NCBI GenBank assembly: GCA_913055695.1
Contig: CAJXKF010000001.1
Coordinates: forward strand, 266,354-330,353
Length of the DNA: 64,000 bases
Direction: 5' to 3'
Source of the DNA: an uncultured Methylophaga sp.
GTDB lineage: Bacteria > Pseudomonadota > Gammaproteobacteria > Nitrosococcales > Methylophagaceae
Position 1 is the stretch's first letter. Every line of letters begins with the position of its first letter. The position numbers were made by a program, and so were the translations under genes. The notes below the pieces were generated by a model. It saw only the letters and a list, made by a program, of their open reading frames with translations, searched no databases and was not told the origin of the DNA. Shown piece by piece: positions 1 to 64,000 of the stretch.

Positions 1-569
1 AAGAATAAGGCCTCGCCAAAGGTGCTTCCGGCCATTTTGTAGCTGAGCAGTTCCATGCCTGACTGTTCCCCAACGCTCATGATCACCATCACGACTATTG
101 CCAGGCTGGTTAAAATGGCTTTGCCCCGACCGGTTTTTATAAGCAAGGCAGAAAAACAGCTAATTAAAAACAGACTCCACAGAAACCAGAACTGTTGTTT
201 GGGTGGAAAGGGAGCGAATAAAACATATTGCAGAGATCGCTCAACATTGACATTGGACGACGCAAGATACTGAATACCGGACTGCGTGTATGACCAGAAA
301 ATCAATGGCAGGATGAATATCAGAATATTGCGCTTGAAAAAGTCAATCAGCGCCAGTTTGTTCAGCGTTTGCTGAATAAACATGCCCGACAGGAAAAAAA
401 ACAAAGGCATGTGAAACAGATAAATAGCCCTGTCCAGATTAACCCAGAAAATACTGTCTTCGGGCAGAATGCCGGCATTCATCAGGCCTCTGACTGTATG
501 CCCCCATACCACCAGAACGATCCCGAACATCTTGGCGTAATCCGGGCCAAGCTGACGTTGCACGGTCAT
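1..569 (-). CDS. Acyltransferase family 3 membrane protein (partial, C-terminus outside window)
   Basis: This gene runs off the left edge, so only about the first 189 residues are visible. Translation from the ATG at 569 gives an early 'DYAKMFGIVLVVWGH' stretch followed by 'YLFHMPLFFFLSGMF' and further hydrophobic segments. That is the signature of acyltransferase-3 (OafA/NodX/WecH-like) membrane enzymes, which move acetyl or other acyl groups onto sugars; the His of the WGH motif is the conserved catalytic or proton-relay residue in the family. It is the last visible gene of the eps locus, 45 bp after the polymerase, so O-acylation of the exopolysaccharide or its lipid-linked intermediate is the likely job (inference). 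An in-frame TTG two codons upstream is a weaker start, with a stop immediately before it. Confidence 0.85.
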   Translation of the reverse strand, partial: MTVQRQLGPDYAKMFGIVLVVWGHTVRGLMNAGILPEDSIFWVNLDRAIYLFHMPLFFFLSGMFIQQTLNKLALIDFFKRNILIFILPLIFWSYTQSGIQYLASSNVNVERSLQYVLFAPFPPKQQFWFLWSLFLISCFSALLIKTGRGKAILTSLAIVVMVIMSVGEQSGMELLSYKMAGSTFGEALF

Positions 570-614
570 CGGCAACTACCCCGCTGCTTGCAATGACTCA
601 TACTGCTCATGGCT

Positions 615-1874
615 TCAGGCATGGCTTACTGCCTCTTTATCATCGGCATTCAGTTGCGCATAGAGATACCCCACCATGACCCACAGAGGCGCAGAAATTT
701 TAATGGTGAATATCGCAGCGCCAATCATCAGATTGATGGCGATAAAGGCATTCATAGAAAATACATAACGCTTATCCGCCGGATGCTCGGAACGGATAAT
801 CAGCGCGGTATATAACCAATAGAGAATGAGCCCGAAGATGGTGGTCGCATAAACCATATAGGCATAACCACTGTCAGCGACGCTGTTAACACCGGCCAGA
901 TTTCCCATCAGCAGAGTACTGAGATCAGCATCAGCCAATAAATAGAGCGTAAAGCCAATCCGGCCAGCAAAATCATCTGTCATTGAAGTCAGGCTCGGGT
1001 CATAAAAAACCAGCGCAGCCACCAGCAACAAGCCCGGTATAAAAGTCACCGCAAACCACCTGGGCAGCATCGGAAAGATAAAAAAACCGGGGATCAGTGC
1101 TAAAGCAAACAGGGCGCCGGTACGGGTATCGTTGGTCAAAATCAGGAACAGTACGGAGAGCACGAAAAACAGCACTTCCCGTTTACGCATGATTCTGCCG
1201 AAGCCCATTAAAAACACCAGTGTGACCATGGCAAAATTAGCCAGAGACACCTGCTCCAGAAAAATGGACGATATCCGATGTGATGACAAAAAGTTAAATG
1301 AGAAGCGGGAACTGTAACCCAGCGAGTTGCGGAACAATCCCGAATCACTGTACTGGAACGGCTCGATACCCCGGGTGCTTTCATAATACTTGGCAGGCTC
1401 AAACAGGGCGACATAGACATCGGTAAAGAAAATCTCTATCACTGCGACGGCCAGCACGGCCAGCATCAGAATTTTGAAAATATTGATGATGTGGCGACTG
1501 CTCAGAAAGCTCCCGAGCAGCACAAAGGCGACGATGATGAGACAGTCCCTGAGAATTTTGATAAAGGTGCCGTCACTGGTCAGCATGACCCACACTGACA
1601 AGGCAGCCATACCCAGCAAAAATAATAAGTGGGGATAAATATTGGGAATTTTCTTCAGATTAAGCGCGAGATATCCCATCACGGCCATAAGAATCAGAGA
1701 TTCGGTCAAGGCAACATGGGTGGACACCATGGTCATGACATGGGCATTGACCACAGCCAGAAACGCATTATAGGAAATCGCGAACAGCACCAGCCAGCCA
1801 GGCAGGTTCAACCATGACTGACTCAAGGCGCCCTGTGTATGCTGGTTCATCGCTGTCGAATTCATGGCTTGCAT
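615..1874 (-). CDS. Wzy/O-antigen-ligase-like polysaccharide polymerase
   Basis: A protein of about 419 residues made almost entirely of hydrophobic segments (roughly 10-12 membrane spans). It has a large central polar loop around residues 150-215 containing 'RNSLGYSSRF', and a second loop around 310-335. This layout matches Wzy/O-antigen ligase-type polymerases, which join undecaprenyl-linked repeat units at the periplasmic face. Sequence conservation in this group is poor, so the call rests on topology and on position between glycosyltransferases and a modifying acyltransferase. A TTG at 1898 would lengthen the protein by 8 residues and overlap the previous gene. The ATG at 1874 has a purine-rich GAGAG element about 8 bases upstream and is preferred. 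Confidence 0.7.
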   Translation of the reverse strand: MQAMNSTAMNQHTQGALSQSWLNLPGWLVLFAISYNAFLAVVNAHVMTMVSTHVALTESLILMAVMGYLALNLKKIPNIYPHLLFLLGMAALSVWVMLTSDGTFIKILRDCLIIVAFVLLGSFLSSRHIINIFKILMLAVLAVAVIEIFFTDVYVALFEPAKYYESTRGIEPFQYSDSGLFRNSLGYSSRFSFNFLSSHRISSIFLEQVSLANFAMVTLVFLMGFGRIMRKREVLFFVLSVLFLILTNDTRTGALFALALIPGFFIFPMLPRWFAVTFIPGLLLVAALVFYDPSLTSMTDDFAGRIGFTLYLLADADLSTLLMGNLAGVNSVADSGYAYMVYATTIFGLILYWLYTALIIRSEHPADKRYVFSMNAFIAINLMIGAAIFTIKISAPLWVMVGYLYAQLNADDKEAVSHA

Positions 1875-1884
1875 TCGTCTGCTC

Positions 1885-3084
1885 TCAGCTGGCCTCAATC
1901 AGATCATGTCTGGCATGCTCATAGAGCATGGCATCAATAAAGGCATCGTACTGTGCAGAGATCGCATCAACGGAAAAACGCTTTGCATACTGCTGCACAG
2001 ATAAGCTCACTTCCCGGCTGGAAAGTCTGTTTTGCACGGCATTGAGACAAGCCTGTCTGAAATTATCAGGATCATCAGGTTCAAAAAGCTGGCCTGTTTT
2101 TCCCTCTTCCACCAGCTCCATCAGCCCGCCTCTGGCTGAGGCAATGACAGGAACACCATGTGAATAAGCCTCAATCACCGTCCTGCCAAAGGGTTCATGC
2201 CACATCGAAGGCACGACAACATAATTGACCGAACGATATACGGCTTCCGGCTTCACCCAGCCTAGGAAACTGATTCTTTCCGAGGCATATTTCTCTTGCA
2301 GATAGCTGACGTAAACATCCTTGCCAGTGCCCGCGATTTTGAGCTGATAATTTTCCGGCAAAGTCTGGAAAGCCTCCAGCAAAGGCTCCACCCCCTTCTC
2401 CGGCTCAATACGTCCCAGATAAGCAAAAATGTGCTGACCGTCATCTGCGCGTTCATTCACTGAAGCTTCAAGCTCAACGGGATTGAAAATCCGTTGAGTG
2501 ATGGCCTGGGTGAAATAGGGTTCATGGAGTTTCAGAATAAAATCGCTGATACCAATCAGGCCATTGACTCTGGCCGCACTCTGTACCCGGCCGAAGGTGG
2601 CTGCTTTACAGCTCTGGCAGCGTTGCTCACAGTTTTTACCTTGCCGGAACATGGTGCCTTTGAAACAGAGGGTGTAATAGCTTCTGAGTATGTGAGCGAC
2701 CGGTATATTCAGGGCATAACAGGCTTCCCAGGCGGCATTGCCAAAGTTCTCAATGGTGCTGGTTATCACCGCATCCGGCTTGATACATCGCAGCTGTTCA
2801 ATCAGTGTCTCTCTGGCTTTAGGGTTGATGTTCTCTTTGACATGCCAGATTAGCTTCCGGTAAGCCGGTTCTTTGTGTTTGAAGTTCCAGTAGATATTGG
2901 GAGAAAGCATGGTCTTAACCCGCACTGCCCCATCATCAAACTCATGGTCACGTTTATCAATTGTCAAGACGGTGACTTGATTACCCAACTCAGCCAGGCC
3001 TTTTGCCAGTAGTTGAGTGGACTTCTCACCCCCGCCTTTCACATTGGGTGGGTAGGCCGCGGCGATGATGCATAGCTTTTTCAT
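1885..3084 (-). CDS. GT4-family glycosyltransferase
   Basis: A 399-residue GT-B glycosyltransferase. The N-terminal half opens with 'YPPNVKGGGEKSTQLLAKGLAELG', the acceptor-domain glycine-rich loop typical of GT4. The C-terminal half has 'YLGRIEPEKGVEPLLEAF' and 'EAYSHGVPVIASARGGLMELV', the E-x7-E nucleotide-sugar site. A cysteine cluster ('CEQRCQSC', around residues 150-160) lies between them and recurs in some GT4 enzymes. It should add one sugar to the lipid-linked repeat unit at the cytoplasmic membrane face; donor and linkage cannot be read from sequence. It sits 25 bp after the next upstream glycosyltransferase and 10 bp before the polymerase, so it is co-transcribed with both. Confidence 0.88.
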   Translation of the reverse strand: MKKLCIIAAAYPPNVKGGGEKSTQLLAKGLAELGNQVTVLTIDKRDHEFDDGAVRVKTMLSPNIYWNFKHKEPAYRKLIWHVKENINPKARETLIEQLRCIKPDAVITSTIENFGNAAWEACYALNIPVAHILRSYYTLCFKGTMFRQGKNCEQRCQSCKAATFGRVQSAARVNGLIGISDFILKLHEPYFTQAITQRIFNPVELEASVNERADDGQHIFAYLGRIEPEKGVEPLLEAFQTLPENYQLKIAGTGKDVYVSYLQEKYASERISFLGWVKPEAVYRSVNYVVVPSMWHEPFGRTVIEAYSHGVPVIASARGGLMELVEEGKTGQLFEPDDPDNFRQACLNAVQNRLSSREVSLSVQQYAKRFSVDAISAQYDAFIDAMLYEHARHDLIEAS

Positions 3085-3109
3085 ATTATTTCCTCTTCGC
3101 CGGATTTAT

Positions 3110-4105
3110 TCAGCGGCTTAACTCGCTCAGAAGATGTTGCAGGTTTGCCTGAACAACGGACTTACCGAACAGGCGCTCGGATTCGATCAAAACCGCTTGT
3201 TTACTGGTCGCAAGCGGCGCTTTCAGCAAGGCGACAAACTCATTGACGGTGCTGAACAGAGACAAGCCACTGAAGCGCATGTCGTACTTGAGCCAGCTGA
3301 GAAAGGCCTGATCGGTGGCAATCACCGGCAGACCATAGCTGATGGCATGGAAAAAGCTGCCGCTGACAATCATTTCCTCTCCCGCATGAGAGAGAATAAT
3401 CGCCCTGGCATTGTGCATGATGGCGTCGACATCCTCGCTGGGCAGAAAACGAATATCGAATTCGATATCGAGTCCCTGTGCACTGGCTTTGAGCTCTTCC
3501 ACATAAGCCGAATCAGACGCCGGCCCTGCGATTAGTAATTTCTCATTCTGAGGCCAGTTTTCGATGAGGGTATGTATCTGCTTGTATCTCGCCACCCGGC
3601 CGAAGACGAGATAATAATCTTGCAGCTGCTGAGCTTTCGCCATCGTCTCTGACTGAGTTTGATATAGCGGATGAGGTACATAAAAATAACCTGCGTCCAC
3701 CAGATGTCCGGAATGTGACACCTTCTTGTGGAATAACCGCTCTCCAAAAGCAATGATTTTTCTGGCGGTCTCAGTCTGCTGCGGCGGGATATCGTGCGGA
3801 TAGATATTATGTCGCACATACACGGTTTTTCTTGCCGCCAGCCTGAAAAACAGAATGTAGACAAAAAACTTCAGTACACCGAATACAAATAATTTATTGC
3901 CCTCACTTCTTAAGTTATTTTCCAGCCAGTTGATGACCGCGACATCGTATTTTTTATAACAAAAGGTTTTATGCGGCCTGAGAACAATATCCTTGATGTT
4001 GGGTGAAAAATACACAGCTTCACCCGCCACGGATTCGATATTCTCGACCATGTTTGAGGTATATTCATTGGCCCCGTCGGGCTCAGGGTAGAAAAGTATT
4101 CTCAT
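3110..4105 (-). CDS. GT-B fold glycosyltransferase of the eps locus
   Basis: A 331-residue protein. The N-terminal part ends in a hydrophobic stretch followed by 'KTVYVRHNIYPHD', a loop typical of GT-B enzymes acting on membrane substrates. The C-terminal part contains 'YYLVFGRVARYKQI', 'KLLIAGPASDSAYVEEL' and 'SYGLPVIATDQAFL', the donor-binding half of a GT4/GumK-like fold. Conservation is weaker than in the neighbouring GT4 gene, so the exact family is not assigned. With EpsB and the second glycosyltransferase it suggests at least three sugar-transfer steps encoded here. A 136-bp gap separates it from the preceding pyruvyl transferase gene; I see only short dyads such as GTGAC-N4-GTCAC there. 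Confidence 0.75.
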   Translation of the reverse strand: MRILFYPEPDGANEYTSNMVENIESVAGEAVYFSPNIKDIVLRPHKTFCYKKYDVAVINWLENNLRSEGNKLFVFGVLKFFVYILFFRLAARKTVYVRHNIYPHDIPPQQTETARKIIAFGERLFHKKVSHSGHLVDAGYFYVPHPLYQTQSETMAKAQQLQDYYLVFGRVARYKQIHTLIENWPQNEKLLIAGPASDSAYVEELKASAQGLDIEFDIRFLPSEDVDAIMHNARAIILSHAGEEMIVSGSFFHAISYGLPVIATDQAFLSWLKYDMRFSGLSLFSTVNEFVALLKAPLATSKQAVLIESERLFGKSVVQANLQHLLSELSR

Positions 4106-4241
4106 CCATCAACTCTGTTGGTTAACAAAACTCGCTGAGGAAAAATTGACCACAGCTTAAGTTGCTGGAACCGCACATGCTGTGATTAGCTGCACTGTTC
4201 TCCGGATTCACTGTGGTAAAAGTAGCTTTCGGTGACTCAGG

Positions 4242-5498
4242 TCACGCTATTGAAGACGCTTCATTGCGTTCGGGCTTGGGACAGACCAGTGAGCCGAGAG
4301 GCTGGAAATTCTTGACTGACAAACTCCGAACCGCTTCCAGATTGTCGGTGATACTGCTTCTGTATCTCGCGTAATTACCCTGAAGCTGTTCAATCAAAAA
4401 CACCACTTTGTGACCGAAACCGGGCACTGGCTCGAGTGACAATTCCGGCAGCGCAAAGAACTTCATCAGGCCATCAACTTTACCCTGTGTCGACAGAACA
4501 ATGGCCGGCACACCGGCATTCATCGACATAATGGATAAATGCATACGACCTGTGACCACCAGCTTTGCCGCTTTCGCCAGCCGCTTGATCTGATCCGGCT
4601 CCAATAAACGATCGACGAAATAGACCTCGGGAAAAAGTGCCGCAATCTTCCGGCAGACAGTCAGATCATTCGCACCGTCACGAATAACATGCGGCAGCAA
4701 TACCACGCTGTATTGCTGCTTCAGTAAGGCATTGATAATGGTTTTATATTCTTCGATCTGATCAATATCTTTGGCTATCAGGCCACTGGCATTGACGATA
4801 GCCACCGTTTTTCCCTGACAGAACTCAAGAACATCCTCTATCCCATGCTCTTGCTGATTCTGGTTAGCAAACACCACATCCGCCGTTAATACCGTATTAA
4901 TCACATTTGCCTGTTTAAGACGTTCAAGAGAAACCGCATCGCGCACATATAGATGGACGCCTCGCTGTCCGGCCTGCCTCAGTGCTGCGAGGGCTTTTTT
5001 ATGCGGCTTTGTATTCCAGCTGAAGCCGAGAATTCGGGCTTCGACCCCGGCTTTTACTGCAAATGAGGCTATCGAAGCCCGCATTGCCGAGGCATGGGGG
5101 TTATAGCCACCATCCATCACGTCAGCGCCGATGACAGACAGTGTTTTAAGGCTGGGCAGTATGCCGACCAGCCGGATAAAATCCCGTAAAAATGTGTGTG
5201 GTTGGCCATAGACCAGACCCGGCATTTTTATCACCCGGGTATCCAGTCGATAGCGCGCAGGTATCGACACAGGATTATGATTGGTGGTGATGATGGTTTT
5301 CTTGCCCGCCGTATTATGCAGAAACGACTCCAACATGGCCTGGTCGCCAATATTACCGCCGCCGGGTGCGGCGATCAGAGCAGACTCGTCCGGGCTGACT
5401 GGTGACTTTGTTCGCCACTGAGACAAGAACAGCACCACACGTCCCAGCATCAGGTTAATGAAGGTTGTCGGAATACATTGTCTGAGTAATTTTTTCAT
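4242..5498 (-). CDS. Polysaccharide pyruvyl transferase family protein (WcaK/CsaB-like)
   Basis: A 418-residue protein of the polysaccharide pyruvyl transferase family, which adds ketal-linked pyruvate from phosphoenolpyruvate to sugars. Diagnostic segments are 'ALIAAPGGGNIGDQAML' (around residues 41-57), 'VIGADVMDGGYNP', 'VLTADVVFAN' and 'LVVTGRMHLSIMSMNAGVPAIVLS'; the last is the conserved C-terminal motif containing His. Pyruvylation gives an acidic polymer that binds cations. The ATG overlaps the flippase stop codon by one base (TAATG), so translation is probably coupled. The terminal residues 'NEASSIA' carry no recognisable domain. Confidence 0.85.
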   Translation of the reverse strand: MKKLLRQCIPTTFINLMLGRVVLFLSQWRTKSPVSPDESALIAAPGGGNIGDQAMLESFLHNTAGKKTIITTNHNPVSIPARYRLDTRVIKMPGLVYGQPHTFLRDFIRLVGILPSLKTLSVIGADVMDGGYNPHASAMRASIASFAVKAGVEARILGFSWNTKPHKKALAALRQAGQRGVHLYVRDAVSLERLKQANVINTVLTADVVFANQNQQEHGIEDVLEFCQGKTVAIVNASGLIAKDIDQIEEYKTIINALLKQQYSVVLLPHVIRDGANDLTVCRKIAALFPEVYFVDRLLEPDQIKRLAKAAKLVVTGRMHLSIMSMNAGVPAIVLSTQGKVDGLMKFFALPELSLEPVPGFGHKVVFLIEQLQGNYARYRSSITDNLEAVRSLSVKNFQPLGSLVCPKPERNEASSIA

Positions 5499-6952
5499 TA
5501 ATTGCGTTTCACCGTATTGAGGTAATGACGTAACTGAAATAGCTGATTGACGCTGTGTCTGAATACCGGCACGGCCGCATAGGCCACGCCAAGCAGGCTA
5601 ATCATTGTCAGCCAGCCATAAACCACACCTTCCACCAGCGTCATTTCAAACCCTGCCAACAACTGATGAGAGGCGTAAGCAGCAGAAAAATAAACCAGCG
5701 CCACTGCTATCGGATTTACCACCAGCCGTCTGACCGGAATACCGGTATTTTTCAGCCAGTAAATACCAAGCAGCCATGACAGGCCCAAACCCAGCGAATA
5801 ACACAGCGCCACCGTGGTCGTGGTGCCGATAAGGCCCAGGGCTGTGATACCTATAATGAGTGGCCGGCTAATCAGGCTTAACTTCAGCAAGCGGTTGGTA
5901 ATGCCTTTACTGAGAAACACCCAGTAGCTACTGTAGCCAAGCACCAGAAACACCCCGCCTATCGACAATGCCTGGAATATCGGCACCAGCTCCACCCATT
6001 GAGGTCCAAGCACCAGTGTCACCAGTCTTTCTGTCTGGGTGGCGATGAGCACCAGTCCGAAAGTAATCATATGGACGATGATGTTTTGACCGAATACCAG
6101 AAATTCATTGTATTTTTCCTCATCATCAAGCTGTAACCTGGACAGAATCGGCACTGCCACCGCCTGAGACGGGGCACTCAACTGATTCAGCGGCATCATT
6201 AAAATCTGCATTGCCCGCTCGAAATAGCCGAGCGGTGTGGCCCCGAACTTGTAACCAATCAGCACAACCGGCATATTCTTGGAAAAGTAGCCCAGCATCT
6301 GGGCCCCCATCAGATTCCAGCCGAACGAGAATAGCTGTTTTGTGCCTTCATCGCGTTGCGGCAGGCTGGGCCTCCAGCGTGCCAGCAGTGAATACAGCAG
6401 CAGAAACATCACTGCCTGCACTATTTGCTGGTAAACGATCGCCATGTAGGAATAACCACTGTATGCCAGATAAATACCGACGCCGATGCCGATAAGAGTC
6501 CCCAGCAACTCCACTGTCACCAGAAAACCGAACTTTAAATCACGGTTCAGTTTGGCCTTGAACTGAGATGCTGCCCCGTTTAGCAGAAAAATCAGCGACA
6601 GAAACTGGCCGATTTCAATCAACTCCACCCGACCGTAAAAGTCAGCAATAAAGCGCGCCAGAAAATAGGCCGTCAGGGTCAACACTGCCCCGATCAGCAA
6701 ATTAGCCCAGAACAGATTACTGGCCTGCTTTTGTGTCAGCGTCTTTGCCTGTATCGCCGCGGTAGACAGACCGCAGTCACGGATGATTTCCCCGATACCG
6801 AACAAGGCCACAATCATCGCGACCAGGCCGAAACTTTCCGGTTTCAGTAACCTGGCCAGGATGATCAGATTCAGCATCTGCAATATCACTTTGGCCAGCT
6901 GGCCCGACATCATGACCATCCCGCCGCGCGCTGCTCTCGAAGCCAGTCCCAT
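5498..6952 (-). CDS. Wzx-type lipopolysaccharide/exopolysaccharide flippase (MOP superfamily)
   Basis: A protein of about 484 residues with 12-14 hydrophobic segments. Its start, 'SRAARGGMVMMSGQLAKVILQMLNLIILARLLKPESFGLVAM', is the typical first-helix sequence of WzxC/RfbX flippases. It should flip the undecaprenyl-diphosphate-linked repeat unit from cytoplasm to periplasm, acting with the Wzy-like polymerase and the EpsE/EpsF export complex encoded nearby. A TTG at 6967 is possible, but the ATG at 6952 has AGGA 7 bases upstream and is preferred. Confidence 0.88.
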   Translation of the reverse strand: MGLASRAARGGMVMMSGQLAKVILQMLNLIILARLLKPESFGLVAMIVALFGIGEIIRDCGLSTAAIQAKTLTQKQASNLFWANLLIGAVLTLTAYFLARFIADFYGRVELIEIGQFLSLIFLLNGAASQFKAKLNRDLKFGFLVTVELLGTLIGIGVGIYLAYSGYSYMAIVYQQIVQAVMFLLLYSLLARWRPSLPQRDEGTKQLFSFGWNLMGAQMLGYFSKNMPVVLIGYKFGATPLGYFERAMQILMMPLNQLSAPSQAVAVPILSRLQLDDEEKYNEFLVFGQNIIVHMITFGLVLIATQTERLVTLVLGPQWVELVPIFQALSIGGVFLVLGYSSYWVFLSKGITNRLLKLSLISRPLIIGITALGLIGTTTTVALCYSLGLGLSWLLGIYWLKNTGIPVRRLVVNPIAVALVYFSAAYASHQLLAGFEMTLVEGVVYGWLTMISLLGVAYAAVPVFRHSVNQLFQLRHYLNTVKRN

Positions 6953-6998
6953 CAGCTCATCCTGCAAAATTGTCTAGCTAACAAATCTTGTCTCAAAT

Positions 6999-8036
6999 TC
7001 AATGCGTTACGATTAAATCCGATAAGGGTCTTCGCGCAGACAACGGCACAACGGTATCCTCCGCCGCGTAGCCGATGGCCAGAAAGGTCAGAATCTTCTC
7101 ATTCTGGGGGATGTTGCCGAGTTTATGCCCCTGCTGATCGACTTTCGGGTCAACGCACCAGTTCAAGCAGCATGTAGCCAGTCCCAGAGATTGCAGTGCC
7201 AGCAAAAATGACATCAGAAACAGCCCGCCATCCAGTGGCGGTTCATTTCTTTCAGTTGAGTCAAAAAAAGCGCCCATATCGCAGCACACCACAGCCAGCA
7301 TGGGGATGGTATGCCCAAAGCCACGATTGCCATTTTGCAGTTTCAGCATCTGCTCGATGTGCGATTTATCATCATAAATATGCAGCCGCCAGGGCTGTCT
7401 GTTACAGGCACTGGGGCTTAGCTGAGCCAGCTTGGCGGCTTTTTCGACAAGCGCCATGGCAACCCGCTGGTCTCTGAAGTTACGGGTACTGCGCCTGCTC
7501 ATCGACAAGGCATAGAGAATGTCATAGCTGTCTTCCGGCAGGTGTTTGAATTCGATCGGCGTCCGGTAAATCTGTTCGCTTTGCTCGTGCCCGTTCAGGA
7601 AAGCCTCAAGCTCGGTCAGGGTGGCAGCAACATCCGGTTTCGTGCTGTCCTGCGTGGCCACAAAATCACGATAGGCTTCGAGTACACCGACTGCGGCTTT
7701 GTAAACGGTAGCTTGCTTTGACAGTCCGTCCCTATTCCACTTTGTCAGCAGGTCGAGGGTCTGCTGCGCCGGATAACGGCCAAAAAACCGGCGGTTTTCA
7801 GGTGGCAGACACAAACCTTTCTCCAATTTGTGATACCAGAAAATCAATTCTGCACTGCGCTTGGAGTAAGCCAGATTATTGGGTCGGTGCCATCCCATGT
7901 GGGCGGCATTACGTTTTTTCTCGTAACTGTAACAGCGGTATCTGAGCACACCGCGCTTATAGCCATCCCGGCTCCGTTTGAGGAAATGCTTGAGGCCGGG
8001 ACTGAGTGAGATAACATTTTTAATTAATGTGACCAT
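6999..8036 (-). CDS. Nitroreductase-family protein with long N-terminal extension, in eps locus
   Basis: A 345-residue protein. The C-terminal half is a nitroreductase-fold FMN domain: 'SRRSTRNFRD' (around 180-189) binds the phosphate, followed by 'LSPSACNRQPWRLHIYD' and 'LALQSLGLATCCLNWC'. The first 170 residues are not part of the core fold; they are basic and helical and carry 'YHKLEKGLCLPPENRRFFGR', a stretch I associate with polysaccharide-locus members of this family. Such genes often sit beside pyruvyl transferase genes, as here. The substrate is unknown: a redox step on a sugar, lipid or quinone is conceivable, but nothing in the sequence decides it. It lies between epsI and the flippase. 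Confidence 0.8.
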   Translation of the reverse strand: MVTLIKNVISLSPGLKHFLKRSRDGYKRGVLRYRCYSYEKKRNAAHMGWHRPNNLAYSKRSAELIFWYHKLEKGLCLPPENRRFFGRYPAQQTLDLLTKWNRDGLSKQATVYKAAVGVLEAYRDFVATQDSTKPDVAATLTELEAFLNGHEQSEQIYRTPIEFKHLPEDSYDILYALSMSRRSTRNFRDQRVAMALVEKAAKLAQLSPSACNRQPWRLHIYDDKSHIEQMLKLQNGNRGFGHTIPMLAVVCCDMGAFFDSTERNEPPLDGGLFLMSFLLALQSLGLATCCLNWCVDPKVDQQGHKLGNIPQNEKILTFLAIGYAAEDTVVPLSARRPLSDLIVTH

Positions 8037-8083
8037 AGGATGCTTCTTGTATCTGAATAGATGGAAAGTGGAGGCCGGGCTTT

Positions 8084-8779
8084 TCAGTCAGCCATGACGG
8101 CTGATGCTGTTCCGAAAAAGCGGGGTTGCTCTGTTTCGGCCAGACTGTCGTGAAAGTCCCGGATAAAGTCAGTGATAGCGGCCAGGGCGACCTTTTCGTC
8201 AGCCTCAATCGTCGACACCCTGAAAATCAGTCCGTCAGGAATGATGTTGTCCATCGCGTACTCAATAGCAAGCTGCTTTTTTTCAAGGTTGTTCCGATAC
8301 AGATGCTCACCCGCTATTGTCCAGTAAACCAGCGGCTCGATTCTGTTGCCGCGTTGCGTCTTCATATACCTGACTGTAATTTGCTTGCCATCATTCAGTG
8401 TCATGGGAAATTGTTTCCTTTCCAGAATCTTAAAACCCTGAGCGGGATAGCAGGCTTCTGGTGAGTGCACGGCCAGTCCATTACGCTGGTTATCCGAGTA
8501 GGCCACAGACAACATGACCTTCTTGTTGTCAGCATTACGGTAGGTTTCACTGAGCAGATCGGAATAAGCACTTTCCAGTTTTTCATCAAGTACCGCATTG
8601 GTCACTAATACCCGACTGCCACGGTCCAGTTGCCAGTCATCAAGCTGCGGTTCCACATAGTTGTTTAGCGTCTCTCTGTGTTTGATATCAGCCAGATAAT
8701 CAGTCGGCGTGGCCCACACGGCCACGCTTGCCGTGATTATCATCAGAGCGCAGAGACTGCTTGCCTTAAACCAGGACAT
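8084..8779 (-). CDS. epsI: Exosortase-associated protein EpsI
   Basis: A protein of about 231 residues with an N-terminal signal/anchor helix and the EpsI hallmark 'HSPEACYPAQGF' in the middle. In the family this His/Cys/Tyr-bearing motif is invariant, and EpsI occurs beside exosortases or fused to their C-terminus. Its molecular activity is undefined; it is thought to assist the exosortase or polysaccharide assembly in the periplasm. It follows xrtB directly. An ATG at 8806 would add nine residues but lies inside the xrtB end with no usable ribosome site. The ATG at 8779 has GAGG six bases upstream, so I chose it; the true start could be 8806 or 8791. Confidence 0.87.
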   Translation of the reverse strand: MSWFKASSLCALMIITASVAVWATPTDYLADIKHRETLNNYVEPQLDDWQLDRGSRVLVTNAVLDEKLESAYSDLLSETYRNADNKKVMLSVAYSDNQRNGLAVHSPEACYPAQGFKILERKQFPMTLNDGKQITVRYMKTQRGNRIEPLVYWTIAGEHLYRNNLEKKQLAIEYAMDNIIPDGLIFRVSTIEADEKVALAAITDFIRDFHDSLAETEQPRFFGTASAVMAD

Positions 8780-8795
8780 CATCATCCTCATGTGC

Positions 8796-9659
8796 TTAAT
8801 CGGCATCCCTTAAATACTTTGATAACAAGGTATCAACAGAAATGATCAGACTTAGTGCCACGATGAATAAGAACAATCCTGCAAAGTCATGCAGATAGGA
8901 TTGCCCAACCGCATCGCCAAAGTAATAAGTTACAAGGATCAATGCCAATACCCGTGTCACATTAGCGGTAAAAGAAATAGGAATAATGGCCAGAGCCAGC
9001 AGGCAATTTCGCAAAAATGAGTCATGCTTCACTAAATGCAGATACAACAAGCCCAGTGCTTCCAGTGAAATGAGTGTTTGCAGGCCGGCACAGGCATCGG
9101 CCACGAGCAACTGATATTGGCCCACATACAGCACCACGCCATTACGCGCCACCGGATAGTCAAACCAATAGAGTATGGATTCAGCAACATAAGACACCGC
9201 AATTTTCATCGGCAAGGTAACAGCGTCAATGATAAAACCGGGTATCGGCAGCAAAAATAAAAGAAAAAATATCGGGAACCACAAGGAGAACAGGGTTCTC
9301 ATTCCCCTCGTCATCAGAATAAGACCAATGACAACAGGCAACAGCGAGCCGGCATCAAAAATCAGAATATCCTGTGACCGGCCCAGCAGATAGATAAGCA
9401 GGCCTGCTGCAAAAAAGACCGAGCCGAGTATAGGGTATGGCCTGTCCCCGTTGTCACTCAGCAATAGAGCACGCTGCTGCCAGAATAAAAACAGGCTGAT
9501 GAGCAGTACAAAAGGGCCATGCGCATGGTCATCGGTCTGCCAGAGCCTGTCTGAAAGGTTGATAAAGGTAGGCAGATACATGGCCAACAAGCCAAAAACA
9601 ATGAATATCCATTTCAGATATTCATTGTTTTGTGGATATGAAAAAAGTCTTGTTGCCAT
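8796..9659 (-). CDS. xrtB: Exosortase B (XrtB/EpsH), PEP-CTERM protein-sorting transpeptidase
   Basis: A 287-residue integral membrane protein with about eight hydrophobic segments. The exosortase catalytic triad is complete: Cys190 in 'ADACAGLQTL', Arg236 in 'NVTRVLALI' and His257 in 'YLHDFAG'. The 'LLPIPGFI' loop in the middle is also typical. Exosortases recognise C-terminal PEP-CTERM signals at the periplasmic face of the inner membrane and cleave or transfer the protein. The assignment to subtype B rests on the surrounding epsB-D-L-E-F-G-I gene set of the methanolan type. Its probable substrate is encoded immediately upstream (9802-10311), beyond a strong hairpin terminator. Confidence 0.92.
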   Translation of the reverse strand: MATRLFSYPQNNEYLKWIFIVFGLLAMYLPTFINLSDRLWQTDDHAHGPFVLLISLFLFWQQRALLLSDNGDRPYPILGSVFFAAGLLIYLLGRSQDILIFDAGSLLPVVIGLILMTRGMRTLFSLWFPIFFLLFLLPIPGFIIDAVTLPMKIAVSYVAESILYWFDYPVARNGVVLYVGQYQLLVADACAGLQTLISLEALGLLYLHLVKHDSFLRNCLLALAIIPISFTANVTRVLALILVTYYFGDAVGQSYLHDFAGLFLFIVALSLIISVDTLLSKYLRDAD

Positions 9660-9742
9660 ATATCAGCTCAAGTTTTCAATTTATGATTAATAAATACTTA
9701 TTCAAGAGGCACGGACCAAACCTCAGGCCCGTGCTGTGAAAT

Positions 9743-9769
9743 AAAAAAGGCGAACGAGTCGCCTTTTTT
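9743..9769. terminator. Bidirectional rho-independent terminator between the PEP-CTERM gene and xrtB
   Basis: A perfect 11-bp stem (AAAAAAGGCGA / TCGCCTTTTTT) around a 5-base loop, with A and T tracts that make it work on either strand. It lies 33 bp after the PEP-CTERM gene stop and 84 bp before the xrtB start. A weaker GCACGG/CCGTGC dyad lies on its xrtB-proximal side. It should end or attenuate transcription inside the eps gene string. Confidence 0.85.
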
Positions 9770-9801
9770 ATTGTTAAATCCTTGTCTCATGTGACTTCGC
9801 A

Positions 9802-10311
9802 TCACACAAATTGACGACGACGGTTACTCATAAAGCCAACCAGGCCAAAGCCCGCCATCATCAGCGCCAGCGTGCTTGGTTCCGGCACTGGAGACACTGA
9901 AGAGGACAGGGTATATGACCCTTCATTCAGTACTTGCGCATCGACCTGCAACAGATAGGTATCAGGTGACAGATCAGCAAAAGTCACTGAACCGTCTTCA
10001 CCATTGCCAATAGTCTCTTCAACGCCACCAGGTCCAATCAAACTGAAGTTGAGACTGCCTTCACCGCCATCCGGGCCATCAGTGCTAATGTCGAATGTGA
10101 CATTCTGAGCCGTGGGCACGGTGAAAGCATAAAAGTTGGTGTATTCCGCCACGGTATCGGTATCATTTTCGAAATTAGCCACTACCGGTTCACCTGAAAA
10201 CTCGAAGGCCATCTCTTCTGTGGTGTATTCAGATGTGCCATCGAACTCTACGGCGGCATGTGCGAAAGGACTGATCAGTAAAAACAAACTCATTGCACAA
10301 TATTTCTTCAT
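9802..10311 (-). CDS. PEP-CTERM sorting domain-containing protein
   Basis: A 169-residue exported protein. It starts with a signal peptide ('MKKYCAMSLFLLISPFAHA', cleavage near residue 20) and ends with a full PEP-CTERM sorting signal: 'PVPEPSTLAL' at about 141-150, a hydrophobic helix, then the basic tail 'RRRQF'. The mature region (about 120 residues) is acidic, rich in Asp, Glu, Gly and Thr, and looks beta-stranded; I recognise no enzymatic motif. It is the obvious substrate for XrtB, probably a surface or matrix protein made with the polysaccharide. A strong Shine-Dalgarno (AGGAG) precedes the ATG, and a terminator follows the gene, which suggests it is expressed more strongly than the downstream genes. 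Confidence 0.9.
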   Translation of the reverse strand: MKKYCAMSLFLLISPFAHAAVEFDGTSEYTTEEMAFEFSGEPVVANFENDTDTVAEYTNFYAFTVPTAQNVTFDISTDGPDGGEGSLNFSLIGPGGVEETIGNGEDGSVTFADLSPDTYLLQVDAQVLNEGSYTLSSSVSPVPEPSTLALMMAGFGLVGFMSNRRRQFV

Positions 10312-10385
10312 CGCTATCTCCTCTTGTTGGTAGCAACGATATTGATCTTAATGATAGCCAGCACTTGAATATATGCTCCAATCCC

Positions 10386-11141
10386 CTAAAAATCCCTGAG
10401 TACAACACCCACGGTTTCCGCTTTTGCCACAGCAAATTGTTCCTTTAATGTTTCCAGCTCTCTGGTCTTGGTGACGTTCTTGCGAGCCACGATCACACCG
10501 CCTCCGACTTTGGAGGCAATCAGCTGTGCGTCGGAATAATCCAGGGCCGGAGGCGAGTCGATAAGAACGATATCGAATGCTCTCTCTGCTGCCGCCCAGA
10601 AACTATCTATCGACAACAACTCAAGCGGGTTGGGCAACTGGGGACCTGCAGGCAGTACATGCAGGTTCTCAAAGCCTCTAACCTTCTGAATATTGTTGCC
10701 TTCTGAACGCCGTGCCAGCAGATCGGAGAGGCCGTGAGTGTTATCCAGCCTGAACAAATCATGTTGTGCCGGTTTTCTGATATTGGCGTCAATAAGCAGG
10801 GTTTTATGGCCCATCTGTGAAAACAGAATAGACAGGTTTGCCACAGCCTGGCTGGCGCCCTCGTCTTCCCGGGTTGAAGTAAACAGCAGGCACTTATTGA
10901 CATCAAACCAGCGTAACAACAGCTGGGTTCTCAGTGCTCTGTATTCCTCGACCTCCTGTCCGTCCAGTGTGAAAGCGACAAAGACTTCAGGATCTATCGC
11001 GGCACTGTCGGGTGGCAGGATTCTGTATGTCAGTGCCCTGGCGTCAGACCTCATGAAATCTTCATCATTCGTGATAGATTGCTTGATATAGGAATCTGCT
11101 TTCATGAAATCCTCACCATCATTATTAATTGCTTTGTTCAT
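10386..11141 (-). CDS. epsG: EpsG-type chain-length tyrosine kinase homologue with degenerate P-loop
   Basis: A 251-residue P-loop protein of the BY-kinase/CpsD-EpsG group that normally pairs with a Wzz-type co-polymerase (here EpsF). Walker A' ('TLLIDANIR', 114-122) and Walker B ('IVLIDSPP', 191-198) are intact. The Walker A site at 89-98 reads STREDEGASQ, so the lysine (or the arginine I recall from EpsG relatives) and the following Ser/Thr are absent. The C-terminus ends 'VGVVLRDF' with no tyrosine cluster. ATP hydrolysis and autophosphorylation are therefore doubtful; it may act as a nucleotide-binding or scaffold partner. The N-terminus has a near-duplicate pair ('NDGEDFMKADS' and 'NDEDFMRSDAR'). 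The second ATG (11105) has a better ribosome site (GAGG) than the first, so translation may start there. Confidence 0.85.
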   Translation of the reverse strand: MNKAINNDGEDFMKADSYIKQSITNDEDFMRSDARALTYRILPPDSAAIDPEVFVAFTLDGQEVEEYRALRTQLLLRWFDVNKCLLFTSTREDEGASQAVANLSILFSQMGHKTLLIDANIRKPAQHDLFRLDNTHGLSDLLARRSEGNNIQKVRGFENLHVLPAGPQLPNPLELLSIDSFWAAAERAFDIVLIDSPPALDYSDAQLIASKVGGGVIVARKNVTKTRELETLKEQFAVAKAETVGVVLRDF

Positions 11142-11243
11142 ATCAATTGAACCTTTGTGCTAGCAAATGGGAGCCGGCCGGAGTAAGCAAGAATTTGCCA
11201 GTCCTTACCAGCAAGCAACGAGAGGATGAGCCAGGGCCAATCT

Positions 11244-12653
11244 TCAATGCTGGCTCAATAATTGGGTTTTCGGTGCCGGCAATGCTTTGTTTCGATAGCC
11301 TCTCTTTTTGAGTTCTCCTAATACAGGGATCGAGAGATCTTCTCTAGAACGCACACGAGGGTTGAGCAGTTCCAGCAATAACGCCGCACCGGCTGCCAGG
11401 AAAAAGCCCAACACCGCCGCCAGGAAAAGATTACGTTTCAAATTGGGAGAACTGGGAAACAGTGGCGGCTTGGCGCGGGTCAAGATAGAGACATCACTTT
11501 GATTGATGTTGCCTTCCATCGATGTCTGACTGAATCGCTCCAGCGCAGTATTCAGTGTTTGCTGTGCGCTCTCGACATCAAGCTGCAATACGGCTAACTC
11601 ATCACGCTGTTGATTCAGTTTCAGAATTTTTTGCTTCTGTTGCTGTACTGCAGCCTCCAGTTCCCTGACTCTCTCGTCTGAAAGGCTGGCCGAGTTGGAC
11701 AGACCGCCTGTGACATTCTCAATCTCGCTTTGCAATTCCGCTCTCAGGTTACTTACTTCAGCTTGTGCAGCCTGGTATTTGGGATGATTGACAGCATAAC
11801 GCTGTCTCAGCTTGGCCAGATTCGCTTCAGCACTGTTCAATTCTGCTTTCATGTTCTGAATCAGCGGATTGGTCAGAATATCCGGATTCTTTTCAATGCT
11901 TTCAGCAGTGTTTGCTTCATTACTGCGAGAATTGGAATCCAGTGCGTCTGCCTGGGCTGCAACCAATTCCTGTGAAAGTTGTTCCAGCTTCGAGTTCTCA
12001 ACATCCCAACGCTCTTCCAGCGCCACAATGCCTTTTTCACTCTGGTACTCGCTGAGTTTTTTCTCAGCCGCGATCACATCCTCCCTGTAGCTGGCGAGCC
12101 GCTCACTGAACCACTCTGCTGCCTCCATGGAGGGCTCAACTTTCAGTTTCAGGTTGGTATCGACATAAGCATCGGCAAAAGCATTAGCCACCGTGGCCAC
12201 AAATTGTGGATCCGTGCCTTTATAGCCGACTTCTATCACATTGCTCTGCTCGGACGGCCGAATGATAAGTTTCTTCTGCAGCACACCGGCTAACCAATCT
12301 TTGATGTTAACGTTTTTATTTACATTTTCAGCATCACTGGTCACCTGCTCGAATGCCTCAATAGCAAAACGGGTTTCATCCAGCTTCAACTCATCGACTA
12401 CTTTCAGAGCAACATTCTGGCTGGAAATAATATCAACCTGAGTTGCCATATAACTGGGTGCCAGCTGAGCGGGCATTGTGGTCCCTGTCACCGGGTCCGT
12501 GCCCTTGTAATTAATGATCAGGGACGAGCTTGCCTGATAGTTTTTTGGCAGGACCAGGGTGACAGCCGCCGCCGCCATGACCGTCAAGGCAAATACCAGT
12601 ATGACGAGCAGCCGGCGTGCCAGCAGAATTGTGATCAGCTGATTTAAGCTCAT
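11244..12653 (-). CDS. epsF: Chain-length determinant protein EpsF (Wzz-type polysaccharide co-polymerase)
   Basis: A 469-residue inner-membrane protein. It has an N-terminal cytoplasmic stub and membrane helix (around 15-35, 'LLVILVFALTVMAAAAVTLVL'), a long periplasmic region rich in coiled coil (around 170-375) and a second membrane helix near 405-425 containing a 'FPSSPNLKRNLFLAAVLGFF' stretch, as in Wzz/GNVR proteins. It controls chain length and couples the polymerase to the outer-membrane EpsE channel. The C-terminal cytoplasmic tail would contact EpsG. The gene follows epsE by 10 bp. Confidence 0.92.
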   Translation of the reverse strand: MSLNQLITILLARRLLVILVFALTVMAAAAVTLVLPKNYQASSSLIINYKGTDPVTGTTMPAQLAPSYMATQVDIISSQNVALKVVDELKLDETRFAIEAFEQVTSDAENVNKNVNIKDWLAGVLQKKLIIRPSEQSNVIEVGYKGTDPQFVATVANAFADAYVDTNLKLKVEPSMEAAEWFSERLASYREDVIAAEKKLSEYQSEKGIVALEERWDVENSKLEQLSQELVAAQADALDSNSRSNEANTAESIEKNPDILTNPLIQNMKAELNSAEANLAKLRQRYAVNHPKYQAAQAEVSNLRAELQSEIENVTGGLSNSASLSDERVRELEAAVQQQKQKILKLNQQRDELAVLQLDVESAQQTLNTALERFSQTSMEGNINQSDVSILTRAKPPLFPSSPNLKRNLFLAAVLGFFLAAGAALLLELLNPRVRSREDLSIPVLGELKKRGYRNKALPAPKTQLLSQH

Positions 12654-12663
12654 TGAATGATCC

Positions 12664-13686
12664 TTAGAAGAATGCTTCTTTTACGTGGATAACATCATCT
12701 TTCTGGAGGGTTGTTGTGCCGTCTACCTCATGAGTCACGAATTGACCCTCCGCATTTTTTCTTTTCAGCGTCAGACCATTTTCAGTACCCCGTGAAGACA
12801 GCCCGCCACCAATGGCGAGCGCCTGATAGACAGTCATACCTTTTTCGTAGCGGTAAGCTCCGCTGTTATTCACTTCGCCGTAAATATAAAACTTCGGCTC
12901 ACGGGGCACATAAATGACATCGCCCTCCTGCACAGACAGGTTTTGACCTGCATCCTGAGCAGTGAACATCTCGTTCAGATTAATCACATATTTTTTACTC
13001 TCACTGTCCGGCTGATTCGAAGTCAAGGTCACTTCATCACTGCCTGTAGCCGAGATCCCTCCAGCCAGGGCAATAAAGTCGGATACTGTGGTCGCTTCAT
13101 CAGTGATGGGATATTTACCTGGATTATTGACCGCGCCCAGCACTGATACCTGTAAGCCGTGAACGTAGATGATATCGCCAGGTGAAACCATGACGTCTGG
13201 GCGAGTCCCGTTCAGAATCTCCGTCAGATTGAGTTTCTTTTTATCCGCAGAGTCTGCGTTCTTAGAGATAATAGACACCGAATCTGAGCCCAGTTGTGTG
13301 ATTCCTCCCGCCAGCGCCAAGGCGTCTGTGAGGGTGACTTCTCTGTGAAGCGGGATTCTTTTGGGCTTTGTCACATTACCCAGGATTGAAACTTGCTGAC
13401 TAAGGAATTCAGTCACCAGGATATTGACCTGGGGGTTTCTCAGAAAGCCTTGTTTTTCCAGCTCTCTGGCAATCGTTTTTTCTGTTTCCGGTACTGATTT
13501 ACCGGCCACACTGACTTCCCCAATCAGCGGAAAATTGATGGTGTCATCACTGGTCACCCTGGTCTCTGTAGTGAGATCCGGATTGTCATAGACAGTGATC
13601 CGAAGCATGTCGCCGGCCCCCAACTGGTTGGCGGCTAAAAGCTGAGTCGATATGCACAATAAAAATGTCAGTATTAATGTTTTCAT
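12664..13686 (-). CDS. epsE: Polysaccharide export protein EpsE (Wza family, SLBB domains)
   Basis: A 340-residue periplasmic/outer-membrane protein. A signal peptide ('MKTLILTFLLCISTQLLAA') precedes the export domain ('LGAGDMLRITVYDNPDLTTETRVTSDDTI') and three successive SLBB-like segments ('VSILGNVTKPKRIPL', 'VSVLGAVNNPGKYPI', 'FYIYGEVNNSGAYRY'). Family members form the outer-membrane polysaccharide channel with EpsF. There is no lipobox cysteine at the signal cleavage site, so unlike Wza it is probably not a lipoprotein. It is preceded by epsL and followed by epsF with short gaps. Confidence 0.92.
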   Translation of the reverse strand: MKTLILTFLLCISTQLLAANQLGAGDMLRITVYDNPDLTTETRVTSDDTINFPLIGEVSVAGKSVPETEKTIARELEKQGFLRNPQVNILVTEFLSQQVSILGNVTKPKRIPLHREVTLTDALALAGGITQLGSDSVSIISKNADSADKKKLNLTEILNGTRPDVMVSPGDIIYVHGLQVSVLGAVNNPGKYPITDEATTVSDFIALAGGISATGSDEVTLTSNQPDSESKKYVINLNEMFTAQDAGQNLSVQEGDVIYVPREPKFYIYGEVNNSGAYRYEKGMTVYQALAIGGGLSSRGTENGLTLKRKNAEGQFVTHEVDGTTTLQKDDVIHVKEAFF

Positions 13687-13720
13687 AATGAACTCGTCTT
13701 TGTTTGGTTGAAAGGTCAGA

Positions 13721-14941
13721 TTACATTCTGATAGTGGCGGTCAAACTGAAGATGTCGGCATCGAAATCATCCAGAGGCACCGAAGAATCCCGTTGCATCC
13801 GGTTATAACCGGCCGTGAAATCAATGTTTCGATGTGGCTCGTAGTTCAGACTGAAAGACAGACTGTTATTGTCATCTTCACGCTGGGCAACCGGGCCGAT
13901 AACAAAGCCCGGGTTGTCCAGGTCTTCCCGGGATTCTCTTCTGTACTTCGCTTGAAAGGTCAGCTTTGAGGTCGGCAGCCAGGACAGTTCGAGACTTTGT
14001 CCAAAATGCTCGCTGACACTGGCCTGCAAATCATCTCTGGGATAAGTTTCATCAAATACCGACAGCTTGAGCCGGGTTTTAACCGATGGTTTGTAAGTCA
14101 TGCTGACACGCTTATCCACAGCGTCATAATCGCGCTCTGAGACATTGTCATATTCGCGTTCCACATAAGCTGTTTGCATCTGGAAGCTGGTTTTAACGCT
14201 GTACTGCCACTTGAGGTTAATGGCAGCCTTGTTCTCGCTGTAGCCATCATCCAGTGTGCTGACTTCGGTGACAGAACGATTGGGATATTTGCCATCTTCC
14301 TGTGTCAGCTTGAAACCAAGACGACTGCCTTTCGGCGTTAAATAATCCAGCCCGAGTCCCACCGTACGGTTTTTGAAATCACCGATTCTCTGAATGGCCG
14401 CATCATATTCCAGCTCATTTTCAATGTAGGAAAAGCCGGTCTGCCATCTGGGATGAAATAGATAGTTCATATTAAAGAACCTGCTCTGCTGGTCCCTTAA
14501 ATTGCCGGATAATCCCCTAATGTCATTAAAACTGGCCAGTGCCCGGTTGAATACCTGCCCGATATTACCGCTCACTTGATTCCCCAGCTGATAATTCCAT
14601 TGGGTTTTCAGGTAACGTCCCTGATAATCCAGCGAATTAAAACGGTTGTAGTCGTTATCACTCACCGCTGCCCTGACCACGACCTGCTGTCTGGAATACT
14701 TCCAGTCCACATTCAAACCCAGCAGATTTTTTCTCAATGTGTCTGATCGCCCCCGCACACCGCCTATTCTTGCCGGATTGTCATCATCGATTCTGAGCAG
14801 GTTGGAGTCATAAACAATGCTGCTACTGTAGTAAGGGGTAAAAGTATCGCCCTCAGCCGCCTGGGCCTGCCCCATCAGTGCCACTGATGAGCTCAGCATC
14901 ACTATCGCGGTTCTGATTGCGTCTTTATTGAGGCGGTGCAT
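13721..14941 (-). CDS. epsL: EpsL-type outer-membrane beta-barrel exopolysaccharide protein
   Basis: A protein of about 406 residues with a signal peptide ending 'GQAQA', then repeating amphipathic beta-strands rich in alternating aromatic residues ('WNYQLGNQVSGNIGQVF', 'TGFSYIENELEYDAA') and a C-terminal strand ending 'LTATIRM'. This is the pattern of the exosortase B-associated EpsL family, predicted outer-membrane barrels of unknown exact role that may help export or anchor the polymer. An upstream GTG at 14947 is possible, but the ATG at 14941 directly follows the epsD stop. Expression is coupled to epsD by the near-overlap. Confidence 0.87.
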   Translation of the reverse strand: MHRLNKDAIRTAIVMLSSSVALMGQAQAAEGDTFTPYYSSSIVYDSNLLRIDDDNPARIGGVRGRSDTLRKNLLGLNVDWKYSRQQVVVRAAVSDNDYNRFNSLDYQGRYLKTQWNYQLGNQVSGNIGQVFNRALASFNDIRGLSGNLRDQQSRFFNMNYLFHPRWQTGFSYIENELEYDAAIQRIGDFKNRTVGLGLDYLTPKGSRLGFKLTQEDGKYPNRSVTEVSTLDDGYSENKAAINLKWQYSVKTSFQMQTAYVEREYDNVSERDYDAVDKRVSMTYKPSVKTRLKLSVFDETYPRDDLQASVSEHFGQSLELSWLPTSKLTFQAKYRRESREDLDNPGFVIGPVAQREDDNNSLSFSLNYEPHRNIDFTAGYNRMQRDSSVPLDDFDADIFSLTATIRM

Positions 14942-14943
14942 GA

Positions 14944-15864
14944 TCACTCAATCCCCTGCAGACCTTTCTCGATATATGACGCTTCTGGCATCTCCGTTGT
15001 TACGGGTTCTGAAGGCTCTACCGCTGCATTGCGCGTCTCAGGTTCAAACCCCTTGCTGTATTCGATCAGGGCGGCGCTTTTAAGGGAACTCACGGTTTGC
15101 TGTATCTGTGAGGTTTGCTGCTGCTTCTGTAGATGCTGTCTGATAGCAGGCGCTGCCATTTCCAGCTCGACGGGCTGCAACTGCTTATCTTCTACTTCAA
15201 TAACGACAAAGCCATCATCCAGGGTCAGAAAACCGACCTGCCCAACATCCAGTGTGGACAGGGGCTTAAGCAGGTTCTGAGAAATATTTTCAGATGTTTT
15301 GGCTTGCGTCAGCAGGCTGTAGGGTATCGATTTTTGCTGCAGCCAGCTGGTGAAATCCTCTAAAGATTCGGTTTGCCTGACTTTGTTCTCGACGGCTTCG
15401 AAATTGTCGATATCAGACTCTACCGTAACCTGTTCGTAGACAAACAGTTTCCTGTTGGCAAACAAGTCGGTGTTGGCCGCATAGTATTTTTTTATGTCTT
15501 CTTCCGTAATTGATGGGCTGATGGTCGCTATTTGCTGCAGATAGGCAGAAGCCAGCACACGACGCTTGGCTGCTTCCATGGCCTGCATGACATAGGGCTC
15601 GCGATCCAGGTCGGCTTTCTCGGCCTCCTGCTCCATCAGTGTCTGAATGATCATATTATTCAGTACCGCTGTCTGCAGGGCCTCCTTGTCAGCATTAAGC
15701 GCTTTCTCTCCCATGGCGCCAATCGCCAGGTTGAGCTGATGTACGGTAATTTCCTGATCATTCACTTTTGCCGCGACCTGCGTATTCTCTTTGGGTGCGG
15801 AGTCAGAACAACCGGCCAAAGCTGCAATGAGTAGAACCGGTAACACTTTGTAAACATGTCTCAT
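14944..15864 (-). CDS. epsD: EpsD-family peptidyl-prolyl isomerase-like lipoprotein
   Basis: A protein of about 306 residues. The start is a textbook lipoprotein signal ('MRHVYKVLPVLLIAALAGC'). It is followed by a SurA/PpiD-like N-terminal helical domain ('AAKVNDQEITVHQLNLAIG', 'VLNNMIIQTLMEQEAEKADL') and a parvulin-like region ending 'LKPLSTLDVGQVGFLTLDDGFVVIEVEDKQ'. EpsD proteins are tied to XrtB polysaccharide loci, and a chaperone role for EpsL or EpsE in the periplasm is the natural inference. The ATG at 15864 is chosen over 15891 because the lipobox spacing is ideal and AGAGGA lies upstream. Confidence 0.88.
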   Translation of the reverse strand: MRHVYKVLPVLLIAALAGCSDSAPKENTQVAAKVNDQEITVHQLNLAIGAMGEKALNADKEALQTAVLNNMIIQTLMEQEAEKADLDREPYVMQAMEAAKRRVLASAYLQQIATISPSITEEDIKKYYAANTDLFANRKLFVYEQVTVESDIDNFEAVENKVRQTESLEDFTSWLQQKSIPYSLLTQAKTSENISQNLLKPLSTLDVGQVGFLTLDDGFVVIEVEDKQLQPVELEMAAPAIRQHLQKQQQTSQIQQTVSSLKSAALIEYSKGFEPETRNAAVEPSEPVTTEMPEASYIEKGLQGIE

Positions 15865-16006
15865 CAGCTGATGTCCTCTGTGTTTTCTCATTATTTAGCC
15901 TGCTTCTTAATGGATAGTAAGGTCATAAAAAAACAGTGATTATTTCCTGAAGATTTATCTGAAAGGGTTCCGACACACGACCAAAGCCTGTCTGATTGAA
16001 AGCTTG

Positions 16007-16369
16007 TCATCGTCTCAATGACTGCAACTGATAAAGCACCAGCCCTGTGAATCCGATAGCACTGACATCCGTCAGTAAATCTATGGGATCAGCCTCTCGC
16101 CCAGGCAGGAAAAGTTGATAAACTTCATCCGCTAAGGCAATCAGCGCAGCAATCAGAACCGCCACACGGTGTTTATTGGTACCGGTTAATGAGATCCAGA
16201 GCAGCAGGGTAATCATGCTATAAGCCACAGCATGAGCTAATTTATCGTAGGGTTTTTCCAGTAGATCGATCATTTCCGGTCTGGCACCGCCGATGAGCAG
16301 GCTTCCGACAATGACACTGACCATCAATGCTGGCTTAGGACAGAACAACAGTTTGGGTTCAATAGGCAT
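16007..16369 (-). CDS. VanZ-like small membrane protein
   Basis: A protein of about 120 residues with four hydrophobic segments and the VanZ-family pattern: 'DKLAHAVAYSMITLLLW' (His on the second helix) and 'ALADEVYQLFLPGREADPIDLLTDVSAIG' between helices three and four. VanZ-like proteins are common in eps/XrtB loci between epsB and epsD; their function is unknown. The start overlaps the end of epsB by about 11 bases. The ATG at 16369 has AAGGG eight bases upstream; the ATG at 16375 is the alternative. The 140 bp between this stop and the epsD start lie upstream (to the right of) this gene's neighbour and show no clear signal. Confidence 0.75.
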   Translation of the reverse strand: MPIEPKLLFCPKPALMVSVIVGSLLIGGARPEMIDLLEKPYDKLAHAVAYSMITLLLWISLTGTNKHRVAVLIAALIALADEVYQLFLPGREADPIDLLTDVSAIGFTGLVLYQLQSLRR

Positions 16370-17741
16370 TTTCATCACCCTTGAAAACCACAATAACTGT
16401 TCTGAAAATAATCCATAAATCCAGGTAAAGGGACCAATGACGCAGATAATCCAGGTCATAGCGGATTCTGCTTTCCATTTTATCGAGCGTTTGTGTTTCC
16501 CCTCTGAAACCGTTGACCTGCGCCCAGCCGGTCACACCGGGCTTGACCATGTGCCTCACCATATAACCCTTGATAAGCTTCCGGTATTCCTCGTTATGTG
16601 ACACAGCATGAGGTCTGGGTCCGACGATACTCATCCGGCCCTGTAATACATTGATAAACTGCGGCAATTCATCGAGTGAGGTTTTCCGGATGAAATGACC
16701 GAACCTGGTGATGCGATCATCGTCCTTGGTAGCCTGTTTGACGAAAGATGCTTCCTTGTGAACCCGCATCGATCTGAATTTATAGACCAGAATCTTGTTA
16801 CCATCGACACCATAACGGTATTGCTTGAATAACACCGGCCCGGGGGAACTCAGCTTCACCCCGATGGCCAGCGCCAGCAGAACGGGCGAGATAAGGATAA
16901 GAATGATCGATGACAGCAGGATGTCACTGATGCGTTTGATGATGCCATTGACACCGATAAATGGTGACTCGCAAACACCGACGACAGGAACACCATTAAT
17001 CGAATCAATACGGGCCTGAATCATGTCATACAAAAACAGGTCCGGCAGGAAGTAGATAGACACCGTAGTGTCACGCAAGTCATCCAGCAACTGAAGAATT
17101 CTTGGCTGAGACGCCATTGGCAGAGCAATGTAGACATGATCAATCTTATTGTCTTTGCAATATGCCGCGACATCGCTCATCTCACCGAGTAAGGGTAGCT
17201 CTGACTCTCTGAGTACAGGCAACGCCGCCTGATTATCAAAAAAGCCCACGACCTCAATCATGCTCAAATCGTCGGCATTCACTCTGGATGCGAAATTACC
17301 CGCCAGCTCATTCACGCCGATAACGATCGCTTTCTTATTACCGGCTTTGATGAGTTGAATACTGCCGACGATCATCTTGATCACTATGCTGAAAATCAGC
17401 ACCATCAGTGGCGTTAACAGAACCCAGGTAAACACGACCTCTTCAGGGAAATACTTCAGTGTCTGGGTGCCATAACCCAGCAAAAAAAGCAGCGTCACGA
17501 TAATCAGCCAGGAAGACAACAGTCTTCTGGCAAAACGCGGAACCGAGGAGGTAATCCATTCGCCCGGATAGGTAATGACCAGAATCAGTAGCGACAGAAT
17601 GGTGTACTTCAGGTTCAGACTATCGCCATAAAACGTGGCTACCGCAACAAGCGTCATCACGGCCACGAGAGGCTCAATGACGTGCTTGAGTAAAGCAGTG
17701 ATTGAGAGATTACCTTGGGTAATTATGGGTAAACTTGCCAT
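16359..17741 (-). CDS. epsB: Undecaprenyl-phosphate sugar phosphotransferase EpsB (WcaJ/PglC-type)
   Basis: A 460-residue polyprenyl-glycosylphosphotransferase that starts repeat-unit synthesis by moving a sugar-1-phosphate to undecaprenyl phosphate. It has four or five N-terminal membrane helices (1-125), a Rossmann-like central domain ('KAIVIGVNELAGNFASRV', around 133-150), a fifth hydrophobic helix (around 275-300) and the catalytic domain with 'KFRSMRVHKEASF', 'RKTSLDELPQFINVLQGRMSIVGPRPHA' and 'KPGVTGWAQVNGFRGETQTLDKM'. The first sugar is probably glucose or galactose, by family precedent. It is the first structural gene after the response regulator. Confidence 0.93.
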   Translation of the reverse strand: MASLPIITQGNLSITALLKHVIEPLVAVMTLVAVATFYGDSLNLKYTILSLLILVITYPGEWITSSVPRFARRLLSSWLIIVTLLFLLGYGTQTLKYFPEEVVFTWVLLTPLMVLIFSIVIKMIVGSIQLIKAGNKKAIVIGVNELAGNFASRVNADDLSMIEVVGFFDNQAALPVLRESELPLLGEMSDVAAYCKDNKIDHVYIALPMASQPRILQLLDDLRDTTVSIYFLPDLFLYDMIQARIDSINGVPVVGVCESPFIGVNGIIKRISDILLSSIILILISPVLLALAIGVKLSSPGPVLFKQYRYGVDGNKILVYKFRSMRVHKEASFVKQATKDDDRITRFGHFIRKTSLDELPQFINVLQGRMSIVGPRPHAVSHNEEYRKLIKGYMVRHMVKPGVTGWAQVNGFRGETQTLDKMESRIRYDLDYLRHWSLYLDLWIIFRTVIVVFKGDENAY

Positions 17742-17764
17742 TCATGCATTCCTGTCGGGAGAGC

Positions 17765-18421
17765 CTAAACTGCAGCGGCCTCAGTCTGCATTTTGATTGC
17801 ATATCTCATCAGGGCATTACCGTCTGAGAGTCCGAGTTTTTTCCTGATGTTGGCTCTGTGAGCCTCAATCGTTTTCACACTTCGGTTATTAATGTAGGCA
17901 ATCTCGCTAGTGGATTTTCCCTGGGCAAGTAGCTGGAAGACCTCATATTCACAGGCTGTGAGATTGTCGATGACAGAGTCTCTGTCGCCAGACTCATTGC
18001 TGTCGATTCTGAAACGAATCGCATCACTGACAACGATTTGCCCCTGTCTGACATCCCGGATACCGTTGATAACCTTGTCAGAGGCTTCCTGCTTCATGAT
18101 GTACCCGCTCGCGCCAGCCTTGATGGCACGCTCAGCGTAGAGCAGCTCGTCATGCATTGATATCGCCAGGATCGGCAAATCAGGATGATAGATTTTCATC
18201 CACTTCATCAGTTCAAAACCGGACATTCCCTCCAGTGAAATATCGATGATGGCAACATCTACCTCAGAGGGGGCGTGCTGGAGAAATTGTTTTGCTTCGT
18301 TGACGCAGGCGCACTCATATACAACATCCATATCATCCTGGTTGTTGATCAGCATTGACATGCCTTGTCTCACCAGTTGGTGGTCTTCCACAAGCATCAT
18401 ACTGATTTGTTCATGAGCCAT
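17765..18421 (-). CDS. NarL/FixJ-family response regulator of the eps locus
   Basis: A 218-residue two-domain regulator. The receiver domain (1-120) has the acidic pocket ('MLVEDHQLV') and phospho-acceptor Asp in 'VAIIDISLEGMSG', plus the switch Lys in 'GYIMKQEAS'. The C-terminal LuxR-type helix-turn-helix is 'LTACEYEVFQLLAQGKSTSEIAYINNRSVKTIEAHRANIRKKLGLSD'. It takes the place of the LuxR-type EpsA regulator known from methanolan loci but has a full receiver. The sensor kinase next upstream is the likely partner. A clear Shine-Dalgarno (GAGGTGAG) precedes the ATG. It probably controls transcription of epsB onward, and perhaps itself. Confidence 0.9.
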   Translation of the reverse strand: MAHEQISMMLVEDHQLVRQGMSMLINNQDDMDVVYECACVNEAKQFLQHAPSEVDVAIIDISLEGMSGFELMKWMKIYHPDLPILAISMHDELLYAERAIKAGASGYIMKQEASDKVINGIRDVRQGQIVVSDAIRFRIDSNESGDRDSVIDNLTACEYEVFQLLAQGKSTSEIAYINNRSVKTIEAHRANIRKKLGLSDGNALMRYAIKMQTEAAAV

Positions 18422-18722
18422 ATACTCACCTCAACAATCTCTAAAATGGGTTTGCAAATTAACACTGACAAAGAAACCGCTATGTGAATTAATTCGTGTT
18501 ATTCGTATAACATCTCAAAACTCATCTTTTATCTGCTAATTTTGTGAACCAATAAAGGAAAATATAGAAACAATAAAACTGTTACACCCACCTTAATCAG
18601 AAAATAGCGAATAAAATAGGCGTTAGCTGATTGCCAACAGAGCAATCAAAACTCAATAAATTTACTGTTTAATGGAAGAGAGATAAGTTTGAATTCGAGC
18701 GGCATTGCTCAGGAACAAAAGA
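18422..18722 (-). other. AT-rich 301-bp control region between kinase and response regulator genes
   Basis: There is no credible coding sequence here. The region is clearly AT-richer than its flanks and precedes the response regulator and the eps genes, so it probably holds the eps promoter. The strongest element is the dyad at 18628-18648. A direct repeat of ACGAAT-type hexamers (plus-strand form ATTCGT, near 18490-18510) lies nearer the response regulator. I could not pick a convincing -35/-10 pair. Confidence 0.5.
18628..18648. promoter_or_regulatory. Inverted repeat TGATTGC-N7-GCAATCA, candidate operator
   Basis: A perfect 7-bp dyad with a 7-base spacer, about 207 bp upstream of the response regulator start. 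One-turn spacing between half-sites suits a dimeric helix-turn-helix regulator. Linking it to the adjacent NarL-type protein is inference. Confidence 0.4.
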
Positions 18723-21113
18723 TTAACGGACAACATTAACCTCAAAACCACCTTGCTTAGACATTGCGAAATCGACTTTCGCATTAATCAGTCTAGTCCT
18801 GTAAATGATGGACTGCAAACCAATTCCCATGATTTTGTTAACTTCTTGGTATTTTTGGTAATCAAAGCCGACACCATTGTCGCTGACCTGCAGTGTGAAA
18901 TTTTTATTGTTCACGGCCAACGCAATTTCTATCCTGCTGGCTCTGCCATGCTTGACTGCATTATTCACAGCTTCCTGGACAATCCTGTATAAGTTGAGCG
19001 ATACGATCCGGTCATTGACCAGGACCTCTCCGCGTGGGGTATAAACACAGTCGAGATTAAAGGTAGCTGAGGTATTTTTAGCCAGGCTGTCCAGGGCGGC
19101 GTTAAGCCCGTTAGATTCAAGTTCAACCGGCAGTAAGCCCCTCGCCAGACCTCGCACTTCTCCAATAACATCGTTGATCTGACTCACCAGTGTTGAAGCA
19201 TGGCTGGCGAACTCCGACTGCTTGGCAGTGAGGCCGTGATCAAGCAATTTGGCAAGAAATGAAATGCCCACCAGTTTCTGCCCGACCCCATCATGCAGAT
19301 CCTGTCCGATAGAGCGTTGCTGATCCTCTGTCATTTCAACCAACTCCGCCTCAATCTGACGCTGCTCGGTAATGTCCCTGCCAATGCTGATGATACCGTG
19401 TATATTGCCGTCTATGCCTTTCACAGGCGCCTTCACCAGGTCGAATAAGATTGCCGAGCAGTTGATTGCCCGCAGCCAGACTTCTTCGCGTAATAACTCA
19501 GCTTCGCCTTGCAGAATTTTCCTGTTCATCTCGGCCACCATGGGCGCGAATCTTTCAGAAAAAATATCATCTGAAGTCAGGTTCGGTGTTTGCTCTTCAT
19601 TCAGGCCTATCAATTGTTTAAACGCACTGTTGCTGTGGGTCAGGTTTCGTTCCTGATCTTCAATAAAGATCAGATCCGGGTTCGCATCAATAATACTTCT
19701 GAGGAGGGTTCGTTCATTCTCTACTTCACGGTGCCTGTCTTCCATAGCGATTTCTGCCTGCTTTCGAACAATCAGCAGGGAGGACTGATAGGCAATTCTT
19801 TGCAGTCTCTGTATATCTGCCAATTGAAAGCGCGCAAGCGAACCGTAGAAAACACAGAGTACACCAAGCGGTTTTCTAAACAGATCCATAATGGGAAAAC
19901 AATGAACGCCTCCCCATGGCTGCAGTTTCTCATCCAGGTTGATCCATGTCATCGGATTCTCCAGAGAACTGACCATTTCGCCCTGTTCGAAACACTGACT
20001 AACCGGACTGGCAAGCTGAGAAAACTCGACGGCAGTCAGAGACGTCATTAATGGTTTTGGCAGATTAAACTGTGCATCCAGCTTCAATTTTTCTGAAGCA
20101 TCCATCAGGAAAATAGCCGAATAACAGCCTTTCACATTATTAACCGCTGCTTTGCACTGAAGCATGAGTAAGGTGTTGAGTGACAGGGCCGTGTGCGCTA
20201 ACAGCTCATCCATCCGGCTACTCGCCGCTTTCCATTCTGCTTCCTCTCGCTGCACCTGACTGATACCGACTGCCAGGCCTGTAATCAACAAGGAAGTAAT
20301 GAATACCCACATCTCGAAAGCCAGTCCCGCCGTTTGTTCGCCGTAGTAGCCTATCGCGAAAAAATAGCTACTGTAAGCAGACATAAAGATTAGAAACACA
20401 CCCGCATAAACAGCGCTGAGGCCGACATATAAGGCTCCCCAGACAATCAATGGATAAAAAATGAAAGGTAAAAACAGAGACTGAAATGATTCACTGACAA
20501 ACACATCAGTAAAAATGGCCAGACATGATGCAAAAACGGCGACTAACCAGAGTACCTGCCTCTGATCGTATTGCAGTTTCACATATTGATAATTACCAAA
20601 AAGCAGCACTCGTGGTGCGATTAGCAGCACACCCATTGCTGTCCACATCCAGGAGTGCATCAGCACATCGAATGAAATTTGGAAGTCTTTATCATATTTG
20701 TCGAGGAGCACCAGACTGGATAAAGTGGAAAGTAAGGCGGCCACCCCACTCCCCCAGACCAGAAGCGAGATCACGCTTTTTCTGTTCTCGAGATTATTAT
20801 CAAATTGATCAAAATTGAGCATGCCCCATCTGCCGACGATGGCAGCAAGAACGCAGAGTATGGAAATTAAGACGGCCAGCCAGACTGGCGTATCAAACAG
20901 CAACTGTGAAATCAGAACGCCTGCCACTACAGCAGGAATAATGCGAAAGCCAAACAGTAATAAAGCCGCCAGCGACAGACTTAATTCAAAACCAATTGCC
21001 GAACGAGGCAAATCGGGAAAATCAAACAGCTTTCCCAGGGAAGCAAGGAGAATTATCGCCAGTGTGATGCTGATAAAGGTTTTTGCTGACAGGTCTGTCG
21101 CAGTCGCATTCAT
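18723..21113 (-). CDS. MASE1-GAF-PAS sensor histidine kinase (NarX/UhpB type HisKA_3)
   Basis: A protein of about 796 residues. The first 300 residues carry eight or more hydrophobic helices of the MASE1 type. A GAF-like region (around 310-450, 'NNVKGCYSAIFLMDASEKLKL') follows, then a PAS/PAC domain (around 475-590, 'LIFIEDQERNLTHSNSAFKQLIGL' and 'GIISIGRDITEQ'). The kinase core has the phospho-accepting His in 'RSIGQDLHDGVGQKLVG', an N-box 'VQEAVNNAVKHGRA' and a G-box 'DNGVGFDYQ'. This HisKA_3 arrangement pairs with NarL-type regulators, here the gene 301 bp downstream. The signal sensed is unknown. The ATG at 21113 follows an AGGG element; a GTG one codon earlier is the alternative. Confidence 0.9.
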   Translation of the reverse strand: MNATATDLSAKTFISITLAIILLASLGKLFDFPDLPRSAIGFELSLSLAALLLFGFRIIPAVVAGVLISQLLFDTPVWLAVLISILCVLAAIVGRWGMLNFDQFDNNLENRKSVISLLVWGSGVAALLSTLSSLVLLDKYDKDFQISFDVLMHSWMWTAMGVLLIAPRVLLFGNYQYVKLQYDQRQVLWLVAVFASCLAIFTDVFVSESFQSLFLPFIFYPLIVWGALYVGLSAVYAGVFLIFMSAYSSYFFAIGYYGEQTAGLAFEMWVFITSLLITGLAVGISQVQREEAEWKAASSRMDELLAHTALSLNTLLMLQCKAAVNNVKGCYSAIFLMDASEKLKLDAQFNLPKPLMTSLTAVEFSQLASPVSQCFEQGEMVSSLENPMTWINLDEKLQPWGGVHCFPIMDLFRKPLGVLCVFYGSLARFQLADIQRLQRIAYQSSLLIVRKQAEIAMEDRHREVENERTLLRSIIDANPDLIFIEDQERNLTHSNSAFKQLIGLNEEQTPNLTSDDIFSERFAPMVAEMNRKILQGEAELLREEVWLRAINCSAILFDLVKAPVKGIDGNIHGIISIGRDITEQRQIEAELVEMTEDQQRSIGQDLHDGVGQKLVGISFLAKLLDHGLTAKQSEFASHASTLVSQINDVIGEVRGLARGLLPVELESNGLNAALDSLAKNTSATFNLDCVYTPRGEVLVNDRIVSLNLYRIVQEAVNNAVKHGRASRIEIALAVNNKNFTLQVSDNGVGFDYQKYQEVNKIMGIGLQSIIYRTRLINAKVDFAMSKQGGFEVNVVR

Positions 21114-21347
21114 CACGAACCCTGTGGCTTATTAGAAGAGGAGTCAGAGGATGACTTTACGAGAGTTTAGCAAGCCCAGCGCCGGGATTATTTCGACTGG
21201 TTAGAAATCTTGTGGGGATGATGGATTACAACCGACTTTCAGCAACAGAAAACCGGATGACTTAACAATTTATATTGGTGATTCGGTTCTGCAGAATACA
21301 GAACCCTGATAGGAACTCAATCAGTACCCATATTTTTATATGGGAAT

Positions 21348-21424
<77 letters not shown>

Positions 21425-21477
21425 CCTGATTAGACTGCGCATTATACATAGCCCCCTGGGGGCATGCAAGGCGATTT

Positions 21478-22884
21478 CTAACTTTCTTTTAATTTTCTTG
21501 TCAGCGTGTTTCTGCCCCACCCCAGAAGCTTGGCTGCTTCCTGCCTTTTGCCTGCGGTTTTCTCCAGCGCGACTTCCATCAATAACTGTTCAATCAGAGG
21601 GACAACATCAGCTAAGGCGCCCTCCTGTCCGCTCAGGGCCTTGTTCGCCGCCCATTGACGGAACAGCTGCTGCCAGTCGCTGCCGTGGCGGGTTCCTCCC
21701 TCTGTGTTCTCAGCAGAGAGTTCTACCGGCAGATCATCCATCTGCACAACCTGGCCCGGTGACATGACCGTCAGCCAGCGGCAGGTGTTTTCCAGTTGCC
21801 GGACATTACCTGGCCAGGGTAACTGCGACAGATAACTTTCGACATCGGGCGACACGCTCTTGGTCGCCATATTGAGTTCCCTCGCCGCCTTGTTAAGGAA
21901 ATAAGCGACCAGTGCCGGTATATCCTCGCGCCGCTCCCGCAGGGAGGGAATATGAATGCGGATGACATTGAGACGGTGAAATAAGTCTTCCCTGAAATCA
22001 CCGCGTTCGACTAACTTTTCCAGGTTCTGATGCGTAGCAGCAATAATGCGAACATCGACTTTAACCCCACTGTGACCACCGACACGAAAGAATTCGCCAT
22101 CTGACAGTACACGTAATAAACGTGTCTGCAATTCAATCGGCATATCACCGATTTCATCTAGGAACAGGGTACCGCCATTGGCCTGCTCAAAGCGGCCTTT
22201 ACGCTGCACATGGGCGCCGGTGAAAGCGCCTTTTTCATGACCGAACAGTTCTGATTCCAATAATTCCTTGGGGATCGCCGCCATGTTCAGGGCGATAAAA
22301 GGCGACTGTCGTCTGGGGCTGTGACGATGTAAAGCCTGGGCAACCAGTTCTTTACCAGTACCTGACTCGCCATTAATCAGCACCGTGATATTGGAGCGGG
22401 CCAGTCGGCCTATAGCTCTGAAAACCTCCTGCATGGCTGGCGCTTCACCGACTATTTCAGCACCGAGGTTAAAGTCCTCAGCCGGGCTTTTTTCCTGTTC
22501 CCTGCTATGGGCCACAGCACGTTGAACAAGCTCCACCGCTTCATCCACGTCGAAGGGCTTGGGCAAATACTCAAAAGCGCCGCCTTCATAGACCGATACC
22601 GCACTATCCAGATCCGAATAAGCCGTCATGATGATGACTGGCAGCTCAGGATGCCGCTGTTTGATTTCTGACAAGAGTTGCAGGCCGTCAATACCCGGCA
22701 TTCTGATATCGCTGATGAGTACATCTGGCGCTTCTTCACGCCCCTGCTTTAATTCATGTAATACAACATCGGCCGTTTCAAATGCCCGAACCGTGATATC
22801 TACCGCTTCCAGTGCTTTCTGCAGGACCCATCGTATGGATCGGTCATCGTCGACTATCCAGGCTATCGCTTTAGTGGCGTTCAC
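21478..22884 (-). CDS. ntrC: Nitrogen regulation response regulator NtrC (GlnG)
   Basis: A 468-residue sigma-54 activator. The receiver domain has '[13 protein letters not shown]' and phospho-acceptor Asp in '[14 protein letters not shown]'. The AAA+ domain has Walker A '[11 protein letters not shown]', the sigma-54-contacting 'GAFTGA' loop, Walker B '[12 protein letters not shown]' and sensor '[14 protein letters not shown]'. The C-terminal Fis-type helix-turn-helix is '[22 protein letters not shown]'. It should bind the GCAC-N7-GTGC sites upstream of ntrB (24105-24119) and glnA (26365-26379). The start overlaps the ntrB end by 14 bp, implying translational coupling. Confidence 0.96.
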
Positions 22885-23926
22885 GTGCTAACTCCAAAGG
22901 AAATATAACTGAGAAAATCGTCTGTCCCGGATGGCTGTTGCACGACACTGTGCCGCCATTTCTCTGGACCAGGTTCTGTACCAGATAGAGCCCAAGGCCA
23001 GTGCCATCAGCACGGCCGGTGACTAAGGGGTAAAACAGACTATCCTGCAAAGATTTGGGAATGCCCGGGCCGTTGTCTTCAATTTCAACCAGAACGCCCA
23101 GGCGGTAATACTGTTTTTCAATAGTGATGTTGCGTTGTATGCGGGTCCGCAATGTAATCAGACCGACCCCATTCATCGCCTGTACTGCATTGCGCACGAT
23201 GTTGAGAAAGATCTGGATCAGCTGATCAAAATCGGCAAAGAGTTCAGGAATACTGGGATCGTAATCAATTTTGAATTTGAGTCTTTCATCGACTTCAATG
23301 TCGACCAGCTGTCTGACATGCTGAAGGACTTCATGAATATTGGTGTCACGTTTTTCCGGCTGCTGATTCGGTCCCAGCATCCGGTTCATCAGATTCTGCA
23401 GTCTGTCTGCTTCGGTAATAATAATGCGGGTGTATTCCTTCAGATCTTCTGAATCAAGCTGACGTTCCAGTAATTGGGCCGCCCCGCGCAGCCCCCCCAG
23501 TGGATTCTTGATTTCATGTGCCAGGCCGCGAACGACCTGCTGCTGGGTGTGGAGGTTTTCATCACGGTTGATGCGCTGCTGATAATCGAGCTGAGCCAGC
23601 TCAAGAATGATGTATGGCTCATCGACATCGAGCATTTTTATCGCACAATCGGCCAGAATCTCACCACTTGCCGGTAAAAACAATTGCACTTCACGCTCTA
23701 TCAATGCCTGCCCGGTCGAGACCACTCTTCTCAGTGAACCGAGCAGCCGTTTTTCACCCGGCAATAAGGTTTGCAACGGAATATGTTCTGCCTGACGCTG
23801 GCTGATCTCAAACAGAATTTCGGTGGCTGTATTGATATAGCAGACCCGTAATGATTCATCCAGGACCAGAACGGCGGTCGTCAGGTTTTCCAGTACATCA
23901 TTACTGGCAATGGCATCGTGACTCAT
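22871..23926 (-). CDS. ntrB: Nitrogen regulation sensor histidine kinase NtrB (GlnL)
   Basis: A cytoplasmic protein of about 351 residues. A PAS domain ('TAVLVLDESLRVCYINTATEILF', N-terminal 110 residues) precedes the HisKA H-box 'VRGLAHEIKNPLGGLRGAAQLL', an N-box 'IVRNAVQAMNGVG' and G-boxes 'IEDNGPGIP' and 'GTGLGLYLVQNLV'. It phosphorylates and dephosphorylates NtrC under PII control. In-frame ATGs at 23947 and 23941 exist. I prefer 23926 because the sigma-54 element at 23957-23975 predicts a transcript start near 23948, and because the remaining N-terminus has about the length seen in E. coli NtrB. Confidence 0.94.
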   Translation of the reverse strand: MSHDAIASNDVLENLTTAVLVLDESLRVCYINTATEILFEISQRQAEHIPLQTLLPGEKRLLGSLRRVVSTGQALIEREVQLFLPASGEILADCAIKMLDVDEPYIILELAQLDYQQRINRDENLHTQQQVVRGLAHEIKNPLGGLRGAAQLLERQLDSEDLKEYTRIIITEADRLQNLMNRMLGPNQQPEKRDTNIHEVLQHVRQLVDIEVDERLKFKIDYDPSIPELFADFDQLIQIFLNIVRNAVQAMNGVGLITLRTRIQRNITIEKQYYRLGVLVEIEDNGPGIPKSLQDSLFYPLVTGRADGTGLGLYLVQNLVQRNGGTVSCNSHPGQTIFSVIFPLELARERH

Positions 23927-23956
23927 TGTAGTGACACTCATATACATGGTCAGCTG

Positions 23957-23975
23957 TTAGCAAAAAACGCTCCAT
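23957..23975 (-). promoter_or_regulatory. Sigma-54 (-24/-12) promoter of ntrBC
   Basis: Minus strand reads ATGGAGCGTTTTTTGCTAA: TGG..CG then TTGCT, with GG and GC exactly 10 bases apart as the consensus requires (GG at 23973-23972, GC at 23961-23960). The predicted transcript start is about 12 bases downstream. The same bases form a weak imperfect hairpin; the promoter reading fits better. Confidence 0.65.
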
Positions 23976-24104
23976 TTAATGGCGTTTTATGCTTGCTGAG
24001 CGGTAAGCTGTTGATTGTTGGTCAAACTCGCTTAATACGCCTTGTGCACGAGTGAGTTTAACTTTGTTGGAATCAGCAATATAGCATTTAAATGAAGAAA
24101 TAAC

Positions 24105-24119
24105 GCACCAATAAGGTGC
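24105..24119. promoter_or_regulatory. NtrC-type binding site upstream of ntrB
   Basis: GCACCAATAAGGTGC: a perfect GCAC-N7-GTGC dyad, the NtrC consensus core, with flanking bases extending the symmetry. It lies about 160 bp upstream of the predicted sigma-54 start, a usual enhancer distance, and 12 bp after the stop of the DUF4124 gene. Confidence 0.65.
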
Positions 24120-24130
24120 ATTAATACTTA

Positions 24131-24721
24131 TTAGGGGGACGGGGTCGGCTTGCCACCGGTCGGACCGGGCGGCTTCAGACCCGGATTATTCTGCACAGAG
24201 GCACGATGCAGGTGAAAGGTCACGCTACCGGTGCTGGTTAAGGTCGCACCACTACTATCGACAACCAGGGCATTAAGGGTATGCGTGCCGCGACTGAGGT
24301 TATTGAGCTGAAAAGTAGTAGAACTGCGGGGTTCAGAAACCGCCTCGCCATCCAGCTGTAACAGGATCTTGTCGCCCCGCTCAGCATCCAGCGAGGGTTC
24401 AACGATGGTACTCACCGTCACATCGCCATTATTAACCCAGATACTTTCATCATTGGCGGGTGCCACAATACGGATTTGATAATCAGGCACATCGGCCTGT
24501 TGTTCAGTGCCTTCCTCATCCGGTGACAGTTTGAGAATGTCGTCGGTGACGGCTTCATCATCGACCGGTGTATAGGTGGTGGCCGGCGGTAAGTCGACTC
24601 GCTCGGCGCCGGGTCTCGGCTCATCGGTGAACACCACATTACCGCTGTCATCGACCCAGCGGTAAATCTCCGCATGAGCCGGCAGCAGGAAAAGCAGCAT
24701 CAATAGTGCAGTGAGTTTCAT
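24131..24721 (-). CDS. DUF4124 domain-containing exported protein
   Basis: A protein of about 196 residues. A signal peptide ('MKLTALLMLLFLLPAHA') is followed by the DUF4124 core 'EIYRWVDDSGNVVFTDEPRPGAERVDLPP', then an acidic linker and a C-terminal beta-sandwich-like region ('IRIVAPANDESIWVNNGDVTVSTIVEPSL' and 'FQLNNLSRGTHTLNALVVDSSGATL'), ending in a Pro/Gly tail. Function is unknown. From memory, a DUF4124 gene between glnA and ntrB also occurs in Pseudomonas-type genomes, so it may be nitrogen-linked. In-frame starts at 24733 and 24757 would precede the signal peptide and are less likely. Confidence 0.85.
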   Translation of the reverse strand: MKLTALLMLLFLLPAHAEIYRWVDDSGNVVFTDEPRPGAERVDLPPATTYTPVDDEAVTDDILKLSPDEEGTEQQADVPDYQIRIVAPANDESIWVNNGDVTVSTIVEPSLDAERGDKILLQLDGEAVSEPRSSTTFQLNNLSRGTHTLNALVVDSSGATLTSTGSVTFHLHRASVQNNPGLKPPGPTGGKPTPSP

Positions 24722-24767
24722 ACTCTGAAGCATAGGACGAAGCGGCTCAGGGCGCAACTTTCAGGCA

Positions 24768-24796
24768 CAAAAAAAGCGCCACAGGGGCGCTTTTTC
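24768..24796. terminator. Bidirectional rho-independent terminator after glnA
   Basis: A 10-bp stem AAAAAGCGCC/GGCGCTTTTT with a 5-base loop, flanked by A and T tracts. It lies 27 bp after the glnA stop on the minus strand and separates glnA from the DUF4124-ntrBC genes. That explains why ntrB has its own promoter elements. Confidence 0.88.
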
Positions 24797-24822
24797 TGTT
24801 GTCGGAGCCAGACTCGACTGAA

Positions 24823-26232
24823 TTAAACGCTGTAGTACAGGTCGTATTCGGCCGGGTGAGTTTCCATACGCAGACGGGTGACTTCTTCCATCTTAAGCGC
24901 GATGTAGCCGTCGATCATGTCGTCGGTGAATACACCACCTTCAGTCAGGAAGGCACGGTCTTCGTCCAGTGCGTTCAAAGCCATATCCAGCGCATGACAC
25001 ACGGTCGGAATTTCAGCCGCTTCTTCTGCAGGCAGATCGTACAAGTCTTTATCCATGGCATCGCCAGGGTGAATCTTGTTCTTAATACCGTCCAGACCCG
25101 CCATCAACATGGCAGAGAATGCCAGGTATGGGTTGGCAGACGGATCAGGGAAGCGAACTTCGATACGACGTGCTTTTGGGTTGCTGACGTATGGGATACG
25201 GATAGAAGCAGAGCGGTTACGGGCTGAATAAGCCAGCATAACAGGGGCTTCAAAGCCTGGGACCAGACGCTTGTAGCTGTTAGTGGAAGAGTTGGTGAAC
25301 GCGTTCAGGGCACGGGCGTGCTTGATGATGCCGCCGATGTAATACAGAGCCGTTTCAGACAGGCCGCCGTACTTGTTGCCTGAGAACAGGTTGTCACCAC
25401 CTTTAGAAATAGATTGGTGAACGTGCATACCGCTACCGTTATCGCCAACCAGCGGTTTGGGCATGAAAGTCGCTGTTTTGCCATAGGCATGAGCCACGTT
25501 ATGAACAACGTATTTCAGGATTTGCACTTCGTCCGCTTTTTTCACCAGGGTGTTGAATTTAACACCGATTTCGCACTGACCGGCAGTGGCAACTTCGTGG
25601 TGATGAACTTCGGTTTCCAGACCCATTTCTTCCATGGTCAGACACATGGCAGAACGAATGTCCTGCAGTGAATCAACTGGAGGAACCGGGAAGTAACCGC
25701 CTTTCACTTTAGGACGGTGACCCATGTTGCCATCCGGGAAGACTTTTTCAGTATTCCAGGAAGACTCATCAGAGTCGACTTTATAGAAAGAACCGGAAAT
25801 GTCGCTGCCCCAGCGAACATCATCCAGAATAAAGAATTCTGGTTCTGGGCCAAAGAAAGCAGTGTCAGCCAGGCCAGTTGATTCCAGATAAGCTTCGGCA
25901 CGTTTGGCCACACTGCGTGGGTCACGCTCGTAGCCTTGCATGGTGGCAGGCTCAACGATGTCACAACGAATGATCAGGGTGTTGTCATCCATAAAAGGAT
26001 CCATCACCGCAGTTTCAGGATCCGGCATCAGGATCATGTCTGATTCATTGATGCCTTTCCAGCCAGCTACAGAAGAGCCGTCGAACATTGCGCCTTCTGT
26101 GAAGGTATCTTCATCAATGGAATGCGCTGGATAAGAAACGTGTTGCTCTTTACCACGCGTATCGGTGAAACGGAAGTCAACAAACTTGACGTCCTCATCT
26201 TTGATCATTTGAAGCACATTTTCGACAGACAT
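24823..26232 (-). CDS. glnA: Type I glutamine synthetase
   Basis: A 469-residue enzyme that makes glutamine from glutamate, ammonia and ATP as a cytoplasmic dodecamer. Hallmarks: beta-grasp '[18 protein letters not shown]', metal-binding '[10 protein letters not shown]', ATP-binding '[16 protein letters not shown]' and the glutamate-site '[10 protein letters not shown]'. The adenylylation site is '[11 protein letters not shown]' with Tyr398, so this is GSI-beta regulated by GlnE. Length matches E. coli GlnA. The gene has a sigma-54 promoter and NtrC-type sites upstream and a strong terminator downstream, so it is transcribed alone under nitrogen control. Confidence 0.98.
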
Positions 26233-26256
26233 TTAACTTCTCCAATTTTTAGAAAC

Positions 26257-26274
26257 TGCACATTGCATTGTGCA
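26257..26274. repeat. Palindrome in the glnA leader
   Basis: TGCACATTGCATTGTGCA has 6-bp arms and a 6-base centre. It resembles an NtrC half-site pair, but the GCAC/GTGC spacing is 8, not 7, and it lies downstream of the predicted sigma-54 start. It could be a leader hairpin or a low-affinity site. Confidence 0.4.
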
Positions 26275-26294
26275 AAAAAACTCGCGACATAGTA

Positions 26295-26312
26295 CAGCAG
26301 AAATCACGCCAA
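26295..26312 (-). promoter_or_regulatory. Sigma-54 (-24/-12) promoter of glnA
   Basis: Minus strand TTGGCGTGATTTCTGCTG: GG at 26310-26309 and GC at 26298-26297 are exactly 10 bases apart, and TGGC plus TGCT match the consensus boxes. The predicted start is near 26285, giving a leader of about 50 bases before the glnA ATG at 26232. Confidence 0.6.
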
Positions 26313-26341
26313 CTTTCACTGTTACGATAAATCAACCATTT

Positions 26342-26420
26342 AGGTGCAACTGCACCTTACGATAGCACTATTATGGTGCGTAAAAACACCGTCATGGATC
26401 ATTTTGGTGCTATGCACCAA
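26342..26420. promoter_or_regulatory. NtrC enhancer cluster upstream of glnA
   Basis: Three dyads with GGTGC/GCACC half-sites lie in 79 bp. The central one, GCACTATTATGGTGC (26365-26379), is a canonical GCAC-N7-GTGC NtrC site centred about 87 bp upstream of the predicted start. The outer two, AGGTGCAACTGCACCT (26342-26357) and TTGGTGCTATGCACCAA (26404-26420), carry the half-sites in reversed order with short spacers. The outermost overlaps the stop codon of the TusA-like gene. Confidence 0.6.
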
Positions 26421-26637
26421 CACGAACCGTAATTCGAATCTCATCTTCGTCCTGAACCGTCTCGATCACCGTGTGACCGTTAATCCGGGCCCAGGCTGGA
26501 ATATCATTCAGTGCTCCCGGATCGGTGCATATCACCTCAATTTCATCACCGGGCAGCATCTCAGCGACTTGATTCTGGGTTTTGATCACCGGCATCGGAC
26601 AGAGTAGTCGACGCGCATCCAGTTCTTGTCGGCTCAT
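26410..26637 (-). CDS. TusA-family sulfurtransferase
   Basis: A 75-residue protein with the TusA signature 'LDARRLLCPMPVIKTQNQVAEM': the catalytic Cys in the CPxP motif accepts persulfide sulfur and the CPMP-helix is intact. The rest ('GDEIEVICTDPGALNDIPAWA', 'GHTVIETVQDEDEIRITVRVGA') matches the two-layer fold. The ATG at 26637 has AGGAG eight bases upstream and overlaps the stop of the PP-loop gene (ATGA), so the two are translationally coupled. Sulfur delivery to that partner for tRNA or metabolite thiolation is the natural inference. It is not necessarily the E. coli TusA orthologue. Confidence 0.88.
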   Translation of the reverse strand: MSRQELDARRLLCPMPVIKTQNQVAEMLPGDEIEVICTDPGALNDIPAWARINGHTVIETVQDEDEIRITVRVGA

Positions 26638-27686
26638 ACGTACCACTCCTGCAGAACTTCTTCCGCATTGAGCGGCGCGGTTTTAATCTGTAACCTCTGT
26701 TGGTCGGGTGTGGCGATATCGATCTCTACCTCATCGGCACTGCGACCCTGGCCGAAACGGGCGACAATGGCGGCAGCGAGAGGATATTGTTCCTGTTTGA
26801 GTTCGCCGTCAACCAGTGCCATCGGCCCACTGTGACTGAGCGCATGAATGCTGGTGTATTGCTTGCGATAGCCTTCCAGAAACTTACTTTCACCGGCATC
26901 GCGTGCGATGATCAGCTTGAATTCCTCAGTGGGTCTGATATGCCGACCGACCTTGAGCAACATGATGTCATCGAGTTCATATTCACGGCTGTTACGAGCC
27001 TGCCACAGGTCCACCAGCTTATCGGAGTAACTCTTGTCAGTCAGAAAACAGCAGCCACCGGCAGGCGAAGCAAAATCATGCAGACCGAACTGTTTTGCCA
27101 GCGCGATTTGTGGTTTGCGGTTTCGACCATGGAAGTCATAGAGTTTTTCCCGATCCACCCAGCCTTCACGTTCCGGTTTGGTTTCCGGCAGGTTCTTCGC
27201 GCATAGAGGCCGAAGCAGAATATCGTCGGCACCGGACTCTTCAGAAATAATCGGCATCGTGTGTTTACGCTGCGACATCGGCCGCTGACCAATCACCTCG
27301 CCAGTAACAATAAAGTCGAAACCATCCTTGTGAAGTTTTTTAACCCACTCGACCGCTTTACCGACCATGAAAATCTTGCAGTCAAGGCAGGGATTCATAT
27401 TGGCGCCGTAGCCGTGCTTGGGATTAAGCAGCACATCCTTGTACTCTTCGATCACATCGACAATATGCAATTTGATGCCGAGTTGTTCGGCTACCCACAG
27501 CGCATTGTTACGTTTCTGCTTGTCTTTGTCGTGGTTGCGAATCGCGTGGGTATGGCCTTCCACACAGAAACCGGTAAAGAAATTGATACCTTCAACTTCA
27601 ATCCCCTGTTCCTGCAGTACGCGCACTGCCAGCATGGAATCGAGGCCGCCGGAAATCAGGGCGACCGCTTTGTGTTGCTTTGTCAT
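26634..27686 (-). CDS. PP-loop ATPase of the MnmA/ThiI-like tRNA-thiolation type
   Basis: A 350-residue protein. The PP-loop 'ALISGGLDSMLAVRVL' (around 9-24) shows an ATP-pyrophosphatase that adenylates its substrate. Cysteines at 'NPCLDCKIFM' (around 98-107) and 'SPAGGCCFLTD' (around 208-218) are candidates for sulfur transfer. The C-terminal third ('LKVGRHIRPTEEFKLIIARDAGESKFLEG') resembles NFACT-like RNA-binding modules. Databases often label such proteins tRNA 2-thiouridylase-like, but it is clearly not canonical MnmA or ThiI, so the substrate is open. The coupled TusA-like gene supports a thiolation role. Confidence 0.75.
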   Translation of the reverse strand: MTKQHKAVALISGGLDSMLAVRVLQEQGIEVEGINFFTGFCVEGHTHAIRNHDKDKQKRNNALWVAEQLGIKLHIVDVIEEYKDVLLNPKHGYGANMNPCLDCKIFMVGKAVEWVKKLHKDGFDFIVTGEVIGQRPMSQRKHTMPIISEESGADDILLRPLCAKNLPETKPEREGWVDREKLYDFHGRNRKPQIALAKQFGLHDFASPAGGCCFLTDKSYSDKLVDLWQARNSREYELDDIMLLKVGRHIRPTEEFKLIIARDAGESKFLEGYRKQYTSIHALSHSGPMALVDGELKQEQYPLAAAIVARFGQGRSADEVEIDIATPDQQRLQIKTAPLNAEEVLQEWYV

Positions 27687-27699
27687 ATCTTTATTAAAT

Positions 27700-29142
27700 C
27701 TAAGCTGTTCCGCCTACCGTCAAGGCATCGACTTTCAAGGTCGGCTGTCCGACACCGACCGGCACACTCTGACCTTCCTTGCCGCAGTTGCCGACACCAG
27801 TATCGAGTTCCAGATCATCGGCCACCATGGAGATGCGTTGCATCACTTCCGGCCCGTTACCGATCAAAGTCGCGCCTTTCACCGGCGTCGTGATTTTACC
27901 GTTTTCAATCAAATAGGCTTCACTGGTTGAAAACACAAACTTGCCCGAGGTGATATCAACCTGACCTCCACCGAAATTGACGGCATAAATGCCTCTGTCA
28001 ACCGAAGCAATGATCTCTTCAGCTTTGTGATCACCGGGCAACATATAAGTATTGGTCATGCGTGGCATTGGCAGATGGGCATAGGATTCTCGGCGACCGT
28101 TGCCGGTGCTTGTTGTCCCCATCAGGCGTGCATTATGTTTATCCTGCATATAACCGACCAGACGGCCTTTCTCGATGAGCGTGGTGTATTGAGTCGCTTC
28201 CCCCTCGTCATCAATATTCAGAGAGCCGCGTCTGAATTCCAGGGTGCCGTCATCAACCACTGTACACAGCGGCGAGGCCACCATTTCCCCCATTTTACCG
28301 GAGAAAGTGGAAGTACCGCGGCGGTTGAAGTCACCTTCTAGACCATGGCCAACCGCTTCGTGCAACAGTACACCGGGCCAGCCGTTGCCCAGCACCACCG
28401 GCATTGTGCCTGCCGGGGCCGCCACAGCTTCCAGATTAACCAATGCAATCCGCACTGCTTCCCGGGCATAGTGTTGAGCCAGATTATTATCACGGAAATA
28501 ACGGTAATCCATTCTGCGACCACCGCCGGCGCTGCCGCGCTCACGGCGGCCATTGTTCTCGACGATGACGCTGACATTCATCCTGATTAAGGGCCGGATA
28601 TCACTACTGTAAGTACCGTCACTGGCAGCTATCAACACACTGTCGAGCTCGCCGGCGAGACTGACATTAACCTGCTTAACTCGCGGATCAGCCTTGCGTG
28701 CTGCGGCATCGGCTTCGCGCAATAAAGCCAATTTTTCATCAACGCTGAGGGCCAGAATCGGATCCTGGCTTGAATACAGCACCGGGGTTGTCTGAGGCTT
28801 CCATACCGCGACCTGCTGTTCCTGTCCCTGACGTGAAATCGCCTGCGCCGCTCTCGCTGCCTGCTGCAACGCCGGCAGCACCAGGTCATCGGAATAGGCA
28901 AAGCCGGTTTTTTCGCCGCTACAGGCGCGGACGCCGACACCCTGTTCCAGATGATAGCCGCCGTCCTTGATGATGCCATCTTCCAGCACCCAGCTTTCCT
29001 GGCGCGATTGCTGAAAATACAGATCGGCATAGTCGACACCACCGGTCATGGTAGAGGCCAGTGCGTTTTCCAGATCCTGCTCGGTGAGCCCGGCAGGCAA
29101 CAGCAGTTGCTGTTGGACTTGTTCGGAAATAGATGCTTTCAT
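27700..29142 (-). CDS. tldD: Metalloprotease TldD
   Basis: A protein of about 480 residues of the TldD/PmbA (U62) family. The zinc-binding HExxxH motif is in '[19 protein letters not shown]' (around residue 262). The N-terminal domain has '[20 protein letters not shown]', and the conserved C-terminal segment is '[45 protein letters not shown]'. With TldE (PmbA, not in the window) it degrades unfolded peptides and processes microcin- or CcdA-like substrates. It follows yhdP as in E. coli. The ATG at 29142 is preferred over a TTG one codon earlier. Confidence 0.96.
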
Positions 29143-29186
29143 CAACTCAAGAATTGCTATCGCTATAAACTTTATATGATAGCAGA

Positions 29187-32100
29187 TTAGGGAATAGCCT
29201 GACCTTGTTCCGGCTCAGGAGCAAGTATGTTGAGGCGGGGGTTATTCCATGGCCCCGTCAGTCGGTAGCTGTAGCTGATGAGGTCAACTATTTCACGGTC
29301 AAAAACCCGGTCGGCAAGCTTATCAAACAGCAGGATGGCGGTGCCCACACCCAATCCCACCGGGCCCCCGGCTACTGCCCCTGCCAGCGGCAGTGCTGAG
29401 GAAACTTTGGGTGTTATTTTCACGATCTGGTCATAGGTTTTTGCCACCATATCTATTGGCCCCGATACTTCAATTAATGCTGAATCCCCCTGCATCGTCA
29501 GATTATCAGTGCGGGCAATACCATTACTGAACTGAAACTGACCATTAATACCACTGAAATCAAAGCCTTTGCCGAACAGATCACTGAAATCCAGTGCCAG
29601 CCGACGCGGAATAGCAGCGATACTCAACAAACCAAAAATGCGGCCGGCCGCGCCCGGTTCTACTTCAATCAGGCTACCGCGACCAACTGAGAGATCCAGC
29701 TTACCCGCCATTCTTGCCAGAGAAAAAGCGGTCGGGTCTCCCGGCCAGCTTAGCTGACTATTCAGCTGTACCTGCCTGGCTTCAATCACTTCCTGATAAC
29801 CGTAATAGGCGAGCAAGGCCTTTAAATCATCACTGGATGCCACAATATCAAACTCACTGCGATTCACTGCTGCTGACTGCGTCCAGCTGCCAGTCAGCGA
29901 TGCCTGCAATACCGGTGAAGTCAGCGTTGCAGTCTCCACTACCCAGCGGTCTGCCACGCGATTTGCCCGCAATCTGAACTGGCCCAGACGCATCCCGTTA
30001 AGTTCAAATTCAGTGATATCCAGTCTTAGCGGCGGCCATAATTCTTTCATCGTTGTAGCTGACGGCGGCGTATCGGTGTCTGGCAGGGTCAGATTGAGAT
30101 GATCCAGTGTAACGATCAACGGCCGTTCATTACTGATAGTTGGTGGCAGACTGATGCTGCCTTTAACCTGTGATGAATCCAGCCTGACCTGCCATTGCCC
30201 GCGTATGTGACTGGCCGAGAGCTGCAGGTCGGTTAAAGTCTGCTCCGCGATGGTAAGTTCGTCGATATCGAGATCAACGCTATCCACCGCCGTGTTTTCA
30301 GTAACGGTGCCAGGGTACTCTTTCTGCCAGTCCATCCAGGCATTCAAGTCCAGGCGCGCCAGCCGCCCCCTGACACCAAGTCCCACAGTGCCCAATGTCG
30401 CAGCAGCGTCACCTAATAGAATTTGACCGCGCGGCTTGCCCGCTTCAACAGTCAGCACCGCATTCAGCCATTGATCGAGGCTGAAACGGTAGACAGTCTG
30501 TTGATTGTTTTCAATCTGTAGCGCTGCAGCCTGACGCTGTCTGGCAGTTTTGCCTAATGGCGCCGGGGCATCGATACTCACACCAAAAAGATCGCTTTCG
30601 ATATTCACAGCGACTTCAAACTGACCTTCTTCTGGTTCTTCTATCATCAACTGCGCCAGATAATCAGTTTCGCCACTGATAAAATCAGGGATCTGCTGCG
30701 GCCAGAGATTGCGTAAATCAGCGATTGCTGCACTACCGTTGAGTGCCACGCGGGTCTGGTCTGTATCAGGCACGATATCAATCTTAACTGGCTGGTTGAG
30801 CAAGACCGCATTAATAGTGTCGGCATCGACACCGTTGTTGCTGAAATTAAGCTGGCCGTTAATCTGGCTGATAGCCAGTTCGGGTAACGCTTTTGATTTA
30901 AGCTGACTGTCGGTAAAAGTAATGTGACCGGATGCTTCGGTTTGTTCGGGGTCAACCAGTGGCACCATCAGATTCAGCATGATATTACTGTCCCCACTGA
31001 CTTCAATCATCTCCGTCACCGAGCCGAAGCGTTTGTTCAGCGGACTGTTTTGCAGAAACGTCAAGGCGTTGGCAGTGCTGCCTGTTAAAGTGCCATCAAC
31101 GCGCAGGATTGGGTTGGATCTGACCAGATTAGAAATCGTGGTTGTCACCTCGCGGAAGGAAAAACCGGCGATGCTACCGTTCTGACTCTGAATCAGAAGA
31201 TCATTGCCCTGACCGCTGACAGTGCCATCCACTGCCTTCAAATCTGGCCAGCCATCAGCGTAATGAAGCTGTGTGTTTTCCACCTGCAGTTTCATATCAA
31301 AGCTGCCCTGGTCCGGGGCTTTGTCAAATGGAAACGCTGCCGGATCTCCCTTCAGCTCGACATAACCGCTACGAATAATACCTTCCTTGAAGGCATCTCT
31401 GGACCATTTCTCAAAGTCTTGCGGGAGTATCGCCTCGGGGACGTAGGCACGCCAGCGATTGGCCTGAACATCCTGTAGCTCCAGACGCAGGTCGGTGTCA
31501 GTCTCACCATTGTGGTGATTCACCCGCCCGTTTAGCGTGAGATTCAGATCTTCATTCCACACTTTCAGCTGCTCTGCTGAGATATGCCAGTTATCCTGTT
31601 GATGCTGCCAGCTGACATGACCCGTCAGCGATTCCAGGTAGACGGCCTCATCCAGCCAGTTCTCAAGATAAAGTGTGGCTTTGTGACTGTTCAGGCTGAG
31701 CTCGCCCTGATTATTCTGCCAGTCGAGTTCAAAGCTTAAGTCATTGGCACCCGGGTAATCCTGCCAGGGTAAAAAAGCCAGCCCCTGACTGCGAAGCTGC
31801 AATGACTGCAACCCGAGGTTCGGCTGATAGCTGGCAGACAGCGCATAGACATCGCCGGCCGGCTTGGTTTCCACCAGCCAGGTCGGCATATCCCGCATCA
31901 GCAAGGCCACCGAAGTGAGATCACTCAAGCGCAGATAGTCAGCCCTGGCTTCGATCTCGCCGTTCTGATATCGCTGCATCTCAAAGCTTGTCACAGGCCA
32001 GGCTTCACCTGCCATCTGTATTTGCACCGAGCTGCCATTCAGGTTCCAGCTGCCGGCCTGCTCTGAAAAACGGAACTGCCCCTGCAGTTGATCCAAGGTG

Positions 32101-32996
32101 ACCTGATCAAAATCCTCAGTGGCTTTTTCACTGCCTAATGTCGTATCAGTAAAACTGGCGTTGAGTTGCGCCGTGATGTCGCCTGAAGCATTCCGGCTGG
32201 CACTGATACTGCCTGAGAATAAGCCTTCCAGAACATTTATCCCTTGCATCGGTACGCTTTTCAATAGCGGTGCCAGAGACAAATCATCGGTCATCAGTTC
32301 GGCGTGCCAGGCTGTCAGCGCATAGTCTGCATTAATTTCAGCCTGGGCGCTCACCGTCACAGCAGTGCCTATCGATTCCGGCAGGAGGATCTCGGCCTCA
32401 GCTTGCCATTCACGCTCAGCAAACTGCAGCTCCAGTTGCTGTAGCAGATAAGCACCCGAGAGGCTAGGCTGCAGCTTATCCTGATAGTCGACTGAAATGG
32501 CACTCAGCTCGAGCTGCTTGAGCCAGCTGAACCAGCGAATCACTTCCTCTACACTGCTGCGAGCTTCGCTCTGCTCACCCGCATTAAGCCCATTAAGCCT
32601 TATCTGACCCTGCCGGGTACGCTCAAGTTTGAGCCTTGCCTGGCGGATACTGGCATCAGCTAGTACCGGTTCGCCGCTGCTGATCGTTTTGAGAATATCG
32701 AGGCTCAGGTACACTTGTCCGGCCGTGATAATCGGAGTCTCACCGGATTTTTGCTTCACTTTGACCTGCCGGACTTCCAGCTTTGGAATCAAGTCGAACC
32801 AGTACAATCCGGCTGAATCAATGCTGACCGGATAACCGGTTTTCTGACTGGCCCAGGCGGCGATTTCATCTTTGCGATCAGCCACTTCTTCCGACAGCCA
32901 CATGGCGGCTATCAGACCCAGTAAACCCAGAATGACAGCGACTACCAGCAGATAGAAGAGCTGGCGACTGGCAATATGAAGGCTTTTCAATAACAT
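29187..32996 (-). CDS. yhdP: YhdP-family AsmA-like phospholipid transport protein
   Basis: A 1269-residue protein. One N-terminal membrane helix ('[22 protein letters not shown]') precedes a very long periplasmic stretch of repeating beta-rich units, as in AsmA/YhdP/TamB bridge proteins. The C-terminal DUF3971/AsmA_2 part has '[43 protein letters not shown]' and '[24 protein letters not shown]'. Length is close to E. coli YhdP (about 1266). Work in E. coli shows such proteins carry phospholipids to the outer membrane. Its position between rng and tldD is the conserved order. Confidence 0.95.
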
Positions 32997-33003
32997 TCAG
33001 CGC

Positions 33004-34476
33004 CTACATCAACACCACGTTGAACTGTTCCCGACCGTATTGTGCCTCGCACTGAAACAGAATCGGTTTGCCGATCAGTTGTTCCAGCTCGGCAACCTTG
33101 GTGGAGTCCTCATCATTCAACCTGTCGATAATGTCCTGCGAAGCCAGAATAAGGAACTGTTTGGTTTCATACTGGCGGGCTTCACGCATGATTTCACGGA
33201 AAATCTCATTACAGACTGTTTCCACATTCTTGGTGTAGCCTTTACCTTCACAGCAGGGGCAGGCCTCACACAGAATGTGGCCGAGACTCTCGCGGGTGCG
33301 CTTGCGGGTCATTTCCACCAGCCCCAGTTCGGACACGGCACTGATATTATGACGTGCCCGGTCCAGCGTCATCGCTTTTTCCAGCGCCCGCAGCACCTGC
33401 TCACGATGACTGACTTCTTCCATATCGATAAAGTCGATAATGATAATACCGCCCAGGTTGCGGACCCGGAGTTGACGGGCAATAGCATGGGCCGCTTCCA
33501 GATTGGTTTTGAAAATGGTTTCTTCCAGGTTCTTGTGACCGACAAAGCCACCGGTATTGACGTCTACCGTCGTCATCGCCTCGGTCTGGTCAAAAATCAG
33601 ATAACCACCGGATTTCAGCGGGACTTTCCGCTGCAGCGCTTTCTGGATTTCATCCTCAACACCGAACAGATCGAACAGGGGTAAGTCACCATCATAATGT
33701 TCCAGCCTGGCGGCACACTCCGGCATAAAGCCCTCGGCAAAATGCACAGCTTTATGAAACACATCCTCGGCATCGATTCTGATGCGCTCAATATCGGCAT
33801 TAAACAGGTCGCGCAGCGCCCGCATTGCCAGAGGCAAATCTTCATGCAGGGGTTCGCCGCAGTTTACCATCTGCTTACGCTCTTCCAGCTTGCCCCAGAG
33901 CCGGTAAAGAAACTGGAGATCGGCTTCCAGTTCCGCTTCTGAAACGCCTTCTGCCGCTGTGCGCAGGATATAGCCGCCGGTACCCGGTTCCAGCAGACTG
34001 GTCAGGCAGTTTTTCAGCCGTTCGCGTTCTTCCTCGGTTTCGATTTTGAGTGAAACGCCGATACCTTCTGTTTCCGGCATATAAACCAGATAGCGCGAAG
34101 ATACTGACAGCTGGGTAGTCAGACGAGCGCCCTTGGTGCCCATCGGATCTTTGATCACCTGCACCAGAATTTCCTGTCCTTCCCGGAGCAGGCTGCTGAT
34201 GGTGGGCTCGACATTCGGCGCCTCTTTCAAGTCACCCGTCTGCCCCTTGGGAATAGATATATCAGAAACATGCAGGAATGCTGCCCGCGGCAGTCCAATT
34301 TCGACGAATGCCGCCTGCATTCCCGGCAGGACCCGACAGACTTTGCCTTTGTAGATATTACCGACCAGGCCCCGGTATTCACTACGTTCGATGAACACTT
34401 CCTGTAAGACACCGTTGTCGACCACAGCGGCACGGGTTTCACTGGGCGTGATATTGATTAGAATTTCACTGCTCAT
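33004..34476 (-). CDS. rng: Ribonuclease G
   Basis: A 490-residue endoribonuclease of the RNase E/G family that matures the 5' end of 16S rRNA and decays mRNA. It has an N-terminal S1 domain ('GNIYKGKVCRVLPGMQAAFVEIGLPRAAFLHVSDI'), the DNase I-like catalytic segment 'GGIIIIDFIDMEEVSHREQVLRAL' with the magnesium-binding Asp, and the Zn-link 'ACPCCEGKGY'. The C-terminus stops soon after the small domain, so it lacks the degradosome arm of RNase E. Order maf-rng-yhdP matches E. coli. Confidence 0.97.
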   Translation of the reverse strand: MSSEILINITPSETRAAVVDNGVLQEVFIERSEYRGLVGNIYKGKVCRVLPGMQAAFVEIGLPRAAFLHVSDISIPKGQTGDLKEAPNVEPTISSLLREGQEILVQVIKDPMGTKGARLTTQLSVSSRYLVYMPETEGIGVSLKIETEEERERLKNCLTSLLEPGTGGYILRTAAEGVSEAELEADLQFLYRLWGKLEERKQMVNCGEPLHEDLPLAMRALRDLFNADIERIRIDAEDVFHKAVHFAEGFMPECAARLEHYDGDLPLFDLFGVEDEIQKALQRKVPLKSGGYLIFDQTEAMTTVDVNTGGFVGHKNLEETIFKTNLEAAHAIARQLRVRNLGGIIIIDFIDMEEVSHREQVLRALEKAMTLDRARHNISAVSELGLVEMTRKRTRESLGHILCEACPCCEGKGYTKNVETVCNEIFREIMREARQYETKQFLILASQDIIDRLNDEDSTKVAELEQLIGKPILFQCEAQYGREQFNVVLM

Positions 34477-34487
34477 CGACTGTCCAT

Positions 34488-35066
34488 TTACCCTTCTGAC
34501 ATCTGCATTAGAAGTTGTCCTGTTTCCCTGACAGGTAATCCCATAATACCGGAGTAACTGCCCTGTATCTGGTCAATGAAAATCGCGCCCAGCCCCTGCA
34601 CAGCGTAACTACCCGCTTTATCGCGGCCTTCACCGGTCTGGATATACCAGTCGATTTCCGACTCCGTCATGGCCGCAAAGTGCACCTCACTGACACTAAG
34701 TGCTGTTTTCAGTTCAGTCTCTGAAGCCAGTGCCACCGCCGTCATGACCTGATGACTATGACCTGACAGCATTTTTAACATACGCTTGGCATCATCGTCA
34801 TTGACCGGTTTACCAAAAATCGTCTGATCGACAATCACCGCAGTATCTGCAGCCAGTACCGGTTTTTTATCCTCAGCAGCTAACAAGGAAACACCGGCAC
34901 GCGCTTTTTCCGTGGCGATGCGCTGAACATAGTCTTGCGGCGATTCACCGGGTTCGACCGACTCATCAACGTCCGCAATAAGCACAGCGAAGTCGACTGC
35001 CATCTGGCTGAGAAGTTCACGTCGCCGTGGCGAACGTGAGGCGAGATAAATAGCGGGGAAATTCAT
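34488..35066 (-). CDS. maf: Maf-family nucleoside triphosphate pyrophosphatase (YhdE-like)
   Basis: A 192-residue Maf protein with the N-terminal motif 'LASRSPRRRELLSQM', the catalytic region 'VLAADTAVIVDQTIFGKP' and the C-terminal 'DKAGSYAVQGLGAIFIDQIQGSYSGIMGLP'. Enzymes of this type hydrolyse dTTP, UTP and some modified NTPs to the monophosphate. The start overlaps the rlmH stop by 4 bp. Confidence 0.95.
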   Translation of the reverse strand: MNFPAIYLASRSPRRRELLSQMAVDFAVLIADVDESVEPGESPQDYVQRIATEKARAGVSLLAAEDKKPVLAADTAVIVDQTIFGKPVNDDDAKRMLKMLSGHSHQVMTAVALASETELKTALSVSEVHFAAMTESEIDWYIQTGEGRDKAGSYAVQGLGAIFIDQIQGSYSGIMGLPVRETGQLLMQMSEG

Positions 35067-35533
35067 GCGCGATGATAGGGATGGTTCTGCAGGATAGTCC
35101 AGGCCCGGTAGAGTTGCTCAGCCAGTATGATTCTAACGAGCGGATGCGGTAATGTCAGCGGCGACAGGGACCATTTCTGATCAGCGCGTTGCAAACAGCT
35201 GGAATCAAGTCCGTCGGGTCCCCCAACCAGCAATGAGAGATCCCGGCCATCGCTGAGCCAGGACTGCATCTGATCTGACAGGGTTTCGGTGCTCCAGCTT
35301 TTGCCATCGACTTCCAGCGCGATCACATGGTGATTGTCAGGAATCGCTGACAAAATGCGGCCCGCTTCGTCTTTTTTCCATTGTTCGGGCTGGGCGGTTT
35401 TGCCGCGTTTGGCCGGCACAATTTCATGCAATTGCAGCGAACACTCACGCGGCAAACGGCGACTGTATTCTTCAAAGCCCTGCGTCACCCAGCCGGGCAT
35501 CTTGTTGCCGACCGCGACCAGGTTGATTTTCAT
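35063..35533 (-). CDS. rlmH: 23S rRNA (pseudouridine1915-N3)-methyltransferase RlmH
   Basis: A 156-residue SPOUT methyltransferase. The SAM-binding knot is visible as 'LSLLVGGPDGLDSSCLQRA' and 'LTLPHPLVRIILAEQLYRAWTILQNHPYHR', the conserved C-terminus. It methylates Psi1915 of helix 69 on the assembled 70S ribosome. Four-base overlaps on both sides link it to rsfS and maf. Confidence 0.97.
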   Translation of the reverse strand: MKINLVAVGNKMPGWVTQGFEEYSRRLPRECSLQLHEIVPAKRGKTAQPEQWKKDEAGRILSAIPDNHHVIALEVDGKSWSTETLSDQMQSWLSDGRDLSLLVGGPDGLDSSCLQRADQKWSLSPLTLPHPLVRIILAEQLYRAWTILQNHPYHRA

Positions 35534-35886
35534 TCCTTGTCAGCCGACAGCTTTTCGCTTTGCTCGGGCACACTCCAGAGTTTTTCCAGGTTATAGGTCA
35601 GCCGGGTTTGCGGTGTCATGATATGGGTGATCACATCCCCCAGATCCACCAGCGCCCATTCTCCTACCGTTTCCCCCTCGACACCGAGAGGCTGGACGCC
35701 AGCCGCTTTGGCCTGCATCACAACTTCATTGGCCAGTGCCTTGACCTGGCGGCTGGATTTACCGGTGGCGATAATCATCAGATCGGTGACATCGGTCATT
35801 TCAGTGACATCCAAAACCTGAATATCTTCCGCCTTGATGTCTTCAAGCGCGTTGATAACCAGTGATTTGAGTTCTTCAGCCTGCAT
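35530..35886 (-). CDS. rsfS: Ribosomal silencing factor RsfS
   Basis: A 118-residue Iojap-family protein ('ALEDIKAEDIQVLDVTEMTDVTDLMIIATGKSSRQVKALANEV', 'GEWALVDLGDVITHIM'). It binds uL14 on the large subunit and blocks 70S joining in starvation. It is encoded with rlmH, the order common in gammaproteobacteria. Confidence 0.97.
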   Translation of the reverse strand: MQAEELKSLVINALEDIKAEDIQVLDVTEMTDVTDLMIIATGKSSRQVKALANEVVMQAKAAGVQPLGVEGETVGEWALVDLGDVITHIMTPQTRLTYNLEKLWSVPEQSEKLSADKE

Positions 35887-35952
35887 TGGGCTCTCCGTAT
35901 CAATAAAAGTTAATAATAGTGTAACGCAAGGTCACCAAGCCTTGCTGTCTGA

Positions 35953-36777
35953 TTAATGCTGCTGATCATGCGGTTTTCGCGGGGCTGGCAACCAGGCTGA
36001 GGTTTTACCGGTCACAAAGTAGGCGGTCAGTCCCAGCCATTCATGCCAGGCCACTTCCAGCGTCTCAAGATGCGCAAGTAAAGCAAAGTCCCAGTAGCGC
36101 TGCTCGGGCTGACTGCTGCGGTAATCGACCGGATAGGGAATCACATTAATTCCCTGCTTTCTGGCAATCCCGACTGAGCGCGGCATATGAAAGGCCGAGG
36201 TCACCAGCAGATAATGTCCGTCTGCCTCAGGCAACAACGGCTTTATCATTACAAAGTTTTCGAAAGTATTCCTTGCCCGGCTTTCGATCGTGATCTGCGC
36301 CGAATCAATACCAGCCTGGGTCAGCAATGTCATCGATACCCTGCCCTCCTGATCCAAAGCGGGCATCTGTACCAGGTTACTGCCACCGCTGTAGATAATG
36401 GGAAGCTCCGGATAAAGTCGGCTTAGCTCAGCCGCAGCGAAAATGCGCTCAGCACTGTCACCAACCTCGGCGCTATCCCAGCCAGTGGAGAGTTTCAGGT
36501 TTTCAGCACCGCCCAGCACGATAATACCGTCGATTTTTTCAGGCATCGTTGAGGGCGGCTGGAAACGAATTTCCAATGGCTGCATCAGCCAGTCGCCCAC
36601 CGGATAGGCCATGACGGCAAAAGCCAGCAGGCTCAGCAAGGTCAACAAGCGGCGGGCGGCTTTATGGTAGTTAAGCCACAGTAACAAAGTAGCCAGGATT
36701 AAAAACCAGACCAGCAGACTGGCCGGGCTCAACAATCCCCAGATCAACTTGGAGGAAACAAAAAACAGGTTATCCAT
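35953..36777 (-). CDS. YdcF/ElyC-family DUF218 membrane protein
   Basis: A 274-residue protein. Two N-terminal membrane helices (around 8-30 and 36-58) precede a DUF218 domain: 'IDGIIVLGGAENLKLSTGW', 'AELSRLYPELPIIYSGGSN', 'ESRARNTFENFVMIKPLL' and 'YLLVTSAFHMPRSVGIARKQG'. The layout fits ElyC, which E. coli needs for peptidoglycan synthesis at low temperature through undecaprenyl phosphate supply. The start overlaps the nadD stop (TGATG). An ElyC gene between nadD and rsfS is not the E. coli order. Confidence 0.85.
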   Translation of the reverse strand: MDNLFFVSSKLIWGLLSPASLLVWFLILATLLLWLNYHKAARRLLTLLSLLAFAVMAYPVGDWLMQPLEIRFQPPSTMPEKIDGIIVLGGAENLKLSTGWDSAEVGDSAERIFAAAELSRLYPELPIIYSGGSNLVQMPALDQEGRVSMTLLTQAGIDSAQITIESRARNTFENFVMIKPLLPEADGHYLLVTSAFHMPRSVGIARKQGINVIPYPVDYRSSQPEQRYWDFALLAHLETLEVAWHEWLGLTAYFVTGKTSAWLPAPRKPHDQQH

Positions 36778-37439
36778 CAGGACGCTTGTGGCCTGATCTG
36801 ATATAGCCCCATCTGCTCAATCAGTGTAATCACGGCATCCGGCAACAGATACCTCACATCACGCTTCTCATAGAGTTTCTCTCTGATGCTGGTCGCTGAA
36901 ATCGTGAGCTGTGTCACCGGTATCGACCAGATGCTGCCGGCAGCATGCATTTCATCGTCTGGCTCTGCCTGATGCGCGTGATACCACTGTGCCAGTTCAT
37001 CCGCCATCTGAAGCTGTTCTTCCGGTCTTTGCATCACAACGATATGCGCAAGTTCAATAATCTGCTGCCAGCGCGACCAACTGTTCAGACTGCGAAAAGC
37101 ATCGGTGCCCATCAGTACAAACAGCGGATTGTCGGGTAATTCCTCGCGCAGACTTAACAGCGTGTCCACGGTGTAAGAGGGCCCTTCTCGATCCAGTTCA
37201 CGATCATCGACCACCAGTTTGGGATGATTTTTAATCGCAAGTTCCAGCATCAGACGGCGTTCCTGCGGACTTGCCACCGGTTCCACTCGATGCGGTGGCA
37301 AAGCGCAGGGAATCAGCCGCAGATGGTCCAAATTCAGGGCTTCGACCACATCCAGTGCGGTACGCAAATGACCGAAGTGCACAGGGTCAAAGGTGCCGCC
37401 CAGAATGCCAATCGCTTTGTTATTTTCTGATTTGGCCAC
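36777..37439 (-). CDS. nadD: Nicotinate-nucleotide adenylyltransferase
   Basis: A 220-residue enzyme that makes deamido-NAD from NaMN and ATP. The nucleotidyltransferase motif '[18 protein letters not shown]' is near the N-terminus and '[28 protein letters not shown]' near the C-terminus. The start codon is GTG, 20 bp inside the end of proA, with a weak ribosome site, so translation is probably coupled to proA. Confidence 0.96.
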
Positions 37440-38676
37440 TACCCAAGACTATCCATTTTTGTGAGGTCAACCCTTCCAGCCCGACCGGGCCACGGGCATG
37501 AATTTTATCGGTGGAAATGCCGATCTCGGCACCCAGTCCATATTCAAAACCGTCAGCAAAACGGGTGGACGCATTAACCATCACCGAGCTGGAATCGACT
37601 TCGGCCAGAAAACGGCGCGCGCGCTGATAGTTCTCCGTCACAATCGATTCGGTGTGACCGGAGCTGTGGTGATGAATATGTTCCATCGCTTCATCCACCC
37701 CATCGACAATTTTGATCGATAAAATTGGTGCCAGATACTCAGTATCCCAATCGGCATCAGTCGCGGCATTGATGTCTTTCAGAATCGCCCGCGTTCTGCT
37801 GCAGCCGCGCAACTCCACACCTTCATCACCATAACGCACGGCGAGTCGTGGCAGGATGGTGTCTGCGACAGCGGCATCCACCAACAGAGTTTCCATCGCA
37901 TTACAGACACCGTATCGATGGCATTTGGCATTGAAAGCAATCTCTTCTGCCATATCCAGATCGGCTTCACTATCGATATAAACGTGGCAAATACCGTCCA
38001 GATGTTTAATCACCGGCACCTTAGCCTCGTTACTGATCCGTTCAATCAGACTTTTGCCACCACGAGGCACGATCACATCGACATATTCCGGCATGGTAAT
38101 CAAATGACCGACTGCGGCTCTGTCAGTAGTCTGAACCACCTGCACCGCGGTCTCAGGCAAACCAGCCTGCTCCAGACCACGACGGATGCAGGCCGCAATC
38201 GCCTGATTGGAATGAATCGCTTCACTGCCTCCACGCAGAATCGTGGCATTACCGGATTTCAGACATAAAGCGGCGGCATCAGCGGTCACATTGGGACGTG
38301 ACTCGTAAATAATACCGACTACGCCCAGCGGAACCCGCATTCGGCCCAGCTGAATTCCGGAAGGACGATAAGTCATATCACTGATTTCACCCACTGGATC
38401 CGGCAGTGCCGCGATCTGTTCCAGACCTTCGGCCATTGATTCGATGCGGGCATCGGACAAAGTCAGACGATCCAGCAGCGCCGCTTCCAAACCTTTGCTT
38501 CTGCCGGCTTCCAGATCGCGTTCATTTTCGAGTTTCAGGGTTTCAGCGGCCGCACGGATCTCTGCTGCCATCGCCAGCAGGGCTTTGTTCTTGGTTTCGG
38601 TGCCGGCGCGTGCCAGCGCGCGGCTCGCCTGACGGGCATGCTGCCCGAGGCTCTGCATGTACTCATTTACGTCCAA
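37420..38676 (-). CDS. proA: Gamma-glutamyl phosphate reductase
   Basis: A protein of about 418 residues of the aldehyde dehydrogenase superfamily that reduces gamma-glutamyl phosphate to the semialdehyde in proline synthesis. The catalytic Cys is in '[14 protein letters not shown]'; the NADP site includes '[27 protein letters not shown]'. The '[16 protein letters not shown]' C-terminus is diagnostic. The start is one of two adjacent TTG codons (38679 or 38676); the second has AGGAG seven bases upstream. Confidence 0.96.
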
Positions 38677-38700
38677 CAATAGACTCCTTCAATTTCTTTA

Positions 38701-39720
38701 TCAGACTTGTCTGACACCGGCCGCCTGCAGGCAGAGTTTTTCCAGCAATCGCCACGGGCAGGTTTTCAGCACGCCTTTGGCTGCTTTGTCGATATCGGCC
38801 ATCTGGGTCAGAAACTGTTGCCAGCGCTGACTGTCGTAGCGCTGCAGGGCTTCCCGCATTAAGGGTTTATTTTTATCCCAGACCGGTGGTTTCTGTGAGG
38901 CAAACACTTGCTCCAGCGGGCGACCGCTCTGCAGTTCCACCGACATCGCAACGAGTCGCCGCAGGGACCAGGCAACAGCTGAAAAAACCGCCAGAATATC
39001 AACACCTTCTGCACGCAGCCGTTCTATTATACGGGGGATTTTCTGCGCCTGTCCTGCCAGCACCGTATCCATCAAGCCGAAGGCCTCAAAACGGGCGTTG
39101 TCGGTGACCGACTGCAGGATCAGATCCTCGCTGAGTTCGCCATCGACACTCAGCAGTTCCAGCTTGTCGATTTCCTGCGCCGCCGCGAATAAATTGCCTT
39201 CCACCCGTTCGGCAATCAGGCTCGCCAGCCGGTTATCGCAATTAAGACCGCGTTGTCTCATACGCTGCATCACCCAGCGGGGTAACTGCGTTGCATCCAC
39301 CGGCCAGATTGCTACTGTGGCGCCCAGGCTATCCAGTTCTGTAAACCACTTGGCTTTCTGCGAGCGGTTGTCAATTTTGCCGCTGATGATAATCAGCGTG
39401 GTGTCTTGTGGTGGTTCGGCACAGAAGCGGCGTAATGCTTCACCGCCCTCTTTTCCCGGGCTGCCCGACGGCAGACGTATTTCTATCAGCCGCTGACTGG
39501 CAAACAGAGACAGGCTCTGCTCCTGCCATTTGATTTGTGACCAGTCAAAACGGCCTTCCACATGCCAGACTTCGCGATCATTGGCACCGGCATCACGCAG
39601 GCGTTTTCTGATTTTGTCGGCGGCCTCTTCCACCAGCAGTGCTTCATCACCATGTACCAGATAAACCGGTAATAAAGATTGCTGCAATGCACCATCGAGT
39701 TGTTCTGCCTTCAGCCGCAT
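38701..39720 (-). CDS. holA: DNA polymerase III subunit delta
   Basis: A protein of about 339 residues of the clamp-loader delta family: 'LLPVYLVHGDEALLVEEAADKIRKRL' at the N-terminus, 'LIIISGKIDNRSQKAKWFTEL', 'LASLIAERVEGNLFAAAQEIDKLELL' and a C-terminal 'PVWDKNKPLMREALQRY'. Delta opens the beta clamp during loading. The reading frame stays open upstream to 40059, but that part overlaps lptE antisense-frame sequence and is not protein-like. The ATG at 39720 gives the normal length and follows the lptE stop by 4 bases. Confidence 0.95.
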   Translation of the reverse strand: MRLKAEQLDGALQQSLLPVYLVHGDEALLVEEAADKIRKRLRDAGANDREVWHVEGRFDWSQIKWQEQSLSLFASQRLIEIRLPSGSPGKEGGEALRRFCAEPPQDTTLIIISGKIDNRSQKAKWFTELDSLGATVAIWPVDATQLPRWVMQRMRQRGLNCDNRLASLIAERVEGNLFAAAQEIDKLELLSVDGELSEDLILQSVTDNARFEAFGLMDTVLAGQAQKIPRIIERLRAEGVDILAVFSAVAWSLRRLVAMSVELQSGRPLEQVFASQKPPVWDKNKPLMREALQRYDSQRWQQFLTQMADIDKAAKGVLKTCPWRLLEKLCLQAAGVRQV

Positions 39721-39724
39721 TGGC

Positions 39725-40222
39725 TTAGTTGAGGGCAGACAGGCGGCGGATGATGCTCTGTACCATCTGTTTGTACATGTCTTCACGCAAAACCCGTTGC
39801 TGCTCGTCCATCGCCAGGATCTGATTCTGATCAAACTGGTAGTCGCGTCTGGCTTCAACCCGCTGTCTGTCGCCGATAAGTTCACCGTTTTCATCGGTGA
39901 TCTGATAAACCACCCAGGCTTCCAGTTCGTATTCACGCACCTTGGCATTGCTGCCGACGCTGAGTACATTCTGCTGATAGCGGTTTTCCAGCACAGTAAA
40001 CAAAGAGGCCCCTTCCTGGTAATCCTCAAGCACATTGATACCGTTTCTTTGCAAAGCACGCTTGAGCTGCAGACCGAATGAATCCTGTCGTGTGTTGACG
40101 CCCTGAATATAGAGCGTTTTCAGTTCTTCCGGCACTGCCGCTGCGCCCCTCAGCTGAAAGCCACAGGCTGTAAGAGTTAGAATGACCAGTGCAATAAAGC
40201 TTCTGAACACCACATGATTCAT
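39725..40222 (-). CDS. lptE: LPS-assembly lipoprotein LptE
   Basis: A 165-residue outer-membrane lipoprotein. The signal is 'MNHVVFRSFIALVILTLTACGFQLRG' with the lipobox Cys at 20; 'CGFQLRG' right after cleavage is the family mark. It plugs the LptD barrel and guides LPS to the surface. It sits between leuS and holA in the conserved order. Confidence 0.95.
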   Translation of the reverse strand: MNHVVFRSFIALVILTLTACGFQLRGAAAVPEELKTLYIQGVNTRQDSFGLQLKRALQRNGINVLEDYQEGASLFTVLENRYQQNVLSVGSNAKVREYELEAWVVYQITDENGELIGDRQRVEARRDYQFDQNQILAMDEQQRVLREDMYKQMVQSIIRRLSALN

Positions 40223-40237
40223 GTTTGATTTCCTTTA

Positions 40238-42754
<2,517 letters not shown>

Positions 42755-42782
42755 TCAAAATATAGTTGAGCTTAATGCCAAC

Positions 42783-42805
42783 AAAAAAGCAGCCCGTAGG
42801 CTGCT
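42783..42805 (-). terminator. Rho-independent terminator downstream of the ferredoxin gene
   Basis: On the minus strand AGCAGCC-N4-GGCTGCT is followed by TTTTTT. It lies 46 bp past the stop of the ferredoxin gene at 42851 and should end the M16/rsmD/coaD/ferredoxin transcript before leuS. Confidence 0.85.
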
Positions 42806-42850
42806 TCTATTGATTCTACTGTGTAGACTGCGCATAGCTGCGCTCAACAC

Positions 42851-43108
<258 letters not shown>

Positions 43109-43145
43109 TTACTCCACAATTCGATATTAAGCGATCTTATCGCTG

Positions 43146-44195
<1,050 letters not shown>

Positions 44196-44221
<26 letters not shown>

Positions 44222-45509
44222 CTACCAGCACCGTCAGCATTGTGTCGGCATTCACGCGTCGCTCGAATGCCTGTTTAATGTCCGCCACGGTTACTGCATT
44301 TACTTTGTCATTAAAGTTATCCAGGTAGTCCAGTGGCAAGTCGTAGAATCCTATCATAGCCAGGTAATCTGCGATCTTGCTGTTGCTGTCCACCCTTAGC
44401 GCAAAGCCACCGGTAATATTCTGCTTGGCCGCGGTCAGTTCTTCTTCGGTAGGCCCGTTCTCGATGAACGTTTTGAGCGTATCCTGCAAGACGCTCAAAG
44501 CTTCCTCCGCCTTTTCATTGCGGGTCTGCAAGGCAAACTGATAAGGCCCTTTTTGTTGCATCGGCCGGAAGTAACTGTAAACACCATAAGTTAAGCCGCG
44601 TTTTTCCCGCAACTCGTCACTGAGCTGGGACACAAGTCCGCTGCCACCCAGTATATGGTTGCCGACATACAGCGGGAAATAATCCGGATCATCACGGCTG
44701 ATGCCGACCTCGCCCATCAGGATGGTGGTTTGGGTGGACGGAAAGCTTTTACTGATATGCTGCGATTGCTTCAGCAAAGGCACTTCAGGCAACTTTTCAG
44801 CAGGCTGGCCGGTAGCAAGACCGGAGGTCACGCGATGGGCGATGTTTTCAGCTTGCTTGCGATCGACAGCACCAACGATAACGACCACGGCGTTGCTGCT
44901 GACATAGTAGCGGTCATAAAAAGCTTGTAAGTCAGCCGGGCTCAACTGTTGAACACTGTCAGAATTACCGGCTGGCATCACGCCGTAGGGATGCTGATCG
45001 TAGAGATTCTCATAAAAAGCCCGGGTCGCAATCGCCTGAGGAGACTGATTTTCTGCCTGCAGTCCGGTCAGCATCGTCTGCTGAATACGAGCAAAGGCAT
45101 CCTTAGGAAAGGCAGGTCCTGACAGCAATTTACTGTATGTCTCCAGCGCCTGTTCATAAGCCTGTTTTTGTGTCAGCGTGCGCAGGCTGAATACGGCCAT
45201 ATCACGCTCAGAGCTGGCACCGAATTTGGCACCGACACTGGCGAAGGATGTTGCGATCTCATCGGCCGACATGGCTTTTGTGCCTTCATCAATCATGGCC
45301 GCCGTCATTTTAGCCTTACCCGGCTGTTCGCCATCACGCGCTGCACCGGCATCAAACACCACGCTGATATCGACCATCGGCAACTCCGGCGCCGGGACAA
45401 AAAAGACGCGTGCCTTGTTATCAGTTGTCCAGTGCTGGATCTCAGGTCCGGCCCAACTCACACCGGCTGAAGTGAGGGTTAAGAAAAAAACAATGACTCT
45501 AGCGAACAT
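44196..45509 (-). CDS. M16-family peptidase homologue lacking the zinc site (second of pair)
   Basis: A protein of about 437 residues with a signal peptide ('MFARVIVFFLTLTSAGVSWA'). It has the M16 fold ('VDISVVFDAGAARDGEQPGKAKMTAAMIDEGTKAMSADEIATSFA', 'YDQHPYGVMPAGNSDSVQQLSPADLQAFYDRYYV', 'SDELREKRGLTYGVYSYF'). The HxxEH zinc motif is absent: the equivalent position reads AKMTAAMIDEG. The retained C-terminal RxxxxxY-type region suggests it is the non-catalytic half of a periplasmic heterodimer with the upstream gene. Start 45509 has GGAG six bases upstream and overlaps the preceding stop. Confidence 0.9.
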
Positions 45510-46863
45510 GCGCATCTCCAGCATTTGTTACAGGACTACCATCCAGCGGTAAGGGAACCAGTTCGGCAATAGTGAGGCTGTCATCAGTGAAATATTTTTT
45601 GGCTACGGCCTGCACCTGTTCTGCGGTCACCGCTTTGATGTTATCGACGTACTGTTCGCCGACCATCCAGTCAAGGCCAATTGTTTCCAGCATGCCGATC
45701 TGCATGGCCTGATAAAACACACTGTCTTTTTCATACACATTTTCAGCCACAACCTGGGTTTTAACGCGGTCAAGTTCTTCTGCAGTGACCGGCGTTTGTT
45801 TGAGCCGTTCAATCTGGTCACGAACCGCTTGTTCCAGATCTTCTATCGTTTTTCCATTGGCTGGTGTGCCGGCCACAAGAAACAGGTCCTGCAAACGCGA
45901 GAACAGACTGTTGCCGGCTCCGACGCTGGTCGCTACCTGCTGTTCGCGTACCAGTTCTCTGGCAAAGCGGGCGCTGTTGCCACCATCAAGAATGCCGGCC
46001 AATACTTCCAGTGCGTAGGGTTCCCAGCTGTTTTCCTCAGCCACGGTTTTGGCACCCGGGACTTTCCAGCCCATCATCAGATAAGGTAATTCGGCCGGTG
46101 CCTTAACTTTGATTTCGCGGATACCCAACTGGGGCACTTCCACTCGCGGCTTTAATTCAGCGATTGTTTCCGGTTTGAGCGGGCCGAAATATTGCTTGGC
46201 CAGTTCCAGCACCGCTTTTGGCTCGACATCTCCGGCAACGACTACCGTCGCGTTATTGGGGGCATACCACATCTGATACCAGTCGCGCAGATCCTCGGCT
46301 TCGTAATGCTGGATATCACTCATCCAGCCGATGATGGGATGATCGTAGGGACTGCTCATGAAGGCAGTGGCGTTGAAATGTTCACGCATTAAGGCCTGAG
46401 GATCATCCTCTGTTCGCATCCTGCGCTCTTCCGCCACCACATCACGTTCCTTCATCAGCTCGGCGGGTTCGATCACCAGGTTGCGCATGCGATCAGATTC
46501 AAGCTTGAAACTGATCTCCAGTCTGTCTTTGTGCAGCTTCTGGAAATAGGCAGTGTAGTCACGGCCGGTAAATGCGTTCTGTTCACCGCCATTACGGGCA
46601 ATAATCTGGGAGAATTCATTGGGTTTCAGGTTCTCGGTGCCCTTGAACATCATATGCTCCAGTACATGCGAAATACCGGTTATCCCGTTGTATTCGTAGC
46701 TGGATCCCACTTTGTACCAGACTTGAGACACGACCACCGGTGCCCGGTGGTCTTCCTTAACAATCAGTTTAAGCCCGTTATCAAGCTCAAACTCGCTGAC
46801 CTGTGCCTGTACAATGCCGGGCAGTAACAGGGCCAGCCAGGCTAGATTTTTTAGTTTCAGCAT
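45499..46863 (-). CDS. M16-family zinc peptidase (catalytic member of pair)
   Basis: A protein of about 454 residues with a signal peptide ('MLKLKNLAWLALLLPGIVQAQ'). The zinc motif is complete: 'GISHVLEHMMFKG' (HxxEH) and the downstream acidic region 'RDVVAEERRMRTEDDP' supplies the third ligand. It should degrade peptides in the periplasm together with the inactive partner encoded next. The in-frame reading extends to 46917, but the ATG at 46863 has AAAGAG six bases upstream and yields a proper signal peptide. It is divergent from ftsY, with about 63 bp between starts. Confidence 0.93.
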   Translation of the reverse strand: MLKLKNLAWLALLLPGIVQAQVSEFELDNGLKLIVKEDHRAPVVVSQVWYKVGSSYEYNGITGISHVLEHMMFKGTENLKPNEFSQIIARNGGEQNAFTGRDYTAYFQKLHKDRLEISFKLESDRMRNLVIEPAELMKERDVVAEERRMRTEDDPQALMREHFNATAFMSSPYDHPIIGWMSDIQHYEAEDLRDWYQMWYAPNNATVVVAGDVEPKAVLELAKQYFGPLKPETIAELKPRVEVPQLGIREIKVKAPAELPYLMMGWKVPGAKTVAEENSWEPYALEVLAGILDGGNSARFARELVREQQVATSVGAGNSLFSRLQDLFLVAGTPANGKTIEDLEQAVRDQIERLKQTPVTAEELDRVKTQVVAENVYEKDSVFYQAMQIGMLETIGLDWMVGEQYVDNIKAVTAEQVQAVAKKYFTDDSLTIAELVPLPLDGSPVTNAGDAHVR

Positions 46864-46926
46864 CTGCATCTCTTTAATGGCTGCGTGATAAGATTGACCG
46901 TCGAAGTGTAACGACAAGCAGAAAAT

Positions 46927-47991
46927 ATGTTTAGTTTCCTTAGAAAAAAAAACAAATCCACTGAGCCGGAATCGGCGTCAGAGCAGGTGGAAGCACCTGC
47001 TGAAATAACAACGCCAGCAGAACCGGAAAGCGCGGCTGAGACCAGCGCAGAATCGTCCACGAAGACCGGCCTGTTTGGTCGGCTCAAACAGGGCCTCAGC
47101 CGCACCAGTAATAAATTGACCGACGGCTTTGCCAGTCTGGTTCTGGGTCGCAAAACCATTGATGATGATTTACTGGAAGAGCTGGAAACCCAGTTGCTGA
47201 CGGCTGATCTTGGCGTGGATGCCACCACCCGCATCATTGATGACCTGACGCAACGCGTTAACCGCAAACAGCTGGGTGATGTTGAAGCTTTGTTTAAGGC
47301 CATGCGTGACGACATGGTCAAGATCCTTGAACCCAGTGCCAAACCATTGGTGATACCGGCCAAAGCTGGTCCCTTCGTGATTCTGATGGTCGGCATTAAC
47401 GGTGTCGGTAAAACCACCACCATCGGCAAACTGGCCAAGCAATTCCAGCAACAGGGCAAAAAAGTCATGCTCGCCGCAGGTGATACCTTCCGCGCTGCTG
47501 CAGTGGAACAATTACAAGTCTGGGGTGAACGTAATCAGATTCCTGTCATTGCCCAGCCCACTGGTGCCGATTCAGCATCTGTAATTTACGACGCGCTGGA
47601 AGCGGCAAAAGCCCGTGATGTTGATATCCTGATTGCCGACACCGCAGGCCGCCTGCATACCCAGTCCAATCTGATGGAAGAGCTGAAAAAAGTGAAACGG
47701 GTGATGGGCAAAGTTGATGCAACTGCACCGCACGAGGTCATGCTGGTTGTTGATGCCGGCACCGGTCAGAATGCTTTGCAGCAGGCACAACAATTCAATG
47801 AAGCTGTCGGTGTCACTGGTATTACGCTGACCAAGCTGGATGGCACCGCCAAAGGCGGCATTATCTTCGCTATTGCAGACAAGACGGGCCTGCCAATCCG
47901 TTACATCGGGGTGGGTGAAAAAATAGATGATCTGCGCTCTTTTAATGCCAATGACTTTGTCGATGCCCTGTTAGGACGAGAAGACGATTAA
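46927..47991 (+). CDS. ftsY: Signal recognition particle receptor FtsY
   Basis: A 354-residue SRP receptor GTPase. An acidic N-terminal A domain (about 1-50, rich in Glu) is followed by the NG domain: 'LMVGINGVGKTTTIGKLAKQFQQQ' (G1), 'LAAGDTFRAAAVEQL', 'DILIADTAGRLHTQSNLMEEL' (G3), 'TLTKLDGTAKGG' (G4) and 'YIGVGEKIDDLRSFNANDFV'. The A domain is much shorter than in E. coli. It docks SRP-bound ribosomes at the inner membrane; the SRP RNA is also in this window. Confidence 0.97.
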   Translation: MFSFLRKKNKSTEPESASEQVEAPAEITTPAEPESAAETSAESSTKTGLFGRLKQGLSRTSNKLTDGFASLVLGRKTIDDDLLEELETQLLTADLGVDATTRIIDDLTQRVNRKQLGDVEALFKAMRDDMVKILEPSAKPLVIPAKAGPFVILMVGINGVGKTTTIGKLAKQFQQQGKKVMLAAGDTFRAAAVEQLQVWGERNQIPVIAQPTGADSASVIYDALEAAKARDVDILIADTAGRLHTQSNLMEELKKVKRVMGKVDATAPHEVMLVVDAGTGQNALQQAQQFNEAVGVTGITLTKLDGTAKGGIIFAIADKTGLPIRYIGVGEKIDDLRSFNANDFVDALLGREDD

Positions 47992-48641
47992 TGATCCGCT
48001 TCAGTGAGGTTTACAAACGTTATCCCAACCAGCATGAGGCGCTGTCCGGGCTCAGCTTTGAACTGGAAAAAGGTGAGATGGCCTTTCTTACCGGACACTC
48101 CGGGGCCGGAAAAAGTACCCTGCTTAAGCTGATTGCGCTGATTGAACGCAGTTCGCATGGTCAGGTCTGGGTCAACAACCAGAATCTCACCCGTCTGCCC
48201 AAGTGGAAGATCCCCTATTATCGCCGCAAGATTGGCCTGGTGTTTCAGGACCACAATCTGCTGCATGATCGCACTGTGTTCGACAATGTCGCCTTGCCTT
48301 TGATTATTGCCGGTGAGAATCACCGTGAGATCGGTCGAAGAGTTCGGGCAGCACTGGATAAAGTAGGCCTGCTGGGAAAAGAACGCAGTCTGCCGATCGC
48401 GCTATCCGGCGGTGAGCAACAACGTGTCGGCATTGCCCGTGCCGTAGTGAACCGGCCGCCGGTCCTTTTGGCTGACGAACCTACCGGTAATCTTGATCCG
48501 GATCTGTCACGCGAGATCATGCATCTGTTCGAACAGTTCAATCAGGTGGGTGTCACTGTTTTTATCGCCTCTCACGACCTGGAGCTTATTAACAGCATGT
48601 CACATCGTCAAATCACGCTTCACCAGGGACGGCTGGCCTGA
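47991..48641 (+). CDS. ftsE: Cell division ATP-binding protein FtsE
   Basis: A 216-residue ABC ATPase with Walker A '[16 protein letters not shown]', signature '[32 protein letters not shown]' and switch His in 'IASHDLELI'. With FtsX it regulates amidase activators at the septum. The start overlaps the ftsY stop by one base. Confidence 0.97.
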
Positions 48642-49570
48642 TGCTGAAACTTAATCTCCATAATTATTTCCTGCGTCATCTGCAGGTCATGCTCTACAGT
48701 CTGGGTCAGTTGTGGCGGACTCCGGCAGCGACTACCATGACCGTGCTGGTTATCGGTATTGCCCTGGCTTTGCCTGCAGGTCTTTATGTGCTGCTGAAAA
48801 ACGTGGAACAGGTCAGCAGTCAATGGGAAGAAGCCAGCCAGATATCACTGTTTCTGCACCACAACACCCCCGATCAGCGTGGCAAGCAACTGGCCGAGCA
48901 ATTACTGAGCTGGCCGGATATCAATGCCGTGCACTATCAATCAGCGCAGGACTCTCTGGCTGAATTCAGAGAGCTATCCGGTCTCGACAGTCTGCTCGAT
49001 ACCCTGCCCAGCAACCCGTTACCACCGGTCATCATCATTCAACCCGAGGGCGGCCAGCATGAAAATGAGGCGCTGCAGAGTCTGCTCGACAGGCTGCAGA
49101 ACATGCAGGAAGTCGAGCTGGCCAAGCTGGATATGGAGTGGCTGCAGCGGCTGCGCAGTATCAATGAAGCCGGTGAACGCGGTATCAGTATTCTGGCGAT
49201 ATTATTGTCCCTGAGCGTGCTGCTGGTAATCGGTAATACCATTCGCCTTGCTATCCTGAACCGGCAGACTGAAATCCGCGTCATCAAGCTGGTCGGTGGC
49301 ACCAATGCCTTTGTCAGACGTCCCTTCCTCTATACCGGTTTCTGGTATGGCCTGCTTGGCGGTGCTATTGCCTGGCTGACATTGCTGCTGACATTGTTGT
49401 TTATCAGTGGTCCGGTTAACCGGCTCGCAGCTTTATATGACAGCCAGTTCACACTGAACTGGCTGGGCGGTCAGATGTTTATCGCCCTGCCGTTGTTCGG
49501 ACTGGTTTTAGGGGTTCTGGGCGCCTGGCTTGCAGTAGGTCGGCACCTTAATGACATCGAGCCAACATAG
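48641..49570 (+). CDS. ftsX: Cell division protein FtsX
   Basis: A 309-residue membrane protein with four hydrophobic segments: one near 25-50, a periplasmic domain of about 120 residues, and three at 180-205, 230-255 and 275-300. 'ILNRQTEIRVIKLVGGTNAFVRRPFLYTGFWYGLLGG' is the FtsX/MacB-type core. It overlaps ftsE by one base (TGATG). Confidence 0.96.
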   Translation: MLKLNLHNYFLRHLQVMLYSLGQLWRTPAATTMTVLVIGIALALPAGLYVLLKNVEQVSSQWEEASQISLFLHHNTPDQRGKQLAEQLLSWPDINAVHYQSAQDSLAEFRELSGLDSLLDTLPSNPLPPVIIIQPEGGQHENEALQSLLDRLQNMQEVELAKLDMEWLQRLRSINEAGERGISILAILLSLSVLLVIGNTIRLAILNRQTEIRVIKLVGGTNAFVRRPFLYTGFWYGLLGGAIAWLTLLLTLLFISGPVNRLAALYDSQFTLNWLGGQMFIALPLFGLVLGVLGAWLAVGRHLNDIEPT

Positions 49571-49582
49571 ACATCAGCAACA

Positions 49583-49610
49583 GGAACTTTTAACTGTTTT
49601 ATGCCTCATA
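49583..49610 (+). promoter_or_regulatory. Sigma-E (RpoE)-like promoter upstream of rpoH
   Basis: GGAACTT (49583-49589), a 16-base spacer, then TCATA (49606-49610). This matches the extracytoplasmic-stress consensus GGAACTT-N15-19-TCnnA. It lies between the ftsX stop and the rpoH start, about 60 bp before the ATG. E. coli rpoH also has a sigma-E promoter. Confidence 0.6.
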
Positions 49611-49669
49611 TAGTGGCAAAATAATATTTAATGCTATTATTGAGCGATGACTCTCAGGAGACTGCGCAG

Positions 49670-50530
49670 ATGACAAATAATGTGGCCCAATATGAACTGG
49701 CGCTGGCACCGATTGGTAATCTCGACGCCTATACCAGTCTGGTACACACCATTCCCGTACTGACCGCTGAGGAAGAGTACGATCTTGCAAGCAAGCTGCA
49801 GCGTGACGGTGACCTTGAAGCCGCGCAACGGCTGGTCCTATCGCATCTGCGTTTCGTTGTTCGTATCGCCAAAGGCTATAGCGGCTATGGTTTGCCGGTT
49901 GCCGACCTGATTCAGGAAGGCAATATCGGTCTGATGAAAGCGGTCAAACGCTTCAACCCCGAAAAAGGCGTACGACTGGTCTCTTTTGCCGTGCACTGGA
50001 TCCGCGCTGAAATTCATGAATATGTGATCCGCAACTGGCGCATCGTGAAAATCGCCACCACCAAAGCGCAACGCAAACTGTTTTTCAACCTTCGCAGTGC
50101 CAAACAGCGTCTGGGCTGGTTGAACCAGGAAGAAGTCGAAGCTGTCGCTGAGGACCTCGGTGTTACTCCTGCCAACGTCATTGAGATGGAGCGCAGACTG
50201 GCGCAGCCTGATGCCTCCTTTGAATTGCCGGCTGACACAGATGATGAAGAAAATCATTATTCTCCGGTTGCTTATCTGGCTGCTCCGGAAAATACTGACC
50301 CTTCCCAGCAGCTGGAACAGGATGACTACAGCGATTATCAGCAGCAGAAACTAGCCAATGCGCTATCGACACTGGATGAAAGAAGCCGCGACATCATCGC
50401 CCAGCGCTGGCTGAAAGAAGACGATAAAGCGACGCTACATACTCTGGCTGAACAGTACCAGGTATCGGCAGAGCGTATTCGTCAGATTGAAAACAACGCT
50501 ATCAAAAAACTCAAGAAACTGATGGTCTGA
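49670..50530 (+). CDS. rpoH: RNA polymerase heat-shock sigma factor RpoH (sigma-32)
   Basis: A 286-residue sigma factor. Region 2 is '[65 protein letters not shown]'; the RpoH box '[15 protein letters not shown]' is diagnostic; region 4 ends '[25 protein letters not shown]'. The ATG at 49670 has AGGAG nine bases upstream and is preferred over 49631. A strong terminator follows. Confidence 0.97.
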
Positions 50531-50547
50531 GGCCAAACTTCAGACAC

Positions 50548-50576
50548 AAAAAAGCCTGCTCGAAGCAGGCTTTTTT
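50548..50576. terminator. Bidirectional rho-independent terminator between rpoH and fdxA
   Basis: AAAAAAGCCTGCT-CGA-AGCAGGCTTTTTT is a 13-bp perfect stem with A/T tracts. It serves the converging rpoH (plus) and fdxA (minus) genes. Confidence 0.92.
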
Positions 50577-50597
50577 ATTTCTGTCCTGAAAATCGGA

Positions 50598-50921
50598 TTA
50601 TCTTTCCAGCAGCGGTGTTTTGTCAGGTTTTCCGTCCCACTCTTCAGCATCAGGCAGGGGGTCTTTTTTCTCAGACAGAACCGGCCATACGCGTGACAGT
50701 TCTTCATTGATTTGCAGAAACTCCATTTGCTCATCCGGCAAATCATCTTCCGAGAAAATCGCTTCTGCAGGACACTCCGGCTCACACAGGGTGCAGTCGA
50801 TGCACTCGTCTGGATCGATGACCAGAAAGTTCGGACCTTCGTGAAAACAATCTACTGGGCAGACATCAACGCAGTCAGTATATTTACACTTGATACAGTT
50901 TTCTGTGACAACAAAGGTCAT
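50598..50921 (-). CDS. fdxA: Ferredoxin FdxA ([3Fe-4S][4Fe-4S] seven-iron type)
   Basis: A 107-residue ferredoxin with '[47 protein letters not shown]'. The first motif has the CxxxxxxC spacing of seven-iron ferredoxins, and the C-terminal helical tail of about 45 residues is as in Azotobacter FdxA. It is the second ferredoxin in the window. It is divergent from lapA, 164 bp away. Confidence 0.94.
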
Positions 50922-51085
50922 GTTGAATTCTCCAAAAACACGAGTTATGCAGGCTCGGGCCTGTCTTTAATTAAACGGACATTTTACATGATTTGCACCC
51001 GTTCTGGGCAAGGATCGTTTTTGCGGTATGATCGGGACTGGGAACACTTTGCACTGATTCAAGCAATATTGAGGGACTGCGCAGT

Positions 51086-51379
51086 ATGCGAAAATTATTT
51101 TTTCTGCTTTTGTTCGCGTTGATTTTTATCTTCAGCGCCGCATTTGCCGCATTCAATATGAATGATGTAACGGTCAATTTCTATTTTGGTGAGTTCACCC
51201 TACCTTTATCCGCAGTGCTGGTGATGGCCATGCTGCTGGGTGTCGCCATTGGCATGATTGTACTGGTGCTGACCACATTGAAACTGCGTTACGAGAATCG
51301 CCGCCTGCAGCACAGACTGACAGTGTCCGAGCAGGAAATTAACAGCCTGCGCATTATGCCTATCAAAGACAGCCACTAA
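51086..51379 (+). CDS. lapA: LapA-domain membrane protein (DUF1049)
   Basis: A 97-residue protein with two membrane helices (1-24 and 43-66) around 'NMNDVTVNFYFGEFTLPLSAVLVMAMLLGVAIG' and a C-terminal coiled coil. LapA acts with LapB in lipopolysaccharide assembly control in E. coli. It is 5 bp before lapB. Confidence 0.92.
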   Translation: MRKLFFLLLFALIFIFSAAFAAFNMNDVTVNFYFGEFTLPLSAVLVMAMLLGVAIGMIVLVLTTLKLRYENRRLQHRLTVSEQEINSLRIMPIKDSH

Positions 51380-51384
51380 TCGTG

Positions 51385-52566
51385 ATGCTTCAGTGGCTCT
51401 TTTTCCTGCTGCCCGTGGCCGCTCTCTCCGGCTGGCTGATGGCGCGTCGCCATTATAAGCGTCGCTACCGGCCACAGGATTCGGCCTTCAGCCCCGAATA
51501 CTTTAAAGGCCTGAACTACCTGCTTAATGAACAGCCGGACAAAGCGATTGACGTCTTTATCGGCCTGTTGGAAGTCAACAGCGAAACCGTTGAGACCCAT
51601 CTTGCACTCGCTAATCTGTTCCGCCGCCGCGGCGAAACCGAACGCGCCATTCGTATTCATCAGAACCTGATTGCACGGCCCACCCTGAGCAATGCTCAAC
51701 GAACTCAGGCGCTGGTCGAATTGGGCCTCGACTACATGAGTGCCGGTGTGCTGGATCGGGCCGAACAGTTATTTCTGGAATTGCTGCAACAGTCGCCGCC
51801 CCCCACAGAGGCTCCACGCCAATTGCTGCGGATTTATCAGCAGGAAAAAAAATGGCAGCAGGCCATCGATATGGCAAAAAAACTGCCGGCTGATAAGAAA
51901 ACCACTACCCATATACTGATTGCCCAGTTTTACTGCGAACTGGCCGAACCCTTGCTAGAGAGCGATCGGCAGCAGGCCATCAATCTGCTACGCAGTGCCC
52001 ATCACTTTGATCCTAACTGCGTGCGTGCCAGTCTGCTGGAGGGCAAAATGCTGATTCACGCCGGGCAGTACCGCAAAGCCATCCGGGTTTTGCAGCAGAT
52101 TGAGCAGCAAAATCATTATTTCCTGTCGGAAGCACTGCCTCTGCTTGAGCGCTGCTACGAACACACCGGTCATATGCATCTGTTCCGGGACTGGCTGCAA
52201 AGTCTGCTTGAGCGGCATCCCAACCTGACCTCAGCGCGGTTGTTATTAACCCGGCTTATTCGCAAGCAACAGGGCAACCAGGCAGCGCAGCAGTTTCTTT
52301 ATCGTGAGCTGTATCAACATCCTTCCGTGGAAGGTCTGCATCAATTGATTATGCTCGGCGAAGACAATCATCAGGTGCTGATTCCCTTAATCAAGGAAGT
52401 CACTAGCGCCCTGATCCACAAGGGTGACCGTTACACCTGTAAGAACTGTGGTTTTTCCGGACGCACCATGCACTGGCAATGTCCGGGCTGCTCTCAATGG
52501 GGTACGATTCGCCCTGTCGAAATTCATTTATCTGCATTAGAAAAATTATTGGAGCCACCTCGATGA
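51385..52566 (+). CDS. lapB: LPS assembly protein LapB (YciM)
   Basis: A protein of about 393 residues with an N-terminal membrane anchor, some nine TPR-type helical hairpins ('YFKGLNYLLNEQPDKAIDVFIGLLEVNSETVETHLALANLFRRRGETERAIRIHQ') and a C-terminal rubredoxin-like metal site 'YTCKNCGFSGRTMHWQCPGCSQWGT'. With FtsH it sets LpxC turnover and so LPS level. Starts at ATG 51385 or the adjacent GTG 51382. Confidence 0.95.
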   Translation: MLQWLFFLLPVAALSGWLMARRHYKRRYRPQDSAFSPEYFKGLNYLLNEQPDKAIDVFIGLLEVNSETVETHLALANLFRRRGETERAIRIHQNLIARPTLSNAQRTQALVELGLDYMSAGVLDRAEQLFLELLQQSPPPTEAPRQLLRIYQQEKKWQQAIDMAKKLPADKKTTTHILIAQFYCELAEPLLESDRQQAINLLRSAHHFDPNCVRASLLEGKMLIHAGQYRKAIRVLQQIEQQNHYFLSEALPLLERCYEHTGHMHLFRDWLQSLLERHPNLTSARLLLTRLIRKQQGNQAAQQFLYRELYQHPSVEGLHQLIMLGEDNHQVLIPLIKEVTSALIHKGDRYTCKNCGFSGRTMHWQCPGCSQWGTIRPVEIHLSALEKLLEPPR

Positions 52567-52913
52567 GCGATATTCAGATTCTACATAACCCTCGCTGCAG
52601 CAAGTCCAGACAAACCCTGGCCCTGCTGGAGGAAAAAGGCATTGAACCTGAAATTATCAAATACCTCGACACCCCACCCAGCGCTGCGGAACTGAAAACC
52701 ATTCTGCAGAAGCTGGGTATGTCTGCCCGCGACTTGCTGCGTAAGGGGGAGGACGATTACAAAGCACTGAATCTGCAAGAGCCCGGACTCAGTGAAGATG
52801 CGTTGATTGAGGCCATGGTCAAGCATCCCAAACTGATTGAACGCCCTATCGTGATTAAGAACGACGAGGCCCGTCTGGGCCGGCCGCCTGAGTCCGTGCT
52901 GGATATCATTTAA
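52563..52913 (+). CDS. arsC: ArsC-family arsenate reductase (glutaredoxin-dependent type)
   Basis: A 116-residue protein of the ArsC/Spx fold. The catalytic Cys is in 'HNPRCSKSRQTLALLEEKG'; arginines in 'LIERPIVIKNDEARLGRPPESVLDII' bind the oxyanion. No other ars genes are near, so arsenate may not be the native substrate. The start overlaps the lapB stop by 4 bp and has GGAG nine bases upstream. Confidence 0.9.
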   Translation: MSDIQILHNPRCSKSRQTLALLEEKGIEPEIIKYLDTPPSAAELKTILQKLGMSARDLLRKGEDDYKALNLQEPGLSEDALIEAMVKHPKLIERPIVIKNDEARLGRPPESVLDII

Positions 52914-53878
<965 letters not shown>

Positions 53879-53913
53879 TGTGATAAAAGTCTCATTATCA
53901 AAGGGAGACAGTC

Positions 53914-54141
53914 ATGAACAGTATTTCAGCTTTTCAATCCGGCCTTGCCGGGGTACAAAACGGCATCGCCGGCGCCAGCCAGAATGCCAGTCAAATCGCC
54001 CGCGCTGATCAGCTCTCCAGTGAACAGTTGACTCAGGCTCTGGTGCAGCTGGATGCCAATAAACGTCAGGTTGAAGCGGCCGCCAAGGTGATTGAAACCA
54101 GCAATGAAATGATTGGCAGTCTGCTCGATATTAAAGTTTAA
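53914..54141 (+). CDS. 75-aa protein resembling the terminal (D0) helices of flagellar axial proteins
   Basis: A small protein with two amphipathic helices. The N-terminus ('SAFQSGLAGVQNGIAGASQNASQIA') resembles the first helix of FlgE/FlgG/FlgK-type proteins. The C-terminus ('KRQVEAAAKVIETSNEMIGSLLDIKV') resembles their last helix. The hundreds of residues that normally lie between are missing. It has a strong Shine-Dalgarno (AGGGAG) and no flagellar neighbours. It could be a secreted axial-like peptide, a remnant that became a gene, or an unrelated coiled-coil protein. Function is not assigned. Confidence 0.75.
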   Translation: MNSISAFQSGLAGVQNGIAGASQNASQIARADQLSSEQLTQALVQLDANKRQVEAAAKVIETSNEMIGSLLDIKV

Positions 54142-54228
54142 CAGCCTGTTCTAACCCAGCTTAACCGGTTCACAATGCTGCCTCCCGCCTGCTAGACTAT
54201 CTCGACGTTACATCATCAAGACCTTCCC

Positions 54229-55032
54229 TTGAATCAATTCGCTTTTGCCCCTCTTTCTCTGGCTGAGATCGGCCGCGCCATGTCTGCTTCAACCCGGGCG
54301 CAGCTGGAGGATATGCTTATTTATCCGGAAATAAACTCTACCAGCGATGCCTTGTGGACACGCTTCAGCGAGGGCAAACAAACTCCCGCCGTCTGCCTCG
54401 CCGAAACCCAGACCGCGGGTCGCGGACGACGCGGCGATCAATGGCAGTCACCTGCTGCCGGCAATCTGTATCTTTCCCTGTTCTGGCCCAATTGCGCAGA
54501 TACGCCTAGAAATGGCCTCAGTATCGCCATCGGTATCAGCCTGATAAATACGCTTAAGGAAGCTGGAATCAAGCAGTTACAGCTTAAATGGCCTAATGAT
54601 GTGCTGTATCAGCGACAAAAGCTGGCAGGAATTCTTGTAGAATCAAGATTCAATAGCAAACAATACACGGTAGTGGGTATCGGCCTTAACTTTAAGCTTC
54701 CGCCATCCACCCGCGATTTAATCCAACAACCTTCCACCAGCCTCGAGCAGTTATGTGACCCCGTCCCCTGTCGAAACTGGCTGGCAGGAAAAATAATTCA
54801 GAACATGATTGAAACAATTGAACTGTTTGAACACCGTGGCCTCAGCGATTTTCTTCCGCTCTGGCCGCAATATGACGCGCTGCACGAGCAGGCAATCACA
54901 CTGATAGATGGTAATCAGCGCATTCCCGCCCTGGCCTGTGGTATTAACGAGCAAGGTGAACTGCGTTACCTGCGAGATAATCAGATTCACCAGCTCTCAA
55001 ACAGCCACATCAGCATCAGGTTTGCCTCATGA
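54229..55032 (+). CDS. birA: Biotin-[acetyl-CoA-carboxylase] ligase (BirA catalytic form)
   Basis: A protein of about 267 residues that adenylates biotin and attaches it to BCCP. 'PEINSTSDALWTRF', 'CLAETQTAGRGRRGDQWQSPAAGNLYLSLFWP' (the GRGRRG biotinyl-AMP loop) and 'LKWPNDVLYQRQKLAGILVES' are diagnostic. The N-terminal helix-turn-helix of bifunctional BirA is not in this frame, so it probably does not repress bio genes. The start is uncertain: TTG 54229 is the only start after the last stop, with no clear ribosome site; ATG 54280 is internal. It overlaps coaX by 4 bp. Confidence 0.92.
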   Translation: MNQFAFAPLSLAEIGRAMSASTRAQLEDMLIYPEINSTSDALWTRFSEGKQTPAVCLAETQTAGRGRRGDQWQSPAAGNLYLSLFWPNCADTPRNGLSIAIGISLINTLKEAGIKQLQLKWPNDVLYQRQKLAGILVESRFNSKQYTVVGIGLNFKLPPSTRDLIQQPSTSLEQLCDPVPCRNWLAGKIIQNMIETIELFEHRGLSDFLPLWPQYDALHEQAITLIDGNQRIPALACGINEQGELRYLRDNQIHQLSNSHISIRFAS

Positions 55033-56015
55033 AAATACTGGTGGATATCGGCAACAGCCGCGTTAAATGGGCGACACTGGACAAGGCCGGTCTCAATGAC
55101 AGTCACAGTTTCCAGCGGGCAAAAACCGGCATCAAGGCCTCGCTGAACAAAGCCTGGAAAAACCTTTCAGACATCGAAGCGGTTTATGTCGCTAATGTCG
55201 GCGGCGAAAAGCTGGCACAGCAACTCACTGAATGGACTCAAAAAAACTGGGACTTAACTCCTCAGTTTGTCACCAGCGAGAAAAAACGCTTTGGTGTCAC
55301 CAATGCCTATGATGAGCCGGAAAAGCTGGGTATCGACCGTTGGCTTTCACTGATAGCCGCCCGTCAACATGCCCGTCAGGCGCAATGTGTGATCGATTGC
55401 GGTACTGCAATGACTATCGATATTGTCAGCAAAAACGGTCAGCATCAGGGCGGCATGATTCTGCCCGGCTTGAGCCTGATGCGCAGCTCACTGGCGACCA
55501 ATACCAATGCCCTGACGGAAGATCTCGGCGAGCAGGAGTTCAACACCCTGGCCACAAACACCTTCAGTGCGATTCATGCCGGTACGCTCTACAGCGTCAG
55601 CGCGACGCTTGAGCACATCATCAATGATCTCAATCAGACCTTCAATAATCAGGTACGGTTTATCATTACCGGTGGTGATGCTGAACAACTGCTGCCTCTA
55701 TTGCCAGACGATATCAATCACTACCCGGATATTGTGCTGAAAGGCCTGGCTTTTTATGTCCGCCAGGACGATAAGAAAAAAAGCCGCAGTAAAAAACAGG
55801 ACAAACCGGCTAAGACCAGTGCAGGCGATGACCAAAAGCCGGCGGAAAAATCCCCGCAAACGTCTGAAGATACTGAGCAGAACAACGCTAAAAACGACAC
55901 AGATACCAGTAAAAAGCCTCGCAGAAGTCGCAGTAAAAAGGCGGAGCCAGCGACTGATAAGCCTGCATCCAACAAAGATAAACCCGGTTCAGCATTGCCA
56001 GAGGAAGCAATCTAG
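55029..56015 (+). CDS. coaX: Type III pantothenate kinase with charged C-terminal tail
   Basis: A 328-residue protein. Residues 1-246 are a complete CoaX kinase ('ILVDIGNSRVKWATLD', 'LGIDRWLSLIAARQHA', 'VIDCGTAMTIDIVSKNGQHQGGMILPGLSLM', 'FIITGGDAEQLLPLL'), the first step of coenzyme A synthesis. Residues 247-328 are a low-complexity tail of Lys, Ser, Asp, Thr, Pro and Ala containing SRSKK twice, with no stop and no frameshift before it. CoaX proteins usually end near residue 250-260, so the tail is unusual. It follows birA, a known pairing. Confidence 0.93.
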   Translation: MKILVDIGNSRVKWATLDKAGLNDSHSFQRAKTGIKASLNKAWKNLSDIEAVYVANVGGEKLAQQLTEWTQKNWDLTPQFVTSEKKRFGVTNAYDEPEKLGIDRWLSLIAARQHARQAQCVIDCGTAMTIDIVSKNGQHQGGMILPGLSLMRSSLATNTNALTEDLGEQEFNTLATNTFSAIHAGTLYSVSATLEHIINDLNQTFNNQVRFIITGGDAEQLLPLLPDDINHYPDIVLKGLAFYVRQDDKKKSRSKKQDKPAKTSAGDDQKPAEKSPQTSEDTEQNNAKNDTDTSKKPRRSRSKKAEPATDKPASNKDKPGSALPEEAI

Positions 56016-56036
56016 GGTAATCTTTCGCACCCTTAA

Positions 56037-56127
56037 GGAGAAGTGGCCGAGTGGTTGAAGGCGCACGCCTGGAAAGTGTGTATAGGTTAATAGCCTATCG
56101 AGGGTTCGAATCCCTCCTTCTCCGCCA
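56037..56127 (+). tRNA. tRNA-Ser (anticodon GGA)
   Basis: A 91-nt class II tRNA. The acceptor stem GGAGAAG pairs with CTTCTCC, followed by G and an encoded CCA. The anticodon loop CTGGAAA reads serine codons TCC/TCT. The long variable arm is TATAGGTTAATAGCCTATC and the T-loop GTTCGAATCC. It lies 21 bp after coaX. I see no integrase or attachment-site repeat at its 3' end. Confidence 0.97.
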
Positions 56128-56345
56128 TTACAACCGCGCATTACCTCACATTATCGCTCTTCACCGAGACACGCCCCCACTCTCTCTAAGCTGAGCTAAT
56201 CATTGCAAATCTGAAGAACTACATCTCTTCCTGTTAGTCCAAAGCCATAAATGAGGTAGTTTGATCACGCGCTTGCGAGCAGCCTTTAATTTTCCCGAGA
56301 AGTTACGACTTCTGTACGAAGACAAAGACACTTCAGGAGGAAATC

Positions 56346-56552
56346 ATGAGCAATCATGCACTCAGAGATAAAGATTACGATCTGGTCAGCACCATCTACC
56401 ATGCCGCTCAAGGCGAAGACCTCTGCCGTCAGTACATGGAAGATGCAGAGAAACAGGGTGACAAGGATGCAGCCCAGTTTTTCCAGGAGGTCAGGGAACA
56501 GAACCAGCAACTGGTTAAAAAAGGCAAGGAGCTGCTGAGAAATCGACTGTAG
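56346..56552 (+). CDS. Conserved 68-aa helical protein
   Basis: A small, charged, all-helical protein: 'KDYDLVSTIYHAAQGEDLCRQYMEDAEKQGDKDAAQFFQEVREQNQQLVKKGKELL'. The His/Glu/Tyr pattern on two helices recalls half of a ferritin-like bundle, but metal ligands cannot be assigned. I recall similar small proteins in other proteobacteria without a known role. The Shine-Dalgarno AGGAGG is perfect and well spaced. The 218 bp upstream, back to tRNA-Ser, hold no gene; a short AGAAGT/ACTTCT dyad lies near 56300. Confidence 0.8.
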   Translation: MSNHALRDKDYDLVSTIYHAAQGEDLCRQYMEDAEKQGDKDAAQFFQEVREQNQQLVKKGKELLRNRL

Positions 56553-56558
56553 TGACAC

Positions 56559-56587
56559 CACTCCCCTTCTCTCAGGGAAGGGGAGTG
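56559..56587. repeat. Strong hairpin after the 68-aa gene
   Basis: CACTCCCCTT and AAGGGGAGTG form a 10-bp GC-rich stem with a 9-base loop, seven bases past the stop codon. No T tract follows, so it is either a 3' stability hairpin or a weak terminator. Confidence 0.6.
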
Positions 56588-56652
56588 ACTCGATTAAGGC
56601 TTAATATATTAGCGGTCTAATCAGCTCATAAAATATCCGACATGCACCGCTG

Positions 56653-57513
56653 TTAACGAAGCAGTAGCATAGACACATCACTCAGGCGCACCATCTTGGC
56701 GGTATTACTGCCTACCAGGAATTGACGGATGCGCGAATGGCCGTAAGCCCCCATCACAAGCAAATCTATGCCGTGTTGTTGTTGATAATTGGATAACAAG
56801 GGCTGCACATCGCCCTGTTCCAGTGCAGTGTTGACTTGGTAACCGGCCGCCTTCAGCTTGTCTTCGGCCAGTTTCAGGTCGCCCACATGCTTATCGTCTT
56901 CCTCGGCCACCATCACCAGATGACATTCCAGACCTTTCAGTAACGGACTCTGCACGAGTTTGTCTAAGGCTTTCTGTGCGGTTTTACTGCCATCATAGGC
57001 AAACATAAAGCGTGTCGGCGCTTTAAAGCCCGGCACTGCCACCAGAATCGGTTTTTGCATCGCACGGACGACATTTTCCAGATGACTGCCAAGGCTATGG
57101 GCCTGATTATCATGCGCCTCACCCTGGCGGCCCATCACCAGCAAACGCATATCCAGTTCCGCTTCCTGCAGGGTTTCCAGCAAACTGCCATGACGCTGGT
57201 GGGTGCTGACTGTCACTACTCCATCGGTTTCCACACGCTTTCTGGCATCCTCCAGCATATGTTTACCGTGCTCCAGCGCCAGCTTGCTGCGCCTGGCATC
57301 CAGTTCAGTCAGCTCTTGCAGCAGGTGTTCACGACTGCCAAGGCCAATATTGCCGGACAAATCACTATGCTGGTCGATTTTGGGGTATTCATCCTTATCC
57401 AGCACATGCAGCAAATCCAGCGGCGCTTTCATTTTCAGACTGGCCCAGGCAGCGGCATCGCAGACATCCTTCGCCACTTGCGAACCATCGATACAGGCTA
57501 TGACTTTGCTCAT
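56653..57513 (-). CDS. Tandem universal stress protein (UspA domain x2)
   Basis: A 286-residue protein with two Usp domains: 1-145 ('VIACIDGSQVAKDVCDAAAWA', 'LLVMGRQGEAH') and 150-286 ('FMFAYDGSKTAQKALDKLV', 'LLVMGAYGHSRIRQFLVGSNTAKMV'). The second carries the full G2xG9xG(S/T) ATP-binding pattern; the first is less complete. It follows a SulP transporter gene by 10 bp, so the two are made together. Confidence 0.92.
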   Translation of the reverse strand: MSKVIACIDGSQVAKDVCDAAAWASLKMKAPLDLLHVLDKDEYPKIDQHSDLSGNIGLGSREHLLQELTELDARRSKLALEHGKHMLEDARKRVETDGVVTVSTHQRHGSLLETLQEAELDMRLLVMGRQGEAHDNQAHSLGSHLENVVRAMQKPILVAVPGFKAPTRFMFAYDGSKTAQKALDKLVQSPLLKGLECHLVMVAEEDDKHVGDLKLAEDKLKAAGYQVNTALEQGDVQPLLSNYQQQHGIDLLVMGAYGHSRIRQFLVGSNTAKMVRLSDVSMLLLR

Positions 57514-57523
57514 TTCTCACTCC

Positions 57524-59014
57524 TTAATGTCCGGCGAGTATTTTCTCGACTTCTTCAGGCTTGTCATGCACGCCGAAGCGGTCAACGATGGTCGCGCTCG
57601 CCTCGTTCATGCCAATCAGTTCCACCTCTGTACCTTCACGGCGGAATTTAATCACCACCTTATCCAGTGCCGTTACCGAAGTGATATCCCAGAAATGCGC
57701 CTGGCTCAGATCGATAGTGACCTTATCCAGCGCCTCCTTGAAATCAAAAGCTGAGGTGAATTTATCCGATGAGGCAAAAAATACCTGGCCAATAATGCGG
57801 TAGCCGCGCTCGGTTTCCTGTTCGTTCGCCTCAGTTTTAATAATCAGGAAGTGACCGACTTTGTTGGCAAAGAACAGCGACGCCAGCAGCACACCGACAA
57901 ACACACCAATGGCCAGATTATGGGTGGCGACTACGACCACCACTGTCGACACCATCACCACATTGGTCGACAGCGGGTGCTTTTTCATATCCCTGAGCGA
58001 ATCCCAGGAGAAAGTACCGATCGAGACCATAATCATTACTGCGACCAGCGCCGCCATCGGGATCTGTTTAATCCAGTCATCCAGAAACACCACCATGACA
58101 ATCAGAAACAGGCCGGCAACAAATGTGGATAAACGACCCCGCCCCCCCGATTTCACGTTGATGACCGACTGGCCAATCATGGCGCAACCGGCCATACCAC
58201 CGAACAGACCGGCACCGATATTGGCAATGCCCTGACCTTTACACTCGCGGTTCTTGTCACTGCCGGTATCGGTCAGATCATCAATGATGGTCGCGGTCAT
58301 CATCGATTCTAGCAGACCGACCACCGCTAGGCCGACCGAATACGGGAAAATGATGGCCAGTGTTTCGAAATTAAGCGGTACATCCGGCCACAGTAAGATG
58401 GGCAAGGTATCCGGCAGCTCACCCATATCGCCGACAGTGCGGATATCCAGTTGCAGCACTATCGCGACCAGTGTCATCAACACGATAGTGACAAGCGGCG
58501 AAGGTATGACTTTTCCGATGCGAGGCAGCAGCGGGAACAGATAGATGATACCGAGCCCGGCGGCGGTCATCGCATACACATGCCAGGTCACATTGGTCAG
58601 TTCGGGGAGTTGCGCCATAAAAATGAGAATCGCCAGCGCATTGACAAAACCGGTAACGACCGATCGTGACACAAAGCGCATCAAGTCACCCAGCTTGAAA
58701 TAGCCGGCGCCTATCTGCAGCACACCGGTCAGTAGCGTTGCGGCCAGCAGATACTCCAGACCATGCTCCTTAACCAGAGTGACCATCAGCAGCGCCATCG
58801 CCCCGGTCGCTGCCGAAATCATACCGGGACGTCCCCCGGTGAAAGCGATAATGACAGCGATGCAGAATGAGGCGTAAAGACCGACTTTAGGATCAACGCC
58901 AGCAATGATGGAAAAGGCGATGGCTTCGGGAATCAAAGCCAGGGCAACGACCGTACCGGCAAGCAGATCGCCACGAACATTAGAGAACCAGTCATTTCTC
59001 CAATTCTGAAACAT
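57524..59014 (-). CDS. SulP-family anion transporter with STAS domain
   Basis: A 496-residue SulP (SLC26-like) transporter with 10-14 membrane segments. Conserved parts are '[28 protein letters not shown]', '[22 protein letters not shown]' and '[28 protein letters not shown]'. The C-terminal cytoplasmic STAS domain (about 395-496) has '[32 protein letters not shown]'. Substrates in the family include sulfate, bicarbonate and dicarboxylates; the sequence does not decide. The 194 bp between this start and the next gene hold no recognised element. Confidence 0.92.
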
Positions 59015-59208
59015 AAACTATTCCTGTTGTTTGCTGAATATTGAGTGCTTGTCGAGAGGACAAGAAACCTGCCAGGCAGGCGATTTGGGCAGGGAGAATG
59101 CCCGGGCGTGTTGCTGCTAGGGTGGACTTAATTTCATTGCTGCTTGCTTCCCGCAAAAGCGGCCAAGTCTAAACAATTAGCATCGCTCCGTCAAAAGAAC
59201 CTAAAAAT

Positions 59209-62200
59209 TCAATCACTTGCCGAACCCGGCTTTTTATCGACCTGCCTATCAGTCAACGTATTTTGGCGGATAAACTGTTCAAACTCACTGACAGACATCG
59301 GTTTGGCGAAATAATAGCCTTGCAACCAGTGGCAACCTATCTGCTGCAGAATGTCGCGCTGATTTTCGGTTTCTACACCTTCGGCAATGACCTGTATTCC
59401 CAGTCTTCTCGCCATTTCAGTAATGGCTTCGATGATGGCACGGTCACTTTCATCCGATTCCAGATCCCGGATAAAAGAGCGATCGATTTTAAGATAATCG
59501 ACATCCAGCTCTTTCAGATAGGACAGCGAAGAATAACCGGTACCGAAATCATCCACGGCAATCTGCACATCGGCCTGACGCAGTTTTTTCAGCAGATGGC
59601 GGCTTTCGGCATGTCTCTGCATCAACACACTTTCGGTGATTTCCAGCGTGACCTGATTGGCATTAATGCCCTGCGCTTTAATAAAGGCCAGCCAGTCAAG
59701 TCGACCGCGCTGGTTGCCGAAGTTGTGGGCTGAACGGTTAACCGATACATAAATATCGCCGACGCCATGTACCTGCCAGGCTTTAATCTGCCTGCAGACC
59801 TGACTGAACACAAAGTCATCGATCTTCTCAATCATGCCCATACGCTCGGCCTGAGGCAGAAATTCCGCCGGTGTGATCAGGCCGCGTTCGGGATGCTGCC
59901 AGCGGACCAGCGCCTCGGCACTGATGACACTGTCCTGTGTCGCCGCAGGAATCAGGGGCTGGTAATACACTTCGATTTCGCCTTTCTCGATGGCCGCTTC
60001 CAGCTCATTGAGAATGAATGTTCTCGAACGCCAACTGGATTCAAGTTCCGAAGTATAAAATTTAAAGGCACTGCCGCCCATATCCTTGGCGGCATACATC
60101 GACCGGTCCGCATTCTGGATCAGCATGCCGGTTTCCAGCGCATCATCCGGATAGAAAGTGACACCGATACTGGTGGTCACCCGCAGCGTCTGTTCCTTAA
60201 TTGTGATCGGCTTTTCTATTTCCGTGATGAGCTTACGGGCGATATTCACCGCATCGCTCTTATTATCGAAATCGCTGAGAATTATGGTGAACTCATCTCC
60301 GCCCAGCCTGGCAACGGTATCCACCTCGCGCACACAAGTCTGGATTCGGACTGCCATCTGCCGCAGTAATTCATCGCCGAATTCATGACCCAGCGTGTCA
60401 TTGACATCCTTGAAACGGTCCAGATCCAGAAACATCAGGCACAGCTTTTCATTATCACGATGAGCACGACGAATTGCCTGCTCCAGCCGGTCTGTAAACA
60501 GTCGGCGGTTAGGCAGTTCGGTCAGTGTGTCATAGTTGGCATGGCGTTCAATCGTCGCCTGTGCCTGTTTGACCTCTGAAATATCGGCAAACACGGCCAC
60601 CATGTTAGTCAGATTGTGCTCGGCGTCATAAACCGCCGACATCGACAGGTAAGCAGGAAAAGCCTGACCGTTTTTATGCTGGCTTTGTACTTCACCGCGC
60701 CAGATACCCTCGGTGTTCATGACTTGCCAGAAAGTCTCGGAAAACTGCTGGTAGTCTTTTTCACTGAGGCCGGTCACCAGGAAATCCGGATACTGTCCCA
60801 CCACTTCGGCTTCTTCATAACCGGTCATCTGGGTAAATGCCGAGTTGACGGCAATCACCCGTTTCATCGCATCGGTAATCATCATAGCTTCACTGGTGGA
60901 ATTAAATGCGACGTCAGAGAGCAGCAGTTTCTGCTCGGTTTCACGCATGTTTTCCAGCACATCCCGGATCCGCCGTTCTGATTCCTGCGCCCGTTCAGTG
61001 GCCTGTGATAATTCCTCGGTACGTTGATGCACTTCTGCTGCAATTCGATAGGTGCGCCCGGTAATGCTGAGAAACAGCAGGGAAAACAGTCCGGCCAGCA
61101 GGAAGCCACCTATCAGCGCCAGATTGGCAAGGTTGGATTGATTGGTTTCCAGATAATGCGGTGTGGGATTAAAAATCAACTTCATCTGACGGCCGGCCAA
61201 CTCAAAAGGCACTTCATGTGTCATTGCCAAATCTGTGTTTGCTGGTTGCCGGTAATAAAAATCACCGGTGGCCACGTCCAGCCATTGCAATGTGAAATCG
61301 GGATTTTCACTATTACGCAGAATATCTTTAATGAAATCCTCAATCCGGATGACCATATTGACCAGCCCTGCAACCTCTCCACCGGCCGGATCCAGCGTCA
61401 TTTTGCCACTGGGTCGCTGGTAAACCGCCCGGTAGAGAATAAGCGCCTCAACTCGGGTTTTATCACGCAGAATTTTCAGCGGGCTTCTTGCTCTGGGTTC
61501 GCCGGTTTTAATGGCACTCTGAATAACTTCGTTTGAGATCGTCGATGAGCTGGGATCAAAGCCCTGCGCCGGTTTGTTATCCCATTCCGGTTCCAGGAAA
61601 GTGATGGGGAAATAGACCTCACGCGGTGACGCCGGTCCCAACACGCCTTTATCGACAAATTCGGTGATAGCAAAATCAGCACCGAAGTAAGCCTGTTGCT
61701 GCTGCTCATAGGCGGCACGTTCAGCATGGGTGATTTTGGGCAGCCATTCAACCACCTGAATATGCTGCTGATCGAAGCCGGTACTCCAGCTCACAAACTC
61801 TCTGAACTCCTCACGAGTCACCTCATCCGATGAGGCGAATAACTGCGCCACACTCTCTTGTATCAATTCTTCAGATCGCAAAGCGACGCGAAACAGCGTG
61901 CCGACTTCCTGGGTACGGATTTTGAAACGATCATCAAGACGGCGGTTTTCAAATTGCCGGATTTCATAAGTTAACGCGACGATGATCAGCAAAGAAACTG
62001 TAAGCTGGACACTCATTAGCCAACGCCGACTGCGCCAGATTTTGCGTGGCTGTCCACAGAAGCTCATCACCAGTGGCAATGCAATCAGAATCCCCAGTGA
62101 ATCCCCTGCCCACCAGCCGGCCCAGTTAGCCAGAAAAATATCGACACCATCCCGATGCAGCGATAACGCAGTGACACTGAGGCTGGCGCTGATAAGACTA

Positions 62201-62604
62201 ATCAGCGGCACGCTGACAATAAAGCGTAATATTTCACGCTCATGACTGAGTGTAAAATCGGCACTGACAAAGCGTCTGATAGCCATACTGCCTATCACTG
62301 CCTGCAGACTGGAAGCTGTAGCGATGACAAGTGGCAGCACATGCCCCGCCGGAGTCAGCACATGCTGAGTCTGGGTAAAAAACAGATTGAGCAGGTAGGC
62401 ACCCAGGAAAATACCCGGCAAAACCTGATGAAAGCGATAACTCAGACAAGCGGCCAGCGCCACACCCGCCGGGAAGAAAATCACGGCGGTGAATGTATTG
62501 ATGGCAGAAATCTGCAGACTGAGCCAGCCGCTTGCCAGATAGAGAAGAAAAACGACTAGATTAGAGGCTAGTGCGCTAAATGACTGGCGTTTTAAAAACA
62601 GCAC
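59209..62604 (-). CDS. MASE1-CHASE-PAS-GGDEF-EAL cyclic-di-GMP protein
   Basis: A 1131-residue inner-membrane sensor. Membrane helices of the MASE1 type (about 10-215) are followed by a periplasmic CHASE domain ('LDDRFKIRTQEVGTLFRVALRSEELIQ', about 225-450), another helix near 490, a PAS domain (about 565-690), a diguanylate cyclase domain with intact 'RLGGDEF' plus an upstream I-site RxxD five residues before it, and an EAL phosphodiesterase domain with 'SAEALVRWQHP' and 'AVDDFGTGYSSLSYL'. Both catalytic signatures are complete, so synthesis and breakdown are both possible. It may set the biofilm state that also needs the eps polymer (inference). Confidence 0.95.
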   Translation of the reverse strand: MLFLKRQSFSALASNLVVFLLYLASGWLSLQISAINTFTAVIFFPAGVALAACLSYRFHQVLPGIFLGAYLLNLFFTQTQHVLTPAGHVLPLVIATASSLQAVIGSMAIRRFVSADFTLSHEREILRFIVSVPLISLISASLSVTALSLHRDGVDIFLANWAGWWAGDSLGILIALPLVMSFCGQPRKIWRSRRWLMSVQLTVSLLIIVALTYEIRQFENRRLDDRFKIRTQEVGTLFRVALRSEELIQESVAQLFASSDEVTREEFREFVSWSTGFDQQHIQVVEWLPKITHAERAAYEQQQQAYFGADFAITEFVDKGVLGPASPREVYFPITFLEPEWDNKPAQGFDPSSSTISNEVIQSAIKTGEPRARSPLKILRDKTRVEALILYRAVYQRPSGKMTLDPAGGEVAGLVNMVIRIEDFIKDILRNSENPDFTLQWLDVATGDFYYRQPANTDLAMTHEVPFELAGRQMKLIFNPTPHYLETNQSNLANLALIGGFLLAGLFSLLFLSITGRTYRIAAEVHQRTEELSQATERAQESERRIRDVLENMRETEQKLLLSDVAFNSTSEAMMITDAMKRVIAVNSAFTQMTGYEEAEVVGQYPDFLVTGLSEKDYQQFSETFWQVMNTEGIWRGEVQSQHKNGQAFPAYLSMSAVYDAEHNLTNMVAVFADISEVKQAQATIERHANYDTLTELPNRRLFTDRLEQAIRRAHRDNEKLCLMFLDLDRFKDVNDTLGHEFGDELLRQMAVRIQTCVREVDTVARLGGDEFTIILSDFDNKSDAVNIARKLITEIEKPITIKEQTLRVTTSIGVTFYPDDALETGMLIQNADRSMYAAKDMGGSAFKFYTSELESSWRSRTFILNELEAAIEKGEIEVYYQPLIPAATQDSVISAEALVRWQHPERGLITPAEFLPQAERMGMIEKIDDFVFSQVCRQIKAWQVHGVGDIYVSVNRSAHNFGNQRGRLDWLAFIKAQGINANQVTLEITESVLMQRHAESRHLLKKLRQADVQIAVDDFGTGYSSLSYLKELDVDYLKIDRSFIRDLESDESDRAIIEAITEMARRLGIQVIAEGVETENQRDILQQIGCHWLQGYYFAKPMSVSEFEQFIRQNTLTDRQVDKKPGSASD

Positions 62605-62874
62605 GCTCTACTCCGCATTAAACGACTTCCTTCCCTATTACTGTTCGACAACGCCGCCACACAGTTTTACATAAATGACACCACTATGGTTATCGGCAGC
62701 AATGTGATTCACATCAGCTTTTTTACCTCTGGATTGATTGCGCAAATCAGTCCGGCTTTTCGCATCAACCTCATCAGCAGAAATCTAAGTGCTTGTTTAT
62801 GCTGTGGTGCAGGCTGGAATTGCAATCCAGTGATGGAAAAACTGACAGTTAACGCATAGAATAGTCGCCTCAAT

Positions 62875-62989
62875 GGTGGCCTGCATCGGTCTCCTCGCGA
62901 CGATATGTTGGTTAACCCGTCAGGCCCGGAAGGGAGCAGCGGAGCCTTCGGACTCGGGCGCCGAGATCCGGCTGGTGTGGGTCACCACC
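62875..62989 (+). ncRNA. ffs: Signal recognition particle 4.5S RNA
   Basis: A hairpin RNA of about 115 nt. The ends GGTGG and CCACC pair. The universally conserved domain IV is present: GTCAGGCCCGGAAGGGAGCAGC (two segments around the GGAA tetraloop), with the symmetric and asymmetric loops. It binds Ffh. The position just before dnaX is typical. End positions are estimated from the pairing. The 270 bp upstream, to the GGDEF-EAL gene, hold only its presumed promoter, which I could not resolve. Confidence 0.95.
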
Positions 62990-63017
62990 CTTATTGGACA
63001 AGGTCAATGCATAGCTG

Positions 63018-64000
63018 ATGAGTTATCTGGTACTGGCCCGCAAGTGGCGACCTAAATCCTTTGCGGAAGTCGTAGGGCAGCAACATGTGCTGCGCGCCCT
63101 GATTAACGGCCTTGATCAGAACCGTCTGCATCATGCTTTTCTGTTCTCCGGTACCCGTGGTGTTGGTAAAACCACGCTGGCGCGCATCCTCGCCAAATCC
63201 CTGAACTGTGAACAGGGCATCAGCTCGACCCCCTGCGGCGAATGCCAGAGCTGTACCGAAGTCGATAACGGCCGCTTTGTCGACCTGATTGAAGTCGATG
63301 CCGCTTCCCGCACCAAGGTCGATGATACCCGTGAACTGCTGGACAATGTGCAGTACGCGCCCAGCCGTGGCCGCTACAAGGTTTACCTGATCGACGAAGT
63401 ACACATGCTCTCAACCAGCAGTTTCAATGCGCTGCTGAAAACCCTGGAAGAGCCGCCACCGCACGTTAAATTCCTGTTTGCCACCACCGATCCGCAAAAG
63501 CTGCCGGTGACCATTCTGTCGCGTTGTCTGCAATTCAATCTGCGCCGTCTCGATTTAACGCAAATCAGTGAACATCTCGCCTTTATTCTGCAGCAGGAAC
63601 AAATCCAGTTTGAGAGCGAAGCCCTGACCCAACTTGCCCGCGCCGCCGATGGCAGTATGCGTGATGCGCTGAGCTTGCTGGATCAGGCTATCGCCTTTGG
63701 TGGCGGAGAAGTCAGCAGCGACACCATTTTTCAGATGCTGGGCAGCATCAGCCAGGATCAGCTCACTACATTACTTGATGCTCTGTTGCAGCAGGATGCT
63801 AAAGCGCTGCTGACACAAGCTGCCGAACTGGCAGCGCTGGGGCGAGATTTTTCGGTTGTACTGGATTTATTACTGGGCGCATTACAGCAAATCGCGACCT
63901 TGCAACTGGTGCCGGACATGGATATGCCCGAGTCGCTGTCACCGCAACTGGCAGAACTGGCCAAAGACTTCGACCCGGAAACCATACAGCTGCTGTATCA
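63018..64000 (+). CDS. dnaX: DNA polymerase III subunits gamma/tau (partial, C-terminus outside window)
   Basis: Only about 327 residues are inside the window. It opens 'MSYLVLARKWRPKSFAEVVGQQHV'. The AAA+ domain has Walker A 'FSGTRGVGKTTLARILAKSL', the zinc-binding 'CGECQSC' segment, Walker B 'VYLIDEVHMLS' and sensor/SRC motif 'TILSRCLQF'. This is the clamp-loader ATPase; the tau-specific part and any frameshift site lie beyond 64000. The ATG is 29 bp after the 4.5S RNA. Confidence 0.97.
   Translation, partial: MSYLVLARKWRPKSFAEVVGQQHVLRALINGLDQNRLHHAFLFSGTRGVGKTTLARILAKSLNCEQGISSTPCGECQSCTEVDNGRFVDLIEVDAASRTKVDDTRELLDNVQYAPSRGRYKVYLIDEVHMLSTSSFNALLKTLEEPPPHVKFLFATTDPQKLPVTILSRCLQFNLRRLDLTQISEHLAFILQQEQIQFESEALTQLARAADGSMRDALSLLDQAIAFGGGEVSSDTIFQMLGSISQDQLTTLLDALLQQDAKALLTQAAELAALGRDFSVVLDLLLGALQQIATLQLVPDMDMPESLSPQLAELAKDFDPETIQLLY

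Follow-up and report, generated by a model that had tools for sequence, protein, structure and literature searches.

The described proteins that come closest to the one presented here belong to the bacterial flagellum or depend on it. The axial proteins FlgE, FlgF, FlgG and FlgC are recognized by the profiles PF00460, for the N-terminal D0 segment, and PF06429 (Flg_bbr_C), for the C-terminal D0 helix. A gate-recognition motif for FlhB, F-x-x-x-phi, has been described in early subunits (PMC8983047). With respect to FliK (PF02120), work on Salmonella describes the last 53 residues as a disordered tail controlling the switch and the folded core as the part that binds the FlhB C-terminal domain, FlhB-C (PMC6972891); another report proposes the cleaved C-domain of FlhB as the target of the last five residues (PMC13344023). 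Caulobacter FliK ends in LDIRI, and these five residues are reported to be needed both for degradation of the C-terminal part by Lon and for the effect that overproduced FliK has on motility (PMC8545394). The SprA-related proteins (PF12118) are putative metalloproteases predicted to be zincin-like (PMC3650047). One of them, CJM1_0395 of C. jejuni, is flagellum-dependent according to PMC5223770, which describes it as missing from flgG-mutant supernatants in two strains. No report joining a D0-like mini-protein, an SprA partner and a FliK-type tail was found in the open-licence literature.

The window analysed, a stretch of 64,000 nucleotides from a Methylophaga genome of 2.6 Mb (G000), contains a gene for a protein of 75 aa, hereafter the mini-protein (Table 1). 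We consider it fairly probable, with some reserve, that this protein is a derivative of FlgE cut to its end helices and that it would serve the flagellar type III export gate as a small client or regulator. This explanation rests on the D0-like C-terminal half, selection, the pairing with an SprA-related gene, the FliK-type tail and the association with flagella. The SprA-related partner, the tail and the FliA-type boxes are new with respect to the first-pass annotation of this DNA, made from the letters alone.

Table 1. The mini-protein gene, its parts and its flanking ORFs (positions in the window).
Feature	Position	Strand	Basis
Upstream neighbour ORF, 35 nt before the mini-protein	53504..53878	+	homologue in 39/80 named loci
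Shine-Dalgarno-like AGGGAGA, 6-12 nt 5' of the mini-protein start	53902..53908	+	direct reading
Mini-protein CDS (P0001, 75 aa, ATG start)	53914..54141	+	ORF read; orthologues, dN/dS
Predicted N-terminal helix, residues 3-29, weak likeness to N-terminal D0 helix	53920..54000	+	AlphaFold model, hhalign
Predicted C-terminal helix, residues 36-74; PF06429 match = residues 39-72	54019..54135	+	profile, AlphaFold, hhalign
C-terminal pentapeptide LDIKV, FliK-type tail (phi-D-x-x-[AVI]-COOH)	54124..54138	+	tail comparison
Downstream neighbour ORF	54229..55032	+	ORF read

The first-pass annotation had proposed an ORF with a strong ribosome site, and the gene is indeed real: besides the AGGGAGA element, it has orthologues of 69-76 aa (30 ORFs extracted, with L002 and L003 left out of the set) and a dN/dS of 0.026-0.057 (a usable value in 11 of 28 pairs, with dS above 1 in six of these 11). 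Judged by sequence comparison, it is a genuine gene under strong purifying selection, and the dN/dS values rule out a neutral remnant. PHROGs gave no match for the mini-protein. The upstream ORF, which we take to encode a DUF2069-like membrane protein, is probably co-transcribed with the mini-protein gene because of the 35-nt gap between them; the downstream ORF is presumably birA-like. Other neighbours appear to us to be arsC- and wrbA-like upstream and coaX-like downstream, and we take wrbA-DUF2069-birA-like to be the context in the window's family. The lack of flagellar neighbours, noted in the first pass, is true for the ORFs read by eye at 48-60 kb of the window. In sister genera, an SprA-related gene sits between the mini-protein gene and the birA-like gene.

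The mini-protein was found in 34 of the 58 genomes searched, its own included: 23/24 in the genus, 9/11 among other family members and 2/23 outside the family. An alignment of 21 members (A1) has nine invariant columns. Among named genomes, a scan at E<=1e-3 detected 86 relatives, of which 80 were retained; their titles include Methylophaga, Ectothiorhodospira, Allochromatium, Reinekea and many gammaproteobacterial MAGs. The profile search was confined to the class Gammaproteobacteria, where 165 of 369 genomes had a match at E<=0.01; many of these matches fall in frames of FlgE size. The short form is carried by at least 89 of the 369, a count that excludes matches in open frames of more than 400 aa (taken as FlgE), hence also two genomes with a FlgE paralogue, and that keeps G111, where a mini-length match terminates a 623-aa open frame. 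Longer forms of 102 aa occur in G358 and G142. Short forms thus defined occur across the Gammaproteobacteria. The mini-protein was absent from the phage collection, and the plasmid collection gave one record, of 4.9 Mb, from Aeromonas caviae. This record (L322, NZ_AP026896.1; 4.94 Mb) is labelled plasmid pKAM479_3; to judge from its size, it may be a misfiled chromosome.

The C-terminal half of the mini-protein is probably homologous to the D0 helix of FlgE/F/G, being borderline by the curated threshold: PF06429 matches the window protein with E 6.2e-5 and 22.9 bits (curated cut-off 23). The same profile matches 16 of the 21 proteins in A1 at E<=1 (lowest E 2.6e-6), and the members of G032 and G106 exceed the cut-off. 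The NCBIfam matches are mostly to FlgE models, far under their cut-offs, and the best PDB sequences for the A1 profile are FlgE chains (E 0.012 and 0.096). In hhalign comparisons with seven axial proteins, run with small alignments and without a negative control, the C-terminal half reached a probability of 94.6 percent and the N-terminal half one of 22.5 percent, yet the latter is collinear from residue 1. PF00460 was not reported for any of the 21 members, and the likeness of the N-terminal half to D0 would be a lead rather than a proof. Thus, from the earlier proposal that both ends resemble the paired D0 helices with nothing between them, the C-terminal likeness holds by profile and the N-terminal one keeps its collinearity but is weak. 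The middle domains (D1/D2 or L-stretch) are indeed absent, since the 75 aa are predicted to form two helices only. The AlphaFold monomer model is a helical hairpin (3-29, 36-74) with a mean pLDDT of 75.7. Foldseek of this model against the PDB gave nothing at E<=0.001, the rows shown being unspecific helical hairpins with AcrA first. The family was not matched by the T3SS inner-rod profile YscI (PF17001), which was reported for one of 21 members at E 0.057.

Although the C-terminal D0 helix is probably shared, by a borderline profile match, with FlgE, FlgF, FlgG and FlgC, together with a collinear N-terminal helix, the mini-protein differs from them in its FliK-type tail, besides the lack of D1/D2 and of a PF00460 match; and its conserved partner, where present, is an SprA-related gene. 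The F-x-x-x-phi motif is absent at its usual spacing (near residues 36-40), residues 33-45 containing no F by eye. Likewise, those C-terminal FlgE residues that PMC10936197 presents as critical are not evident by eye in the family.

In two genomes of one genus (G133 and G253), the slot of the mini-protein, 35 nt before SprA, is occupied by a FlgE paralogue that is full-length (396 aa). That of G133 contains PF00460, D1, D2 and Flg_bbr_C (NCBIfam FlgE, 2e-120). Both paralogues end in GSLFDATA, like the mini-proteins; G133 also has a separate canonical FlgE, which ends in TIINIR. The mini-protein profile gives the paralogues 33.4 and 33.1 bits, versus 24.5 and 23.0 for the other FlgE of the same genomes. 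The paralogue supports a hook protein reduced to its ends. The earlier suggestion of a flagellar axial protein so reduced is partly supported, by this gene beside the same partner and by the PF06429 matches. We infer that the direction was from FlgE to the mini-protein, by loss of the middle; were the tail a gate address, a hook protein would thereby have given rise to a regulator of 75 aa. The paralogue loci are L188:156-1346 and L318:832-2022, and a second FlgE is also present.

The SprA-related partner was found by an all-against-all comparison of the ORFs around the 80 named loci. It lies downstream of the mini-protein gene in at least 37 of them, with differing outer contexts; this is a lower bound because L067, which shares the contig of the SprA-positive G028, was missed in the clustering. 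Its identity as PF12118 was given by five of five proteins tested and later by a sixth, and HExxH is invariant in 25 aligned SprA-related proteins. Among the 369 genomes of the class, PF12118 occurs in 80, the mini-protein in at least 89 and FlgI in 194. Mini-protein and SprA coincide in 56 genomes, whereas 33 have only the former and 24 only the latter (p 3e-24; p 6e-10 among FlgI-positive genomes; both values ignore phylogeny). In 32 of these 56 the genes are adjacent (one contig, within 1.5 kb), SprA being downstream in 29 and upstream in three (G119, G161, G275). The named Aeromonas caviae record has the same pair, with stop and start nearly touching. SprA is present in 8/11 other members of the window's family and was not found in any of the 24 genomes of the window's genus, where the mini-protein is therefore an orphan.

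The SprA-related proteins show no sequence relation to the mini-protein; they differ in the HExxH motif and in the predicted fold, and about half of them end in the same type of tail. Of the 177 residues of the SprA-related model, 104 have a pLDDT of at least 90. Foldseek of this model gave no match at E<=0.001. The first two rows and several others are flagellar rod chains and rank 7 is the metalloprotease FtsH; with E 0.9 or worse, these are insignificant and were not used. Model and search neither support nor exclude the predicted zincin-like fold.

Both mini-proteins and SprA-related proteins end in G-x-phi-phi-D-phi-x-V/A. In the form phi-D-x-x-[A/V/I]-COOH, this tail is found in 74/79 mini-proteins, 38/67 SprA-related proteins and 2/2 FlgE paralogues, and in none of 580 control ORFs from 48 neighbour families. 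Five of the 79 entries miss the pattern, and at least one entry (L071_2) is a spurious ORF. The tail is shared with FliK (26/30 of the best hits and 29/40 further FliK-domain hits), in a sample drawn from the 73 genomes with a match among 143 and made of the best 30 loci plus 40 chosen by hand, 35 of these being second hits. The FliK of E. coli K-12, for instance, ends in GVDIFA. The mini-protein shares with FliK this type of switch pentapeptide but has neither the FliK domain (PF02120 was not reported) nor a ruler region. SprA tails are looser, with 29/67 missing the pattern, and 7/18 SprA genes without an adjacent mini-protein gene bear the tail. The last residues of mini-protein and partner tails did not co-vary (p 1; 27 of 37 pairs usable). 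The tail is not simply inherited with D0, since the FlgC, E, F, G and K proteins encoded in the own genome end differently.

A search of the own genome, restricted to D and to TAA or TGA stops, found the pattern at 16 places versus 57 for the reversed pattern, that is, with no excess. Those ending frames of at least 90 aa belong to a 554-aa FliK-domain protein and to ORFs of at least 315 and of 92 aa; the mini-protein makes up the sixteenth place. The 554-aa protein (PF02120) ends in HLLDISV. It is encoded at L219:5654-7605 (G000:C7) and is the second FliK of this genome, the other lying at C6. Its gene adjoins a 97-aa FlhB-C-like gene (PF01312), and MotB-, ParA- and CheW-like ORFs lie beside it by eye. 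Such a second FliK-like gene is present in 19 of the 23 genomes of the genus searched, the window's own among them, and the tail is kept after a variable linker in every one of the 19; G046 also has one.

Of 2462 ORFs of at least 60 aa in 118 loci, 143 bear the tail, and beyond the mini-protein and SprA forms there are only four, after seven of eleven other rows had been reassigned by eye as mini-proteins: the FlgE paralogue, a small ORF of G064, a YjfB_motility protein of G230 and one unrelated ORF. The ORF of G064 (L164:2163-2411; 82 aa, no Pfam match) ends in GPNLDVYA and lies immediately 5' of an SprA-related gene. That of G230 (L167:2204-2476; PF14070, 4.3e-10) ends in GQNIDVKA and is divergent from an SprA-related gene. 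The putative motility protein YjfB is also small, but it is a different family, and no PF14070 match was reported for mini-protein members.

The link to flagella proposed in the first pass is supported by the distribution of FlgI, found in 79/89 carriers (a lower bound for carriers) versus 115/280 non-carriers (p 2e-16, ignoring phylogeny), and by FliA-type boxes. These boxes were defined as T[AC]AA, 14-16 nt and GCCGATA; one mismatch was tolerated, and the box had to lie no more than 250 nt from the first aligned codon. They precede the mini-protein gene in 13/108 loci, five of them exact, compared with 12/526 control genes, one exact (p 4e-5 for all, 7e-4 for exact); some genomes may count twice among the 108. 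Shuffles gave 0.95 expected and none exact in 20 rounds. Eleven of the 13 boxes lie 52-89 nt upstream. There is none upstream of the mini-protein gene in the window, nor in 95 of the 108 loci. The 18 SprA genes without an adjacent mini-protein gene had one box (about 0.24 expected), and sigma-54-type boxes occurred in 1/80 loci (0.15 expected).

Comparing genomes with and without flagella, as had been suggested, gives the FlgI association on one side and, on the other, three carriers (G028, G032, G120) in which neither FlgI nor FlhA nor another clear Flg_bbr_C protein was found. Each is listed as 99 percent complete, but they are in 20 to 90 contigs, so that flagellar contigs could be missing. 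G028 and G032 also keep SprA, and the locus of G120 (L123) has an exact FliA-type box, as if flagella had been lost recently. Other carriers lack FlgI but have FlhA (G102, G106, G198, G216, G324 and G342 in the class set; G002, G009 and G029 among the relatives), and FlgI absence alone is therefore a weak test. The first pass had named a generic coiled coil as the outcome if orthologues occurred in non-flagellated lineages and D0 gave no match; a few genomes show the former, and the D0 match exists.

Hairpin and tail may allow the mini-protein to dock on the export gate, with FlhB-C as the most likely site, and it would either be exported with the protease or tune the early/late switch; in the window's genus, where the protease partner is missing, it would act alone. 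The main rival is that the tail is mainly a C-terminal degron, mini-protein, SprA and FliK being briefly made and removed by Lon, so that they share turnover and not gate docking. A Caulobacter FliK C-terminal fragment that becomes stable once LDIRI is removed (PMC8545394) speaks for it, the mini-protein tail being of the same type. Docking by the tail is also weakened by the Salmonella finding that the folded FliK core, not the tail, binds FlhB-C. However, the proposed action of the last five Salmonella residues on FlhB (PMC13344023) and the need for the Caulobacter pentapeptide in the overproduction effect (PMC8545394) speak against a mainly degradative tail, which we hold to be unlikely. 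Both roles can coexist, and the same tail may also set the turnover of the mini-protein by Lon.

A non-flagellar cytoplasmic function, with an old D0 hairpin put to use and a flagellar association that is only historical, would suit the context that we assume for the window's family and the three marker-less carriers, two with the SprA partner. Nevertheless, the fragmented state of those genomes, the FlgI association, the FliA-type boxes (one exact in G120 itself) and the need for flagella in C. jejuni SprA export (PMC5223770) make it quite unlikely. The hairpin model and the FlgE relation could also indicate a structural subunit, i.e. a minimal axial protein at rod, hook or cap or in a filament of its own; we regard this as very improbable for a protein without middle domains, whose tail is unlike those of FlgC, E, F, G and K in its genome and whose Foldseek rows show only unspecific hairpins. 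Of the roles put forward in the first pass, a cap, a decoy or a filament of its own found no support here. It is hardly credible, finally, that the D0 likeness arose by chance in a generic small coiled coil: a hairpin with a weak N-terminal match would be expected from one, but not Flg_bbr_C matches in 16/21 members or a FlgE paralogue that ends in this tail and occupies the mini-protein's slot.

A wider extension of the preferred reading, the gate client or regulator, is tentative and on the whole doubtful: the FliK tail would address proteins to the flagellar export gate in general, so that unrelated proteins dock by it on FlhB-C or a homologue. The set would comprise FliK, the second FliK, the SprA-related putative proteases, YjfB, the FlgE paralogue and the 75-aa relative, and flagella would export, or be regulated by, an unrecognised accessory family. 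The FliK switch pentapeptide would then be a portable module, the last five residues could serve to find some of the small and secreted orphan proteins in flagellated bacteria, and the flagellar exit of non-flagellar proteins, a question raised by the Campylobacter secretome, would become testable.

Two further genomes had been candidates for carriers without flagella, to judge from FlgI and FlhA, and were dropped, both having a FliK-domain protein. In G137, the mini-protein gene shares a small contig (L217, G137:C328) with ORFs that look fliA- and fliL-like by eye, a rare instance of a flagellar setting. G073, a single-contig genome without FlgI or FlhA match, has flgB-to-flgE-like ORFs by eye (L214, G073:C1:2590000-2609900), which looks like a flagellar system in decay.
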